A stretch of DNA of 64,000 nucleotides from an uncultured Oscillospiraceae bacterium (lineage in GTDB: Bacteria > Bacillota > Clostridia > Oscillospirales > Oscillospiraceae): contig CANRNF010000002.1 of the NCBI GenBank assembly GCA_947631865.1, positions 1-64,000 of the forward strand. Direction: 5' to 3'. The notes below the pieces were generated by a model, which was not told the origin of the DNA, did no database searches, and worked only from the letters and a program-made list of their open reading frames with translations. A program made the position numbers and the translations under genes. This document shows positions 1 to 64,000 of this stretch, piece by piece; the stretch's first letter is position 1; every line of letters begins with the position of its first letter.

Positions 1-1111
<1,111 letters not shown>

Positions 1112-1245
1112 GAACAGGGCCGGGACGCTCGCTGGTTTAACAAGTACAATATGCTGCCGGGGATGTTCTCTCCAGCGACGTTTTTGACGGACAGGGAAGG
1201 ACATTGACCTTCATTACCCAAGGATGATAGAGTGAAGCACGCATA

Positions 1246-2706
1246 ATGAAGGCCTGTAGGTATAGAAAAAACGATATGACTTCATCAAAGCTGCGAGCTG
1301 CCCCATTTCCCTGGGCCTCGTTTTTGAAGAAGCTGGCGGCCATCGGCATCCCGGTGGCGCTGCAGAACCTGCTCACCACCACGGCGAGCATGGTGGACAC
1401 CATGATGGTGGCACCCCTGGGCGAGCTCAGCGTGGGGGCGCTGGGTCTGTGCGCCCAGTTCTCCTCCCTGATGTTCTCCGGCTACTGGGGCTTCGTGGGC
1501 GGCGGCATGCTGTTCTTCTCCCAATACTGGGGCGCGAAGGACGACAAGGGCCTGGCCCGCAGCTACGGCATGACGCTGGTGTGCATGATGACGGTGGCCA
1601 CAGTGTTCGGGTGCCTCGCGGTGTTCGCGCCGGAGGCGGTGATGAAGCTCTACACGGACAAGGAGGCCATCCAGGTCATCGGCGTGCAATACCTGCGCAT
1701 CGTGGGCTTCGCCTACATCATGCAGGTGTTCTCCATGGCCATGAGCAGCCTTCTCCGGGGCACGGAGCGGGTGCGCATCCCCATGGCGGCCTCCATCGCC
1801 TCGGTAGGGACGAACCTGTTTCTGAACTGGGTGTTCATATACGGCCACCTGGGCAGCCCCGCCATGGGCATCCGGGGCGCGGCCCTGGCCACCACATGCG
1901 CTGCGGGCGTGAACGTGCTGGCCATCCTCCTTATGGCAAAGGCTGTGGGGTACCCCTATCTCTTCCGGGTGCGGGAGCACTTCCGGTGGGACCGGGAGCA
2001 TCTGCGGGAGTACTTCGTCAAGTGCTTTCCCATCATCTGCAACGAGGTGCTCATCGGTATAGGCAACATGGTCATCAACGTCACCCTGGGCCGCCAGACC
2101 GAGGAGGTCATCGCCGCGCTGGCGGTGTTCCGGGTGCTGGAGGGGTTCATCATCGGCTTCTTCTCCGGGTTTTCCAACGCCTCGTCCATCCTGGTGGGCA
2201 CCTGCGTAGGCGCGGGGGAGCTGGATACGGCCTACGAGCGGGCCAAGCGGCTGGTGTACCTCTGCAGCGGCTTCATCCTGCTGGGGGGCATGGGGATCCT
2301 GGCCCTGCACAGGCCCATCCTCACGGGCATGAGCCTGGAGGGGGAGTCCTTCCGGGCGGGACTGCGGATGGTGAGCATCTATATCGTCGTGGCAGTCATC
2401 CGCATGGGCAACTGGATACAAAACGACACCTACCGGGCCAGCGGCGACGCGGTCACCGGCACGGTGCTGGAGATCGCGTTCATGTACGCGCTGGTGCTGC
2501 CCTGCGTTCTGGCGGCGGGGTTCTGGCTGCATCTGCCCTACTGGGCCATATTCCTCTGCTGCTACATAGACGAGCCCATCCGGTACGTGCTCATGCAGCG
2601 GCACCTCTATTCCGGCAGGTGGATACGGCCGGTGACGGACCAGGGCCGGGCGGCCCTGCCCGCCTTCCAGGCCAGGCACGGCCGGAAAAAGACGGAAACA
2701 GCATAA
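1246..2706 (+). CDS. MATE family efflux transporter
   Basis: 486 aa, IPVALQNLLTTTASMVDTMMVAPLGELSVGALG typical of MatE domain; multi-TM. Confidence 0.9.
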   Translation: MKACRYRKNDMTSSKLRAAPFPWASFLKKLAAIGIPVALQNLLTTTASMVDTMMVAPLGELSVGALGLCAQFSSLMFSGYWGFVGGGMLFFSQYWGAKDDKGLARSYGMTLVCMMTVATVFGCLAVFAPEAVMKLYTDKEAIQVIGVQYLRIVGFAYIMQVFSMAMSSLLRGTERVRIPMAASIASVGTNLFLNWVFIYGHLGSPAMGIRGAALATTCAAGVNVLAILLMAKAVGYPYLFRVREHFRWDREHLREYFVKCFPIICNEVLIGIGNMVINVTLGRQTEEVIAALAVFRVLEGFIIGFFSGFSNASSILVGTCVGAGELDTAYERAKRLVYLCSGFILLGGMGILALHRPILTGMSLEGESFRAGLRMVSIYIVVAVIRMGNWIQNDTYRASGDAVTGTVLEIAFMYALVLPCVLAAGFWLHLPYWAIFLCCYIDEPIRYVLMQRHLYSGRWIRPVTDQGRAALPAFQARHGRKKTETA

Positions 2707-2781
2707 TAGCGCCAAAGCCGCTATTATACCTCGAAAATACCGGTCGTGCTCCCGGCTGATGCCGGAACCGCGCGACATGGT
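2703..2781. repeat. 79-bp double-hairpin intergenic repeat, copy 1
   Basis: ataatagcg..cgctattat stem plus gtcgtgctcccggc..gccggaaccgcgcgac stem; tandem with the next copy. Confidence 0.9.
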
Positions 2782-2860
2782 ATAATAGCGCTGAAACCGC
2801 TATTATACTGAAAAATACCGGTCGCGCTCCCGGCTTACGCCGGAACCGCGCGACATGGTA
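2782..2860. repeat. 79-bp double-hairpin intergenic repeat, copy 2
   Basis: Near-identical tandem copy of 2703-2781. Confidence 0.9.
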
Positions 2861-2862
2861 TG

Positions 2863-2891
2863 AAAAAGACCTGCTCCGGCAGGTCTTTTTT
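2863..2891 (+). terminator. Rho-independent terminator
   Basis: aaaaagacctgctccggcaggtctttttt. Confidence 0.9.
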
Positions 2892-2961
2892 GCGCGTCGG
2901 GGATTTGACAAGGCGGCGGCCAGGCTCTATACTGGACAAAAAACGGGAGAGCGGGGAGAAC

Positions 2962-3708
2962 ATGGAAGCGATCCGGTCACGGCAAAACGAACTGGTCAAG
3001 CACTTCATCGCCCTGGGGTCTGATCCAAAGGCCCGCCAGGCAGCGGGGGAGTATATCTGCGCCGGTGACACCCTCCTGGGGGAAGCGGTCTCATCCGGGG
3101 CGGAGGTGACCTGCGTGCTGAGCGTCGAGGATATCCCCGGCTTGCCTGTGCGGCTGGTGACGCCGGAGATACTGAAGGCCGTGTCGCCCCTTCAAAATTC
3201 CCCCGGCCCGGTGTTCACCGTGAAGATGCGGCCCCTGCCCCCGGCGGAGGACTTAAAGCGGGTCATCGTCCTGGAGAACGTCCAGGACCCGGGCAACGTG
3301 GGCACGGTCCTGCGGACGGCGGACGCCTTTGGGATGGACATGGCGGCGCTGTGCGGCGCCTGCGCCGACCCCTATAACCCAAAGACTGTCCGGGCCTCCA
3401 TGGGGGCCGTGTTCCGGGTGAGCGTGGTGCGCACAGAGCTATCCAGCCTTCAGGATGTATTGCGGGGGCTGCCTCTGTACGGCGCGGCCCTGGCCCCGGG
3501 CGGGCTGGATATCCGCGCTCTGCCCAAGGCCCCGCTGGCCGTGGCCATCGGCAACGAGGGCCAGGGACTCACCAAAGAACTGCTGGCCCTGTGCGCCGGG
3601 ACAGTGCGCATCCCCATGGAGCCCCGGGCTGAGAGCCTGAACGCCGGCGTGGCTGCGGCGGTGGCCATGTGGGAACTTGTGCGGGAGGAAATGCAATGGC
3701 CCGACTGA
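2962..3708 (+). CDS. TrmH/SpoU family RNA 2'-O-methyltransferase
   Basis: MEAIRSRQNELVKHF...VLENVQDPGNVGTVLRTADAFG...AIGNEGQGL SpoU motifs; start chosen at ATG 2962 with gggga RBS. Confidence 0.9.
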   Translation: MEAIRSRQNELVKHFIALGSDPKARQAAGEYICAGDTLLGEAVSSGAEVTCVLSVEDIPGLPVRLVTPEILKAVSPLQNSPGPVFTVKMRPLPPAEDLKRVIVLENVQDPGNVGTVLRTADAFGMDMAALCGACADPYNPKTVRASMGAVFRVSVVRTELSSLQDVLRGLPLYGAALAPGGLDIRALPKAPLAVAIGNEGQGLTKELLALCAGTVRIPMEPRAESLNAGVAAAVAMWELVREEMQWPD

Positions 3709-4874
3709 AGTACTGGGTGTGGCTCTCCTGCGTCACCGGTGTGCGGCCGATCGTGAAGTACCGGCTGGCCCGGACCATGGGCGGGCCGGAGAAGATATTC
3801 TTCGCCGGACAGGAAGAGCTCATGGAAGCGGAGCCGCTGCTGCAGAAGGCGGAAGCGGAAAAGCTGGCCGACAAGAGCATGGAGCGGCCTGGCAAAGCGC
3901 TGTCCTTCTGTGAGGAGAACGGCATCTCCGTTCTCACCTTCCAGGACGCGGACTATCCCGACCGGCTGCGGCATATCCCTGACCCTCCGGTGGTGCTATA
4001 TGTGTGGGGCAAGCTGCCGCCCATAGACGACCGGGCGGTGATCGCCGTGGTGGGCACCCGCCACGCCTCGCCCTACGGCCTCAAGATGGCCGGGGTGATG
4101 GGCCGGGATCTGGCCCAGGGCGGCGCCATCGTGGCGTCGGGCCTGGCGGTGGGGTGCGACAGCGCCGCCATGGAGGCAGCCCTCCGGGCGGGAGGGCTGT
4201 CCATCGGCGTACTTGGCACGGCCATCGATGAGGTGTATCCTGCCCGGAACAGGCCTCTCTTCGAGGCGGTGAAGGCCCAGGGCGCCCTGGTGAGCGAGTA
4301 TCCGCCGGGGGCCAGGACCTTCCCCATGGACTTCAGGCAGCGCAACCGCATCATCACCGGGCTCTCCCTCGGGGTGGTGGTCGTGGAGGCGCCGCGGCAC
4401 AGCGGCACCCGCAGCACCGCCGACCACGCCCTGGAGCAAAATCGGGACGTTTTCGCCGTGCCGGGCAACGCGGACGCCCCCGGCAGCGCCGGCTGCAACG
4501 AGCTCATCGCCCAGGGCGCGGTGCCCGTGACGGGCGGAGCCGCCGTATTGCGCGCTTATAGCGCACGGACCGACCTTTTTCCCCAGGAACCGGCGGAGAT
4601 ACATATTAAAAAAGAGATTGACAAGCCCAAGGACATAGTTTATATTGACGTAACAGAAGAACCGACCCCCGACCCGGACCGGTGGAAACTGCTGCCGGAG
4701 GACCAGCAGAAGATCATGGCGGCACTCACCCGGCCGGGCATGCTGGCCGACGAGCTCATCCAGGCCTCGGGCCTGGCCGCGCCGGAGGCGCTGGCGGCCC
4801 TGACCATGCTCCAGCTGGCGGGCCATGTGACCCAGGACGGGAGCCGGCGGTATTCTCGAAAGCAAGATAAGTGA
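3696..4874 (+). CDS. dprA: DNA-processing protein DprA
   Basis: Rossmann-like VVGTRHASPYGLKMAG...VASGLAVGCDSAAMEAALRAGG...TIGVLGTAID-type motifs. Confidence 0.92.
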   Translation: MARLKYWVWLSCVTGVRPIVKYRLARTMGGPEKIFFAGQEELMEAEPLLQKAEAEKLADKSMERPGKALSFCEENGISVLTFQDADYPDRLRHIPDPPVVLYVWGKLPPIDDRAVIAVVGTRHASPYGLKMAGVMGRDLAQGGAIVASGLAVGCDSAAMEAALRAGGLSIGVLGTAIDEVYPARNRPLFEAVKAQGALVSEYPPGARTFPMDFRQRNRIITGLSLGVVVVEAPRHSGTRSTADHALEQNRDVFAVPGNADAPGSAGCNELIAQGAVPVTGGAAVLRAYSARTDLFPQEPAEIHIKKEIDKPKDIVYIDVTEEPTPDPDRWKLLPEDQQKIMAALTRPGMLADELIQASGLAAPEALAALTMLQLAGHVTQDGSRRYSRKQDK

Positions 4875-4883
4875 GGAATTTTC

Positions 4884-7160
4884 ATGGCAGCGACAAAGAG
4901 CGATCTTGTCATAGTGGAGTCCCCTGCCAAGGCGAAGACCATCGAGCGGTATCTGGGCTCCGGCTATAAAGTCGTGGCCTCCATGGGCCACCTGCGGGAC
5001 CTGCCCAAGAGCACCATGGGCGTGGACATCGAACACGATTTCGAGCCAGACTACCAGCCTGTGAAGGGCCGGGAAGACGTGATCGACAAGCTGAAGAAGG
5101 AATCCTCCAGGGCGGGCATCGTCTATCTCGCGACGGACCCGGATCGGGAGGGCGAGGCCATCTCCTGGCATCTGAAGGAGCTTCTGGACATCCCCGACGC
5201 CAAGGCCCGGCGGGTCACCTTCAACGAGATCACGAAAAACGTGGTCAAGGAGGGCATCGCCAACCCCCGGGACATCGACCAGGACCTGGTGGACGCCCAG
5301 CAGGCCCGGCGCATCCTGGATAGGATCGTGGGCTATAAGCTGAGCCCGCTGCTGTGGCGGAAGATCCGCAAGGGGCTGTCCGCCGGACGGGTCCAGTCCG
5401 TGGCCACCCGGATGGTCCTGGACCGGGAGCAGGAGATCCAGGACTTCAAGCCCGAGGAATACTGGCACCTGACCGCCACCCTCACCACCGATAAGGGCGA
5501 GAGCTTCCAGGCCCTCTACCACGGCACCGAGAAGAAAAAGCAGGAGCTGCACAGCGAATCCGAGGTCAAGGCCATCGAGGACGCGGTGAAGGGCAAGCCC
5601 TTCACCATCGCCGACATCGCCCACGGCACAAAAAAGCGCAGCCCCTCGCCCCCCTTCATCACCTCCACCCTCCAGCAGGAGGCCTCCCGCCGGCTGGGCA
5701 TGACCCCCCGGCGGACCATGTCCATCGCCCAGCAGCTCTACGAGGGCGTGGACGTGGAGGGCGAAGGCACCATCGGCCTTATCACCTATATGCGTACCGA
5801 CTCCCTGCGTCTTTCCGAGGACGCGCTGGCCGCGGCTGGCTCCTTCATCCGCAGCCACTACGGGGAGGAGTATTATTACGGCAAGCCCCGGCGCTACAAG
5901 ACCGGCTCCAACGCCCAAGACGCCCACGAGGCCATCCGCCCCAGCGTCCCCAGCCTGACGCCGGAGATGGTGAAAAAGAGCCTTACCGGCGAGCAGTACC
6001 GGCTCTACCGGCTCATCTGGGGCCGTTTTACGGCCAGTCAGATGGCCAATGCCGTCTATGACAATATCACCGCGGACGCGGTGTGCGAGGGCCATGTCTT
6101 CCGGGCCTACCACTCCAAGATCGCCTTCCCCGGCTACACCGCCGTGTACGACGATAACCGGGAGGACGAGGAGACGGAGGAGGGGGGCAAAAAGCCCCTG
6201 CCGGAACTGAAACAGGGTCAGAGCGTTCAGCTTTCCAAGCTTTCCCCGGAGCAGCACTTCACCGCGCCGCCCGCCCGGTATTCCGAGGCCACCCTCATCC
6301 GGGCCATGGAGGAGAAGGGCATCGGCCGGCCCAGCACCTACGCCCCCACCATCACCACCATCACCGCCCGTGAGTACGTGGTGAAGGAGGGAAAGTACCT
6401 CAAGCCCACCCCCCTGGGAGAGACCGTGACCAAGCTCATGGAGGAGCGGTTCCCGGAGATCGTGGACGTGAAGTTCACCGCCCGGATGGAGGACACCCTG
6501 GACCAGGTGGAGGAGGGCAAGGCCGACTGGAAGAACGTGCTGCACGAGTTTTACGACGGCTTTGAACAGGATCTGGAGAAGGCGGAGGACGCCCTGCAGG
6601 GCGTGCGCATCCGGGTGCCCGACGAGGTGAGCGCGGAGCTGTGCCCCAACTGCGGGCGGAACCTGGTGGTCAAGTCCGGCCGGTTCGGCCGCTTCCTGGC
6701 CTGCCCCGGCTACCCCGAGTGCAGCTTCACCATGCCCCTGGTTACCGAGATGCCCGGCAAGTGCCCCAAGTGCGGCGGCCGCATCTTCAAGCGCACCAGC
6801 AAGAAGGGCTACACCTACTACGCCTGTGAGAAGGGCGCGGAGTGCGGTTTCATGAGCTGGGACGTGCCCACGAAGGAGGTCTGTCCGGTCTGCGGCAAGA
6901 CCATGTTCAAGCTCTCCGGCAAGGGCCAGCGCAAGCCCTTCTGCATCAATGAGGCGTGTTCCAACTTCCTGCCGGAGGAAAAGCGCAGCTACCGCTATCG
7001 CCGGAACAGCGCATCCGCTTCCGGCAGCGGTGACGCCGCCGAGGGCGAGGCGAAGAAGCCGGCGGCCAAAAAGACCGCTGCCAGGAAGTCGACCGCCAAG
7101 AAGCCGGCGGCGAAGAAAACGACCGCAAAGAAGACCACAGCGAAGAGGGGAGAGGCGTGA
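4884..7160 (+). CDS. topA: DNA topoisomerase I, with Lys/Ala/Thr-rich C-terminal tail
   Basis: LVIVESPAKAKTIERYLG, zinc-ribbon C-terminus, tail AKKPAAKKTAARKSTAKKPAAKKTTAKKTTAKRGEA. Confidence 0.96.
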   Translation: MAATKSDLVIVESPAKAKTIERYLGSGYKVVASMGHLRDLPKSTMGVDIEHDFEPDYQPVKGREDVIDKLKKESSRAGIVYLATDPDREGEAISWHLKELLDIPDAKARRVTFNEITKNVVKEGIANPRDIDQDLVDAQQARRILDRIVGYKLSPLLWRKIRKGLSAGRVQSVATRMVLDREQEIQDFKPEEYWHLTATLTTDKGESFQALYHGTEKKKQELHSESEVKAIEDAVKGKPFTIADIAHGTKKRSPSPPFITSTLQQEASRRLGMTPRRTMSIAQQLYEGVDVEGEGTIGLITYMRTDSLRLSEDALAAAGSFIRSHYGEEYYYGKPRRYKTGSNAQDAHEAIRPSVPSLTPEMVKKSLTGEQYRLYRLIWGRFTASQMANAVYDNITADAVCEGHVFRAYHSKIAFPGYTAVYDDNREDEETEEGGKKPLPELKQGQSVQLSKLSPEQHFTAPPARYSEATLIRAMEEKGIGRPSTYAPTITTITAREYVVKEGKYLKPTPLGETVTKLMEERFPEIVDVKFTARMEDTLDQVEEGKADWKNVLHEFYDGFEQDLEKAEDALQGVRIRVPDEVSAELCPNCGRNLVVKSGRFGRFLACPGYPECSFTMPLVTEMPGKCPKCGGRIFKRTSKKGYTYYACEKGAECGFMSWDVPTKEVCPVCGKTMFKLSGKGQRKPFCINEACSNFLPEEKRSYRYRRNSASASGSGDAAEGEAKKPAAKKTAARKSTAKKPAAKKTTAKKTTAKRGEA

Positions 7161-8479
7161 TGGCGGACATCTCCGTGGTGGGCGCGGGCCTTGCCGGCAG
7201 CGAGGCCGCCTGGCAGCTTGCCAAGCGGGGCATGAAGGTGCGCCTTTACGAGATGAAGCCGGAGAAGATGACTCCGGCCCACACGTCGCCGCTGTTCTCA
7301 GAGCTTGTTTGTTCCAACTCCCTGCGGGGGGACGACCTATCGAACGCCGTGGGGCTTCTGAAGGAGGAACTGCGCCGGCTGGGAAGCCTCATCATGATGA
7401 GCGCCGAGAAGCACCGCGTCCCCGCCGGCGGCGCTCTGGCGGTGGACCGGGTGGCTTTTGCCCAGACCATCACCGACGCCATCCGAAGCCACCCCAACAT
7501 CGAGATCGTGGAGGAAGAGGTCACCGACTTCCCGGAGGGGGAGTGCATCATCGCCACGGGGCCCCTTACCAGCGACGGGCTCATCCCGGCCATCGCGAAG
7601 GCCTGCGGCGAGGCGGATTTTCTCCACTTCTTCGACGCGGCCGCGCCGCTCATATCCTTCGAGAGCATAGACATGTCCCGCGCCTGGTTCGGCTCCCGGT
7701 ATGGCAAGGGCACGGCGGACTATATCAACTGTCCCATGGACGCTGAGCAGTACGACGCCTTCGTCACGGAGCTGGCCGCGGCCAAGGAGGCCCCGGTCCA
7801 CGGCTTCGAGGACGCGGGAGTGTTCGAGGGCTGCATGCCCGTGGAGGTCATGGCCCGCCGGGGCCACGACACCCTGCGCTACGGGCCTTTAAAGCCTGTG
7901 GGCCTGAGAAACCCTGAGACCGGCGAGAGCTACCACGCGGTGGTGCAGCTGCGCCGGGACAACGACGAGGGCACGGTCTATAACTTGGTGGGGTTCCAGA
8001 CCCACCTGACCTTCCCGGAGCAGCGGCGGGTGTTCGGCATGATACCGGCCTTGGAAAACGCGGAGTATCTCCGGTACGGGAAGATGCACCGCAACACGTT
8101 TTTGAACGGCCCCCAGCTGCTGGACCGGTATTACCGCCTCCGGTCAGAGCCCCGTATCGGCTTCGCCGGGCAGGTCACCGGCGTGGAGGGGTATGTGGAA
8201 TCCTGCGCCTCCGGCATGCTGGCGGCGCTGGAGGCGGCGAGACGCTTCCACGGTCTGCCGCCCTTGGACTTCCCCCGGACCACGGCCATCGGCGCCCTGG
8301 CGCTGTATGTGTCCGGCGGGGCGGCCAGCGGGGACTTCCAGCCCATGAACGTGAACTGGGGCATCATCGAGCCCGCCGGGGAGCGCATCCGGGGCAAGCG
8401 GGAGCGGAATCTGAAGATCGCCCAGCGGGGCCTGGCGGCCCTGGACGAGATCATAGAAAGAGAGAGGGCGGGCACATGA
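7160..8479 (+). CDS. trmFO: Methylenetetrahydrofolate--tRNA-(uracil-5-)-methyltransferase TrmFO
   Basis: VVGAGLAGSEAAWQLAKRG...SNSLRGDDLSNAVGLLKEELR. Confidence 0.95.
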   Translation: MADISVVGAGLAGSEAAWQLAKRGMKVRLYEMKPEKMTPAHTSPLFSELVCSNSLRGDDLSNAVGLLKEELRRLGSLIMMSAEKHRVPAGGALAVDRVAFAQTITDAIRSHPNIEIVEEEVTDFPEGECIIATGPLTSDGLIPAIAKACGEADFLHFFDAAAPLISFESIDMSRAWFGSRYGKGTADYINCPMDAEQYDAFVTELAAAKEAPVHGFEDAGVFEGCMPVEVMARRGHDTLRYGPLKPVGLRNPETGESYHAVVQLRRDNDEGTVYNLVGFQTHLTFPEQRRVFGMIPALENAEYLRYGKMHRNTFLNGPQLLDRYYRLRSEPRIGFAGQVTGVEGYVESCASGMLAALEAARRFHGLPPLDFPRTTAIGALALYVSGGAASGDFQPMNVNWGIIEPAGERIRGKRERNLKIAQRGLAALDEIIERERAGT

Positions 8480-9510
8480 AGATCATCCTGGACGCCATGG
8501 GCGGCGACAACGCCCCCCAGGCGGTGGTCGCCGGCGCGGTGAAGGCCGCCCGGGAGCTGGACACGAACATCGTGCTGGTAGGCCGGGAGGACGAGGTGCG
8601 TAAGGGTCTCGCCGCCGCGGGCGGAGAGAGCGAAACACGCATCCAGATCGTGAACGCCTCCCAGGTGGTCACCATGGAGGACGAGCCCGGTATGGCCTGC
8701 TACAACAAGCGGGATTCCTCCATGACCGTGGCGCTGAAAATGCTGAAGGAGGACCAGGGCGACGCAGTGGTATCCGCGGGCAGCACCGGCGCGCTCCTGG
8801 CGGGAGCCACCCAGTTCGTGGGGCGCATCAAGGGCATCCGCCGGGCGGCGCTGGGGCCCGTTCTTCCCAATGGGGATAAGGGCGTGTTATTGATCGACTG
8901 CGGCGCCAACGTGGACTCCACGCCGGAGTATCTGCTCCAGTTCGCCTACATGGGCTCCTTCTACGCCCAGCGGATGATGGGCATAGAAAAGCCCCGGGTG
9001 GCCCAGCTGAACGTGGGCACCGAGGACACCAAGGGCGGCAAGCTCCAGAAGGAGACCTTCGCCCTGCTGAAGGAGGCCTCCGACGCCGGGCGCATCAATT
9101 TCATCGGCAACGCTGAGGGCAGCGACCTGTTCGCCGGAAAGGCGGACGTGCTGGTGACGGACGGCCTGGCCGGGAACGTGATGCTCAAGACCACCGAGGG
9201 CCTGGCTAAATTCATGTTCAAACAGCTCAAGACTGTGATGTACGGCAGCCTCAAGACGAAGATCGGGGCCCTTCTCATCAAGAAGGAGCTGTACGGCATG
9301 AAGGCCATGCTGGACCCCTCCGAAGTGGGGGGCACGGCCCTCATCGGCATCTCCAAGCCCGTGATCAAGGCCCACGGAAGCTCCGATGACCGGGCCATAT
9401 ACAACGCCGTGCGTCAGGCCGTCGCCTGCGCCAAAGCCGATGTGGCCGGGGCCATCGCGGCCAACATCGACTATATGAAACTGGGAAAGACCAAAACCAA
9501 GGAGGAATAA
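8476..9510 (+). CDS. plsX: Phosphate acyltransferase PlsX
   Basis: MKIILDAMGGDNAPQAVVAGAVKAA; followed by acpP. Confidence 0.96.
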   Translation: MKIILDAMGGDNAPQAVVAGAVKAARELDTNIVLVGREDEVRKGLAAAGGESETRIQIVNASQVVTMEDEPGMACYNKRDSSMTVALKMLKEDQGDAVVSAGSTGALLAGATQFVGRIKGIRRAALGPVLPNGDKGVLLIDCGANVDSTPEYLLQFAYMGSFYAQRMMGIEKPRVAQLNVGTEDTKGGKLQKETFALLKEASDAGRINFIGNAEGSDLFAGKADVLVTDGLAGNVMLKTTEGLAKFMFKQLKTVMYGSLKTKIGALLIKKELYGMKAMLDPSEVGGTALIGISKPVIKAHGSSDDRAIYNAVRQAVACAKADVAGAIAANIDYMKLGKTKTKEE

Positions 9511-9514
9511 TACC

Positions 9515-9751
9515 ATGGTATACGATAAGATCATCGAGATGCTCTGCGAGCAGTTCGACCTGGACGCCAGCGAGCTGAACGAGAACACCACCTTCCTGGA
9601 CGACATCGGCATCGACTCCGTGGACGTGGTGGAGCTCATCGTGGAGGTAGAGGACGAGTTCGGCCTGGACGAGATCCCCGAGGAGGAGCTGAAGAAGCTC
9701 CGCACCATCGGCGATCTGGCCGCCTATGTGAGCGCCCACACCGGCGAGTGA
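9515..9751 (+). CDS. acpP: Acyl carrier protein
   Basis: 78 aa with GIDSVDVVELIVEVEDEFG phosphopantetheine site. Confidence 0.96.
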   Translation: MVYDKIIEMLCEQFDLDASELNENTTFLDDIGIDSVDVVELIVEVEDEFGLDEIPEEELKKLRTIGDLAAYVSAHTGE

Positions 9752-10425
9752 TGGAACGGCTGGAGAAGCGCCTGGGCTATACCTTCCGGGATAGGTCCTA
9801 TCTGGAGACGGCCCTGACCCACAGCTCCTACGCCAACGAACAGCCCCATACCCGGCACAGCAACGAGCGCCTGGAATTTCTGGGTGACGCGGTGCTGGGC
9901 TTCTGCGCGGCAAAGACCATCTGCCGGCTGTATCCCGATATGCCCGAGGGGGGGCTGACCCGCCTGCGGGCGGAGCTGGTGTGCGAGGCCAGCCTTCACC
10001 AGGTGGCCCTGGCCCTGGGGCTGGGGGACTATATCCACCTGGGCAGGAACGAGGAGTGCAACGGCGGCCGCACCCGCACGTCCATCCTGGCCGACTGCGT
10101 GGAGGCGGTCATCGCCGCCATCTACCTGGACGGCGGCCTGGACCCGGCGGAGAAGTTCATCTCGGAGCGCATCCTGAAGGACGTCCAGGCCGGCCACAGC
10201 CCTGCCCGGACGGATTACAAGACCCAGCTGCAGGAGATCTTCCAGCGGGCCGGCGGCCCGGGACCGGTGTACTCCATCGTGGGCGAGTCCGGCCCGGACC
10301 ACAACAAGACCTTCGTCGCCAGCGTGGCCCTGCAGGACGGGACCGCCGCCACCGGCGAGGGAAAGAGCAAGAAGGAAGCGGAACAGGCCGCCGCCAAGGC
10401 GGCTCTGGAAAAGCTGAAAAGCTGA
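9751..10425 (+). CDS. rnc: Ribonuclease III
   Basis: NERLEFLGDAVLG signature and C-terminal dsRBD. Confidence 0.96.
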   Translation: MERLEKRLGYTFRDRSYLETALTHSSYANEQPHTRHSNERLEFLGDAVLGFCAAKTICRLYPDMPEGGLTRLRAELVCEASLHQVALALGLGDYIHLGRNEECNGGRTRTSILADCVEAVIAAIYLDGGLDPAEKFISERILKDVQAGHSPARTDYKTQLQEIFQRAGGPGPVYSIVGESGPDHNKTFVASVALQDGTAATGEGKSKKEAEQAAAKAALEKLKS

Positions 10426-11432
10426 TGGCGAGAGCGAGGATACTCCCCCTGTTCGTCCCCAACTGGGGCTGCCCGAACGAATGCGTATTCTGTGACCAGA
10501 AGCGCATCTCCGGCAGCCCTTTGCCTGTTTCCGGGCGGGATGTGGGCCGGGCCCTGGAGAGGGCGAAGGGAGAGGGCCTCACCGGTCTGGAACTGGCCTT
10601 TTACGGGGGCAGCTTCACGGCGGTGAGCCCGGACATGCAGCGGGAGCTTTTGACGGCCGCCCAGCCCTATAGGACCGACGGGACCATCGCGTCCATCCGC
10701 CTGTCCACCCGCCCCGACGCAGTGGACGAGGCGGGGCTTGCCATGCTGAAAAGCTATGGCGTGGTCACGGTGGAGCTGGGAGCCCAGTCCATGTTGGACA
10801 GCGTCCTGGCCGCCTCTGGCCGGGGCCACACCGCCGGGGATACGGTCCGGGCGGCGGGTCTCGTAAAGGCGGCGGGCCTGCGCCTTATATTGCAGATGAT
10901 GACCGGCCTGCCCGGCTCTGACCGGGAGAAGGACCTGGAGACCGCCCGGCGCATCATAGATCTGGCCCCCGACGGGGTGCGGATATACCCCACCGTCATC
11001 GTGAAAGGCACGTTATTGGAGGACATGTGGCGGGCCGGGACGTACAAAGAGCACACCGTATCCGACGCGGTGGCGGTGTGCGCGGACATGCTGCCGCTGT
11101 TCAAGGCGGCGGGCATCCCTGTCATCCGGCTGGGCCTGAACCCCACGGACGAGCTGTCCGCCGGAGGGGCCGTGGCGGGGGCCTATCATCCGGCCCTGGG
11201 GGAGCTGGTCCGCTCGGAGGTATTGCGCCGCCGGGCGGCGGAACTTCTCAAAGACGTGCCCGCCGGCAGCCATGTGATATTGGGCGTGGCGCCGAACAGG
11301 GTGTCCGCCATGACCGGCTGGAAGCGCAGCAATATCGCCGCGCTGACGGAGGAGTTCCACCTCTCGTCCCTGGCCGTGAAGCCCCTGGAGAACGCCGGGG
11401 CGGACACAGTTTCGGTTGACGTGAGGCCCTGA
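10425..11432 (+). CDS. Radical SAM protein (ELP3/HemN-like architecture)
   Basis: CPNECVFCDQ CxxxCxxC motif; start ATG 10425 overlaps the rnc stop (TGATG). Confidence 0.85.
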   Translation: MARARILPLFVPNWGCPNECVFCDQKRISGSPLPVSGRDVGRALERAKGEGLTGLELAFYGGSFTAVSPDMQRELLTAAQPYRTDGTIASIRLSTRPDAVDEAGLAMLKSYGVVTVELGAQSMLDSVLAASGRGHTAGDTVRAAGLVKAAGLRLILQMMTGLPGSDREKDLETARRIIDLAPDGVRIYPTVIVKGTLLEDMWRAGTYKEHTVSDAVAVCADMLPLFKAAGIPVIRLGLNPTDELSAGGAVAGAYHPALGELVRSEVLRRRAAELLKDVPAGSHVILGVAPNRVSAMTGWKRSNIAALTEEFHLSSLAVKPLENAGADTVSVDVRP

Positions 11433-11492
11433 TGGGGTTATACTATATATTGTGCCATTTTTGGCGTATCACTGGTTCAGAGGTATAAGATT

Positions 11493-14400
11493 TTGTATTT
11501 AAAGGCGCTAGAGATACAGGGCTTCAAGTCCTTCCCGGACAAGACCACCATCCAGTTCGACCGGGATGTGACCATGATCGTCGGACCCAACGGGTCCGGC
11601 AAGTCCAACATATCCGACGCGATACTGTGGGTCATGGGGGAACAGCGCACCCGTGCCCTCCGGGGCGGCAAGATGGAGGACGTCATCTTCGGCGGCACGG
11701 AGCGGCGGGGCAAGCTGGGCTTCGCCCAGGTGACCCTGGTGCTGGATAACTCCGCCCGCATCTTCCCCGTGGACAGCGGCGAGCTGGCCATCACCCGGCG
11801 GTATTACCGCAGCGGCGACAGCGAGTACTACATAAACAAGGAGTCCGTGCGGCTGCGTGATATCAACGAACTCCTCATGGATACCGGCCTCGGCCGGGAC
11901 GGATATTCCATCATCGGCCAGGGCCGCATCAGCGAGATCGTCTCCGCCAAAAGCACCGACCGCCGGGAGATATTCGAGCAGGCGGCGGGCATCTCCCGCT
12001 ACCGCTTCCGCAAGGAGGAGGCGGAGCGCAAGCTCTCCGCCACGGACGACGCCCTCCTGCGGGTGGGGGACAAGATCGACGAGCTGGAGCTGCAGCTGAC
12101 GCCCCTTAAAAAGCAGGCGGCGGTGGCGGAGAAGTACCTGGCCCTCCGGGGGGAACTGAAGGGCCTGGAAGTCTCCGTTTGGATGGAGAATCTGGACAAG
12201 CTGGCGGAGCAGTCCTCCGCCATCAAGGAGAGCCAGAAGGCCGCCCAAACGGAGCTGGAGCGCATGCGGGCGGAGGTCACCGCCAACTACCAGCGCTCTG
12301 AGACCATCACCGAGCGCATGCGGGAGAAGGACCTGGAGGCCGAGGCCATCCGGGACAAGCTCTCCGCCCAGGAGAAGGCCATCGGCGAGAACCGCCAGGC
12401 GGCGGCCGTGCTGGACGCGGAGAAAAAGAGCAACCAGGAGTCCATCCAGCGGCTTTTGAGCGACATGAGCGAGGACGCCGGCCGCATCAAGGCCCTGGAA
12501 GAGCAGATATCCCAGCTCCAGGCCCGCATCGACGAGATAAAAGCTTCGGAGGCGGAGCTGGCCGGGAAGATTAACCAGCTTTCCAACATCGTGAACGGCC
12601 ACCGGATGAAGATGGCCGGCCGGGAGAACAAGGTCAACGCCCTGCGGGACGAGGTCACCCGCCTCACCGTGGACGGGCGGAGCATGGACGGACGCATCAA
12701 CATGCTCGCCGAGATGGAGAAGGACTACGAGGGGTTCAACCGGGCGGTGAAGACCGTCATGCGGGAGAGCCGCTCCGGCGCTCTGCGGGGCGTGCACGGG
12801 CCGGTGGCCAACCTGGTCCGGACGGAGGACCGGTACGCCCTGGCCATCGAGACGGCCCTGGGCGCGGCGGCCCAGAACATTGTGGTGGACAAACGTTCGG
12901 ACGGCAAGGCCGCCATCGAGTTTTTGAAGCGCCGGGACGCGGGCCGGGGCACCTTCCTGCCCCTGGAGGCCATCCAGGGCAATGTGCTGCGGCAGGTCCC
13001 CGCGGGGGAGGCCGGCTGCCTGGGGCTGGCGCTGGACCTGGTGCAGTTCGACGGCAAGTATCAGAACATCTTTGAAAATCTATTGGGCCGGACCGTGGTG
13101 GCTGAGACCCTATCCGACGCGGTGAACATCTCCCAGCGGCACCGGGACCAGTTCCGTATCGTGTCCCTGGACGGGCAGATGATCCACGCGGGCGGCTCCA
13201 TGACCGGCGGCAGCGCCGCCAAGGGCACGGGCATCCTGTCCCGGGCCAACGAACTGGCCAGGCTCCGGGAGGAGCGGGTAGGGCTTTTGAAGCGCCAGCA
13301 GGAGAAGAGCGAGGCCTTGGCCGAGGCGGAGCGGGAGCTGGCTGCGGCCCGGTATGACATGGACGTGGCCGGCCAGGAGCTGAGCCAGGTCCAGCAGCAG
13401 GCCGCGTCATTGCAGGCGGAGCGGGAGGCCAAGACCACCAGCGTCGGCCAGCTCACCGACGTGAAGGAGGCCATGACCGCCGGCGGCAGCCAGCGGCGGA
13501 GCCTGATGGCGGCCTATGAGAAGAAGAACGACGCCATCGACGAGGCGTTGGAGGAGAACGAGCGCCGGGGCGCGGAGCTTACCCGGCAGGCGGAGGCCTT
13601 CCGGGAGGAGATACGCGCTGTCACCGCCCAGCGGATGGAGCTGGAGGCCAAGCGCACCCAGGCGGACAAGGACGCCCAGCGCCAGAATGAGGCCCTCATC
13701 GCCCAGGAGCGTCTGGTGAGCAGTATCGAGAACCAGACCCTGGCCGCGGAGATGGAGGAAAAGCAGATCATAGACAAGCTCTGGGACAGCTACGAGCTGA
13801 CCCGGACAGCCGCCCAGACCCAGCGGCAGCCTCTGGAGAGCATGGCGGCGGCCAACCGCCGCATCTCCGAGCTGCGCCGGCAGATCCGGGAGCTGGGCAC
13901 CCCCAACCTGGGCGCCATCGAGGAGAGCAAGCGGGTGGGGGAGCGGTACGACTACCTCACCGAGCAGCGGGACGACATCGCCAAGGCAAAGGGGGAACTG
14001 CTGGGCATCATCGCGGACATCACCCGGGAGATGGAGGAGATATTCACCCGGGAGTTCGCCGCCATCGACCAGAGTTTCCGGGCCACGTTCCTGGAGCTGT
14101 TCGGCGGCGGGAAGGCGTCCCTCCGGCTGGAAGATGAAAATGACGTGCTCAACTGCGGCATCGAGATCAAGGTACAGCCCCCGGGCAAGGCCGTGAGCAA
14201 TATAAGCCTTCTGTCCGGCGGCGAGAAGGCCTTCGTGGCCATCGCCCTGTACTTCTCCATTTTGAAGCTGAAGCCCACGCCGTTTTGCGTCATGGACGAG
14301 ATCGAGGCGGCCCTGGACGAGGAGAACGTGGTCCGCTTCGCGGACTATCTGCACCGGCTTTCCAGGACCCAGTTCGTGGTCATCACCCACCGCCGGGGCA

Positions 14401-14507
14401 CCATGGAGAAGGCAGACGTGCTGCTGGGCGTGACCATGCAGGAAAAGGGCGTGAGCCAGGTCATCGAACTGGACCTGGCGGAAGCGCAGAAAACCGCCGA
14501 AAACTAA
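11493..14507 (+). CDS. smc: Chromosome segregation protein SMC (short-arm)
   Basis: IVGPNGSGKSNISDAILWVMGEQ Walker A, hinge around residue 430-590, LLSGGEKAFVAIALYF signature; TTG start. Confidence 0.94.
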   Translation: MYLKALEIQGFKSFPDKTTIQFDRDVTMIVGPNGSGKSNISDAILWVMGEQRTRALRGGKMEDVIFGGTERRGKLGFAQVTLVLDNSARIFPVDSGELAITRRYYRSGDSEYYINKESVRLRDINELLMDTGLGRDGYSIIGQGRISEIVSAKSTDRREIFEQAAGISRYRFRKEEAERKLSATDDALLRVGDKIDELELQLTPLKKQAAVAEKYLALRGELKGLEVSVWMENLDKLAEQSSAIKESQKAAQTELERMRAEVTANYQRSETITERMREKDLEAEAIRDKLSAQEKAIGENRQAAAVLDAEKKSNQESIQRLLSDMSEDAGRIKALEEQISQLQARIDEIKASEAELAGKINQLSNIVNGHRMKMAGRENKVNALRDEVTRLTVDGRSMDGRINMLAEMEKDYEGFNRAVKTVMRESRSGALRGVHGPVANLVRTEDRYALAIETALGAAAQNIVVDKRSDGKAAIEFLKRRDAGRGTFLPLEAIQGNVLRQVPAGEAGCLGLALDLVQFDGKYQNIFENLLGRTVVAETLSDAVNISQRHRDQFRIVSLDGQMIHAGGSMTGGSAAKGTGILSRANELARLREERVGLLKRQQEKSEALAEAERELAAARYDMDVAGQELSQVQQQAASLQAEREAKTTSVGQLTDVKEAMTAGGSQRRSLMAAYEKKNDAIDEALEENERRGAELTRQAEAFREEIRAVTAQRMELEAKRTQADKDAQRQNEALIAQERLVSSIENQTLAAEMEEKQIIDKLWDSYELTRTAAQTQRQPLESMAAANRRISELRRQIRELGTPNLGAIEESKRVGERYDYLTEQRDDIAKAKGELLGIIADITREMEEIFTREFAAIDQSFRATFLELFGGGKASLRLEDENDVLNCGIEIKVQPPGKAVSNISLLSGGEKAFVAIALYFSILKLKPTPFCVMDEIEAALDEENVVRFADYLHRLSRTQFVVITHRRGTMEKADVLLGVTMQEKGVSQVIELDLAEAQKTAEN

Positions 14508-14508
14508 G

Positions 14509-14660
14509 TCGTTTGAAAGGGGGACCCTTTCAAACGAGAAAGATGCAGCCCGCTGCAGCGCACTCGCTGCGCTCGCACGTTTGCGGGCTGATAAGAGATT
14601 TTTCCGAGGTACACGCCCCCGGAAAAATCATCCCATTTTCTTTGCGCCTGCGGGCGCAAA
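14509..14660. repeat. Array of four consecutive hairpins between smc and ftsY
   Basis: TCGTTTGAAAGGG/CCCTTTCAAACGA (14509-14537), CAGCCCGC/GCGGGCTG (14546-14590), GATTTTTCCG/CGGAAAAATC (14597-14629), TTTGCGCC/GGCGCAAA (14641-14660). Confidence 0.85.
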
Positions 14661-14684
14661 CTCTGCGAGGCTAGGAGAAACGAT

Positions 14685-15554
14685 ATGTCACTTTTCAAAG
14701 AAAAGAAAAAGGGCCTGTTCAGCGGGCTGTTCGCGGGCTTTTCCCGGGTGGACGAGGACTTTTTGGAGGAGCTGGAGGAGCGGCTCATCCTGGCGGACGC
14801 CGGGGTGGAGGTGGCGGAGACCGCCGTGGAGGCCCTGCGCCGGGAGAAGGGCCTGAAGGGCGAGGCGGTCCAGGACAAGCTGGTGGACATCCTCACGGAA
14901 GAGATGGAGAAGGCCGGCACGCCGGAACTGCACCTGGACACCAAGCCCGCCGTGATCATCATGGTGGGCGTGAACGGCGTGGGCAAGACCACCACCATCG
15001 GAAAGCTCTCGAAGATATTCACCGGCCAGGGGAAAAAGGTGCTGCTGTGCGCGGCGGACACCTTCCGGGCCGCGGCGGGGGAGCAGCTGGACATCTGGGC
15101 CCAGCGCACCGGCGCGGACATCGTCCGCCACGGCGAGGGGGGCGACCCCGGCGCGGTGGTGTTCGACGCCTGCAACGCGGCGAAGGCCCGGGGCTCTGAC
15201 ATCGTCATCGTGGACACCGCCGGGCGGCTCCATAACAAGCAGAACCTGATGAACGAGCTGACAAAACTCACCAAGATCGTGGGCCGGGAGCTGCCGGTTG
15301 CCGACTGCGAGATACTGCTGGTCCTGGACGCCACCACCGGCCAGAACGGCCTCATCCAGGCGGAGCAGTTCGCCGGGGCCGCCGGGGTGACCGGCATCGT
15401 GCTCACCAAGCTGGACGGCACCGCCAAGGGCGGCGTGGTGTTCTCCATCGCCCAGCGGCTGGGCGTGCCTGTGAAGCTGGTGGGCGTGGGCGAGGGGGCC
15501 GACGACTTGCGGGTCTTCGACGCCCGGGAGTTCGCGGAGGACATGGTCCGATGA
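14685..15554 (+). CDS. ftsY: Signal recognition particle receptor FtsY
   Basis: GVNGVGKTTTIGKL...DTFRAAAGEQL...DTAGRLHNKQNLM SRP GTPase motifs. Confidence 0.95.
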   Translation: MSLFKEKKKGLFSGLFAGFSRVDEDFLEELEERLILADAGVEVAETAVEALRREKGLKGEAVQDKLVDILTEEMEKAGTPELHLDTKPAVIIMVGVNGVGKTTTIGKLSKIFTGQGKKVLLCAADTFRAAAGEQLDIWAQRTGADIVRHGEGGDPGAVVFDACNAAKARGSDIVIVDTAGRLHNKQNLMNELTKLTKIVGRELPVADCEILLVLDATTGQNGLIQAEQFAGAAGVTGIVLTKLDGTAKGGVVFSIAQRLGVPVKLVGVGEGADDLRVFDAREFAEDMVR

Positions 15555-16147
15555 AGCTCATCCTGGCCACCGGCAACAAGGGAAAGATTCGGGAGTTCCG
15601 CCAGATCTTGGAGCCCCTGGGGTACGAGATCGTGTCTCAGAGCGAGCTGGGTCTTAAGCCTGACGTGGAGGAGACCGGCGAGACCTTTGAGGAGAACGCC
15701 TTTTTGAAGGCCAATGCCGTGCTGCAGGCCACGGGCCATGCCGCGGTGGCGGATGACTCAGGGCTGTGCGTGGACGCCCTGGACGGCGCGCCGGGGGTCC
15801 ATTCCGCCCGGTACGGCGGGGGCAAGGCCTGGACCGACCAGCAGAAATACGAGTACCTCTTGCAGCAGCTGGAGGGCGTTTCCGACCGGCGGGCCCGGTT
15901 CGTCAGCGCCATCGTGTGCTTGTTCCCGGACGGGAGCAGGATAGATGTCCGGGGCGAGTGCCCGGGAAGGATCTTGACCGCCGCGGCGGGCACAGCCGGG
16001 TTCGGCTACGACCCGGTCTTCGCCCCGGACGGGTATGACGAGAGCTTCGGCCAGCTGGGGCCGGAGGTGAAAAACAGGCTCTCCCACCGGGCCCGGGCTC
16101 TGGCCGCCCTGCGGGAGAAGCTGGAGGAGAGGATGAGATCATGCTGA
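15551..16147 (+). CDS. rdgB: XTP/dITP diphosphatase (RdgB/HAM1)
   Basis: MKLILATGNKGKIREF...ADDSGLCVDALDGAPGVHSARYGG. Confidence 0.95.
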   Translation: MKLILATGNKGKIREFRQILEPLGYEIVSQSELGLKPDVEETGETFEENAFLKANAVLQATGHAAVADDSGLCVDALDGAPGVHSARYGGGKAWTDQQKYEYLLQQLEGVSDRRARFVSAIVCLFPDGSRIDVRGECPGRILTAAAGTAGFGYDPVFAPDGYDESFGQLGPEVKNRLSHRARALAALREKLEERMRSC

Positions 16148-16437
16148 CAGGAAAGCAGCGCGCCTTCCTGCGCTCCCTGGCGCAGAAGGAGGACGTCATC
16201 TTATACGTGGGCAAGGCCGGTATCACCGACCCGGTCATCGCCCAGGCCAGGGAGGCCCTGGCGGCCCGGGAGCTCGTAAAGGGCAAGGTCCAGGAGAACA
16301 GCATGTTCACGGCCCGGGAGGCCCAGGAGGCGCTCTGTGAGGCCTGCGGGGCCGAGGGCGTGCAGGTCATCGGAAAGGTGTTCGTGCTGTATAAAAAGCG
16401 CCCCGATGGGGCCAGGATAGAATTGCCCAAGGGCTGA
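16141..16437 (+). CDS. yhbY: YhbY family ribosome-associated RNA-binding protein
   Basis: MLTGKQRAFLRSLAQKEDVILYVGKAGIT CRM-domain protein. Confidence 0.92.
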   Translation: MLTGKQRAFLRSLAQKEDVILYVGKAGITDPVIAQAREALAARELVKGKVQENSMFTAREAQEALCEACGAEGVQVIGKVFVLYKKRPDGARIELPKG

Positions 16438-16439
16438 CA

Positions 16440-17654
16440 ATGCGGATACTCATCTACGGGGGCAGCTTCAACCCGCCCCACCTGGGCCATATCCGCTCGG
16501 TGCAGACCGCCGTGAAGGCGCTGGCGCCAGATAAGACCTTTCTCATCCCGGCGGCTATCCCGCCCCATAAGCGGCTGGCCCAGGGGTCGCCGGAGCCTGA
16601 GCACCGCCTGGTCATGACGGCTCTCGCGGCGGAGGCCATCCCCGGCTGCGCGGCGTCGGACATGGAGCTCCGGCGGGAGGGACTCAGCTACACGTCGGAC
16701 ACCCTGCGGCAGCTGCATGAACGGTACCCGGACGCGGAACTGGTGTTCCTCATGGGCACAGATATGCTGCTCTCCCTGGAGACGTGGCACGAGCCGGAGA
16801 CCATCATGGCGCTTTCGAGCCTCGCCGTATTCGCCCGGGAGACCGGCCGGGAGGGGGAAATATCCGCCCAGGCGGCCCACCTGCGGGAGAAGTACGGCGC
16901 GGCGGTGTATATGCTGGAGGGGGAACCGGTCACCGTATCCTCCACCGAAATTCGGGAATTGTTGCCCCAGCGGCAGGGAAGGGGATACCTCACCGACGGC
17001 GTGTATGCCTATATCATCCGCCACCGGCTCTATGGGGCCAGACCGGATCTGGATTGGCTGCGGGAAAAAGCGTATGCTTACTTAAAGTCCACCCGGGTGG
17101 AGCACGTGCGGGGCACGGAGGCCATGGCAAGGCGGCTGGCGGTGCGCTGGGGCGTGGACGAGACGGACGCGGCGGAGGCAGCGATCTTGCACGACGTGAC
17201 GAAGAAAATGACCGGCCCGGACCAGTTGCGCCTCGCCGAAAAATATGGTATCATACCCGATACGTGGGAGCGGGAAAACACGGAGCTGCTGCACGCCGTG
17301 ACCGGGGCCGCCTTCGCGGCGGATATATTCGGCGTACCGGAGCCTATAGAAAACGCTATCCGCTGGCATACCACCGGCCGGCCGGGGATGACCGCCCTGG
17401 AGCAGATCGTGTTCCTGGCGGACGCCATCGAGATGGGACGAAAGCCCTATCCGGCCCTGGAGGCCATACGGAAGACCGCCTTTGAGGACCTGGACGCGGC
17501 GGTGGAGCTGTGCGCCCGGCGGACGCTGGATTATGTGGCGGCCCGGGGGCTTCCCATCCACCCGGACACGGCCCGGACGCGGGAGTATTATTTGAAGAAA
17601 CTGGAAGATAAAGGCGTGAGTCCCGTCCAGGTGGACGGGGGCGCCAATGAATAA
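16440..17654 (+). CDS. nadD: NadD-YqeK fusion: nicotinate-nucleotide adenylyltransferase plus HD-domain phosphohydrolase
   Basis: N-terminal GGSFNPPHLGHI and SSTEIR; C-terminal VEHVRGTEAMARRLA..AAILHDVTKKM HD motifs, one uninterrupted 404-aa ORF. Confidence 0.92.
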   Translation: MRILIYGGSFNPPHLGHIRSVQTAVKALAPDKTFLIPAAIPPHKRLAQGSPEPEHRLVMTALAAEAIPGCAASDMELRREGLSYTSDTLRQLHERYPDAELVFLMGTDMLLSLETWHEPETIMALSSLAVFARETGREGEISAQAAHLREKYGAAVYMLEGEPVTVSSTEIRELLPQRQGRGYLTDGVYAYIIRHRLYGARPDLDWLREKAYAYLKSTRVEHVRGTEAMARRLAVRWGVDETDAAEAAILHDVTKKMTGPDQLRLAEKYGIIPDTWERENTELLHAVTGAAFAADIFGVPEPIENAIRWHTTGRPGMTALEQIVFLADAIEMGRKPYPALEAIRKTAFEDLDAAVELCARRTLDYVAARGLPIHPDTARTREYYLKKLEDKGVSPVQVDGGANE

Positions 17655-17671
17655 ACAGAGGAGGCACGACC

Positions 17672-18028
17672 ATGGAACCCTTTGACGCGGCAAAGCTGGC
17701 GGTCAAGGCCCTTGCGGACAAGCAGGCCACGGATATCCGCCTTTTGAAGACCACCGAACTCACCGTGCTGGCGGATTATTTCCTCATCTGCACGGCCAAT
17801 TCCACCACCCATGTGCGCACGCTGTACGACGAGGTGGACAAGCGCCTGTCCGAGGCTGGTATGCCCCCGGTGCGCCGGGAGGGCAGCCGCAACAGTACGT
17901 GGCTGCTGCTGGACTTCGGTTTCCTGGTGGTGCACATCTTCCAGCGGGAGGCCCGGGAGTTTTACAGCCTGGAGCGGCTTTGGAACGACGCTCTGGACGT
18001 GGATATCAAGGAGATCACAGAGGGGTAA
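17672..18028 (+). CDS. rsfS: Ribosome silencing factor RsfS
   Basis: DYFLICTANSTTHVRTLYDEV..WLLLDFGFLVVHIFQREAREFYSLERLW. Confidence 0.95.
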   Translation: MEPFDAAKLAVKALADKQATDIRLLKTTELTVLADYFLICTANSTTHVRTLYDEVDKRLSEAGMPPVRREGSRNSTWLLLDFGFLVVHIFQREAREFYSLERLWNDALDVDIKEITEG

Positions 18029-18034
18029 CAGGTC

Positions 18035-20572
18035 ATGGCATACGAATTTTCGCGCATCGAGAAAAAGTGGCAGGGCATATGGGAGAAGGAAAAGCCCTAT
18101 GCCGCCGTTACCGGGGACAGCCGGCCCAAGTGGTACGGCCTCATCGAGTTCCCCTATCCCTCCGGCCAGGGCCTGCACGTGGGCCATCCCCGGCCCTTCA
18201 CGGCCATGGACATCGTCGCCCGCAAGCGGCGCATGCAGGGCTATAACGTGCTGTTCCCCATCGGCTTCGACGCCTTCGGCCTGCCCACGGAGAACTTCGC
18301 CATCAAAAACCACATCCACCCCGCCATCGTCACCAAGCAGAACATCGAGAACTTCACCCGCCAGCTGAAAATGCTGGGCTTCAGCTTCGACTGGGACCGG
18401 GTGGTGGATACCACGGATCCTACATACTATAAGTGGACCCAGTGGATATTCCTCCAGCTGTGGAAGAAGGGCTTGGCCTACAAGGCCACCATGCCCGTGA
18501 ACTGGTGCACCTCCTGCAAGTGCGTACTGGCCAACGAGGAAGTGGTGGAGGGCGTGTGCGAGCGGTGCGGCTCCCCGGTCATCCAGAAGGAGAAGAGCCA
18601 GTGGATGCTCCGCATCACCGACTATGCCCAGCGGCTCATCGACGACCTGGACGACGTGGACTACATCGAGCGGGTGAAGATCCAGCAGCGCAACTGGATC
18701 GGCCGCTCCACCGGCGCGGAGGTCACCTTCAAATCCACCGCCGGGGACGACATCGTGGTCTTCACCACCCGGCCCGACACCCTGTTCGGCGCCACATATA
18801 TGGTGCTGAGCCCGGAGCACGCGCTGGTGAAGAAGTGGATGCCCCTTTTGAAAAACGCCGCCGACGTACAGGCCTATCAATACGCCGCCTCCTCCAAGAG
18901 CGACCTGGAGCGGACGGAGCTCAACAAAGAAAAGACCGGCGTGCGCCTGGACGGCGTGGCGGCGGTCAACCCGGTGAACGGCCGGGAGATCCCCATCTTC
19001 ATCTCCGACTACGTCCTGGCCACCTACGGCACCGGCGCCATCATGGCCGTGCCCGCCCACGACGACCGCGACTGGGAGTTCGCCAAGAAGTTCGGCTGCG
19101 AGATCATCGAGGTGGTCTCCGGCGGCGAGGACGTGCAGAAGGCCGCCTTCACCGCCAAGGACGACACCGGCATCCTTGTAAACTCGGAGTTCCTCAACGG
19201 CCTTACGGTGCGGCAGGCCATCCCCGTCATCACCCAGTGGCTGGAGGAGAAGGGCATCGGCCGCGCCAAGGTGAACTTCAAGCTCCGTGACTGGGTCTTC
19301 TCCCGTCAGCGATATTGGGGCGAGCCCATCCCCATGGTGAACTGCCCCAAGTGCGGCTGGCAGCCCCTGCCGGAGGACCAGCTGCCCCTGCTGCTGCCGG
19401 AGGTGGAGAGCTACGAGCCCACCGACGACGGGGAGAGCCCCCTGAGCAAAATGACCGACTGGGTCAATACCACCTGCCCCTGCTGCGGCGGCCCCGCCCG
19501 GCGGGAGACGGACACCATGCCCCAGTGGGCCGGGTCCAGCTGGTACTTCCTGCGCTATATGGACCCCCACAACGACAAGGCACTGGCCTCCAAGGAGGCA
19601 TTGGACTACTGGTCCCCTGTGGATTGGTATAACGGCGGCATGGAGCACACCACGCTCCATCTGCTCTACTCCCGGTTCTGGCACAAGTTCCTCTACGACA
19701 TCGGCGTGGTGCCCACCAAGGAGCCCTACGCCAAGCGCACCAGCCACGGCATGATCTTGGGCCAGAACCCCCACTGCTTCAGCTGCATGTCCCCGGACAA
19801 GCAGAAGGAACTCATCAACGAGTTCGGCAGCGAGGAGGCGGCCAAGGCCCACCTGGTGGAGAAATACGGCGAGATGGCCGAGCGGCCCAGCGTGAAGATG
19901 AGCAAGTCCCTGGGCAACGTGGTGAATCCGGACGACATCGTCCGGGACTACGGCGCGGACACCATGCGGCTGTACACCATGTTCATCGGCGACTTTGAAA
20001 AGGCGGCCTCCTGGTCCGACGAGGCGGTGAAGGGCTGCAAGAAGTTCCTGGACCGTGTCTGGGCCCTGGCGGAGGCCGGTCCCACCGGCGACGGCATCAC
20101 CCCCGCCAACGAGACCGCCATCCACCAGACCATCAAGAAGGTGTCCCAGGACATCGAGGAGATGAAGTTCAACACCGCCATCTCCGCCATGATGACCTTG
20201 GTGAACGGGTTCTACAAGACCAGGCCCAGCCGGGGCGACATGAAGATCCTCCTGGAGCTTCTGAGCCCCTTCGCGCCCCACGCCGTGGAGGAGATGTGGG
20301 AAATGCTGGGCTTTGAGGGCCGGGCTATGAGCCAATCCTGGCCGGAATATGACGAGGCTAAGACCGTGGAGCAGACCCGGGAGCTGGCTGTGCAGGTGAA
20401 CGGCAAGCTGAAGGGCACCGTATCCGTACCCACTGACTGCCCCGACGAGCAGGCGGTGGCCGCCGCCCAGGCCGAGCCCAAGGTGGCGAGGGCCCTGGAG
20501 GGCATGGATATTGTCAAGACCATCGTGGTGAAAAACCGCCTGGTCAATCTCATCATAAAGCCGAAAAAATAA
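18035..20572 (+). CDS. leuS: Leucine--tRNA ligase
   Basis: 845 aa, [18 protein letters not shown] (HIGH) and [10 protein letters not shown] (KMSKS). Confidence 0.96.
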
Positions 20573-20580
20573 GGATTTTC

Positions 20581-20609
20581 TTGACAACCGGGCCGAAAAC
20601 CTTTATAAT
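20581..20609 (+). promoter_or_regulatory. Consensus sigma-A promoter upstream of rpsU
   Basis: TTGACA (20581-20586) - 17 bp - TATAAT (20604-20609). Confidence 0.88.
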
Positions 20610-20666
20610 ATCCAAGGTTCGCAGAGAAAGCACATATGAGGCGTATTCGGAGGGAGGGAAAACAGA

Positions 20667-20852
20667 ATGTCGGAAATCTACGTCAAAGAGAACGAATCTC
20701 TCGATAACGCGCTCAAACGGTTCAAGCGCAGCTGCGCAAAGGCTGGCGTCATGAATGACCTCCGCCGGAAGGAGTACTACCAGAGCCCCAGCGTGAAGCG
20801 CCGCAAGAAGTCCGAAGCGGCCCGCAAGAACAAACATAAGCGGTATTATTAA
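20667..20852 (+). CDS. rpsU: 30S ribosomal protein S21
   Basis: [20 protein letters not shown]. Confidence 0.95.
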
Positions 20853-20856
20853 TGAA

Positions 20857-20892
20857 ACGAAGACCTCACAGCTTGGCGCTGTGAGGTCTTTT
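20857..20892 (+). terminator. Rho-independent terminator after rpsU
   Basis: gaagacctcacagcttggcgctgtgaggtctttt. Confidence 0.9.
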
Positions 20893-20908
20893 GCAAAGGA
20901 GCGGCGAT

Positions 20909-21787
20909 ATGTACGAACTGAACCAAGTCTCGGAGCGGTGCTATTACATCCAGTCCCCGGCAAAAATAGGTCTGGTGAAGCTGGAGGGGGACGACGTGTG
21001 TCTCATCGACAGCGGCAACGACAAGGACGCGGGCCGGAAGGTCCGGCAGCTTCTGGACGCCAACGGCTGGCGCCTCACCGCCATCTACAACACCCACTCC
21101 AACGCCGACCACATCGGCGGCAACAAGTACCTCCAGGCCCAGACAGGCTGCAAAGTATATGCCCCCGGTATCGAGTGCGATATGACCCGCCACACGGTGC
21201 TGGAGCCGGCGTTTCTGTACGGCGGATACCCCTGTAAGGACCTGCGGCACAAGTTCCTCATGGCCCAGGAAAGCGACGCTCTTCCCCTGACGGCGGATGT
21301 GCTGCCGAAGGGATTCGAGATGATATCCTTGCCGGGCCATTTCTTCGACATGGTGGGCTTCCGGGCCCCGGGGGACGTGGTGTATCTGGCGGACTGCCTG
21401 TCCAGCCGGGAGACGCTGGACAAGTACCAGATCGGCTTCATCTACGACGTGGGGGCGTATCTTGACACACTGGAAAAGGTGAAGGGGATGGAGGCAGCCA
21501 TGTTCGTGCCCGCCCACGCCCCGGCGGCGGAGAGCGTTCGGGATCTGGCCCAGTACAACATGGACAAGGTCAACGAGATCGCGGAGCGCATCACGGACAT
21601 GTGCGGCCAGCCCATGAGCTTTGAGCGCATTTTGCAGAAGCTGTTTAAAGAGTACGGCCTCGCCATGAACTTTGAGCAGTACGCCTTGGTGGGCAGCACG
21701 GTCCGGTCCTATCTCTCCTGGCTGAAGGACACCGGCCGCCTCACCGTCCGGTTCGAGGACAGCATGCTCCTGTGGGAGCGGGCATAA
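20909..21787 (+). CDS. MBL-fold metallo-hydrolase
   Basis: THSNADHIGGN (HxxxDH) motif. Confidence 0.88.
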   Translation: MYELNQVSERCYYIQSPAKIGLVKLEGDDVCLIDSGNDKDAGRKVRQLLDANGWRLTAIYNTHSNADHIGGNKYLQAQTGCKVYAPGIECDMTRHTVLEPAFLYGGYPCKDLRHKFLMAQESDALPLTADVLPKGFEMISLPGHFFDMVGFRAPGDVVYLADCLSSRETLDKYQIGFIYDVGAYLDTLEKVKGMEAAMFVPAHAPAAESVRDLAQYNMDKVNEIAERITDMCGQPMSFERILQKLFKEYGLAMNFEQYALVGSTVRSYLSWLKDTGRLTVRFEDSMLLWERA

Positions 21788-21798
21788 GGGAATAAAAA

Positions 21799-21830
21799 GC
21801 AAAGCGCCAGCCGAAACGGCTGGCGCTGTT
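21799..21830 (+). terminator. Terminator hairpin
   Basis: agcgccagccgaaacggctggcgct followed by gttgttgtg. Confidence 0.75.
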
Positions 21831-21841
21831 GTTGTGTGGAC

Positions 21842-21957
21842 ATGGCCCCCTTGTGTAAAGGGGGCTGTCGCCGCCGTTAGGCGGTGACTGAGGGATTGTC
21901 GTTTACAACCCCTCCGCCTCGCTCCGCTCGGCACCTCCCCTTACACAGGGGAGGCTT
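21842..21957. repeat. Intergenic imperfect inverted repeat (MITE-like)
   Basis: Ends gcccccttgtgtaaagggggc and cctccccttacacaggggagg flank internal hairpins (gccgccgttaggcggt; cctcgctccgctcgg). Confidence 0.7.
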
Positions 21958-21977
21958 TATACCGCACGTCAGGCTTC

Positions 21978-22862
21978 TTAGTCCACGGCAATGAGCTCGT
22001 AGTCCTCGGTGCCGAAGCCCAGGGCCGCGGCGGCGTCGATGGTGTGGGTGCCCTTGCGGGACTCCACCCGCTCCAGGAAGTGGTCCCGGCCCGGGTCCTT
22101 GGAGGCGTAGACCAGGTCCATGCAGGCCTTGTCCAGCGCCACCGGGTCCAGGGAGGAGAGGGTTCCGATGTCGGCCATGCAGGGGTCCTCCGCCACAGCG
22201 CAGCAGTCGCAGTCCACGGACAGATTGCACATCATGCTCACGAAGGCGCACTTGCCCTTAAACATCTCCACCACGCTGGAGGCCGCGTCGGCCATGGCCT
22301 CGCAGAAGGCAAGCTTATCGGCGTGATTGTCCCAGCAGGTGGCCTGGTTGGAATCTTTGCCGGCGGAGTGGATGAGGCTCTTGCCCGCGCTGGAGGCGCA
22401 GCCGATGGACAGCTGCTTCAAAGCCCCGCCGTAGCCGCCCATGGGGTGGCCCTTGAAGTGGCTCAGGACCAGCAGGGAGTCGTAGTTGGCCAGGTCCTTG
22501 CCCACCCGGTTCTCCTTCAGGATCTTGCCGCCCGGCACGGGCAGGATCAGGTCCGGGCCCTCCGCGTCCAGCAGGTCCACGTCGAAATACTTGATCCAGC
22601 CGTGGCCGGCCAGGAGTTTGCGGTGCTTCTCGGTGGTGTTGCGCTCGCCGTCATAGGCGGTGTTGCACTCCACGATGGTGCCGTGGACGTGCTCCACCAT
22701 GGGCTTCATGAACTCGGGATGCAGATAGTTCTGGTTGCCCTCCTCGCCGGAGTGGACCTTGACGGCTACCTTGCCGGGCAGTTGGATACCCAGGCGCTCG
22801 TACATCTCCACCACGGTCTCGGGGCTGAGCTTCTTCGTGAAATAGACCTTCGCTTTAGCCAT
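21978..22862 (-). CDS. DUF362 domain-containing protein
   Basis: KVAVKVHSGEEGNQNYLHPEF...LSHFKGHPMGGYGGALKQLSIGCASSAGK. Confidence 0.8.
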   Translation of the reverse strand: MAKAKVYFTKKLSPETVVEMYERLGIQLPGKVAVKVHSGEEGNQNYLHPEFMKPMVEHVHGTIVECNTAYDGERNTTEKHRKLLAGHGWIKYFDVDLLDAEGPDLILPVPGGKILKENRVGKDLANYDSLLVLSHFKGHPMGGYGGALKQLSIGCASSAGKSLIHSAGKDSNQATCWDNHADKLAFCEAMADAASSVVEMFKGKCAFVSMMCNLSVDCDCCAVAEDPCMADIGTLSSLDPVALDKACMDLVYASKDPGRDHFLERVESRKGTHTIDAAAALGFGTEDYELIAVD

Positions 22863-22904
22863 TATTATCACCTCAAGTATAATATCGCCGCGGGGCGGCG
22901 CAGT

Positions 22905-24023
22905 TTATTCCTCGTCCCTCATGGGCACGGCCCGGCCCTCCCGGAGGGCCAGGTCGTCCCGGAGCGCCTGATAGGCCGCTGCCGTCAGCGGCACGCCCAC
23001 CAGCATCCCCAATACGCCGAACATGGCCCCGCCGATGGTCACGGCAGCCAGCACAAAGATACCGGGCAGACCGATGGAGGAGCCCACCACCCGGGGATAG
23101 ATGATGTTGCCCTCCAGCTGCTGCAGGACCACGATGAATATCAGAAACCAGATGGCCTTGACGGGGGCCACGGACAGGATCATGAACGCGCCCACGCCCG
23201 CGCCGATGTAGGCCCCGGCCACGGGGATCAGGGCCGTCACGCCCACCAGAGTGCCCACCATGGTGGCGTAGGGGAAGCGGAAGAGCATCATCCCGCCGAT
23301 GCACAGGCTGCCCAGGATGACCGCCTCAGTGCACTGGCCCACCACATACTTGCGGAAGCAGCTGTCCAGCAGCCGCAGGATATACATGGCCCGGCGCTCC
23401 CACTTCTCGGGCAGGTAGGTGGTGATGACCCGGCGGCACTGGCGGCCCAGGGTGTCCTTGCCCAGGAGCAGGTAGATGGCGAAGATGAGGCCAAAGAGGA
23501 CCGTCACCGCCCCGGAGAAAATGGTGCTCACGGCCCCGGCGGCGCCGCTGACGCCGGACAGGAGCACGCCCCGTATCTTGCCCACCAGGCCGGGCCAGTC
23601 CATGGCGGCCAGCTTTTCCTCGATGTCCGGGGGGATGAGCTTCAGGACGTAGGGGTTCTGCAGCAGCTTGTTCACCGCCGCCGGCGCCTGCTTGATGAGG
23701 GCATTGATGCAGGAGAGGAACTCCGGCACCACCAGCCGTATCACGAAAAACAGCACGAGTATCACCGTCAGCACCGCCGCGGTCATGCACACCGGCCGGC
23801 GCAGCTTCGCCGCCGTGCCCGCGGCCTTGCGCAGGAAGTGGCGCTCATAAAAGCTCATGAGGATGTTGACCGTGTAGGCGATGGCCGCGCCCAGGATGAG
23901 GGGCAGCATGGCTCCCAGGAGCACGCCGAACAGATGGGACACCGCGCCCCAGTAGTAAATGGCCAGATACAGCAAAAACGCCGTGAGACCGATGCGCCAG
24001 CATGTCTTTTTCGTCAGCTTCAT
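22905..24023 (-). CDS. AI-2E family transporter
   Basis: 372 aa multi-TM; GVTALIPVAGAYIGAGVGAFMIL...LEGNIIYPRVVGSSIGLPG. Confidence 0.9.
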   Translation of the reverse strand: MKLTKKTCWRIGLTAFLLYLAIYYWGAVSHLFGVLLGAMLPLILGAAIAYTVNILMSFYERHFLRKAAGTAAKLRRPVCMTAAVLTVILVLFFVIRLVVPEFLSCINALIKQAPAAVNKLLQNPYVLKLIPPDIEEKLAAMDWPGLVGKIRGVLLSGVSGAAGAVSTIFSGAVTVLFGLIFAIYLLLGKDTLGRQCRRVITTYLPEKWERRAMYILRLLDSCFRKYVVGQCTEAVILGSLCIGGMMLFRFPYATMVGTLVGVTALIPVAGAYIGAGVGAFMILSVAPVKAIWFLIFIVVLQQLEGNIIYPRVVGSSIGLPGIFVLAAVTIGGAMFGVLGMLVGVPLTAAAYQALRDDLALREGRAVPMRDEE

Positions 24024-24035
24024 GGCTCGCCCTCC

Positions 24036-24710
24036 TTACAGAACTTTTCCGAACACCCGCAGCTGGGCGGGGTCGGAGATGGGGATGTCCTCATACTCCG
24101 GGTTCAGGCTGTGCAGGTATACCCCGTCGGGCCGGTCATGGAGGACCTTGATATAGCCGCTGCCCTGCCAGGAGAACAGGCCCGTCTCCCCGTGGTCCAC
24201 GGAGGGGACCGCCTTCACGTATACCGTGTCGCCGTCGTGGAACCGGGGCTCCATGCTGTCCCCGGCCACCCGGACGGCGAAATCCGCCTGCCGGGGCGCC
24301 CCGGCGGCGTCGATCCACTGGTAGTCGCTGTCGTCCAGGAATTGGCCCGGTCCGGCGCTGGCGGCCAGGGTGTAGAGCCGGATAGCCCGGCCCCGCTCCA
24401 GATGGGGCTCGTAGAGCCCGCTGCGGCGCAGAAGGTCCGCGTATTCTGTCAACTTCCGCCGACCGGCGGCGTTGAGGCCCTTGGCCAGGCCCTCGCCCAT
24501 GAACTCTCCGGACACGTCGGATACGTCCAATGCCAGACACACCAGCAGGAATTGCCGGGCGGAGGGGAGGGTGGCGCCTTTCTCCCATTTGGAGAGCGCC
24601 TTGTCGGAGATGGGCTCGCCCAGGGCCGTCAGTTTGTGGGCCACTTCCTTCTGAGACAGACCCGCCGCCCGCCGCAGAGACGCGATGTGGGCGCCGATAT
24701 CCTCGAACAT
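24036..24710 (-). CDS. XRE-HTH / peptidase S24 (LexA-like) repressor
   Basis: N-terminal HTH (LRRAAGLSQKEVAHKL), C-terminal RVAGDSMEPRFHDGDTVYV S24 motif. Confidence 0.9.
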   Translation of the reverse strand: MFEDIGAHIASLRRAAGLSQKEVAHKLTALGEPISDKALSKWEKGATLPSARQFLLVCLALDVSDVSGEFMGEGLAKGLNAAGRRKLTEYADLLRRSGLYEPHLERGRAIRLYTLAASAGPGQFLDDSDYQWIDAAGAPRQADFAVRVAGDSMEPRFHDGDTVYVKAVPSVDHGETGLFSWQGSGYIKVLHDRPDGVYLHSLNPEYEDIPISDPAQLRVFGKVL

Positions 24711-24747
24711 AGCCAGTCCTCCTCTCCGAGTATTATTGCTCGCTTAC

Positions 24748-24776
24748 AGTATATAGCAGAAAGAGAACTATTGCAA
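24748..24776 (-). promoter_or_regulatory. Putative promoter of the S24 gene
   Basis: Minus strand TTGCAA-17 bp-TATACT. Confidence 0.6.
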
Positions 24777-24780
24777 GATA

Positions 24781-24799
24781 TTTCTCGTATTGAGAGAAA
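24781..24799. promoter_or_regulatory. Candidate S24-repressor operator
   Basis: Perfect inverted repeat TTTCTC-N7-GAGAAA between the divergent genes. Confidence 0.5.
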
Positions 24800-24841
24800 A
24801 TTACTATTTACTTCTCCAAATAAGCGATATATAATGGGGCC

Positions 24842-26062
24842 ATGGAGAGGGTCATCTTACATTCGGATATCAACAGCTGCTATGTGAGCATCGAACTGCT
24901 CACCCGGCCCGAGCTGCGGGGGCTGCCGGTGGCGGTGGGGGGAGACGAGGAGGCCCGCCACGGTATCATCCTGGCCAAGAGCCAGGAGGCCAAGCGCTGC
25001 GGCGTGAAGACGGGCATGGTCCTGTGGCAGGCCCGGCAGCTGTGCCCGGAGCTCATCGTGCTCCGGCCCCATTATGACAAGTACGAGGCGGTGTCCCACG
25101 CCGCCCGGGCCATATACGCCGATTTCACCGACCGGCAGGAGCCCTTCGGCCTGGACGAGAGTTGGCTGGACATCACCGGCTGCCACGCCTGGAAAGATGG
25201 TTACCTGGCGGCCCAGGAGGTGCGCCGGCGCATCCGCTCGGAGCTGGGCGTCACGGTGAGCGTGGGCGTGAGCTGGAACAAGGCGTTCGCGAAGCTGGGC
25301 TCGGACTACCGCAAACCCGACGCGGTGACGGTGCTGGGAAAGGACAATTTCCGTGAGGTGGTCTGGCCCCTTCCCGTGGGCGCGCTGCTGTTCGCCGGGC
25401 CCGCTTCCGTCAGGACGCTGGGGGCCATGGGCGTGCGCACCATCGGCCAGCTGGCCGCGGCGGACCCGGAGATGCTGCGGCTGCGGATGGGGAAGGGGGG
25501 ACTCACCCTCTACCGCTACGCCAACGGCTGGGACGACAGCCCCGTCCGCCGGTTCGACTGCCTGCCGCCGGTGAAGAGCATCGGCAACTCCACCACGCCG
25601 CCCAGGGACCTGGTCTGTGACGCCGACGTGCGGGCGGTGATGCTGGCCCTGGCGGAGGAGGTGGGGGCCCGGCTCCGGGGCGCGGGGATGCGCACCCGGC
25701 TCATCGAGGTGGCCGTCCGGGACGGGGAGACCCTCCATTGGACTGAGCACCAGGCGGCCCTGTCCCGGCCCACGGACGTGACAAAGGAGCTCTATGAGCG
25801 GGCCATGAGCCTTTTCCGGGAGCTGCACCGGTGGCCCGGGGCCCTGCGGGGTCTGGGCCTTCGCACCGGGGTCCTCAGCCCCGCGGACGCCCCGGAGCAG
25901 ACGGATCTGTTCACCGACTACAGGCGGCTGGACAGACTGCGCAGCCTGGACCGGGCCGTGGATGGCCTGTGCGCCCGATATGGCGCCCGGACGGTCCGCC
26001 GCCTGGGCGCGGCCCTGCCCGAGGATATGCCACGGGAAAAGTGCTCCTTCGCGGACAGGTGA
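24842..26062 (+). CDS. dinB: Y-family DNA polymerase (DinB/Pol IV-like)
   Basis: MERVILHSDINSCYVSIE...FGLDESWLDITG...SVGVSWNKAFAKLGSDYRKPDAVTVL. Confidence 0.92.
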   Translation: MERVILHSDINSCYVSIELLTRPELRGLPVAVGGDEEARHGIILAKSQEAKRCGVKTGMVLWQARQLCPELIVLRPHYDKYEAVSHAARAIYADFTDRQEPFGLDESWLDITGCHAWKDGYLAAQEVRRRIRSELGVTVSVGVSWNKAFAKLGSDYRKPDAVTVLGKDNFREVVWPLPVGALLFAGPASVRTLGAMGVRTIGQLAAADPEMLRLRMGKGGLTLYRYANGWDDSPVRRFDCLPPVKSIGNSTTPPRDLVCDADVRAVMLALAEEVGARLRGAGMRTRLIEVAVRDGETLHWTEHQAALSRPTDVTKELYERAMSLFRELHRWPGALRGLGLRTGVLSPADAPEQTDLFTDYRRLDRLRSLDRAVDGLCARYGARTVRRLGAALPEDMPREKCSFADR

Positions 26063-26071
26063 GGGCGCGGC

Positions 26072-26143
26072 GATGCAATTCAGGTCGTGTTTTTGTAGAT
26101 TCGGGACAAAAGTATTGACAAATGCCCCGGATGTTTCAATAAT
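26072..26143 (+). promoter_or_regulatory. Shared promoter/operator cassette P1
   Basis: TTGTAGATTCGGGACAA then TTGACA (26115)-17 bp containing CCCCGGA-AATAAT; matches cassettes at 27.25 and 35.15 kb. Confidence 0.85.
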
Positions 26144-26186
26144 GGGATCAGGATCGCAGGCATAAATCATAAGGAGGAATATAACT

Positions 26187-26384
26187 ATGAGCGAGGATAA
26201 GATCATCAACGAGCAGGAACTGGAAAACGTCTCCGGCGGCGGCGTCGGCTTGGACGTGCTGTTCGTCAAGGCCAATTGCGCGGGCTGCGCCAATGACAAG
26301 GACGGGAAATGCCCCCACAAGGCGGACATGGCCGCCAAGGCGCTGAAGCAGGGGAATGTCACCATGTGCACGTTCAGATCGTGA
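26187..26384 (+). CDS. Double-glycine-leader peptide (bacteriocin/RiPP-precursor-like), 4-Cys core
   Basis: 65 aa; MSEDKIINEQELENVSGGG leader; aaggagg RBS. Confidence 0.75.
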   Translation: MSEDKIINEQELENVSGGGVGLDVLFVKANCAGCANDKDGKCPHKADMAAKALKQGNVTMCTFRS

Positions 26385-26421
26385 AAACGGCCGGACGAAG
26401 GTCAGGAAAGGAAGGATCGCG

Positions 26422-27159
26422 ATGAAAAAACTGTCCAAACGGCTGGGGGCGCTGGCGCTGACGGCGCTGATGCTCCTTGGCACATTTCCTGGGGCGGCGT
26501 TTGCGGCCGAGAGTGTTGATCCGGACGACGCCTCGGGGTTCGTCTCCCTGGCGGAGGCGGTGCCTGACGTGATACTGGAGATACGGTACTACTCTACCTA
26601 TAACTTCGTAGGCGACAGGATCGACGGCTATGAGGAGCCCTGCGCCCTTCTCACCAAGGAGGCCGCGGAGGCCCTGCAGGCGGCGGCCACCGACGCGGAG
26701 GAGCAGGGCTACCGCCTGAAAGTCTACGACGCCTACCGGCCCCAGATGGCCGTGGACAATTTCGTGGAGTGGGCGGAGGATGTGGACGACACCCGCATGA
26801 AGGAATACTTCTACCCGGAGCTGGATAAGTCCGTTCTGTTCGACCAGGGCTATATCGACGCCAAGTCCGGCCACAGCCGGGGCAGTACCCTGGATCTGAC
26901 GCTGTTCGATATGGACACGGGCAAGGAGCTGGACATGGGCGGCACCTTCGACTACTTCGGGGAACTGTCTCACCCGGACTACGTGGGGGACCTGACGGAG
27001 GAGCAGATCGCGAACCGCAATACCCTGCGGGATATCATGGTGGATAACGGCTTCCGGCCGCTGGATACGGAGTGGTGGCACTTCACCCTGGAGGAGGAGC
27101 CCTATCCGGACACATACTTCACTTTCCCGGTCACCAGCGACTCTGTCGCTGCTGGCTGA
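26422..27159 (+). CDS. Secreted D-Ala-D-Ala dipeptidase, VanX/M15 family
   Basis: Signal peptide MKKLSKRLGALALTALMLLGTFPGAAFA; SGHSRGSTLDLTL and EWWHF motifs. Confidence 0.88.
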   Translation: MKKLSKRLGALALTALMLLGTFPGAAFAAESVDPDDASGFVSLAEAVPDVILEIRYYSTYNFVGDRIDGYEEPCALLTKEAAEALQAAATDAEEQGYRLKVYDAYRPQMAVDNFVEWAEDVDDTRMKEYFYPELDKSVLFDQGYIDAKSGHSRGSTLDLTLFDMDTGKELDMGGTFDYFGELSHPDYVGDLTEEQIANRNTLRDIMVDNGFRPLDTEWWHFTLEEEPYPDTYFTFPVTSDSVAAG

Positions 27160-27176
27160 CGAGCTGAAGGGAGATC

Positions 27177-27217
27177 AGAAGGAGGAGTACACGATCTGTG
27201 TGCTCCTTCTTTTTTTG
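27177..27217 (+). terminator. Rho-independent terminator
   Basis: agaaggaggagtacacgatctgtgtgctccttcttttttt. Confidence 0.85.
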
Positions 27218-27246
27218 TTTGGATGGTGGGCGAACCTCGGCGCGGC

Positions 27247-27317
27247 GTGCAATTCGAGTCGTGATTTTGTCGATTCGGGACAAAGCGGTTGACAACCGCC
27301 CCGGATTATTTGATACT
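27247..27317 (+). promoter_or_regulatory. Shared promoter/operator cassette P2
   Basis: TTGTC-N7-GACAA, TTGACA-17 bp(CCCCGGA)-GATACT. Confidence 0.87.
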
Positions 27318-27382
27318 ATAAACTAAATTGGCAGTACAATGTCCATGGCTGACAAAAAATCATGATCGGGGAGGCAGCGGAT

Positions 27383-29272
27383 ATGTTCTATGGGAAAAAG
27401 CGGGCACTGAGCGCGCTGCTGGCGCTGGCTGTTCTGGCAGGTCTCGCGCCGGCGGCTTGGGCCGCTGGAGAGGTGACTCTCATGCCCGGCGTGACGCCGG
27501 AGATGGAGGATGCCGATTATTGGGCGGACCGGCAGCCGGGCGCGGACGAGATCATCCTGACGCCGGAGAAGATCCAGGCGTTCAACCTGGACAGCGCCGA
27601 GCGGGAGGGCACAATGGTCATGGACCTGCGCTCCGCCGGCGAGACATACAACGGGCCGGTCTATAACGAGAACCTGGAAAAGTCCGCCACCGCGGACGGG
27701 GAGTATTACTTCGGCTGGACCTATACCGGCGAAGGGGAGGAGGCCCCGTGGGAGTACTTCCAGGCCATGATCGACAACTGCCAGGACCCCAACGCCGGGG
27801 AGGACGCGCCGGTACGCTACGGGATCGCCGTAAAGCGCACGCTGCTGCGGGTGTTCCCCAGCCCGGACCCTATTTTGGACGACCCCAACGACCCGGATTT
27901 CGACTACCAGTCCCTGAGCTCCATCCGGGTCAACGAGCCCATGCTCATCTATAACACCTCCGCCGACGGGAAGTACTACCAGGCCCGGATATCCAGCTGC
28001 TCCGGCTGGGTGCCGGCGGAGGACGTGGCCCTGTGCGCCGACAAGGACGAGTGGCTCTCCGCCTGGGACCTGCCGTGGGAGAAGCTGCTGGTGGTGTATG
28101 GGAACAAGGTTTACACCGACGCCTCCAACTCCCACCCGGAGACGGCCGTGCGCATGCTGAGCCAGGGCACGGCTCTGGAGCTGGTGACGGACGTCGAGCC
28201 GGACCAGCTCATCGGCAACCGCTCGCCCTACCACAACTATGTGGTGTACCTGCCCGTGCGCCGGGCGGATGGCAGCTATGAAAAACAGATGGCCCTCATC
28301 CCCGTGACCGCCAAGGTCAGCGTGGGGTATCTGCCCCTGACCATGCGGAACATCGCCATGGTGGCCCTGGAGAGCCTGGGGGACGCCTACGGCTGGGGCG
28401 GGATGCTGGACGTGGAGGACTGCTCCGGCATGATCCGCACCATCTACCGCTGCTTTGGCCTGGATATCGGCCGTAACGGCAACTGGCAGTGGAACATGAA
28501 CATCGAGAAGATCGACATGGCCAACATGTCCCTGGAGGAGAAGAAGCTCATCCTGGACGCGCTGCCCCTGGGCGCGGCGCTGTGCTTCGACGGGCATGAG
28601 ATGATGTACCTGGGCAAGGTGGACGGTGAGTATTATGTGGTCAGCACTGTGAGCAGCATCGTCAGCCCCAGCTCCGGGAGCATCCTGCGGACCCGTGACG
28701 TGATGATCAACGACATGCAGGTGAAGCGGGGCAGCGGCAAGACCTGGCTGGGGGCGCTGAACATGGCGTTCATGCCCTGCTACGCCAAGCTGGAGGGCAA
28801 AACTTACGATTTCCCGGCCCTGCAATGGTACCATGACGGCGTGGCCTGGTGCCTGGGGTCGGGCGTGATGCCGGGGCTGGATATTGACGACACCTTCGGC
28901 GTGGGCACGCCAGCCAGCCGGGCGGATCTGGACTATGCTCTGGACGTACTGGCGCGCGGGCCTGATGAAGAGGCCGCTGGTGAGGAAGAACAAACGGCCG
29001 GGGAGCCGGATACCAGTCCTGTGAGCCTGAACGAGGCGCTGACGGCGCTGTGGGAGCTGGCCGTGGCCCAGGATTGGCCCGGGGCGGCGGACAGCCCGTT
29101 CCCCTATGACTGGGCGCTGGACGCGGGTATAGTGACCGGCGACGACTGGGCCCTGCCCATCGGCGACCCGGTGAGCCGGGAGGGCCTGGCCACGTATCTT
29201 GCCCGGTACGGCCAGCTTTGCCCCGCCGCGCAGGAGACGGAGGAGGCAGAAGACACGGAAAACGCCGCGTAA
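27383..29272 (+). CDS. Secreted SH3/NlpC-P60 (C40)-like protein with C-terminal SLH-like repeats
   Basis: Signal peptide; YGWGGMLDVEDCSGMIRTIYRCFG (DCSG catalytic-Cys context); C-terminal WYHDGVAWCLGSGVMPG SLH-like. Confidence 0.75.
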   Translation: MFYGKKRALSALLALAVLAGLAPAAWAAGEVTLMPGVTPEMEDADYWADRQPGADEIILTPEKIQAFNLDSAEREGTMVMDLRSAGETYNGPVYNENLEKSATADGEYYFGWTYTGEGEEAPWEYFQAMIDNCQDPNAGEDAPVRYGIAVKRTLLRVFPSPDPILDDPNDPDFDYQSLSSIRVNEPMLIYNTSADGKYYQARISSCSGWVPAEDVALCADKDEWLSAWDLPWEKLLVVYGNKVYTDASNSHPETAVRMLSQGTALELVTDVEPDQLIGNRSPYHNYVVYLPVRRADGSYEKQMALIPVTAKVSVGYLPLTMRNIAMVALESLGDAYGWGGMLDVEDCSGMIRTIYRCFGLDIGRNGNWQWNMNIEKIDMANMSLEEKKLILDALPLGAALCFDGHEMMYLGKVDGEYYVVSTVSSIVSPSSGSILRTRDVMINDMQVKRGSGKTWLGALNMAFMPCYAKLEGKTYDFPALQWYHDGVAWCLGSGVMPGLDIDDTFGVGTPASRADLDYALDVLARGPDEEAAGEEEQTAGEPDTSPVSLNEALTALWELAVAQDWPGAADSPFPYDWALDAGIVTGDDWALPIGDPVSREGLATYLARYGQLCPAAQETEEAEDTENAA

Positions 29273-29314
29273 AATAATAGTTAAGAAATAATAAACTTGG
29301 GAGGTACATACAAA

Positions 29315-32300
29315 ATGAAGCTTCGGAAGGTATTGGCATTCATCCTGGCGGCGGCCATGCTGCTGGGACTATGCACGGGCTGCGGAAAAAAGCCCGAGGA
29401 GATGTATGACGAGGCCATGGAGGCCATAGACAGCGGCGACGCCGCCAAAGGCGAGGAGCTGCTGACCAAGGCGGCGGAGAAGGACTATGTCCCCGCCAGC
29501 GCCAAGCTGGGCTATATGTATGCCAGCGGCGACGGCGTGGAGAAGGACCTGGCCAAGGCCGCGGAGATGTACCAGAAGGCCGCGGACGGCGGCGACGGCA
29601 AGAGCATGCTCTACCTGGGCACCATGTACCTCGCGGGCGATGGCGTGGAGAAAGACGAGGCCAAGGCCTTTGAGCTGCTCACCCAGGCGGCGGAGCTGGT
29701 CCCCGAAGCCTATTTGAACCTGGGCATGGCTTACCACTTCGGTGTGGGCACGGAGAAGGACTACGCCAAGGCCGTAGAGTGCTGGACCAAGGGCTTGGAG
29801 GAATGCGAGGAGGGACACCACACGACCTGGTGCGCCGCCAGCTTGGCCGAGTGCTATTACTACGGCATGGGCACGGAGCAGAGCTTTGAAAAGGCCTTTG
29901 AACTGTTTTCCCAGACCGCGGAGGATGGCTACGCCCATTCCCAGCAGTATATGGGCCGGTTCTCTCAGTTCGGCTACGGTGTGGTGGACATAGACTATAC
30001 CCAGGCGGCGGAGTGGTACCAGAAGGCCGCGGATGGCGGCGACGCGGGCGGCATGATATTCCTGGGCGACCTTTATGCGGCCGGCCAGGGTGTGGAAAAA
30101 GACGAGGCGAAGGCCGATGAGCTGTACGGCCAGGCGCTTAAGACGCTCACCGAGGCCGGCGAGGACGCGCGGTATGACAGCGGATACTTCCTCCTGGGCT
30201 ACATCTACAAAAACGGCCTGGGCGTGGAAGAAGACGCCGACAAGGCCCTGGAGTACTTCACTGCCTCTGCGGATATGGGCGACCCGGACGGCATGTTCGA
30301 CCTGGCCCGGTGCCATTACGACGCGGGCGAATACGACGAGGCCCTGGAGCTTTTCACCGAATGCGCGGATATGAACATGCCCGAGGCCATGGTGCAGCTT
30401 GGCTATATGTACGCCGCAGGCCAGGGCGTGGAGCTTGATTACGCCAAAGCTCTGGACCTTTTTGAGCAGGCCGAGGCCCTGGACGACCCCTACGTGTGCT
30501 TCTACCTGGCCGACATGTACATGTACGGTCTGGCCGTGGAGGAGGACTATGTCAAGGCACGGGAGTACTATGAGCAGGTCCTGACCATCCCCGAGACAGG
30601 CGACTTCGCCCTGGGCTACGCCGCGGAGAACGACGGCTGGTTCTATGAGTACGGCACGGGCGTGGAGCAGGATCAGGCCAAGGCCGAAGAGCTCTACGCT
30701 CAGGCTTTCGAAGCCGCCTCGGAGGACGAGGACTACAGCTACAACGCGCTGGTGCTGGGCTACCTTTACATGACCGGGGAGGGCGTGGAGCAGGACTATG
30801 AAAAGGCCCTGGAATACTTCACCGCCGCGGCGGAGGACGATATCTTCGAGGCCGAGTGCCAGGCAGGCGCGATATATCTCATGGGTCTCGGCACGGAGCA
30901 GGACGAGGCCAAGGGCCTGGAGATGCTGGAGGACGCGGCGGAGCGCGGCGTGCCCGAGGCTTATTACTATCTGGGCACCGCCTATGCGGACGGCGACGGC
31001 GTGGAGCGGGACTACGCCAAGGCCCGGGAGCTCCTGGAACAGGGCGAGGCCTTGGGCGTCGCCGACGTCTGCTACTATCTGGCCGACATGTATATGTATG
31101 GCCTGGGCGTGGAGGAGGACTATGTCAAGGCGCGGGAGTACTACGAGCAGTCCATGATCCGCGCCCAGGGCGACGACGCGACTGTGGGCTACGCCGCGGA
31201 GAACGACGGCTGGTTCTATGAGTACGGCATGGGCGTGGAGATGGACAAGGCCAAGGCCTTCGAGCTCTACACCCAGTCGGCGGAGCTGGGCTATGTGGAC
31301 GGCCAGACCTCCCTGGGCCGGTTCTATGACTACGGCTACGGCGTGGTGGACGTAGACGACGCCAAGGCGGCGGAGCTCTATGCCCAGGCCGCGGACCAGG
31401 GCGACGCCGAGGCCATGCTGTACCTGGCCTGGCTCTATGACTTCGGTCAGGGCGTGGAGCAGGATCAGGCCAAGGCCGAAGAGCTCTATGCCCAGGCTTT
31501 CGAGGCCGCCTCGGAAAACGAGGACTACAGCTACGACCAGCTGGTGCTGGGCTACCTTTATCTGGACGGCACCGGCGTGGAGCAGGACTATGCCAAGGCC
31601 CTGGAATACTTCACCGCCGCGGCGGAGGACGACATCTTCGAGGCCGCGTGCGAGGCGGGCACCCTGTATCTCGTGGGTCACGGCACAGAGAAGGACGAGG
31701 CAAAGGGCATTGAGTTGCTCCAGGACGCGGCAGAACACGGCGTGCCAGAGGCCATGTGCGGTCTGGGCTACGCCTATGCCTATGGCGATGGCGTGGAGCG
31801 GGATGACGCCCAGGCGGTCCAGTGGCTCGAAAAGGCCGCGGACATGGGAAATGCCAACGCCATGAACCAGCTTGGCTATATGTACGCCAACGGCGAGGGC
31901 GTGGAGCAGGACTGCGATAAGGCCCTGGAGATATTCACCCAGGTGGCGGCGTCGGACGCGTCCGATTATGACAGAGGCTATGCGCTGTACTGCCTGGGCT
32001 ATATGTACGGACACGGCCTGGGCGTGGAGGAGGACGACGCCAAGGCCGTAGAGTATTACACCCAGGCGGCGGAGCTGGGCGATACGTCGGCCGTGGGCGA
32101 GCTGGGCGACGCCTATGCCCGCGGCAAGGGCGTGGAGCAGGACGGCGAGGAGGCCCTGAAGTGGTACGGCCAGGCCGCGGAGGCCGGTGACCCCGACGGC
32201 CTGGACTGCATGGGCGACATGTATTTCTGGGGCGACGGCGTGGACGTGGACAAGGCCAAAGCCTTCGACTACTACACCCAGGCCGCGGAGATGGGCGACC

Positions 32301-35026
32301 AGGACGCCCAGTTCCAGATGGGCCGGTTCTATGAAAACGGCTACGGCGTGGTGGACAAGGACACGACCCAGGCGGCGGCGTGGTACGAAAAGTCCGCCGG
32401 ACAGGAGGATGCGGAGGGCATGCTGGCCCTGGCGCGGCTCTATATGGACGGCCGCGGCGTGGAGAAGGACGAAGCCAAGGCCGAGGAGATCATAAAGAGC
32501 CTGGTGGAGGACCTCACGGAGAAGGAGGAGACCGACACCCTCGCCCCCACGGAGAAGCGGGTGCTGGCCACCCTTTACGCCCACGGCGGTGTCCTTGACA
32601 AGGACGAGGAAAAGGCCGCGGCCCTCTATGCCGAGGCGGCAGAGGCCGGCAATTACGAGGCGGTGGCCGCCCTGGCCTATGCGTATCGGCACGGCGTGGG
32701 CGTAGAGGAGGACGCCGCCAAAGCGGCGGAACTCTATGCCCAGGCGGCGGAGCACGGGGTCGACAGGGCCATGCTTCTGTTGGGCAACATGTATTACTGG
32801 GGCGAAGGGGTGGACCAGGACTACGGCAAGGCCCTGGAGTTCTACACCCAGGCGGCGGAACTGGACAACGCCGAAGCCCAGAATGAACTGGGCACCATGT
32901 ATTACAACGGCGACGGTGTGGACCAGGACTATGAAAAGGCCCTGGCGTATTTCGAGTGCGCCGCGGATGAGAACAACGAAGACGAGATAAGATCCCGCGC
33001 GCTGTTCGATGCCGCCTATTTCTATCACTTCGGCCTGGGCACGGAAAAGGATATGGATAAGGCCGTGGAACTCTATGCCCAAGCGGCGGAACTGGGCGAC
33101 GACTCCGCCGCGTACAACCTGGGCAGACTGTATGAAGACGGCGAGGAAGTGGAAAAGGACCCTGCCAAGGCCCTGCGATACTTTACCCAGTCGGCGGAGG
33201 CGGGCGACGCCCACGCCATGCGGAAGGTGGGCGACGCCTACATGTTCGCCGACGGCGCGGAGCTTGACAGGGCCAAAGCCCTGGAGTGGTACGAAAAGGC
33301 CGCGGACGCGGGCGGCGAGACCGGCCCGTACATGATCGGCTACTTCTATGAAAACGGCTACGGCGTGGTGGACATCGACCTGGCCAAGGCGGTCGAGTGG
33401 TACGAAAAGGCGGCGGAGAACGACCAGCCGGAGGCCATGTACAATCTGGCCAGATGCTATGCGCAGGGCCTGGGCGTGGAGCAGGACGAGGCCAAGGCCC
33501 AGGAGCTCTACGAGAGCCTGGCGGAGCAGCTCACCGCCGTAGACGAGGAGGAGCTCTCCGGCCGGGAGGCGCGTGTTCTCGCCTGCCTCTATGAACTGGG
33601 CCAGGGCGTGGAGAAGGACGAGGCCAAGTCCGCGGAGCTCATGGCCGCCGCCGCGGAAATGGATGACTGGCGGGCCGTGGACTATCTTGGCCAGTTCTAT
33701 TACTACGCCATCGGCGTGGAGCAGGACAAGGCAAAGGCCGCGGAACTCTACACCCGGGCGGCGGAGCACGGCGTGCCCGGGGCGATGTACAATCTGGGCA
33801 CGATGTATCTCGCCGGCGACGGCGTGAGCCAAGACTACGCCCAGGCGCTGGCGTGGTTTGAAAAGGCGGCGGAGCAGCAGTTCCCCAACGCCTGTTACGC
33901 CCTGGGCTATATGTATGAGTTTGGCATCGGCGTGGAGCAGGACTACGACAAGGCCCTGGAATATTACGAAAAGGCGGCGGACCTGGGCGACGCCTACGCC
34001 ATGGGCCAGCTGGGCTATATGTACCACGTGGGCCACGGCGTGGAGGCGGACCTGGCCAAGGCCGCGGAGTATTACGGCAAAGCCCTCGCCACAGGGGAGG
34101 GCAGCTCGATAGCGGCGTCCAACCTGGCCGGGATGTATCTCTATGGCGACGGCGTGGAGGTGGACAAGGACAGAGCCTTCGAGCTCTATAACCAGGCGCT
34201 GGAGAAGGACGAAGGGAACACCTCGGCCCTGGAGGCCATGGGGGAGTTCTACCTGTACGGCGAGGGCTCGGTGGAGCAGGACCTGGCCCAGGCGGCGGAG
34301 TTCTTTGAAAAGGCCGGAGCGGACGACGTGGAGGCTGCCTACTACCTGGCGAATCTCTATGAGCTGGGCTACGGCGTGGAGAAGGACGAGGCCAAGGCGG
34401 AGGAGATGTTTGCGGACCTGGCCGGCCGGCTCACGAAGGAGGAGGACCCGGACTCCGCCGAGCAGCGCATCCTGGCCTATCTCTATAAGTACGGCAAGGG
34501 CGTGGAGAAGGACGAGGCCAAGGCGGTGGAGCTGCTTTCCGCCGCCGTGGAGGATGACAACTACCAGGCGGCCGACTCTCTGGCGCGGTGCTATCACGAC
34601 GGCGTGGGCGTGGAGAAGGATGAGGCCAAGGCGGTGGAGCTCTATGCGCTGGCCGCAGAGCATGGCGTCGCGTCTGCCGCCGGCGACCTGGGGGATATGT
34701 ATTATCAGGGCGACGGCGTGGCCCAGGACTGCGAAGAGGCGGCCAAGTGGCTCCAGCTGGGCGCGGACATGGGCGACGCCTACTGCCAGGGCTACCTGGG
34801 GTATCTGTATCTGGAAGGCGACGGCGTGGAACAGGACTACGGCGAGGCCCTCCGGCTCTTTGAGGAGGCCATGGACGAGGACGACGAGTCCCTGTACGCC
34901 CTGGGCACGATCTATGAAAACGGCCTGGGCGTGGAGCCGGATATGGATAAGGCCATGGACTATTACACGCAGGCCGCGGACAGGGGCGTGGAGACCGCCG
35001 TCCAGCGGCTGGCAGAAGCGAAGTGA
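29315..35026 (+). CDS. Giant Sel1-like-repeat lipoprotein (~1,903 aa)
   Basis: Lipobox LGLCTGC; continuous repeats of ALGxMYxxGDGVEKDxxKAxEwYxKAAexGD. Confidence 0.93.
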   Translation: MKLRKVLAFILAAAMLLGLCTGCGKKPEEMYDEAMEAIDSGDAAKGEELLTKAAEKDYVPASAKLGYMYASGDGVEKDLAKAAEMYQKAADGGDGKSMLYLGTMYLAGDGVEKDEAKAFELLTQAAELVPEAYLNLGMAYHFGVGTEKDYAKAVECWTKGLEECEEGHHTTWCAASLAECYYYGMGTEQSFEKAFELFSQTAEDGYAHSQQYMGRFSQFGYGVVDIDYTQAAEWYQKAADGGDAGGMIFLGDLYAAGQGVEKDEAKADELYGQALKTLTEAGEDARYDSGYFLLGYIYKNGLGVEEDADKALEYFTASADMGDPDGMFDLARCHYDAGEYDEALELFTECADMNMPEAMVQLGYMYAAGQGVELDYAKALDLFEQAEALDDPYVCFYLADMYMYGLAVEEDYVKAREYYEQVLTIPETGDFALGYAAENDGWFYEYGTGVEQDQAKAEELYAQAFEAASEDEDYSYNALVLGYLYMTGEGVEQDYEKALEYFTAAAEDDIFEAECQAGAIYLMGLGTEQDEAKGLEMLEDAAERGVPEAYYYLGTAYADGDGVERDYAKARELLEQGEALGVADVCYYLADMYMYGLGVEEDYVKAREYYEQSMIRAQGDDATVGYAAENDGWFYEYGMGVEMDKAKAFELYTQSAELGYVDGQTSLGRFYDYGYGVVDVDDAKAAELYAQAADQGDAEAMLYLAWLYDFGQGVEQDQAKAEELYAQAFEAASENEDYSYDQLVLGYLYLDGTGVEQDYAKALEYFTAAAEDDIFEAACEAGTLYLVGHGTEKDEAKGIELLQDAAEHGVPEAMCGLGYAYAYGDGVERDDAQAVQWLEKAADMGNANAMNQLGYMYANGEGVEQDCDKALEIFTQVAASDASDYDRGYALYCLGYMYGHGLGVEEDDAKAVEYYTQAAELGDTSAVGELGDAYARGKGVEQDGEEALKWYGQAAEAGDPDGLDCMGDMYFWGDGVDVDKAKAFDYYTQAAEMGDQDAQFQMGRFYENGYGVVDKDTTQAAAWYEKSAGQEDAEGMLALARLYMDGRGVEKDEAKAEEIIKSLVEDLTEKEETDTLAPTEKRVLATLYAHGGVLDKDEEKAAALYAEAAEAGNYEAVAALAYAYRHGVGVEEDAAKAAELYAQAAEHGVDRAMLLLGNMYYWGEGVDQDYGKALEFYTQAAELDNAEAQNELGTMYYNGDGVDQDYEKALAYFECAADENNEDEIRSRALFDAAYFYHFGLGTEKDMDKAVELYAQAAELGDDSAAYNLGRLYEDGEEVEKDPAKALRYFTQSAEAGDAHAMRKVGDAYMFADGAELDRAKALEWYEKAADAGGETGPYMIGYFYENGYGVVDIDLAKAVEWYEKAAENDQPEAMYNLARCYAQGLGVEQDEAKAQELYESLAEQLTAVDEEELSGREARVLACLYELGQGVEKDEAKSAELMAAAAEMDDWRAVDYLGQFYYYAIGVEQDKAKAAELYTRAAEHGVPGAMYNLGTMYLAGDGVSQDYAQALAWFEKAAEQQFPNACYALGYMYEFGIGVEQDYDKALEYYEKAADLGDAYAMGQLGYMYHVGHGVEADLAKAAEYYGKALATGEGSSIAASNLAGMYLYGDGVEVDKDRAFELYNQALEKDEGNTSALEAMGEFYLYGEGSVEQDLAQAAEFFEKAGADDVEAAYYLANLYELGYGVEKDEAKAEEMFADLAGRLTKEEDPDSAEQRILAYLYKYGKGVEKDEAKAVELLSAAVEDDNYQAADSLARCYHDGVGVEKDEAKAVELYALAAEHGVASAAGDLGDMYYQGDGVAQDCEEAAKWLQLGADMGDAYCQGYLGYLYLEGDGVEQDYGEALRLFEEAMDEDDESLYALGTIYENGLGVEPDMDKAMDYYTQAADRGVETAVQRLAEAK

Positions 35027-35078
35027 TGCTTTTTCCGGCCCATTGACCCTTATGTTTCTGCATTCAGACCATTCAGTT

Positions 35079-35118
35079 TAAGACCTCCCTGCCGCAGACG
35101 CGGCAGGGAGGTTTTTCG
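35079..35118 (+). terminator. Rho-independent terminator
   Basis: aagacctccctgccgcagacgcggcagggaggttttt. Confidence 0.9.
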
Positions 35119-35144
35119 GTTTTCGGGGGCCTTTTTTTCCGGCC

Positions 35145-35219
35145 GAGGATGCAATTCGAGTCGTGATTTTGTCGATTCGAGACAAACCGGTTGACAACTG
35201 GCCCGGAGCGTTCGATATT
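35145..35219 (+). promoter_or_regulatory. Shared promoter/operator cassette P3
   Basis: TTGTCGATTCGAGACAA, TTGACA (35191)-17 bp(CCCGGA)-GATATT. Confidence 0.87.
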
Positions 35220-35227
35220 GTAACAGA

Positions 35228-35662
35228 GTGAACAGGACGATCAATCTCGTGGCGGAAAAAACCACGGAAAAGGCGCTGCAGGTGACCGTGGAACGATCCT
35301 GCCAGGAAATGGGCATCGATCTGGAGGATTTTTCCGTCTACCCCAACACCGATGTGATGTCCAACCGATACGACTTCCTCATTGAACCGATGCACGAGAT
35401 CACGAAATTCGATATGGCAGCGCTGAAGGAAAGCATCTATAAGAATCTCTGTGAGGCGAACGTCAGGATCGTGTAATCCTTCGACGAGCACAAACTGGAT
35501 AAACCGGAGGTGTTCTTCCTGCAGCCGGAGACCTCTTTGCTTTACCACGATATGATGGTGTACCAGGGAGCGTCCATGAACCAGCTCAAGCCGGTGCGCG
35601 TCATCCTGAACGAGCGGCAGAGGAAATTCTTCTTTGGTCTTCTGCAGAAAATGGACGAATAA
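35228..35662 (+). pseudogene. C-terminal remnant of a GH3 (auxin-responsive-promoter-like) acyl-adenylating family gene with one in-frame TAA
   Basis: INLVAEKTTEKALQ...FSVYPNTDVMSNRYDFLIEP...NVRIV*SFDEHKL..FFLQPETSLLYHDMMVYQGASMNQLKPVRVI..FFFGLLQ; same frame before and after TAA 35474-35476. Confidence 0.7.
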
Positions 35663-35740
35663 GACGATCGCTTTTTACAGCGGCAAAGGACGCGAAGGAA
35701 AAAGCCATAACGTAAACGTTTTTTAAGCGGGGTAAGAAAC

Positions 35741-36833
35741 ATGAGCCTGATCGAACTGAAAAACATCACGAAGGACTTCGGCGCCACGCGGGTGCTGGAA
35801 AACGTGACCATGACTGTGGACAAGGGCGACGTGGTGGCCGTGGTGGGCAACTCCGGCTGCGGCAAGACCACGCTTTTGCGGTGCATGAACCTGCTGGAAC
35901 GGCCCACAGCCGGGCAGGTGTTCATCGACGGGGAGGAACTGACGGCCAAGGGCGCGGACGTGGACCGCATCCGCCGGGCGCATGGGCATGGTATATCAGC
36001 ACTTTAACCTCTTCTCCCACCTGTCCGTGATGGAGAACGTGACCATGGCGCCCCGCCTCGTGAACCACATGCCGGCGGACGAGGCGAAGGAGCTGGGCAT
36101 GCGGTATCTGCGCATGGTGGGCATGCAGGAGCGGGCGGACCGGCCCATCGGCCAGCTCTCCGGCGGCCAGAAACAGCGGGTGGCCATCGCCCGGTGCCTG
36201 GCCATGGAGCCGGAGGTGGTGCTCTTCGACGAGCCCACCAGCGCCCTTGACCCCACCATGGTGGACGAGGTGCTGGCGGTGATCCGGAACCTGGTGAAAA
36301 ACGGCCTGACCTGCGTCATCGTGACCCACGAGATGGACTTTGCCCGGAGCGTGGCCAGCCGGGTGGTGTTCCTGGCGGACGGGGGCATCTACGAGCAGGC
36401 GAGCCCGGAGGAGTTCTTCAACGCCCCCAAGGGGGAGAAGACGAAGGCCTTCGTCCGGCGGGTGAAGCTGTTTACATACGAAAGCGCCCTGCATGACCTG
36501 GACCTGTACACCCTGCTGGCCCAGATGCGCACCTATTGCGGCCGGTACGGCTTCTCCAGGCGGGCGGCGACCCGTGTCCAGCTGGTGACGGAGGAGCTGG
36601 TCACCTTCCTGCAGGAGCTGGGCGGCGCCGGGAAGGTGGTCGTGCAGGTCAGCTACGAGGAGAAGACCGGGCGGAAGGAGTTCGTCCTGCGGGACACGGT
36701 CCCCGGCGGGAACCACCTGGAGGATACCCGGCTGGACGAGCTGAGCTCCACCATCGTGAGAAACTGCGCCGGCGAGATCCAGTACACCACGGAGAACGGC
36801 TACAACGTCCTGAGCCTGGATGTTCTGGAGTAA
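35741..36833 (+). pseudogene. Polar amino acid ABC transporter ATPase, +1 frameshift near 35980, with extra C-terminal domain
   Basis: Frame 1 GNSGCGKTTLLRCMNLLE..DRIRR then frame 3 MGMVYQHFNLFSHLSV..LSGGQKQRVAIARCLAMEP; cgccggGcgcatgggc has one extra G relative to DRIRRRMGMVYQ. Confidence 0.85.
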
Positions 36834-36836
36834 TTT

Positions 36837-36866
36837 CGACGGAACCGCTATTATACCCTCAAATAC
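36837..36866. repeat. Fragment of the 79-bp double-hairpin repeat
   Basis: ggaaccgctattataccctcaaatac resembles gccgctattatacctcgaaaatac at 2717. Confidence 0.6.
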
Positions 36867-36926
36867 ACGCATCGAAGGCCCCGTGGGCGTTTGAGATAAA
36901 ATTTTTACAAGAAGGAGAACAAAAAC

Positions 36927-37763
36927 ATGAAGAAACTGATCGCCCTTGCGCTGGCGCTGGTCATGGCGCTGGCTCTGACCGTCCCCGCCCTGGCGGCGGA
37001 GGAGAAACCTAAGATGAAGCTCGGTACGCTGGAAATGCTGTCGCGGACGGAAGATGAGAGGAATTCCCTTACCGACGAGGTAGAAAACTCTGAGGACAAC
37101 AAGTTCCCCCTGATGCAGCAGAATAACATACAGTACATCTGTTACAATACCCTTTCTGAGTTGCTGATGGCCCTGGACGCCGGATACGTTGATGTGGTCC
37201 AGGCAGATGAGCCTATGGTGCAGTACGTCATCTCCCGGAACGACGCCTACGCCGAGTTCCAAGCCGCGGTAGAGCATCAGATAGAGTACAGCATGCTCTT
37301 CCTGGAGGAGGACGGGTTGCTGTGCGACCAGTTCAGCGAGGCTATCAAGGCCATGAAGGACGACGGCACCCTGGACACTCTGGCCGCGGAATACATCGAC
37401 GGCGTGATCGCCGGCGAGGACCCGGAGGCCGTGGCGTTCCCCACCTTTGAGGGAGCGGACACCGTCACCGTGGCAGTGACCGGCGACGTGCCCCCCATGG
37501 ACTACGTGGACGACACCGGCCATGCCGCCGGCTTCAACACCGCCGTGCTGGCCGAGATCGCCCAGCGGCTGGAGCTGAACATCGAGCTCATCCAGGTGGA
37601 CTCCAGCGCCCGCTCCCTGGCCCTTTCCAGCGGCCGCGCCGACGTGGCCTTCTGGGTCCAAACCATTCTCACCTTTAATAAAAACGATGTCCCCGAGGGA
37701 ACGGTCGCCAGCGAGCCCTATTATGCCACTGAGCTCTGCGGCCTTACGCTGGCCGCCGAGTAA
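36927..37763 (+). CDS. Secreted solute-binding-like protein, paralog 1 (apparent permuted SBP_bac_3 order)
   Basis: Signal peptide MKKLIALALALVMALALTVPALAAEEKP; C-terminal VTVAVTGDVPPMDYVDDTGHAAGFNTAVLAEIAQRL. Confidence 0.85.
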   Translation: MKKLIALALALVMALALTVPALAAEEKPKMKLGTLEMLSRTEDERNSLTDEVENSEDNKFPLMQQNNIQYICYNTLSELLMALDAGYVDVVQADEPMVQYVISRNDAYAEFQAAVEHQIEYSMLFLEEDGLLCDQFSEAIKAMKDDGTLDTLAAEYIDGVIAGEDPEAVAFPTFEGADTVTVAVTGDVPPMDYVDDTGHAAGFNTAVLAEIAQRLELNIELIQVDSSARSLALSSGRADVAFWVQTILTFNKNDVPEGTVASEPYYATELCGLTLAAE

Positions 37764-37822
37764 CGAATCGGAGGCCCCAACGGGCTTTTGAGATAAAATT
37801 CATTCAAAAGGAGAAAAGAAAC

Positions 37823-38671
37823 ATGAAGAAACTGATCGCCCTTGCGCTGGCGCTGGTCATGGCGCTGGCTCTGACCGTCCCCGCCCTGGCGGCGGAGGAG
37901 AAGCCTTCGATGAAGGTCGGCATGCTGGAGCTGCTGGCCCAGTCGGAGCAGGAGATCAACGACATCGAGGATGAGTACAGTACCACCGACGAGGCGGAGG
38001 CCCCGCTCAAGGAGAACGACGTTTCGCTCGTCTATTATCACAGCCTGGCCGAGCTGCTGATGGCCCTGGACGCCGGGTATATCGATCTGGCCCAGGCGGA
38101 CGACCCCACGGTACAGTACGTCCTGTCCCGGAACGACGCATACGCCGAGAACCATCCCGCTCCCGAGATAGAGCAGGCGGTGGAATACAGCATGCTCTTC
38201 CTGGAGGAGGACGCCGAGCTCTGCGACAGCTTCAACGAGGCCATCACCGCCATGAAGGACGACGGCACCCTGGACGAGCTGGCCGCGGCACATATCGACG
38301 GCGTGATCGCCGGGGAGGACCCGGAGGCCGTGGCGTTCCCCTCCTTTGACGGCGCCGAGACCGTCACCGTGGCGGTGACCGGCGACGTGCCCCCCATGGA
38401 CTATGTGGACGATACCGGCCATGCCGCGGGCTTCAACACTGCTGTTCTGGCTGAGATCGCCCAGCGGCTGGAAGTGAACATTGAGCTCATCCAGGTGGAC
38501 AGCGGCGCCCGTGCCCTGGCCCTGGCCAGCGGCCGCGCGGACGTGGTCTTCTGGGCCCAGTCCTATACCGGTGAAGTCGCGATAGCGGATCTGGACATCC
38601 CCGAGGGCACGGTGGCCAGCGAGCCCTATTATACCACTGTGCTCTGCGGCCTCGTGCAGGGCGCTGAGTAA
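37823..38671 (+). CDS. Secreted solute-binding-like protein, paralog 2
   Basis: Tandem paralog of 36927; N-terminal ~100 aa near-identical to paralog 3. Confidence 0.87.
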   Translation: MKKLIALALALVMALALTVPALAAEEKPSMKVGMLELLAQSEQEINDIEDEYSTTDEAEAPLKENDVSLVYYHSLAELLMALDAGYIDLAQADDPTVQYVLSRNDAYAENHPAPEIEQAVEYSMLFLEEDAELCDSFNEAITAMKDDGTLDELAAAHIDGVIAGEDPEAVAFPSFDGAETVTVAVTGDVPPMDYVDDTGHAAGFNTAVLAEIAQRLEVNIELIQVDSGARALALASGRADVVFWAQSYTGEVAIADLDIPEGTVASEPYYTTVLCGLVQGAE

Positions 38672-38729
38672 CAAATCAGAGGCCCCCACGGGCTTTTGAG
38701 ATAAACACTATCAAAAGGAGAACAAAAGC

Positions 38730-39572
38730 ATGAAGAAGATCATCGCCCTTGCGCTGGCGCTGGTGATGGCGCTGGCCCTGACCGTCCCCGCCCTGGCGGC
38801 GGAGGAGAAGCCTTCCATGAAGGTCGGCATGCTGGAGCTGCTGGCCCAGTCGGAGCAGGAGATCAACGACATCGAGGATGAGTACAGTACCACCGACGAG
38901 GCGGAGGCCCCGCTCAAGGAGAACGACGTTTCGCTCGTCTATTATCACAGCCTGGCCGAGCTGCTGATGGCCCTGGACGCCGGGTATATCGATCTGGCCC
39001 AGGCGGACGACCCCACGGTACAGTACGTCCTGTCCCGGAACGACGCCTATGCCGAGGAGCATCCCGAGATCGAGCATACGATAGCATACAGCATGCTCTT
39101 CCTGGAGGAGGATGGGTCGCTGCGCGACAGCTTCAACGAGGCCATCACCGCCATGAAGGACGACGGCACCCTGGATGATCTGGCCGCGGAATACATCGAC
39201 GGCGTGATCGCCGGCGAGGACCCGGCTCCCGTGGCGTTCCCCACCTTTGACGGCGCCGAGACCGTCACCGTGGCCGTGACCGGCGACGTGCCTCCCATGG
39301 ACTACGCGGACGACACCGGCCACGCCGCCGGCTTCAACACCGCCGTGCTGGCCGAGATCGCCCAGCGGTTGGAGATCAACATCGAGCTGGTCCAGGTGGA
39401 CAGCGGCGCCCGTGCCCTGGCCCTTTCCAGCGGCCGCGCCGACGCGGCCTTCTGGGCCCGGTCCGCTGCCGCTGACCCCGTCATTGAAGGGCTGGATATC
39501 CCCGAGGGCACCATCACCAGCGAGTCCTATTACTCCGCCGTGCAGTGCTCCCTTGTGCTGGCCGCCGAGTAA
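38730..39572 (+). CDS. Secreted solute-binding-like protein, paralog 3
   Basis: Tandem paralog. Confidence 0.87.
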   Translation: MKKIIALALALVMALALTVPALAAEEKPSMKVGMLELLAQSEQEINDIEDEYSTTDEAEAPLKENDVSLVYYHSLAELLMALDAGYIDLAQADDPTVQYVLSRNDAYAEEHPEIEHTIAYSMLFLEEDGSLRDSFNEAITAMKDDGTLDDLAAEYIDGVIAGEDPAPVAFPTFDGAETVTVAVTGDVPPMDYADDTGHAAGFNTAVLAEIAQRLEINIELVQVDSGARALALSSGRADAAFWARSAAADPVIEGLDIPEGTITSESYYSAVQCSLVLAAE

Positions 39573-39581
39573 TACATTAGA

Positions 39582-39608
39582 GGCCCGGCGGTCTCCCGCC
39601 GGGCCTTT
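39582..39608 (+). terminator. Strong hairpin plus T-run between paralogs 3 and 4
   Basis: GGCCCGGCGG-TCTC-CCGCCGGGCC-TTT. Confidence 0.7.
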
Positions 39609-39640
39609 GAGGGAAACACTTTCAAAAGGAGTCCTGTAAC

Positions 39641-40480
39641 ATGAAAAAGATCATCGCCCTCGCGCTGGCGCTGGTGACGGCGCTGGCCCTGACCGTCCCC
39701 GCCCTGGCCGCGGGAGAGGGGTCCGAAATGCGGTTCGGTATGCTCACGAACCTGACGTTGAGCGAGGAAGAATTAAACGAAGTGACCGACAGGATCAAAA
39801 CAGAGGAGCCTGACAGCAGGTTCCCTATGCTCAAAGAGTATGATGTGGAGACCGCTTATTATCATAGCCTTTCCGAGCTGCTGATGGCCCTGGACGCCGG
39901 ATATATCCAGCTCGCCGTAGTCGACGAGCCAACGGTGCAGTACGTCCTGTCCCGGAACGACGCCTATGCCGAGTTCCAGCCCCTGGCAGATCAGCCGATA
40001 GCGTATAGCATGCTCTTCCTGGAGGAGGACGCAGAACTCTGCGACAGCTTCAACGAGGCCATCAAGGCCATGGAGGACGACGGCACCCTGGACGCTTTGG
40101 TGGAGACCTATATCGACGGCGTGGTCGCCGGGGAGGACCCGGAGGCCGTGGCGTTTCCCGCCTTTGAGGGTGCCGAGACCGTCACCGTGGCCGTGACCGG
40201 CGACGTGCCCCCCATGGACTACGTGGATGACGCCGGCGACGCCGCCGGCTTCAACACCGCCGTGCTGGCCGAGATCGCCCAGCGGCTGGGCGTGAACATC
40301 GAGCTGGTCCAGGTGGACAGCGGCGCCCGGACCCTGGCTCTTTCCAGCGGCCGTGCCGATGCAGTCTTCTGGGTCAAGAAGCATATCTCCAGTGATACGA
40401 GCGAAGCCCCTGAGGGCACGGTGGAAAGCGAACCCTATTATACCACCCAGCTTTGCGATCTGGCGCTGAGCGCGGAGTAA
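39641..40480 (+). CDS. Secreted solute-binding-like protein, paralog 4
   Basis: Tandem paralog, most diverged N-terminal half. Confidence 0.85.
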   Translation: MKKIIALALALVTALALTVPALAAGEGSEMRFGMLTNLTLSEEELNEVTDRIKTEEPDSRFPMLKEYDVETAYYHSLSELLMALDAGYIQLAVVDEPTVQYVLSRNDAYAEFQPLADQPIAYSMLFLEEDAELCDSFNEAIKAMEDDGTLDALVETYIDGVVAGEDPEAVAFPAFEGAETVTVAVTGDVPPMDYVDDAGDAAGFNTAVLAEIAQRLGVNIELVQVDSGARTLALSSGRADAVFWVKKHISSDTSEAPEGTVESEPYYTTQLCDLALSAE

Positions 40481-40484
40481 AGCC

Positions 40485-41159
40485 ATGGGCTTTATTGAGA
40501 ACTTTCAGAATATCCTGCTTTCCGGCAAGAACGCCGCCACCCTGGCGGCGGGCCTGTGGATGACGCTGAAGATCTCGGCGCTGTCCGTCATAGCGGGCAC
40601 GCTGCTGGGGGCGCTGCTGTGCAAGCTCCGGACGGGCCGGTTCAAGCCCCTCCGGGGCCTGGCGGCGCTGTACATATCCATCGCCCGGGGCACGCCGGTG
40701 CTGATGCTGCTGATGCTGATGTACTATGTGGTGTTCGCCCGGGCGAAGGTTCCCGCCTACATCGTGGCGGTGACGGCATTCTCCCTCAACGTGGCGGCCT
40801 ATATGGCCGAGGTCATGCGCACGGCGCTGATGGGCGTGGACCCCGGCGAGGTGGAGGCGGCCCGGACCCTGGGCCTCAGCCGGTGGCAGGCGTTTTTCCA
40901 CGTGACTCTGCCCCAGGCGGTGGTCATGGCGAAGCCCACCTATCAGTCCACTATCATCAACCTGATCCAGTGGACCAGCGTGGTGGGCTATGTGACCATC
41001 ACGGACCTCACCCGCGTGGTGAACAACATCTCTGCCCGGACCATGCAGCCGCTGTTCATGATCCTGGTGGGCATGGCCCTGTATCTGGGCCTGTCCTACC
41101 TGGTGACCGGCATTTTCTGCCTCACCGGCCGGAAGAACGATAAAAAACAGAACGCATGA
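40485..41159 (+). CDS. Amino acid ABC transporter permease (HisM/GlnP type)
   Basis: ARGTPVLMLLMLMYYVVF...EVEAARTLGLSRWQAFFHVTLPQA EAA loop. Confidence 0.92.
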   Translation: MGFIENFQNILLSGKNAATLAAGLWMTLKISALSVIAGTLLGALLCKLRTGRFKPLRGLAALYISIARGTPVLMLLMLMYYVVFARAKVPAYIVAVTAFSLNVAAYMAEVMRTALMGVDPGEVEAARTLGLSRWQAFFHVTLPQAVVMAKPTYQSTIINLIQWTSVVGYVTITDLTRVVNNISARTMQPLFMILVGMALYLGLSYLVTGIFCLTGRKNDKKQNA

Positions 41160-41240
41160 CCCGGGACCGCCCCGGTCCAGGCCGGCGGCCGGAAAACAAA
41201 GGATACGAAAAAGGATTATTTTAGAGGAGGATCACAAAAA

Positions 41241-42428
41241 ATGAAAAAGCTGTTAGCTGTCATCCTGAGCGCGGTGCTCATGCTGGGCGCCTGCGCCTTT
41301 ACGGAAGGCCCGGCGGCCGGCACCTGCTACTGCCTGTCCGGCATCTCCGTGGTGGCGGGGGAGACGAACATCGACCTGTCCGACGTGGAGATCGGCGTGG
41401 ACGTGATGGAGGGCGAGCCGGGCGCCGTGGTGGTGCACGTGGACAACGGCGAAGAGCATGTCTGCGAGATCGGAGTCACCCAGATAGACGGCCTGTACAT
41501 CATCCATCTCGACAGCCCCACCCTTGGCCACAAGGACTATGCCATCGACCCGGTCCTGGAGCTGTCCGAAGACCTGGACGATCTGCGCGACGCGCTGATC
41601 GAGAAGCTGCAGGGCATGGACACCCAGGCGGCGGCCCAGAGCATCTTTGACTTCTTTGACCGCGCGGAGGCGGCCGCGGTGCAGGCTGCCGAGGCCCCTG
41701 AGGTCACGGAGGCTCCCGTGGAGACCGCCGTACCCGAGGTCGTCATGAGCGGCGACATCACGGAGATACTGGAGGACAGCATCAATCCCGTGAGGACCGT
41801 CACCATCGACGAGGATATCACCGACGAGGATACCGGCGAGCTGCTGGTGCCCGCGGGTGACTATAAGGTGTCTTCCTTCACCGTGGATAAGGAGATCGTG
41901 CGCAGGCTGCTGGGCAATATGACCCTGAACGGCGCGCCTATCCCGAACGCCGAGATGCTGCTGGACGAGAACGCGGACGCCCAGCTGGTGGGCGCCATCT
42001 ATGAAGGCCTGGACGATCCGGGAGCCGGCCTTGGCTATATGTTTATCACTGCTTCCGACGACGAGACCATGGGCTATAACGGCCTGTACTATATCCTGTC
42101 CACCGACGAGGACGGCAAGACTCTCGCCTTTGATATCCTCGGCGGCACCGGCGAGAGCAAAATGGAGGTGCAGTTCGCCCTGAACGAGCACACCGTCGAG
42201 CACACGACCTTCGGTCCTGACGCTGTCGACATGGACAATATCATCAACGTCAGCGAGCTGGTCGCCGCCGGCGAGGAGAACCCGCTGCTGCCGGATCTGC
42301 AGGTGCTGCTGGGCGACGCCATCGCGGCGGCCCTCGCCCCCATGGCGGCGCAGTTCCCCATGGATGAGTTCTCCGTGGATGAGTTTTCTATGGATGATTT
42401 CCCCATGGAGGAAGTCCCCGCGGAATAA
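41241..42428 (+). CDS. Uncharacterized lipoprotein
   Basis: MKKLLAVILSAVLMLGAC lipobox; C-terminal FPMDEFSVDEFSMDDFPMEE repeats. Confidence 0.75.
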   Translation: MKKLLAVILSAVLMLGACAFTEGPAAGTCYCLSGISVVAGETNIDLSDVEIGVDVMEGEPGAVVVHVDNGEEHVCEIGVTQIDGLYIIHLDSPTLGHKDYAIDPVLELSEDLDDLRDALIEKLQGMDTQAAAQSIFDFFDRAEAAAVQAAEAPEVTEAPVETAVPEVVMSGDITEILEDSINPVRTVTIDEDITDEDTGELLVPAGDYKVSSFTVDKEIVRRLLGNMTLNGAPIPNAEMLLDENADAQLVGAIYEGLDDPGAGLGYMFITASDDETMGYNGLYYILSTDEDGKTLAFDILGGTGESKMEVQFALNEHTVEHTTFGPDAVDMDNIINVSELVAAGEENPLLPDLQVLLGDAIAAALAPMAAQFPMDEFSVDEFSMDDFPMEEVPAE

Positions 42429-42533
42429 GCGCGTAAAGTCTTTTCGTGTGCGGCGGCCCGGGTCTGCGATCCCGGCCGCCGCATATGCTCCGGCGGGACG
42501 TATAAGCAACAAATTATCATGAGGAGAAACCAA

Positions 42534-44285
42534 ATGAAATATCTGAAGAAGCTCGTGACCGTGCTCCTTGTGGCGGCGCTGGTGGTCTCCCTGGGCGGCA
42601 GCGCCCTGGCCTGCACCACCATCGCGGCCGGCAAGGACGCCACCGCCGACGGCTCCGTTTTGGTCGCCCATACCTGCGACGGCTGGTACGACCACCGCAT
42701 CCAGATCGTGGAGGGCGGTACCCACGAAGAGGGCGAGATGGTCGATATCTATAACGACCCCTGCGCCGATACCAGAGCGGTCCCTGAGTTAGTCGGCCAG
42801 ATCCCGCAGGCCCCCGAGACCTATACCTACTTCAACATCGCGTATCCCTTCATGAACGAGAAGGGCGTCGTCATCAGCGAGTTCACCTGGGGCGGCACCG
42901 ATGAGGTTTTCTGCCCTAACGGTATGATGGTCATCGCGAACCTGGAGCAGATCGGCCTGGCCCGCGCCGCCACCGCCAGGGAGTGCGTGCAGGTCATGGG
43001 CGAGTTCGCCGAGCAGTATGGCTACTGCGACGGCGGCGAGTGCCTGCTGGTCGCCGACAACAACGAGGTGTGGATCTTCGAGATCTGCGGCGGCGGCCCG
43101 CAGTGGACGGCCGACAGCGGCGCGCCCGGCGCCCACTGGGCTGCCCGCCGGCTGCCCGACGACCAGGTCTTTGTCGGCGCCAACCGCTCCCGCATGGGCG
43201 TGATCGACTTTGACGATCCCGACAACTTCATGTGGTCCACCGACATCACCGCCCTGCCCGAGCAGCTCGGCTGGTGGAAGGAAGGGGAGGAGTTCAATTA
43301 TTCCAAGCTCTTCAATCCCGAGCCCTATGGCTATGAGTTCTATGCCAGCCGCCGTGAGTGGCGCGCGTTCAGCCTGCTGGCGCCCTCCCAGGACTTCCAG
43401 GTCCTCGGCCGCCAGGATCACTATGACTTCTCCATCACGCCCGACGAGCCTGTGACCGTCCAGAACATCATGGACATCTACAGCGACCACCTGGAAGGCA
43501 CCGAATATGACTTGACCCAGGGCTTGGCCGCCGGCCCGTTCCATGACCCCACCCGCTGGCAGGGCGGCGCCAAGCCCGAGGCCGCGGCTGAGGAGGACTG
43601 GGAGCGCGCGATCGCCCAGTACCGCTGCAGCTACAGCTTCGTTGCCGAGCTCCGTCCCGACCTGCCGGGCGAGATCGGCAGCCTCATGTGGTTCGGCGAG
43701 GACGCCCCCGACACCACCGTTTACGTGCCTATATACGCCGGCACCACCGAGGTGCCCGCGGAGTGGTCCACCGGCGACCGCTACCACTTCGATCCCAGCT
43801 GCGCCTGGTGGGCCTTCAACTTTGTGAACAACTGGGCCAACCTCCGCTGGGACGCCATGTATGCCGACATCCGCGCCGAGAAGGCCAAGTATGAGGACGA
43901 GTTCTTCGCCAGCCACGCCGATGTGGAGGCCGAGGCTCTCGAACTCTACAACGCCGGCGACATCGACGGCGCCAGGGCCGTGCTGACCGAGTATGTCAAC
44001 GACAACATGAACAAGGTCAACGAGGGCTGGTGGGACTTCGCCTGGACGCTGGTCGGCCGCTATCAGGACGGCATGGTCGTGGGCGACGGCTACGGCGGCA
44101 GCGCCGGGGCCTCCGATTATCCCAGCGAATGGATGGAGGAGGTCGGCCGCAATCAGGTCGGCGCGGCCGCAGGCGGCAACGCCGGTGACGATTACGAGAC
44201 CCCCGGGTATCCCACCGATTGGCTGGAAGCGGTCGGCTATGGTCAGACCAGCCTCGCCGACAAGGCCGATTTGGGCATCGAGTGA
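42534..44285 (+). CDS. Secreted C69-family dipeptidase
   Basis: Signal peptide ending SALA-CTTIAAGKDATADGSVLVAHTCDG (Ntn Cys after cleavage). Confidence 0.88.
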   Translation: MKYLKKLVTVLLVAALVVSLGGSALACTTIAAGKDATADGSVLVAHTCDGWYDHRIQIVEGGTHEEGEMVDIYNDPCADTRAVPELVGQIPQAPETYTYFNIAYPFMNEKGVVISEFTWGGTDEVFCPNGMMVIANLEQIGLARAATARECVQVMGEFAEQYGYCDGGECLLVADNNEVWIFEICGGGPQWTADSGAPGAHWAARRLPDDQVFVGANRSRMGVIDFDDPDNFMWSTDITALPEQLGWWKEGEEFNYSKLFNPEPYGYEFYASRREWRAFSLLAPSQDFQVLGRQDHYDFSITPDEPVTVQNIMDIYSDHLEGTEYDLTQGLAAGPFHDPTRWQGGAKPEAAAEEDWERAIAQYRCSYSFVAELRPDLPGEIGSLMWFGEDAPDTTVYVPIYAGTTEVPAEWSTGDRYHFDPSCAWWAFNFVNNWANLRWDAMYADIRAEKAKYEDEFFASHADVEAEALELYNAGDIDGARAVLTEYVNDNMNKVNEGWWDFAWTLVGRYQDGMVVGDGYGGSAGASDYPSEWMEEVGRNQVGAAAGGNAGDDYETPGYPTDWLEAVGYGQTSLADKADLGIE

Positions 44286-44413
44286 TCGGGACCTGACTAC
44301 AGAGACGGCTGCCTTCCCAGAACGGGAAGGCAGTCTGCCGGGGATTGCGGGCGAGGGGGATTTGGTATATACTGCTGTCATAACGAGCATTTGACGGCGG
44401 AGGTGACGGCAGC

Positions 44414-45226
44414 GTGTTCCCCTTTATGAGATTTGACCGGCCGGGTCCGGGCGTGGACCCAAACGCGCCCCGCAAAAAGGGCTTTGCCCGCTGGAGAGAG
44501 ATAGCCGGGCGGGACTTCGGGGCGTTCTGGATCAGCGGCCTTGTGGCTTTCGTGGCCATGATCCCCTGGTTTTTCGGCATGTACTTTTCCGTGAACAGCC
44601 ATCTGCTGCTGGTGCTGATCGCCGTATGCATCCTGGGCGGGATGCTGGCCAGCCCCTTCTGGAGCGCGTTGATGGACATGCTGCTGCGGAGCCTGCGGGA
44701 CGAGCCGCTGATGTTCTCCTATAACTGGCGGGACGCCCTGCGGAAAAACGGCCGGCAGAGCCTGCTTCCGGGAGCTCTGTGTGCGCTGGTGTTCGGGCTG
44801 CAGTACTTTATCTTCCGCCACGTGGCCCCCGGCGGGTCGGGGATGCTCATCCTGGTCCTGCTGCTGGCTGGAACGGTGCTCACTACCGGCTTTTTTCTGT
44901 GGATGTGGGCGCTGATACCGCTGTTCGACCAGCCCTTTCCCGTGCTCGCTAAAAACGCCCTGTTCCTGACGCTGGGACACTTGCTCCCCACCCTGGGGGC
45001 GGCGCTTCTGTGCCTTGTCTATCTCGCGCTGGTGATGGTCTTTCTCCCGGTGAGCATGCTGGTGGTGGTCATCACCAACCTGTGGCTGCCCCTGTCCGGC
45101 GGGCTCATGGTGATTTACGCCCATCTTGACAAGGCCTTCGATCTGGAAAACGCCATCCGCGCCCTGCATGAACAGCGCGCCGAGGAATACGCTGCCAGAG
45201 CGAAGGAAGACGAACCGAAAGAATAA
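44414..45226 (+). CDS. Multi-TM membrane protein (DUF624/YesL-like)
   Basis: GTG start, several hydrophobic TM segments. Confidence 0.6.
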   Translation: MFPFMRFDRPGPGVDPNAPRKKGFARWREIAGRDFGAFWISGLVAFVAMIPWFFGMYFSVNSHLLLVLIAVCILGGMLASPFWSALMDMLLRSLRDEPLMFSYNWRDALRKNGRQSLLPGALCALVFGLQYFIFRHVAPGGSGMLILVLLLAGTVLTTGFFLWMWALIPLFDQPFPVLAKNALFLTLGHLLPTLGAALLCLVYLALVMVFLPVSMLVVVITNLWLPLSGGLMVIYAHLDKAFDLENAIRALHEQRAEEYAARAKEDEPKE

Positions 45227-45230
45227 AGGA

Positions 45231-45262
45231 AGGACCTCTTGTGTGCACACAAGAGGTCCTGA
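45231..45262. terminator. Bidirectional terminator palindrome between convergent genes
   Basis: aggacctcttgtgtgcacacaagaggtcct. Confidence 0.85.
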
Positions 45263-45263
45263 T

Positions 45264-45944
45264 TTAGTTTAGGGGCGTGGCGCCCTGGGTGAGAGCTGCC
45301 CACAGCTCGTCGATGGCCGCCGCGTATGCCGGGTCGGCCCGGCCTCCGGGGACGCACCGGCCGATATAGAGACCCTCTGGCAGCGCCTGACCGCCCAGGT
45401 CAAGGCCCGCCAGCACGGGGCAGTCCTTGACGGCGTAGACCATGTTCCGCCAGTTTGCCGCGTCGTAGGCGTTCTCCTCGCCGGGGGCGGTGCCGTCCAG
45501 ATAGCATAGCGCGCCGATCCGGCGCTGGAAGCCCTCCGGGTCCTCCAGGAGGAACAGATTTGCCCCGCCGGCGTCATAGATGAAGCCGGTCATGAGGGTG
45601 ATACCTGCCATCTGGGCGTTCATGTCCGCCGGGGCAGCGCCTTCCCGCAGGTCCACGGCGAACTGTTCCAGCGCCACCGTGACTTTGCCGTCCCCATCCC
45701 GGTCGGGGCAGAAGCCCTCCAGCGCCTTTGTGAGCGCGGCGGCGGTGTCCGGCGGCAGCTCCTGGACGGCCGCGCAGCCCACCCGCATATCCGGCTCCTT
45801 TTGGCCGAAAAACTGCGCGGCGCACACGGCGCCGATGGCGGCCAGGACCAGGATGAGCAGCACGATCTTCCAATGGTAATACCACCAGTTTTTGGCCCGC
45901 GCCCCGCGGGCGTTTTTCATGCCGTCAGGGCGATCAGATGGCAT
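45264..45944 (-). CDS. Uncharacterized single-TM protein
   Basis: MPSDRPDGMKN..WWYYHWKIVLLILVLAAIGAVCAAQFF N-terminal TM. Confidence 0.65.
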   Translation of the reverse strand: MPSDRPDGMKNARGARAKNWWYYHWKIVLLILVLAAIGAVCAAQFFGQKEPDMRVGCAAVQELPPDTAAALTKALEGFCPDRDGDGKVTVALEQFAVDLREGAAPADMNAQMAGITLMTGFIYDAGGANLFLLEDPEGFQRRIGALCYLDGTAPGEENAYDAANWRNMVYAVKDCPVLAGLDLGGQALPEGLYIGRCVPGGRADPAYAAAIDELWAALTQGATPLN

Positions 45945-45972
45945 AGACGCGCGCTCCTTTTCCTGGGATCGG

Positions 45973-47703
45973 TCACTCCGCACGGGAGGTGACAAGAGTT
46001 TCCAGTTCCACTGTGCCGGGCTGGATGTCATACCGCACCGCCGGGATGACGGTGTTGGGGCTGTAGAGGCTGGTATTGGGCCAGGCCTCCAGGACGACGC
46101 CCTCGCCGCCGCCCTCCTGGGAGAGGACACGGCAGGCGGCATGGCCGTTGCGGGCCTCAGCCTCGGCCCCATCCGCCCGCTGGGCGAAGCCGGGGGCGAA
46201 CTTGGGCACCGCGAAGCCGCAGTCATAGGCGGCGCAGGCGATGTCGCTCTCCACGGTATGGCGGCGGATGTGCCCGCCCTCGCAGGGGATGAGCTCCGTG
46301 GTGACGCGCACGCCGGGCATAGGCCGCCAGTCGCTGACCAGGCGGTCGGCATAGAGCCGAAAGCTCTCGCTGTGGCGGCGGACGAAGGTCCAGCCACCGT
46401 CCTTGCCCGGCAGCACAAAGGCCAGCATGCTGTCCGGCGCGGTCTGTTCTAAGTTTACATAACTTCTGCTAGCGGAGAAGCCGAAGCGGGTATTGTAGCA
46501 GAACTTGGCGTATTTTTCCGCGAACTGGCCGTGCTCGGAATATTCCACCTCACCGGCGGCGTAGGCGTTGAGCTGGCCGTCGGGCAGGCGCTGGAGCAGG
46601 AGCCCCGTGGAGGGCTGGGGGTATACGCCCGGGGCGGCGATGTCCGCCGGCAGCGGCGCGGCCTCGGCCCGCCAGAAGGGGTGATCCTCCGGCAGGGCCA
46701 GCAGCAGGAAGCTCTTCATGCCCCAGTAGGGGCTGCCGGGGGCGTTGTACCGCTCGGACATGTACAGGTCGGGATAGCAGTAGCCGATGGTGAGCACCCC
46801 GTCCCGGTCCAGGATGGGTCTCTCCAGCCACCACTGCAAGTTCCGCACGATGATGCCCTTCATCACGGGAAGGGGCAGGGGCTCCAGCCCCGCCCAGACG
46901 CAGGCGGAATAGAACGCGCACTGGCCGAACCGGTAGATGAGGCTCCGGCCGTAGGGGAGGGCGGCGCCGTTTTCATCGAACCAGGCGGCAAAGCTGACGC
47001 CGAATTCCATGGCCCGCCGGCGGTATATGGCCGCCCGCTCCGGGTCCTTTTCCGCCGCGAACACGCTGTAGAGGATGCCATAATATTGGAGCGCCCAGGG
47101 GATATAGTAGTCCTTCTGGGGCTTGACGTCCGCCGGACCGTCCGTATACCAGCCGTCGGAGACGTACCAATCGTCCATCTCCTGCAGGTCCTTTTCCACG
47201 GTCTCGCCGTCGAAGGGCATGCCCACCCGTTCCAGGGCCAGATTCACCAGCACCCGGAAGAACAGCCAGTTGCAGTGGGGGACGAAGTGCTCGTTGATGG
47301 AGTAGAGCCACCGGGCCAGGTCCCGCTTTGCCCCAACCTCCAGGGGCTCCCAGACGATCTGGGGCACCTCCAGGATGGCGCAGGCGATGGCGGCCATCTC
47401 CACGAAGCACTGGTCGTAGTCTTTCGTGTCCCCCCAGTATTCCGGGCCAGCCGGGTCCGTCCCGGCGGCCAGGCCCTTTTGGTAGACGGCCTCCATCTCC
47501 GGCCAGCGGCCGCCCCCCAGCCAGAAGGGGGCCAGAGCCCACAGAGGCCGGGAAAAGCCCTCCAGGCCGATGGCGGGTTTATCATAGGTGACGCCGGTCT
47601 CGCCCAGCATCAGCCGCGCCCCGCCGGGGGAATAGAGAGGGACCAGCGGGTCCAGCAGCTTATGCATCAGGGCGGCAAAGTCTTTTCTGTCGTTCAGCTT
47701 CAT
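45973..47703 (-). CDS. DUF2264 (GH154-like) protein
   Basis: MKLNDRKDFAALMHKLLDPLVPLYSPGGARLMLGETGVTYDKPAIGLEGFSRPLWALAPFWLGGG. Confidence 0.88.
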   Translation of the reverse strand: MKLNDRKDFAALMHKLLDPLVPLYSPGGARLMLGETGVTYDKPAIGLEGFSRPLWALAPFWLGGGRWPEMEAVYQKGLAAGTDPAGPEYWGDTKDYDQCFVEMAAIACAILEVPQIVWEPLEVGAKRDLARWLYSINEHFVPHCNWLFFRVLVNLALERVGMPFDGETVEKDLQEMDDWYVSDGWYTDGPADVKPQKDYYIPWALQYYGILYSVFAAEKDPERAAIYRRRAMEFGVSFAAWFDENGAALPYGRSLIYRFGQCAFYSACVWAGLEPLPLPVMKGIIVRNLQWWLERPILDRDGVLTIGYCYPDLYMSERYNAPGSPYWGMKSFLLLALPEDHPFWRAEAAPLPADIAAPGVYPQPSTGLLLQRLPDGQLNAYAAGEVEYSEHGQFAEKYAKFCYNTRFGFSASRSYVNLEQTAPDSMLAFVLPGKDGGWTFVRRHSESFRLYADRLVSDWRPMPGVRVTTELIPCEGGHIRRHTVESDIACAAYDCGFAVPKFAPGFAQRADGAEAEARNGHAACRVLSQEGGGEGVVLEAWPNTSLYSPNTVIPAVRYDIQPGTVELETLVTSRAE

Positions 47704-47708
47704 GGTGC

Positions 47709-48872
47709 TCACCAGTAAGGCTTCCAATCCCGGGTATAGCGGGTCAGGGCCTCCATGTAGAAGTAGTCGCCCCAGCTGACGCACTCGTCCACGCCCTCCT
47801 GGGTGCAGGTGTTGTAGGGGCTCTTTTTGCTGTAGGTGCCGTGGCGCACAAGGCCGATACCGGCGGGGCCCTCTTTGACCGCGCACAGGCTGGAGACGCT
47901 GGAGAGCATCTGCCCGGCCAGGGTGCGGAACGCTTCCGCCTCGTCGGGGGAGACGAACTTGGCCGCCTCCAGCAGGCCGCAGGCCACGATGGAGGCCGAG
48001 GAGGAGTCCCAGGGCTCGTCGTCGCCGGTGGTGAAGGTCATGTCCCAGTAGGGGATCATGTTGGCCGGCAGCTGGTCCAGGTAATAGGCCAGCACCCGGC
48101 GGAAGGCGTCCAGATACTCCGGCCGGTGGGTGTAGGTGTAGCTGATGGCCGTGCCGTATACGCCCCAGGCCTGGCCCCGGGCCCAGCAGCTGTCGTCCTT
48201 GTAGCCCTGGCAGGTGACGCCCCGGACGGGCGCGCCGGTGACCGGGTCCATAAAGAAGGTGTGGTAGGTGCTGCCGTCGGGGCGGATGGAGTTGGCAAGG
48301 CAGGTGGCCACATGCCTATGGGCCAGGTCGGCGTAATGGCCGTCGCCGCTCACGTCCGTGGCCCAATAAAGCAGGGGCACGTTCAGCAGGCAGTCGATGA
48401 TATACCGGTAGTTGTCGGCGGCGCCCAGCGCCCCCCAGGCCTGGATGAAGCCGCCCTTCTCCTGGAAACGGGAGCAGAGCTGGTCCGCGGCCAGAAGGGC
48501 CGCTTTCTTCGCCTTTTCAGAGCCGGTGAGCTTATAGGCGGACACGCAGCTGAGGCTGTAGAGAAAGCCCATGTCGTGGTGGTCCACCTCGATCTTGTTC
48601 TCGATGCGGTACAGGAAGCTGTCCACCAGGTGCAGGGCGGCATCTTTAAAAGCCTCGTCGCCGGTGTGCTCATAGGCAAGCCATATCTCCCCCGGCCAGA
48701 AGCCGCATGTCCACTGGACGTTGTCGCAGGCGGGGTAGATGTCGTTCACGCTGGAGTGGTTCTGGCAGCGGTCGGTGAAAAGGGGCAGGTTCTGCCGCAC
48801 AAGACCCACCGCCGTGTCCAAGGCCTGGGCAGCCTGGGCGCGGGTGAGCGGGGAAATGTCAAAAGTTTTCAT
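47709..48872 (-). CDS. Glycoside hydrolase family 88 (unsaturated glucuronyl hydrolase-like)
   Basis: WTCGFWPGEIWLAYEHTGDEAF...DHHDMGFLYSLSCV. Confidence 0.9.
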   Translation of the reverse strand: MKTFDISPLTRAQAAQALDTAVGLVRQNLPLFTDRCQNHSSVNDIYPACDNVQWTCGFWPGEIWLAYEHTGDEAFKDAALHLVDSFLYRIENKIEVDHHDMGFLYSLSCVSAYKLTGSEKAKKAALLAADQLCSRFQEKGGFIQAWGALGAADNYRYIIDCLLNVPLLYWATDVSGDGHYADLAHRHVATCLANSIRPDGSTYHTFFMDPVTGAPVRGVTCQGYKDDSCWARGQAWGVYGTAISYTYTHRPEYLDAFRRVLAYYLDQLPANMIPYWDMTFTTGDDEPWDSSSASIVACGLLEAAKFVSPDEAEAFRTLAGQMLSSVSSLCAVKEGPAGIGLVRHGTYSKKSPYNTCTQEGVDECVSWGDYFYMEALTRYTRDWKPYW

Positions 48873-48953
48873 GGCGATCCCTCAAAAAAGGGGCGGGGAC
48901 ATGGGGCAGCTATTGAAACCGCCGCGTGCCCCCGCCGGGTAGTTAAGTTGATA

Positions 48954-49823
48954 TTACCCCTTCAGGCCCGTGGACGCAATACCCTGCACGAAGTATTTCT
49001 GCAGGGACAGGAACACGATGAGCACCGGTATCAGCGCGATGACCGACGCGGCCATGATGAGGCCGTACTCCGCGGAGTACTGGCTGATGAACATGCGAAG
49101 GCCGATCTGGATGGTCTTCAGCTCGTTCTTGGTGAGGTAGATCAGGGGCCCCAAAAAGTCGTTCCAGGTGTTGACGAAGGTGAAGATCACCAGCGTGGAC
49201 ACCGCGGGCAGCGACAGGGGGAGCATGATCTTGGCGTAGATGCCGTACTCGGACAGGCCGTCGATACGGGCCGCCTCGCACAGCTCCGTGGGCACGCCCT
49301 CATAGAACTGCTTCATCAGGAACACGCCGAAGGCGGAGAAGGCCTGCAGCAGGATGATGGCCAGGTGGGTGTTATTGAGGTGCCAGGCCCGCATCATCAT
49401 GAACTGGGGCACCATGTACGCCTGCCAGGGCACGGCGATGGTGGCGATGTAGCCCAGAAACAGGATGTTCTTGCCCCGGAACTGGAGCTTCGCAAAGGCA
49501 TAGGCCGCAAAGCTGGAGGTGAGCACCTGCAGGAAGGTCACCACCACCGTCAGGAAGGCGGTGTTCTTGATGAAGGTCAGCAGGGGGATCTTGGTCCAGA
49601 TGTCTATGTAGTTCTGGGGCCGGGGGTTGGAGGGTATCCACTCGATGGGGAAGGTGAACACGTCCTTGTTCATCTTGAAGGACGCGGAGATCATCCACAC
49701 GAAGGGGACCAGCATCAGCGCGGCGATGAGGATGAGCAGGATGTAGATGAACGTCATCGCGATGGCGTGGTTGCGCCTGCGGGAGCTGTTTTTGATCATT
49801 GCGGTCGGTTCAGACATTTTCAC
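48954..49823 (-). CDS. Carbohydrate ABC transporter permease (MalG type)
   Basis: MPQFMMMRAWHLNNTHLAIILLQAF...EAARIDGLSEYGIYAKIMLPLSLPA. Confidence 0.93.
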   Translation of the reverse strand: MKMSEPTAMIKNSSRRRNHAIAMTFIYILLILIAALMLVPFVWMISASFKMNKDVFTFPIEWIPSNPRPQNYIDIWTKIPLLTFIKNTAFLTVVVTFLQVLTSSFAAYAFAKLQFRGKNILFLGYIATIAVPWQAYMVPQFMMMRAWHLNNTHLAIILLQAFSAFGVFLMKQFYEGVPTELCEAARIDGLSEYGIYAKIMLPLSLPAVSTLVIFTFVNTWNDFLGPLIYLTKNELKTIQIGLRMFISQYSAEYGLIMAASVIALIPVLIVFLSLQKYFVQGIASTGLKG

Positions 49824-49836
49824 ACATCCTCCTTCC

Positions 49837-50748
49837 TCAGTTGTCGCCGGAAGCGCCCTTGAACTGGATGAGGGTTATGATCAGCACCAGGATGAACAGG
49901 ACCATGGAGATGGCGCTGGCATAGCCGTACTTGGGCGTATTCACGAAGGCCACGTTGTAGATGTCGTACACCAGGGTGATGGTGGCGTTGCCGGGACCGC
50001 CCTGGGTGATCATGTACATCTGGTCATATACCTTGAAGGAGGAGATGGTCAGCATGATGACCACGAAGAAGGTGGTGGGGCGGAGCTGGGGCAGCGTCAC
50101 GTTCCAGAAGGTGTGCCACCGGTTGGCCCCGTCCAGGCTGGCCGCCTCTTTCAGGTCCGGGTTGATGCCCTGCAGGCCCGCCAGGTATATGACCATGTAA
50201 TAGCCCATGTTCTTCCACACGCTGAACAGGATGACGGTGATCATGGCCGTATCCTTGCCCGCCGCCCAGCGGGGCAGATTCTCCACGCCCAGGCGGGACA
50301 GGATCATGTTGATCGGACCCATGGAGGGGCTGAAGATCATATTCCACACCGCGGCCACCGCCACCAGCGAGGCCACGTAGGGGAAGAAGGATACCGTGCG
50401 GAAGAAGTTGCGCAGCTTCACGTTCTGGTTCAGCAGGATCGCGAGGCCCAGGGAGCATATCAGCGTCAGCGGTACCGTGCCCAGGGAAAAGACGATGGTG
50501 TTGACGAAGGCCTTTTTGAAGACCCTGTCGCCCAGCAGGTCCTTGAAGTTCTGCAGGCCGATGAACTCGATGTCATGCACGCCGTCCCACTTGCAGAAGG
50601 CCAGGGCGATGGCGAACACCATGGGCACCAGGGTGATGACGCAGAAGCCGATGAAGTTGGGAGCGATGAAGCTGTAGGCCACCAGGTTGCTGCGCAGGGC
50701 CTTTTTGCTTTTTCGTTTTACCGCCAGTTGGGTGTTATCTCTTGACAT
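49837..50748 (-). CDS. Carbohydrate ABC transporter permease (MalF/UgpA type)
   Basis: NPDLKEAASLDGANRWHTFWNVTLPQLRPT EAA motif. Confidence 0.93.
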   Translation of the reverse strand: MSRDNTQLAVKRKSKKALRSNLVAYSFIAPNFIGFCVITLVPMVFAIALAFCKWDGVHDIEFIGLQNFKDLLGDRVFKKAFVNTIVFSLGTVPLTLICSLGLAILLNQNVKLRNFFRTVSFFPYVASLVAVAAVWNMIFSPSMGPINMILSRLGVENLPRWAAGKDTAMITVILFSVWKNMGYYMVIYLAGLQGINPDLKEAASLDGANRWHTFWNVTLPQLRPTTFFVVIMLTISSFKVYDQMYMITQGGPGNATITLVYDIYNVAFVNTPKYGYASAISMVLFILVLIITLIQFKGASGDN

Positions 50749-50845
50749 AGGCGACCTCCTGACATGTTTTCAGGAAATGGAGAGCGGGACGGGCGAATAC
50801 GCCCGCCCCGCCTGATAAGTTACCGCAGAAACGTTTAGGTCACGA

Positions 50846-52121
50846 TCAGCCGTTCAGGATGTCCTGGACCTGCTCGTTCATGTTGGCGATGCCCTCGTCC
50901 ACGGTCTCAGCGCCGGTCATGATGGCGTCATGCTCGGTGTTGAGGACGGTCTCGATCTCGCTGGCCTTGTCGGTCAGAGGCATCTCCAGATACACCGCCA
51001 CGGTGTTCAGAGCCTCCACGGAGGCCTCGTCATCGGGGAAGCCCGGGGTAGCGGCAATGATCTGGTTGATGTCGGGGGAGCTGACGGCGGGGAAGGTGCC
51101 GGTGCCGGCCAGGATGGCGGCGGCCTCAGCGGAGGCGCACCAGTCGACGAAGTCGATGGCCAGATCCTTCTTCTCGGAGTTGACGTTGACGGCAAGGCTG
51201 GTCACGGTGCCCAGGGTGGTGCCGGCCTCGACCCCTTCGGGATGGGGATACTTGACCATGCCGAAGTTGACGGGCTCCACGCCGTTGGCCTCGGCCTCGG
51301 CGTTATAGGTCTGCAGGGTAGCCAGGAACCAGCTGCCCATGTTGCACATGGCGGCCTGGCCGTTCTCGAACACGCCGCTGTAGTGAGCGCCGCTGGTCTT
51401 GGCCTCGCCGTAGTCCATGACGATGCCGTCTTCCTGCTCAGCCAGGACCATCTCGTAGTAGGGCTTCAGGAAGTCATAGGTGCCGTCGATGATGGAGTGC
51501 TCGCCATCCAGGATGCCGAACAGGGTCACGTCGGAGCGCCAGGTGTGATAGTGGTTGCCGTAGACCTTCTCGGCGCCCTCGCCGGAGGTCATCTGGCGGG
51601 CCAGCGCGTCGAACTCCTCCATGGTCATGTCGTTGGTGGGATAGTCAACGCCCGCGGCGTCGAACAGGTCCTTGTTGTAGAACAGGACCCAGAAGTCGGA
51701 CCGGAAGGGAACGGCGTAGAAGTTGCCGTCAGCGGCGGTCAGCTGCTCCAGGATGCCGCCGAAGCTCTCCACGGGGGTGGTGAGGTGGTCGTTCATGGGC
51801 TCCAGAACTTCCAGGTTGATCAGGTTGGCATAGCCGGGGATGTCCTTGATGGACAGCACGTCCAGCTCGCCGTTGCCGCCGGCCAGCTGGGTGGCCAGGC
51901 TGGTCATGTAGTCGGTGGAGCCGAGGTCGACGATCTCGATCTTGACGCCCTCATGGCTGGCCTCATAGCCGTCGGCCAGGGCCTGCCAGTAGGCGGTGGA
52001 CTCCAGGTCCCACAGGGCCCAGGTCAGGGTCTCCTCCTCCGCGGCCATCGCGGGGATCGCCAGGGAGAAGCACATCATCAGAGCAAGGACAAGAGCAAGA
52101 AGTTTGCGCATGGTGTTCATC
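50846..52121 (-). CDS. Extracellular sugar-binding protein
   Basis: MNTMRKLLALVLALMMCFSLAIPAMAAEEETLTWALWD; SBP_bac_1-like; GGAGG RBS before ATG 52121. Confidence 0.9.
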
Positions 52122-52431
52122 CTCCAATTAAAATGTATTTTGCCGGCAGGCATGCCCGCCGACCCTTTCTGGTCTGATTTTAATGTATGATTGTGATAAA
52201 AAGGCATGGTATTTTTCAAGAAAAACCATATAATTTTTACGGTTTTGGTCCATTATTCCTGAAAACATATAATATTTCTCGCAAAACATGTAAAATTTCC
52301 GTTTCACCAAAACGCACGGTCGGAACGGGGACCCATTTTGTGCGCTTTGCGCAAGTTTTCCTTGACAGGGCGAGAGATGGTGGGATACCATAAATTTAAT
52401 AGATACGCCGGGAGAGGGGAGGGACGCCGCT

Positions 52432-54240
52432 GTGGAAAAAGGCAGAAGGATGCGCCGGGGAAGCATCCAGCGGCGGGTGCTCCTGCTGGCGCTGGTGTTC
52501 ACCCTCTTGGCGGCGGCGGTCATCGCCGTTGGCAGCGCCAGGGTGATGGCGGCCCGGCTGGAGAGCACGGCTTTCCGCTCGGCGGAGTACGCTCTGGAGA
52601 CTGCCTCCTCTGCCGTCCGCAGCGGGATAGACGAGGTGGACTCTCTGGCCGCCTGGTGCTCGGCGGATCCCTCCATCCGCACATGGCTTTTGGAGGGCGG
52701 CAGCCAGTCGAGAAAGCAGAACGTGTACATCACCCTCACGGGCAAGTTCAACTCCATGCGGGCGGCGCCCTATTTACAGCACTTCGTCCTCTTCAGCGCC
52801 GACGGCAGCTACATGAGCTTCGGTACCTACAGCAGCCAGGTCGCCGTGAATCTGGGCAGCGAGGAGGCCCGCGCGTCCCTGCCCGGCTTCGGAGAGGAGG
52901 AAAGCTGGCGGCAGATCGTGTCCGACCCCCTGGTGCTGGCCAGCCGTGCGCCGGACAGCATCCCCATCGTCCGGGCCCTCACCAACGCAAACGGACACAT
53001 GGGCCGGGTCTGCATCGGCGTGTCCCCGTCCCTCATCACCGACGCCCTGCGCACCATCAGCCTCACCGACGGCGGGCGGCTCTACTGGAGGATGGGGGGC
53101 ATGCTCTACGCGGTGGAGGAGGGAAAGCTCACCCAGGCGGAGCCTATGACGGACTTGGAACCGTATGCCATGCGCTCCGACGAGACCCTCTCTCCCGACA
53201 CGGAGCTTTTTAAGACGGAGCGGGACGGGCAGGACCTCTATATAGTGAGCCGCCCGGTGGGGGTGCATGACCTATATCTCGTGGAGACCATGCCCCGGCC
53301 CGTGTACGCCGGCATGGTCGGCGCGCTGTTGTCGCCCGCGGCGGCCAGCTTGCTGGTGATATTCCTCCTGGGCGTGGTGCTGGCGGCGATGCTCCATAAG
53401 CAGGTGGCCGAACCGGTGGTGGCCCTGCGCCGCCGGATAGAGCGTATCAGCGCCGGGGACTTCACGGTGGACCCGGATATCGAGTGGAACAACGAGATGG
53501 GGGACATCGGCCGGGGCCTGAATCAGGTGTCCCGGAGCATCACCGCCCTCATGGACAAGCGCATCGAGGACGAGAAGCAGAAGCAGGATATGGAATACCG
53601 TATGCTGCAAAATCAGATCAACCCCCACTTCATCTATAACGCCCTCAACAGCATCAAGTGGATGGCGGCCATCCAGCACGCCCCCGGTATCGAGGAGATG
53701 GTGACGGCCCTGTCCCGGCTTTTGAAGAGCGTTTCCAAGGGCAACGAGCGGCTGGTGCCGCTCTATGAGGAGTTCGCGCTGCTGAACGACTATTTCACCA
53801 TCGAGCAGTACCGCTACGGGGGCACCATCACCCTGGACGTGGACTACATCGAGGACGAGGCCCTGGCGAGGGAGTGCCTCATCCCCCGGTTTACCCTCCA
53901 GCCCCTGGTGGAGAACGCCATCTTCCACGGTATCGAGCCCAAGGGCCGGGCCGGGGAGATACGCCTCACGGTGACCCGGGAGCGGGAGAGCGGGGACGTG
54001 CTGCTTAAGCTCCACGACGACGGCGTGGGCATGACGGCGGAGCAGGCGGAAAAGGCTCTTTCCGAGCCCAGCCCCGAGGAGGCGGCAGCCAAGTTCCGCC
54101 ATGTGGGCATGTGGAACGTCCACAGGCGGCTGCAGTATATCTTCGGGGAAGCCTATGGCCTGGCCATTGAGAGCACGCCCGGCGTGGGCACCACCGTCAC
54201 GGTCCGGCTGCCTGGCCGGGAGGGGGAGGGGAGAGAATGA
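52432..54240 (+). CDS. YesM/LytS-type sensor histidine kinase
   Basis: QNQINPHFIYNALNSIKWMA H-box, HATPase; GTG start. Confidence 0.92.
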   Translation: MEKGRRMRRGSIQRRVLLLALVFTLLAAAVIAVGSARVMAARLESTAFRSAEYALETASSAVRSGIDEVDSLAAWCSADPSIRTWLLEGGSQSRKQNVYITLTGKFNSMRAAPYLQHFVLFSADGSYMSFGTYSSQVAVNLGSEEARASLPGFGEEESWRQIVSDPLVLASRAPDSIPIVRALTNANGHMGRVCIGVSPSLITDALRTISLTDGGRLYWRMGGMLYAVEEGKLTQAEPMTDLEPYAMRSDETLSPDTELFKTERDGQDLYIVSRPVGVHDLYLVETMPRPVYAGMVGALLSPAAASLLVIFLLGVVLAAMLHKQVAEPVVALRRRIERISAGDFTVDPDIEWNNEMGDIGRGLNQVSRSITALMDKRIEDEKQKQDMEYRMLQNQINPHFIYNALNSIKWMAAIQHAPGIEEMVTALSRLLKSVSKGNERLVPLYEEFALLNDYFTIEQYRYGGTITLDVDYIEDEALARECLIPRFTLQPLVENAIFHGIEPKGRAGEIRLTVTRERESGDVLLKLHDDGVGMTAEQAEKALSEPSPEEAAAKFRHVGMWNVHRRLQYIFGEAYGLAIESTPGVGTTVTVRLPGREGEGRE

Positions 54241-55502
54241 TCCGGGTATATCTTGCGGACGACGAGCCCCTGGTCCTCATCGGGATGCAGGGAATATTGG
54301 ACTGGTCCAGCCTGGGCTATGAGATCGTGGGCACGGCCTCCAACGGCGCGGACGCCCTGCGGGACGTGGAGGCCCTCCACCCGGACATCGTGATCACGGA
54401 CATCATGATGCCCCTGATGGACGGGCTGGAACTGGCGGAGACCTGCCGGAAGAGGGATCCCACCCTGCCGGTGTTCATCATCCTCACCAGCTACGAGCAG
54501 GTCGACTACATGAAGCGCAGCATCCGATTTGGGGCTGTGGAGTATCTGAACAAGATGGACCTGACGGCCCAGAGCCTGCGGGCGGCATTGGAGCGGGCCC
54601 GGAAGGCCGTGGAGAAGGAGATGGTCCTGCGGGCGCCGGCGGCGCCGCCGGCGGGGAGCGTGGATATGTACCGGGAGCGGTTTTTCCTGCAGCTCTACGG
54701 CGGCTTCTTCACGGAGCGGGAGACCTTCGACCGGGCGGCGGAGGAGCTGAGCCTTACGTTCGACGCGCCCTTTTACACCGTGGCGCTGGCGGAGCTTCAA
54801 TGCTCCGATGAGGAGACGGCCCGGTCCCCCGGCCTGAGCGCCGGCGTCACCGGCATGGCGGCCAAGACCATGCCCCGGTATATGCCCTGCTGGGTGACCG
54901 GGCTGGATCTGCGGCATTTTTCCGTGCTGATCCCCCTGCAGGACCGGCAGGGCCTGACGGAGCAGCTAAGGCCCGTGCTGGAGAAGACGGGGGAGATACT
55001 TTATAAGTATTTCAGCACGCCCCTCTATTGGGTGGTGGGCCCGCCGGTGGCGGACATCCTGCAAGCCGGCCGGAGCCAGCAGGCGGCCATGGACGCCCTG
55101 CCCCTGCTGGGGGCGGCGAGGCCGGTATGCTTCTGCCCGGAAACTCCCGCCGGTTCCCCTGACAGCCGGACGCGGCTGGTGGCCCAGGCCCAGGAGTATA
55201 TCCGCCGGAACCTGAATAAGCGCCTGTCCCTGAACGACGTGGCCTCCGCCTTCAACTTCAGCCCCAACTATCTCAGCCAGATGTTCTCCCAGAACGGGCG
55301 GAGCTTCGTGGAGTTCGTCACCAGCGCCCGCATCGAGGCGGCCAAGCACCTGATGGCATCCACGGACATGAAGATATACGAGATCAGCGAGCGGGTGGGC
55401 TTTGACAGCGCCTTCTATTTCAGCAAGGTGTTCAAGAAGCTGGAGGGCGTCAGCCCCCGGGAGTATATGAAAAAGCTGAGGGATCAGGTCGATGATACGT
55501 GA
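54237..55502 (+). CDS. YesN-type response regulator with AraC DNA-binding domain
   Basis: VYLADDEPLVLIGMQGIL receiver, C-terminal AraC HTH. Confidence 0.93.
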   Translation: MIRVYLADDEPLVLIGMQGILDWSSLGYEIVGTASNGADALRDVEALHPDIVITDIMMPLMDGLELAETCRKRDPTLPVFIILTSYEQVDYMKRSIRFGAVEYLNKMDLTAQSLRAALERARKAVEKEMVLRAPAAPPAGSVDMYRERFFLQLYGGFFTERETFDRAAEELSLTFDAPFYTVALAELQCSDEETARSPGLSAGVTGMAAKTMPRYMPCWVTGLDLRHFSVLIPLQDRQGLTEQLRPVLEKTGEILYKYFSTPLYWVVGPPVADILQAGRSQQAAMDALPLLGAARPVCFCPETPAGSPDSRTRLVAQAQEYIRRNLNKRLSLNDVASAFNFSPNYLSQMFSQNGRSFVEFVTSARIEAAKHLMASTDMKIYEISERVGFDSAFYFSKVFKKLEGVSPREYMKKLRDQVDDT

Positions 55503-57315
55503 ACTTCTGGAAAAGAGCGCCTGGACGGCCCAAAAGCCCCGCCTGGCCCCGGCCGTGGGGAGCGGGGCGTGGAAGGCGCTCCCGGCTGCGGAGCGAATGC
55601 TCGCGGCGGGGGACGAGGCGCTGCGCACGGCAAAAAAGCCGCCCATATTGCCCTTAAAGCTGTGGCTGGCCTATACGGAGCGGGGCGACCGGACAGGTTA
55701 TGAGACGCCCTACTTCGCCCGGCGGCGGACGCTGTGCGATCTCGTGATGGCGGAGTGCGTCTCCGGCCGGGGGCGGTATATCCCCGCCATCGCGGACTAT
55801 CTGTGGGCCATCTGCGAGGAGAGCGCCTGGCAGCTGCCCGCCCACAACGTGTACGTGAGAGACACGCCGGCCCTTCCCCTGCCGGACATAAAGCGGCCGG
55901 TGGTTGACCTGTTCGCCGCGGAGACGGGGGCCACGATGGCGCTGGCCCGCTTGCTGCTGGGCCGTGAGCTGGACAAGCATGCCCCCGGACTGGCCGGGCG
56001 GGTGAGGGGTGAGGTCCGCCGGCGGGTGCTGCGGCCCTATCTTAACGACCACTTCTGGTGGATGGCGGACACGGATGATCCCAGGGACAAGCCCGTGTGC
56101 AACTGGACCCCCTGGTGCACCCAGAACGTGCTGCTGGCCGCGGCGGCGCTGCTGCCGGCCCGGGCATTGCCTCCCTATGTGAACAAAGCGGCGGCGGGGC
56201 TGGACAGCTTTCTTGCCGAATATGGCCAGGACGGCTGCTGCAACGAGGGGGCCCAATATTACGGTCACGCGGCGCTGACGCTTTATAGCGCCCTGGAGCT
56301 TATGTGCCAAATGGCGCCGGGGGTGTTGGACGACCTGTGGAAGGAGCCGAAGCTGCGCCACATGGCGGAGTACATCGTACATATGCACGTGGCGGGGCCT
56401 TACTATCTCAATTTCGCCGACTGCAGCCCCCTGGCGGGGCGGCGGGGCGCGCGGGAATATCTGTTCGCCAAGCGGGTGGGCAGCGAGTCCCTGCGGACCC
56501 TGGCGGCTATGGATGCGGCGGAGGAGGCCCGGGAAAACCCCGCGGACAACTCCGGGGGCATCAGCCTCTATGAGCGCATCCAGACCGCTTTCGCGGAGGA
56601 GGAGATGCTGGCCGAGGCGGAAGAGCATAAGGGCCGGCCCATCCCCGCCGCGCCGGATATATGGTACCCCAGCGTGGGGGTGCTCTCCGTCCGGCGGGGG
56701 GCCTATATGCTGGGGGCCAAGGCCGGCTGCAACGACGACAGCCACAACCACAACGACACAGGCAGTCTCATCCTCTATAAGGACGGCCGGCCCCTGCTCA
56801 TCGACGTGGGCGTGGAGAGCTATACCGCCAAGACCTTCAGCGACCGGCGCTATGAGATATGGACCATGCAGTCCAGCTGGCACAACCTGCCGGAATTCGA
56901 CCCGGCGGGCGGGCAATACCAGCAGCTGCCCGGCCCGGACGCCCGGGCGGAGCATGTGGAGGTGGACCCGGACCTTTCCGGCATATCCATGGACATTGCC
57001 GCGGCCTATGGGCCTGTACCGGGGCTGGGGAGCTACCGCCGGCGGATGGCCCTTGACGCCTCGGGTCTTACAGTAGAGGAAGCCACCGACTATCCGGGTG
57101 CTGTCGCCCTCAGCCTCATGAGCGCCGAAAAGCCGGAGGCAGAGGGAGATACCGTCCGCTTCGGGACGCTGGGCCAGGCCGTGGTGCGCGGCGCGGACCG
57201 CATCACATGGGAGGCGGTCCCTGTCCGGGATGAGCGGCTGCGGGCGGCCTGGCCGGAGACGATCTACCGGACGCGGATATATTTCACCGGCAAAGTGAAA
57301 GTGGAAGTGCGTTAA
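55492..57315 (+). CDS. Heparinase II/III-like polysaccharide lyase
   Basis: NDDSHNHNDTGSLILYKDGRPLLIDVGVESYTAKTFSDRRYEIW. Confidence 0.85.
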   Translation: MIRELLEKSAWTAQKPRLAPAVGSGAWKALPAAERMLAAGDEALRTAKKPPILPLKLWLAYTERGDRTGYETPYFARRRTLCDLVMAECVSGRGRYIPAIADYLWAICEESAWQLPAHNVYVRDTPALPLPDIKRPVVDLFAAETGATMALARLLLGRELDKHAPGLAGRVRGEVRRRVLRPYLNDHFWWMADTDDPRDKPVCNWTPWCTQNVLLAAAALLPARALPPYVNKAAAGLDSFLAEYGQDGCCNEGAQYYGHAALTLYSALELMCQMAPGVLDDLWKEPKLRHMAEYIVHMHVAGPYYLNFADCSPLAGRRGAREYLFAKRVGSESLRTLAAMDAAEEARENPADNSGGISLYERIQTAFAEEEMLAEAEEHKGRPIPAAPDIWYPSVGVLSVRRGAYMLGAKAGCNDDSHNHNDTGSLILYKDGRPLLIDVGVESYTAKTFSDRRYEIWTMQSSWHNLPEFDPAGGQYQQLPGPDARAEHVEVDPDLSGISMDIAAAYGPVPGLGSYRRRMALDASGLTVEEATDYPGAVALSLMSAEKPEAEGDTVRFGTLGQAVVRGADRITWEAVPVRDERLRAAWPETIYRTRIYFTGKVKVEVR

Positions 57316-57336
57316 AGCATTCAGGAGGGAAGACAA

Positions 57337-58152
57337 ATGCCACAGGAACCCATCAAGCTGAAGATACTGGACGCGGCGGGCCGGGTGCTTCTGACAGCCC
57401 CGGCGGCGGAGCAGGTGAGCCTCGTCTACGCCAACGCCTATGCCCCCGGAGACCGGGTGGCCCTGGAGATCGGCCAGCCGGGGCAGTACTGCGTGGTGCA
57501 GTTCGAGGACACCATGCCTCCGGCACTGATATACGTGGTGAAAAGGGAGATCAACTTCGCAATCCCCTTTGGGGAACAGGCCAGCGTCTTTAATCCCAAG
57601 AGCTTCACCGGCTCCTGCCATGTGGTCCGGGCCCGGCTGGCGGAGCCGGAGGAGATCGCCGCCCGGCGGAACCTGGCCTTCGATCCCTACGACAGCCACG
57701 GCGACACCGGGTTTTATCCCCATGCCGCCGCCAATGTGGAGACCCGGGGGGAGGCGGTGTTCGCCGCCCGCAACGCCATCGACGGCGTATATGAAAACGA
57801 CGCCCACGGCGTCTGGCCCTACCAGAGCTGGGGCATCAACCGGGACCCCAACGCCGCGCTGACCCTCTCCTTTGGCCGGCCGGTGACGGTAGACGAGCTG
57901 CGCCTCACCCTGCGGGCGGATTTTCCCCACGACAGCTGGTGGACCAGCGCCACGGTCCGCTTCAGCGACGGGAGCGAGGAGACTCTTTCCCTGCGCCGGG
58001 ACGCCGCCCCCCAGCGGTTCCCCATCGCGCCCCGCACGGTCACGGAGCTGACGCTCTTTAAGCTCATCAAGGCGGACGACCCCAGCCCCTTCCCGGCCCT
58101 GACCCAGATCGAGGCCTGGGGCACCGAGACGCCGGCAAGTGATCCAATATAG
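57337..58152 (+). CDS. Uncharacterized protein with discoidin-like C-terminal half
   Basis: ARNAIDGVYENDAHGVWPYQSWGIN..LTLSFGRPVTVDELRLTLRADFPHDSWW. Confidence 0.6.
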   Translation: MPQEPIKLKILDAAGRVLLTAPAAEQVSLVYANAYAPGDRVALEIGQPGQYCVVQFEDTMPPALIYVVKREINFAIPFGEQASVFNPKSFTGSCHVVRARLAEPEEIAARRNLAFDPYDSHGDTGFYPHAAANVETRGEAVFAARNAIDGVYENDAHGVWPYQSWGINRDPNAALTLSFGRPVTVDELRLTLRADFPHDSWWTSATVRFSDGSEETLSLRRDAAPQRFPIAPRTVTELTLFKLIKADDPSPFPALTQIEAWGTETPASDPI

Positions 58153-58170
58153 ACAGGGAGGACGGATACG

Positions 58171-58485
58171 ATGATACGCAAGGGGTTCAAAATGAAGCTG
58201 TATCCCGGCATGGCAGAGGAGTACGCCCGGCGGCACAACGCCCTCTGGCAGGAGATGCGGGATATGATCCACGAGTATGGCGGGCACAATTACTCCATCT
58301 ATCTGGACGTGGAGACCAACGTGCTCTACGGCTATATCGAGATCGAGGACGAGGCGCGCTGGGCCGCGTCGGCGGATACGCCCATCAACCGCAAGTGGTG
58401 GGACTACATGGCCGATATCATGGACACGAATCCGGACAACAGCCCCGTCTCCACGGACCTGCTGCCGGTGTTCCACCTGGACTGA
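58171..58485 (+). CDS. rhaM: L-rhamnose mutarotase
   Basis: 104 aa, MKLYPGMAEEYARRHNALWQEM...NYSIYLDVETNVLYGYIEIED. Confidence 0.92.
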   Translation: MIRKGFKMKLYPGMAEEYARRHNALWQEMRDMIHEYGGHNYSIYLDVETNVLYGYIEIEDEARWAASADTPINRKWWDYMADIMDTNPDNSPVSTDLLPVFHLD

Positions 58486-58518
58486 CAGCGGCTGAATAAT
58501 ACCGACAGGGGTGATGAT

Positions 58519-59871
58519 ATGCTACACCATGTCGCGCGGTTTCGCGCAAGCGGGAGCGCGACCGGTATTTTTGGGTATAACAGCGCGCAGCGTCTGTTAT
58601 ACCATCTAGCCATCGACATCGGCGCGTCGTCGGGCCGGCACATCGTGGGCTGGCGGGAGGACGGCGAGCTGAGGACAAAAGAGGTCCATCGCTTTCCCAA
58701 CGGGCCAAATGAGCGGGACGGCCACCTGACCTGGGACGTGGCCGCGCTGCTGGCGGAGGTCCGCATCGGTATCGAAAAGGCCAAAGCGGAATTTGGCTCC
58801 ATCGAGAGCCTGGCCATCGACACCTGGGGCGTGGATTATGTGCTGCTCCGGGGGGAGGAAGAAGTCCTCCCCTGCTACGCCTACCGGGACAGCCGCACCG
58901 AGGCGGTCATTGAAAAAGTCCACGAAAGAATGCCCTTCGGGGAGCTCTATCGCCGCACCGGCTGCCAGTTCCAGCCCTTCAATACCATTTACCAGATCTA
59001 TGCGGACAAGCTCTCCGGCCGGCTGGAGGGCGTCACGGACATGCTGATGCTGCCGGAGTACCTGCTCTGGAAGCTCTGCGGCGTCAAAGCGAGGGAGTAC
59101 ACCAACGCCACCACCACCGGCATGGTGAACGCCAAGACCGGAGAATTCGACCTGGAGACAGCGGACGCCCTGGGCCTGCCCCGGACGCTGTTTCCAAAAC
59201 TCCAGCAGCCGGGAACGGTCATCGGGGAATATGAGGGGATCCAATGCGTCCTCTGCGCCACCCACGACACCGGCTCGGCGGTGGAGGGCATCCCCATGGA
59301 GGGGAACGAGCCCTACATATCCTCCGGCACCTGGTCCCTGCTGGGGGTGAAGACACCAAAGCCCATCACGGATGAGGCCAGCCGCGCCGCCAACTATTCC
59401 AACGAGGGCGGCGTGGGGTATGACCGCTACCAGAAGAACATCATGGGCATGTGGCTGGTGAATCAGCTCCAAAAGGAGCTATGCCCGGACACGCCCTTCC
59501 CGGAGATCGTGAAGATGGCGGAGGCAAGTACATGCAACCTCACCGTGGACGCCAACGCCCCCGGGTTCCTGGCCCCGGAGAGCATGGTGGCCGCTTTTGA
59601 CCAGGCGGCGGGCGGGGTCCTCAAGGCCACTGGCGATTACTTCCGCTGCGCCTATGCAAGCCTGGCCCTCAGCTACCGGGACGCTATCCGGGAGCTGGAA
59701 CGGAACACCGGGACGTGCTATAATAAGCTCTACATCGTGGGCGGCGGGGCGAAAAACGCCTTTCTGAACCGCCTGACGGAACAGGCCACGGGCCTTGAAG
59801 TGGTGGCCCTGCCCATCGAGGCCACGGCCCTGGGCAACTTAAAAGTACAAATGGAGGCAGTGTCATGTTAG
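58519..59871 (+). CDS. rhaB: Rhamnulokinase with repeat-derived N-terminal extension
   Basis: YHLAIDIGASSGRHIVGW kinase start preceded by ~26 codons matching the hairpin repeat. Confidence 0.9.
   Translation: MLHHVARFRASGSATGIFGYNSAQRLLYHLAIDIGASSGRHIVGWREDGELRTKEVHRFPNGPNERDGHLTWDVAALLAEVRIGIEKAKAEFGSIESLAIDTWGVDYVLLRGEEEVLPCYAYRDSRTEAVIEKVHERMPFGELYRRTGCQFQPFNTIYQIYADKLSGRLEGVTDMLMLPEYLLWKLCGVKAREYTNATTTGMVNAKTGEFDLETADALGLPRTLFPKLQQPGTVIGEYEGIQCVLCATHDTGSAVEGIPMEGNEPYISSGTWSLLGVKTPKPITDEASRAANYSNEGGVGYDRYQKNIMGMWLVNQLQKELCPDTPFPEIVKMAEASTCNLTVDANAPGFLAPESMVAAFDQAAGGVLKATGDYFRCAYASLALSYRDAIRELERNTGTCYNKLYIVGGGAKNAFLNRLTEQATGLEVVALPIEATALGNLKVQMEAVSC
58523..58604. repeat. Double-hairpin repeat copy in inverted orientation, inside the rhaB ORF
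   Basis: ccatgtcgcgcggtt and gggagcgcgaccggtattttt identical to the reverse complement of 2782-2860. Confidence 0.88.
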
Positions 59872-61286
59872 TCCAGACCAAAGCGAGAGTGGGCGTGTTC
59901 GCCATCGCCCTGGGGGCCTATCTGCCCCAGTTCCCCTCTCTGGTGCCCGAGTTCGAGGGGCAGTATGCCGACTTCAAAAAGCGCATCCCCGACACCGTGG
60001 AGCTCATAGACGGCGGCCTCGTCACCACCAAGGAACTGGCCATGGCCGCCGGGGACAGGTTCCGGGCCGCGGACGTGGACCTGGTGATCTTGCAGCTTCT
60101 GACCTACGCCACCAGCTACAATATGCTCCCCGCCGTGCGGGACCTGGACGTGCCCGTGGTGCTGGTGAACCTGCAGAAGAAGCGGGCCCCCGATTACGAG
60201 CACACCGACACGGCCACATGGCTGGGCCAGCTCTATGCCTGCGGAGCCGTGGGCGAGATGGTGGCGGATTTAGAGCGGGCCGGGAAACGCCACGCGGTGA
60301 TCACCGGCGTGGTGGAGGGCGGCGACGACCACGCCCAGGCGGAGATAGAGGACTGGTGCCGGGCCGCCCAGGTGCGCCGCCGCTTTCGGGATACGAACCT
60401 GGCCCAGATCGGCCGGCCCTATCCCGGGATGATGGACCTCTACATCGACGAGACCAACCTCTACCACCGCATGGGCCTTTATACCAAGCAGTTCGACTGG
60501 GAGAAGATGTGGGCCATCGCGGACGATGTGACCGACGAGGCCGCCATCCGGGCCAAGGCGCAGGACATCCTGGACACCTTCGACATCGAGGGCGGCGGGA
60601 CCATCGAGAAGGTCTGGGACATGGCAAAGTACGTGGTGGCCTTCGAGCAGTGGGTGAAGGACGAGCAGCTGGCCTTCGTGGCCTCCCACTACGACGGCTT
60701 CGCCCAGGGCGTGGCCGGGAAGCTGGACAGCATGCTCATCCCCGCCTTCTCCATGCTCATCAAGCAGGGCACGGCCTGCGCCGTGGAGGGGGACATCAAG
60801 GTGGCCATGGCCATGAGCATCCTCAAGACCATCGCCGGGACGGGGCAGCTTTCCGAGATGTACTCCATCGACTTCGACGAGGACATCTGCATCATCGGCC
60901 ACTCCGGCTCCGGGGACGCGGACATCTCCCAGGCGCGAAAGCCCACCATGAAGATCGTCCCCGTGTTCCACGGCAAGACCGGCGGCGGATACCTGACCCA
61001 GTTCTATCCCCCCACCGGGCCGGTGACGTATCTGGGCATCACCCAGGACCGGGACGGACACTTCAAGTTCGTCGCCGCCGAGGGCGTCAACGAGCCCGGG
61101 CCCATCTTCACCTTCGGGGACACCAACATGCGCACCCGGTTCACCTGCGGGGCCCGGGAGTTCTGCGACAGGTGGAGCGAGGCCGGCCCCACCCACCACA
61201 TGGCCGCCGCCGTGGGCCGGCATATCGACACCATCCTGAAAGTTGCTAAAATATTCAATGTCCCCGTGGACGTGATCACGAGATAA
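59865..61286 (+). CDS. L-fucose/L-arabinose isomerase family protein (putative rhamnose isomerase in this operon)
   Basis: 473 aa, isomerase-like MLVQTKARVGVFAIALGAYLPQFPSLVPEF; operon position between rhaB and rhaD. Confidence 0.78.
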   Translation: MLVQTKARVGVFAIALGAYLPQFPSLVPEFEGQYADFKKRIPDTVELIDGGLVTTKELAMAAGDRFRAADVDLVILQLLTYATSYNMLPAVRDLDVPVVLVNLQKKRAPDYEHTDTATWLGQLYACGAVGEMVADLERAGKRHAVITGVVEGGDDHAQAEIEDWCRAAQVRRRFRDTNLAQIGRPYPGMMDLYIDETNLYHRMGLYTKQFDWEKMWAIADDVTDEAAIRAKAQDILDTFDIEGGGTIEKVWDMAKYVVAFEQWVKDEQLAFVASHYDGFAQGVAGKLDSMLIPAFSMLIKQGTACAVEGDIKVAMAMSILKTIAGTGQLSEMYSIDFDEDICIIGHSGSGDADISQARKPTMKIVPVFHGKTGGGYLTQFYPPTGPVTYLGITQDRDGHFKFVAAEGVNEPGPIFTFGDTNMRTRFTCGAREFCDRWSEAGPTHHMAAAVGRHIDTILKVAKIFNVPVDVITR

Positions 61287-61298
61287 GGAGAGAGCACC

Positions 61299-62111
61299 AT
61301 GAAAGACATCCTCACCGCCCCATTCATGACGGAGATGATCCGTTGTGCCACGAATATGTACGCCCACGGCTGGGACGAGCGCAACGGGGGCAACATCAGC
61401 CTGCTGCTGGACGAGGCGGAAGTAAGCGATTATGTAAACTTAAACGCCGTCGTCCGCACGCTCCCCACGGGCTTTGAGGCCCCGGCCCTGGACGGGAAGT
61501 ATTTTCTCGTCACCGGCACGGGCAAGTATTTCAAGAACGTGCAGTACGCCCCCGACGTGAACCTGGGCCTGGTGCGCCTCACGGACAAGGGGGCCACGGC
61601 GGAGCTTCTCTGGGGCTTCACCGACGGCGGCAAATTCACCAGCGAGTTTCCCGCCCACATGATGAGCCACGCCGCGCGGCTGGCGGTGGACCCGGCCAAC
61701 CGGGTCATCATGCACTGTCACCCGGCGAATTTACTCGCCATGACCTACGTCCACGACCTGGACGAGCGGTCCTTCACCAGGACTCTCTGGCAGATGTGCA
61801 CCGAGTGCATCGTGGTGTTCCCGGACGGGGTGAACGTGCTGCCCTGGATGCTCTGCGGGACGAACGAGATAGGCATTGCCACGGCGGAGAAGATGGCCAG
61901 CGCCCGGCTTGTGGTCTGGGCCCAGCACGGCATCTATGGCGCGGGCAAGGACCTGGACGAGACCTTCGGTCTCATCGAGACAGCGGAGAAGGCGGCGGAG
62001 ATCTGGATGAAGATCGCCCATCTGCCTATCAAGCAGACCCTTACAGATGACCAGCTGCGCCTGCTGGCGGAGCATTTCCACGTGGACCCCCGGGCGGGGT
62101 ATCTGGCGTAA
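61299..62111 (+). CDS. rhaD: Rhamnulose-1-phosphate aldolase
   Basis: 270 aa class II aldolase; WDERNGGNISLLL..MHCHPANLLAMTYV. Confidence 0.92.
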   Translation: MKDILTAPFMTEMIRCATNMYAHGWDERNGGNISLLLDEAEVSDYVNLNAVVRTLPTGFEAPALDGKYFLVTGTGKYFKNVQYAPDVNLGLVRLTDKGATAELLWGFTDGGKFTSEFPAHMMSHAARLAVDPANRVIMHCHPANLLAMTYVHDLDERSFTRTLWQMCTECIVVFPDGVNVLPWMLCGTNEIGIATAEKMASARLVVWAQHGIYGAGKDLDETFGLIETAEKAAEIWMKIAHLPIKQTLTDDQLRLLAEHFHVDPRAGYLA

Positions 62112-62154
62112 GAGCGAAAAACCAAAATCCATCATATATCAGGAGGAACACACA

Positions 62155-63300
62155 ATGGCAAATCGCATCGTACTGAACAACGTATCCTATCACGGCGCAG
62201 GGGCCGTGGCCGAGATCGGCAACGAGCTGGTCGCCCACGGCTGCAAAAAGGTCTTCATCGCCTCCGGCAACCATGTGGTCAAGTCCGGCCAGATCGACTC
62301 CATCCTGAACGCCCTGAAGGAAAAGGGCATGGACTACACCATCTTCACGGACATCAAGCCCAACCCCACCATCGAGAACGTCCAGGCCGGTGTGGCCGCC
62401 TTCAAGGCCTTCGGCGCGGACAGCATCGTGGCCGTGGGCGGCGGCTCCGTTATGGACACCGCCAAGGCCATCGGCGTCATCATCACGAACCCCGAGTTCG
62501 CCGACGTGCGCTCCCTGGAGGGCGTGGCCCCCACCAAGAACCACGCCGTGTTCACCATCGCCGTGCCCACCACCGCCGGCACCGCCGCCGAGGTCACCAT
62601 CAACTACGTCATCACCGACGTGGAGCGCAAGCGCAAGTTCGTCTGCGTGGACGTGCACGACATCCCCGACGTGGCCATCGTGGACCCGGATATGATGCTG
62701 TCCATGCCCGAGAGCCTCACTGCCGCCACCGGCATGGACGCGCTGACCCACGCCATCGAGGGCTACACCACCGCCGCGGCCTGGCAGATGACCGACATGT
62801 TCCACCTGGAGGCCATCCGGCTCATCTCCGCGAATCTGCGCGCCGCCCAGAAGAACGACCCCGAAGGCCGCAAGGGCATGGCCCTGGGCCAGTATATCGC
62901 CGGCATGGGCTTTTCCAACGTGGGCCTGGGCATCGCCCACTCCATGGCCCACACCCTGGGCGCGGTGTACGACACGCCCCACGGCGTGGCCTGCGCCATG
63001 ATGCTGCCCATCGTGATGGAGTATAACGCCGACGCCACGGGTGAGAAGTACCGGGAGATCGCCCGTGCCATGGGCGTGAAGGGCGTGGACGATATGAGCC
63101 AGGCCGAGTACCGGGCCGCCGCCATCGAGGCGGTGAAAAAGCTGTCCGCCGACGTGGGCATCCCCGCGAAGCTGGACAAGCTGCGCGAGGAGGACCTGGA
63201 CTTCCTGGCCCAGTCCGCCGCGGCGGACGCCTGCGCTCCCGGCAACCCCAAGCCCGCCACCGTGGAGGACTTCAAGGCCCTGTTCCGCAAGATCATGTGA
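62155..63300 (+). CDS. fucO: Iron-containing alcohol dehydrogenase (lactaldehyde reductase-like)
   Basis: SIVAVGGGSVMDTAKAIGVI...GIAHSMAHTLGAVYDTPHGVACA. Confidence 0.9.
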   Translation: MANRIVLNNVSYHGAGAVAEIGNELVAHGCKKVFIASGNHVVKSGQIDSILNALKEKGMDYTIFTDIKPNPTIENVQAGVAAFKAFGADSIVAVGGGSVMDTAKAIGVIITNPEFADVRSLEGVAPTKNHAVFTIAVPTTAGTAAEVTINYVITDVERKRKFVCVDVHDIPDVAIVDPDMMLSMPESLTAATGMDALTHAIEGYTTAAAWQMTDMFHLEAIRLISANLRAAQKNDPEGRKGMALGQYIAGMGFSNVGLGIAHSMAHTLGAVYDTPHGVACAMMLPIVMEYNADATGEKYREIARAMGVKGVDDMSQAEYRAAAIEAVKKLSADVGIPAKLDKLREEDLDFLAQSAAADACAPGNPKPATVEDFKALFRKIM

Positions 63301-63317
63301 GAGCATGAATGACACGA

Positions 63318-63357
63318 TGCGCCGCCCGGCGGGATCCCCCGCCGGGCGGCTTCTTCA
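63318..63357 (+). terminator. Terminator hairpin
   Basis: gccgcccggcgggatcccccgccgggcggcttctt. Confidence 0.85.
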
Positions 63358-63477
63358 ATAGGTCTCCAGGCGCTGAATAACTGCACTGCGTTGATTTTTC
63401 TTCCTGCGTATTTTCTATATGGGCCGGTAAATTGTCGTTGCTCCAAAGTCCGTAATACCAAGGGTTTGAGAAAAGGG

Positions 63478-63517
63478 CGAAACCATATTCCGATAAAAAG
63501 TTCGGAAAATGGTTCCG
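63478..63517. repeat. Imperfect inverted repeat
   Basis: cgaaaccatattccga / tcggaaaatggttccg. Confidence 0.6.
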
Positions 63518-63617
63518 CTTCAGTTTTCGGTTAAATCTTGGTTAATCCTTGATCACCTTCATTCGCGCCTCTTTCTTGGACACTCTGCCCCGTCCAATCT
63601 TCTATAATTCTTTAATA

Positions 63618-63845
63618 TATTGGTGCAGTGCCAATAACATTAATAATCAGTCCATGTGTTGCAGTTCCTAATGTTCTCCAGTGCTGACGTGCATAGGTGC
63701 CCTCCGACGTCGGGTTGGAGATTCAAACTCTCGATTTCGCTTTTATTTACACGCTTGCACCAATTTCCTAATAATGCACCACTTTTTTCAAATTGCACCA
63801 ATTTTCCATTAAGGCTCAGCATTCTACACGGTTGCACCAATTTCA
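63618..63845. repeat. Iteron-like TTGGTGCA / TGCACCAA cluster in AT-rich DNA
   Basis: ttggtgca 63620; ttgcaccaatttc 63755, tgcacca 63775, ttgcaccaatttt 63793, ttgcaccaatttc 63832. Confidence 0.75.
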
Positions 63846-64000
63846 ATGTTGAAGTTCCTGGCCCACGTTCTTCGGATGCCGCGGACTCCCACGGGGTCAT
63901 CCTCTATCATCCTCTATCGTCGGGTCATCTCAACGGCATATCTCTCTATTATATATCGTTTCGTAATACATTATTGCTTCTGCCGGCCAATGGATGCTGT

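Follow-up and report, generated by a model that had tools for sequence, protein, structure and literature searches.

The window, that is, the whole stretch of 64,000 nucleotides analysed here (positions 1 to 64,000 of contig CANRNF010000002.1, from an uncultured Oscillospiraceae bacterium), carries a tandem array of four genes for solute-binding proteins (SBPs), adjoined by genes for a PAAT-type permease and ATPase (Table 1). All four paralogs have the same predicted layout, namely a signal peptide, a small (C-terminal-type) lobe with the old C-terminal helices, a linker of ~20 residues, and an N-terminal-type lobe. Paralogs 2-4 are 67-72 % identical to paralog 1. The signal peptides are of the AxA type and have no lipobox Cys; that this might be a peculiarity of the array was rejected, as the lipobox is missing from further SBPs of this genome too. 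Each SBP gene is preceded by a repeated intergenic unit that contains a short inverted repeat (GGCCC..GGGC) and an AAAGGAG ribosome-binding site, and the unit is also present in G011, a genome of the same genus. An Rfam scan of positions 34500-42500 gave no match.

The permease has a HEQRo_perm_3TM match of 77.6 bits (cut-off 42.2), and the array in G011 ends with a permease that is 99 % identical to it. The ATPase gene is interrupted in the assembly by a one-base frameshift near position 35978, which could be real or an assembly error; an intact 363-aa homolog is found at the same place in G011 (L082:4715-5806). The C-terminal extension of the ATPase shows a weak, below cut-off likeness (E 0.003-0.006) to HATPase_c_2, which is anti-sigma kinase-like. 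Among the neighbouring sequences, a remnant with an internal stop lies at ~35230-35663, the G011 counterpart of which is intact (~600 aa, GH3-like by eye; L082:2846-4636). A 1909-aa lipoprotein-like ORF of Sel1/TPR-like repeats (29297-35026) adjoins the operon and has a homolog upstream of the G011 array.

Table 1. Coordinates of the SBP array, its partners and related loci (lobe assignments are predictions)
Feature	Location	Strand	Details
ATPase gene, PAAT-type ABC ATPase with ~120-aa C-terminal extension	35741-36833	+	ABC_tran match of downstream part
ATPase C-terminal extension, ~120 aa	window 36468-36830; L082:5441-5803; L223:5395-5790		weak HATPase_c_2 likeness
Repeated ~58-bp intergenic unit	36834-36926, 37764-37822, 38672-38729, 39573-39640	+	precedes each SBP gene
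Permuted SBP paralog 1, 278 aa	36927-37763	+	signal peptide 36927-36998; small lobe and old C-terminal helices 36999-37400; large-lobe N-half 37461-37760
Permuted SBP paralog 2, 282 aa	37823-38671	+	small-lobe half ~37895-38302; large-lobe N-half ~38360-38668
Permuted SBP paralog 3, 280 aa	38730-39572	+	small-lobe half ~38802-39203; large-lobe N-half ~39261-39569
Permuted SBP paralog 4, 279 aa	39641-40480	+	small-lobe half ~39713-40117; large-lobe N-half ~40178-40477
Permease subunit (BPD_transp_1; HEQRo/PAAT family), 224 aa	40485-41159	+	Pfam and NCBIfam matches
All-in-one ABC importers, 1132-1140 aa	G000:C25 (L080:3390-6812), G000:C3 (L081:2925-6323)		own genome

Order of the lobes

A preliminary description of the locus had proposed that the lobe order is reversed in all four paralogs, and the family profiles bear this out in 4/4. 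The start of Pfam SBP_bac_3 (positions 1-62/69) aligns to paralog residues ~180-249 with 58.7-65.4 bits (cut-off 26.4), whereas the end of NCBIfam TIGR01096 (positions 140/153-250) aligns to residues ~54-158. Aligned separately, each half matches the opposite half of a normal SBP. The colinear order of SBP_bac_3 (large-lobe N-half, small lobe, large-lobe C-terminal helices) is thus absent, and because the order found is small lobe, C-terminal helices, large-lobe N-half, we class the paralogs as a permuted variant of SBP_bac_3 (PF00497) rather than as plain members. By these alignments the first half is a complete small lobe together with the C-terminal helices, which points to a precise circular permutation and not to a simple lobe swap.

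Two profiles were compared in hhalign, one of window-type proteins (the four window paralogs, four from G011, and L025, L085 and L120) and one of normal-order SBPs. The native order gave two crossed matches (query 48-137 to template 191-279, and query 144-259 to template 49-154) with scores of 110 and 104, the next alternative scoring 26. When the C-terminal half was moved in front, there was one colinear match over 213 columns (score 199.5, probability 99.8 %, single-template E 2.2e-29). The first half alone matched the C-terminal lobe of normal SBPs with a probability of 98.8 % (single-template E 5.9e-17). Similarly, the independent relative L019 matched TIGR01096 in two stretches in native order (149 bits) and in one stretch when rotated (164 bits). 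As a control, a normal-order SBP from the own genome was given the same rotation, and its score fell from 150 to 131 bits. The rotated window paralogs did not merge into a single stretch against NCBIfam, because their divergent pocket segments break the alignment; for these the family profile was required. The merging of crossed half-matches on rotation is strong sequence evidence for a circularly permuted type II SBP_bac_3 architecture, as the preliminary description had suggested.

A phmmer search of the PDB matched one chain across the lobe junction, the tandem SBD1-SBD2 of GlnPQ (6h30), in which the alignment runs from the end of SBD1 into SBD2. Among the best matches there was no permuted SBP_bac_3 chain, and only this tandem protein spanned the junction.

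Chain-opening points and the binding pocket

The small domain of GlnBP comprises residues 90-180 and the large domain residues 5-84 and 186-224, with hinges at 85-89 and in the 180s (PMC13229503). When placed on E. coli GlnH, the chain of the window-type proteins (class A) stops at ~residue 95 and resumes at ~101. Three chain-opening points were found among the permuted proteins (E. coli GlnBP numbering), at ~96-100 (class A), ~167-173 (class B) and ~127-136 (class C), all of them inside the small domain and between the hinges. Because of this position of domain and hinges, we infer that both hinge strands should survive the cut, with both new termini on the small lobe; ~20 residues would bridge the original termini, which both lie in the large lobe. 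A cut that removes one hinge crossing was rejected, as on the GlnBP map the C-terminal strand runs through the hinge to ~residue 95.

AlphaFold models from 8-row alignments were of low confidence, with a mean pLDDT of 54 for window paralog 4 and 44 for L019. In these models the order of predicted strands and helices is at most compatible with a two-lobed type II fold, and a Foldseek search with the low-confidence paralog 4 model gave binding proteins at TM ~0.25, OpuAC (2b4m) first. Since the alignments are shallow and the pLDDT values low, the models are unreliable, and therefore the claim about the fold rests on sequence.

T70, R75 and D157 (GlnBP numbering) are what we take to be the residues of the alpha-amino-acid pocket. 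T70/R75 lie on one half of the permuted chain and Q115/T118/D157 on the other, and these positions are kept in nearly all class A, B and C rows near the normal-order SBPs. Most class A, B and C proteins outside the window subfamily retain the pocket positions of normal members, with both halves contributing, which speaks for closure of the permuted chains into a functional pocket.

The window subfamily itself, termed FW type, comprises the window, G011, L084, L085, L086 and L120. Here a variable loop after an FW motif replaces the T-x-x-x-x-R stretch, the usual carboxylate-binding motif. T70 and R75 are lost from the window paralogs, whereas the alpha-amino-acid pocket is largely present in non-FW relatives. 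In the window and G011 copies the D157 equivalent is the only pocket position kept, so a standard alpha-amino acid bound through the usual arginine is an improbable ligand. The permeases of FW-type operons are closely related (219-250 bits to the window permease, as opposed to 53-146 for most other loci), and several of these operons encode an ATPase of ~363 aa that carries a C-terminal extension. After these, the permeases most similar within the genus are parts of fused proteins.

Variation among the eight paralogs of the window and G011 is concentrated in two segments, which map to opposite sides of the pocket. Pairwise identity averages 0.37 for residues 25-70 and 0.24 for residues 244-256, against 0.79-0.89 for the intervening lobe cores. 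Between pairs, the similarity of the two segments is poorly correlated (Spearman 0.30, p 0.12). For example, paralogs 2 and 3 are identical in residues 25-70 and have an identity of 0.53 in the last segment, and two G011 C29 copies have 0.28 in the first segment and 0.97 in the last. In these eight sequences, the variable segments look as if they had been shuffled between tandem copies. The G011 array also includes a truncated, stop-bearing SBP remnant (L083:595-849), a sign of ongoing copy-number change.

Distribution and recurrence of the permuted order

Searches were carried out over sampled genomes of the genus, family, class and phylum, followed by rule-based classification of the ORFs in the collected loci. 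Before redundancy removal and the relabelling of three entries, this gave 58 class A, 28 class B and 5 class C modules; a further 17 modules came from fused transporters, and 50 proteins had the normal order. Of the 243 genomes in the class sample, at least 16 had a standalone class A match and at least about 27 a class B-like match, both numbers being rough lower bounds counted by eye. Relatives in gut Clostridia, which the preliminary description had thought possible, are indeed present, but that range is too narrow. Among the sampled families of the window's class and phylum, many have proteins classified as permuted SBP_bac_3 members, which represent several origins and three cuts. PAAT-type permease and ATPase genes are neighbours of most permuted genes for which there is enough flanking sequence.

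The own genome also encodes a class B protein (L010/L219), and its operon C88 (L219:2606-6036) combines one normal-order and one class B permuted SBP with a single permease and a single ATPase. In the all-in-one importers of this genome (Table 1), two permuted SBP modules, a permease domain, an ATPase domain and an extension form a single chain; fused transporters of 970-1150 aa in other genomes of the genus and family likewise have two modules in the same permuted register. One fused transporter is flanked by two ~529-aa ORFs (L080:1804-3393, 6833-8419) that by eye are cation-symporter-like with an N-terminal regulatory domain.

In a tree of the rotated sequences, normal-order and permuted proteins are intermingled. 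Parsimony gives 17 order changes, counted without direction, 8 of which are forced by well-supported branches; without the eight longest rows there are 15, of which 7 are forced. These are quick trees, to which recombination between halves could add conflict. With the same rows removed, a single clade was rejected for class A (p-AU 6e-22), for class B (1.4e-5) and for all permuted proteins (1.6e-9), the last result rejecting one ancient permutation. The clades tested were defined by topology and not picked from the tree. According to these trees, the order has changed at least 7 times within the family. The closest pair after rotation, L124 (permuted) and L191 (normal), have the same family code and are 79 % identical over 216 aligned residues, and each has a 223-aa permease downstream.

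Proposed explanation and relation to known systems

Taking the evidence as a whole, we consider it highly probable that the four proteins are extracytoplasmic binding subunits of a PAAT ABC importer with a circularly permuted SBP_bac_3 fold. Direct support comes from the gene order, the two halves and their order, the pocket residues of non-FW permuted relatives, the conserved operon context and the recurrence. The single chain would open directly behind hinge strand 1, within the small lobe (GlnBP ~96-100), the linker would bridge the old N- and C-termini of the large lobe, and the two-lobed 'Venus flytrap' cleft would be preserved together with both hinge strands. One permease and one ATPase would be common to all four paralogs, and divergence in the two pocket-side segments might allow different solutes to be bound and presented to the same translocator. 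As for the recurrence, the simplest route would start with a duplication that yields a fused tandem SBP, the outer lobes of which are then lost; the spanning match to 6h30 and the two-module fused transporters in the same permuted register are as this route expects. Points against the explanation are the low pLDDT and TM values, the frameshifted ATPase gene, and the absence of T-x-x-x-x-R and lipobox from the window subfamily.

Solute binding could serve another role than import, for instance sensing at the cell surface together with the HATPase-like ATPase extension, for which the weak HATPase_c_2 likeness, the missing lipobox and the unusual pocket might be cited. We regard this as unlikely, as an ordinary permease and ATPase of the PAAT-importer type form one gene cluster with the SBPs. 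It is quite unlikely that the paralogs form a domain-swapped dimer or mixed oligomer, in which the lobes of different copies would pair up, small with large. The majority of permuted relatives occur as single genes adjoining one permease and one ATPase, and the ~20-residue linker joins the termini of what is one lobe in GlnBP (large domain 5-84, 186-224; PMC13229503), even though several paralogs are co-encoded here and a cut-out from a tandem SBP, as in the 6h30 match, would give the same half-order. The frameshift in the upstream ATPase gene and the remnant copy in G011 might be taken as signs that a tandem SBP left these genes behind and that they are decaying or without function. This seems very improbable given four intact ORFs, the intact ATPase in the same operon of G011, and dN/dS values between paralogs (0.28-0.64 for the whole gene, 0.26 for the large-lobe core), which argue against decay. 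The reading of the proteins as ordinary co-linear SBPs with an unrelated first domain has practically no probability left, as no supporting point was found for it and the first half matches the normal C-terminal lobe both in hhalign and in TIGR01096 (positions 140-250).

Beyond the permuted importer itself, we tentatively suggest that lobe order in SBP_bac_3 might be fluid, repeatedly gained and lost, and that in the array permutation might place the specificity segments at the gene ends and so enable their re-pairing; this is possible, though we think it doubtful. The two pocket segments would be near neighbours in a normal chain (GlnBP ~66-80 and ~101-130) and would lie at opposite gene ends once permuted, such that crossovers between tandem copies in the conserved middle would re-pair them and yield new binding proteins.

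Compared with canonical SBP_bac_3 proteins (PF00497; GlnH/GlnBP, HisJ, LAO, FliY; cluster F, type II), both lobes are still recognisable by sequence, the operon partners are the same, and the pocket residues are kept in most permuted relatives. In contrast, the permuted chain would start and end in the small lobe, with reversed lobe order, and the window subfamily lacks the T-x-x-x-x-R motif. In the tandem GlnPQ (SBD1-SBD2-TMD; 6h30), also a PAAT importer, consecutive SBDs give the same lobe junction, but each SBD has the normal order.

Natural circular permutation is known from the type I protein TpMglB-2 (Tp0684; 'Type Ic / Cluster Bc') and its relatives, which include Gram-positive ones and likewise have relocated termini (PMC4990184). 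That protein belongs to a type I sugar-binding family of different fold and Pfam family, for which a single permutation was described; the window paralogs have no match to such a family, and only SBP_bac_3 is above the Pfam cut-off. Among two-lobed type II proteins, natural permutation is documented for the set OpuAC/ProX/ModA/CysB (CPSARST, PMC2395249). Those are distant families (<24 % identity) compared by structure, whereas the permutation of SBP_bac_3 is found within a single sequence family, whose permuted and normal members reach 79 % identity; no OpuAC-family match was found in the window paralogs (Pfam, E <= 0.1). The preliminary description knew of no account of the reversed order. 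This holds for SBP_bac_3 in searchable papers, as no description was found in the open-access literature, but not for the other binding-protein families cited above. What we regard as new is that, within a single sequence family, the permutation recurs and has more than one cut point.

SBP_bac_3 is among the most used binding-protein families, both as a model of import and as a scaffold for sensors. Domain searches report its permuted members as split matches, which may be misread as fragments. Natural pairs that are so similar in sequence, and opposite in topology, could reveal how chain order affects folding, hinge motion and docking, and thanks to the recurrence the duplication-then-trimming model of circular permutation can be tested in living families.
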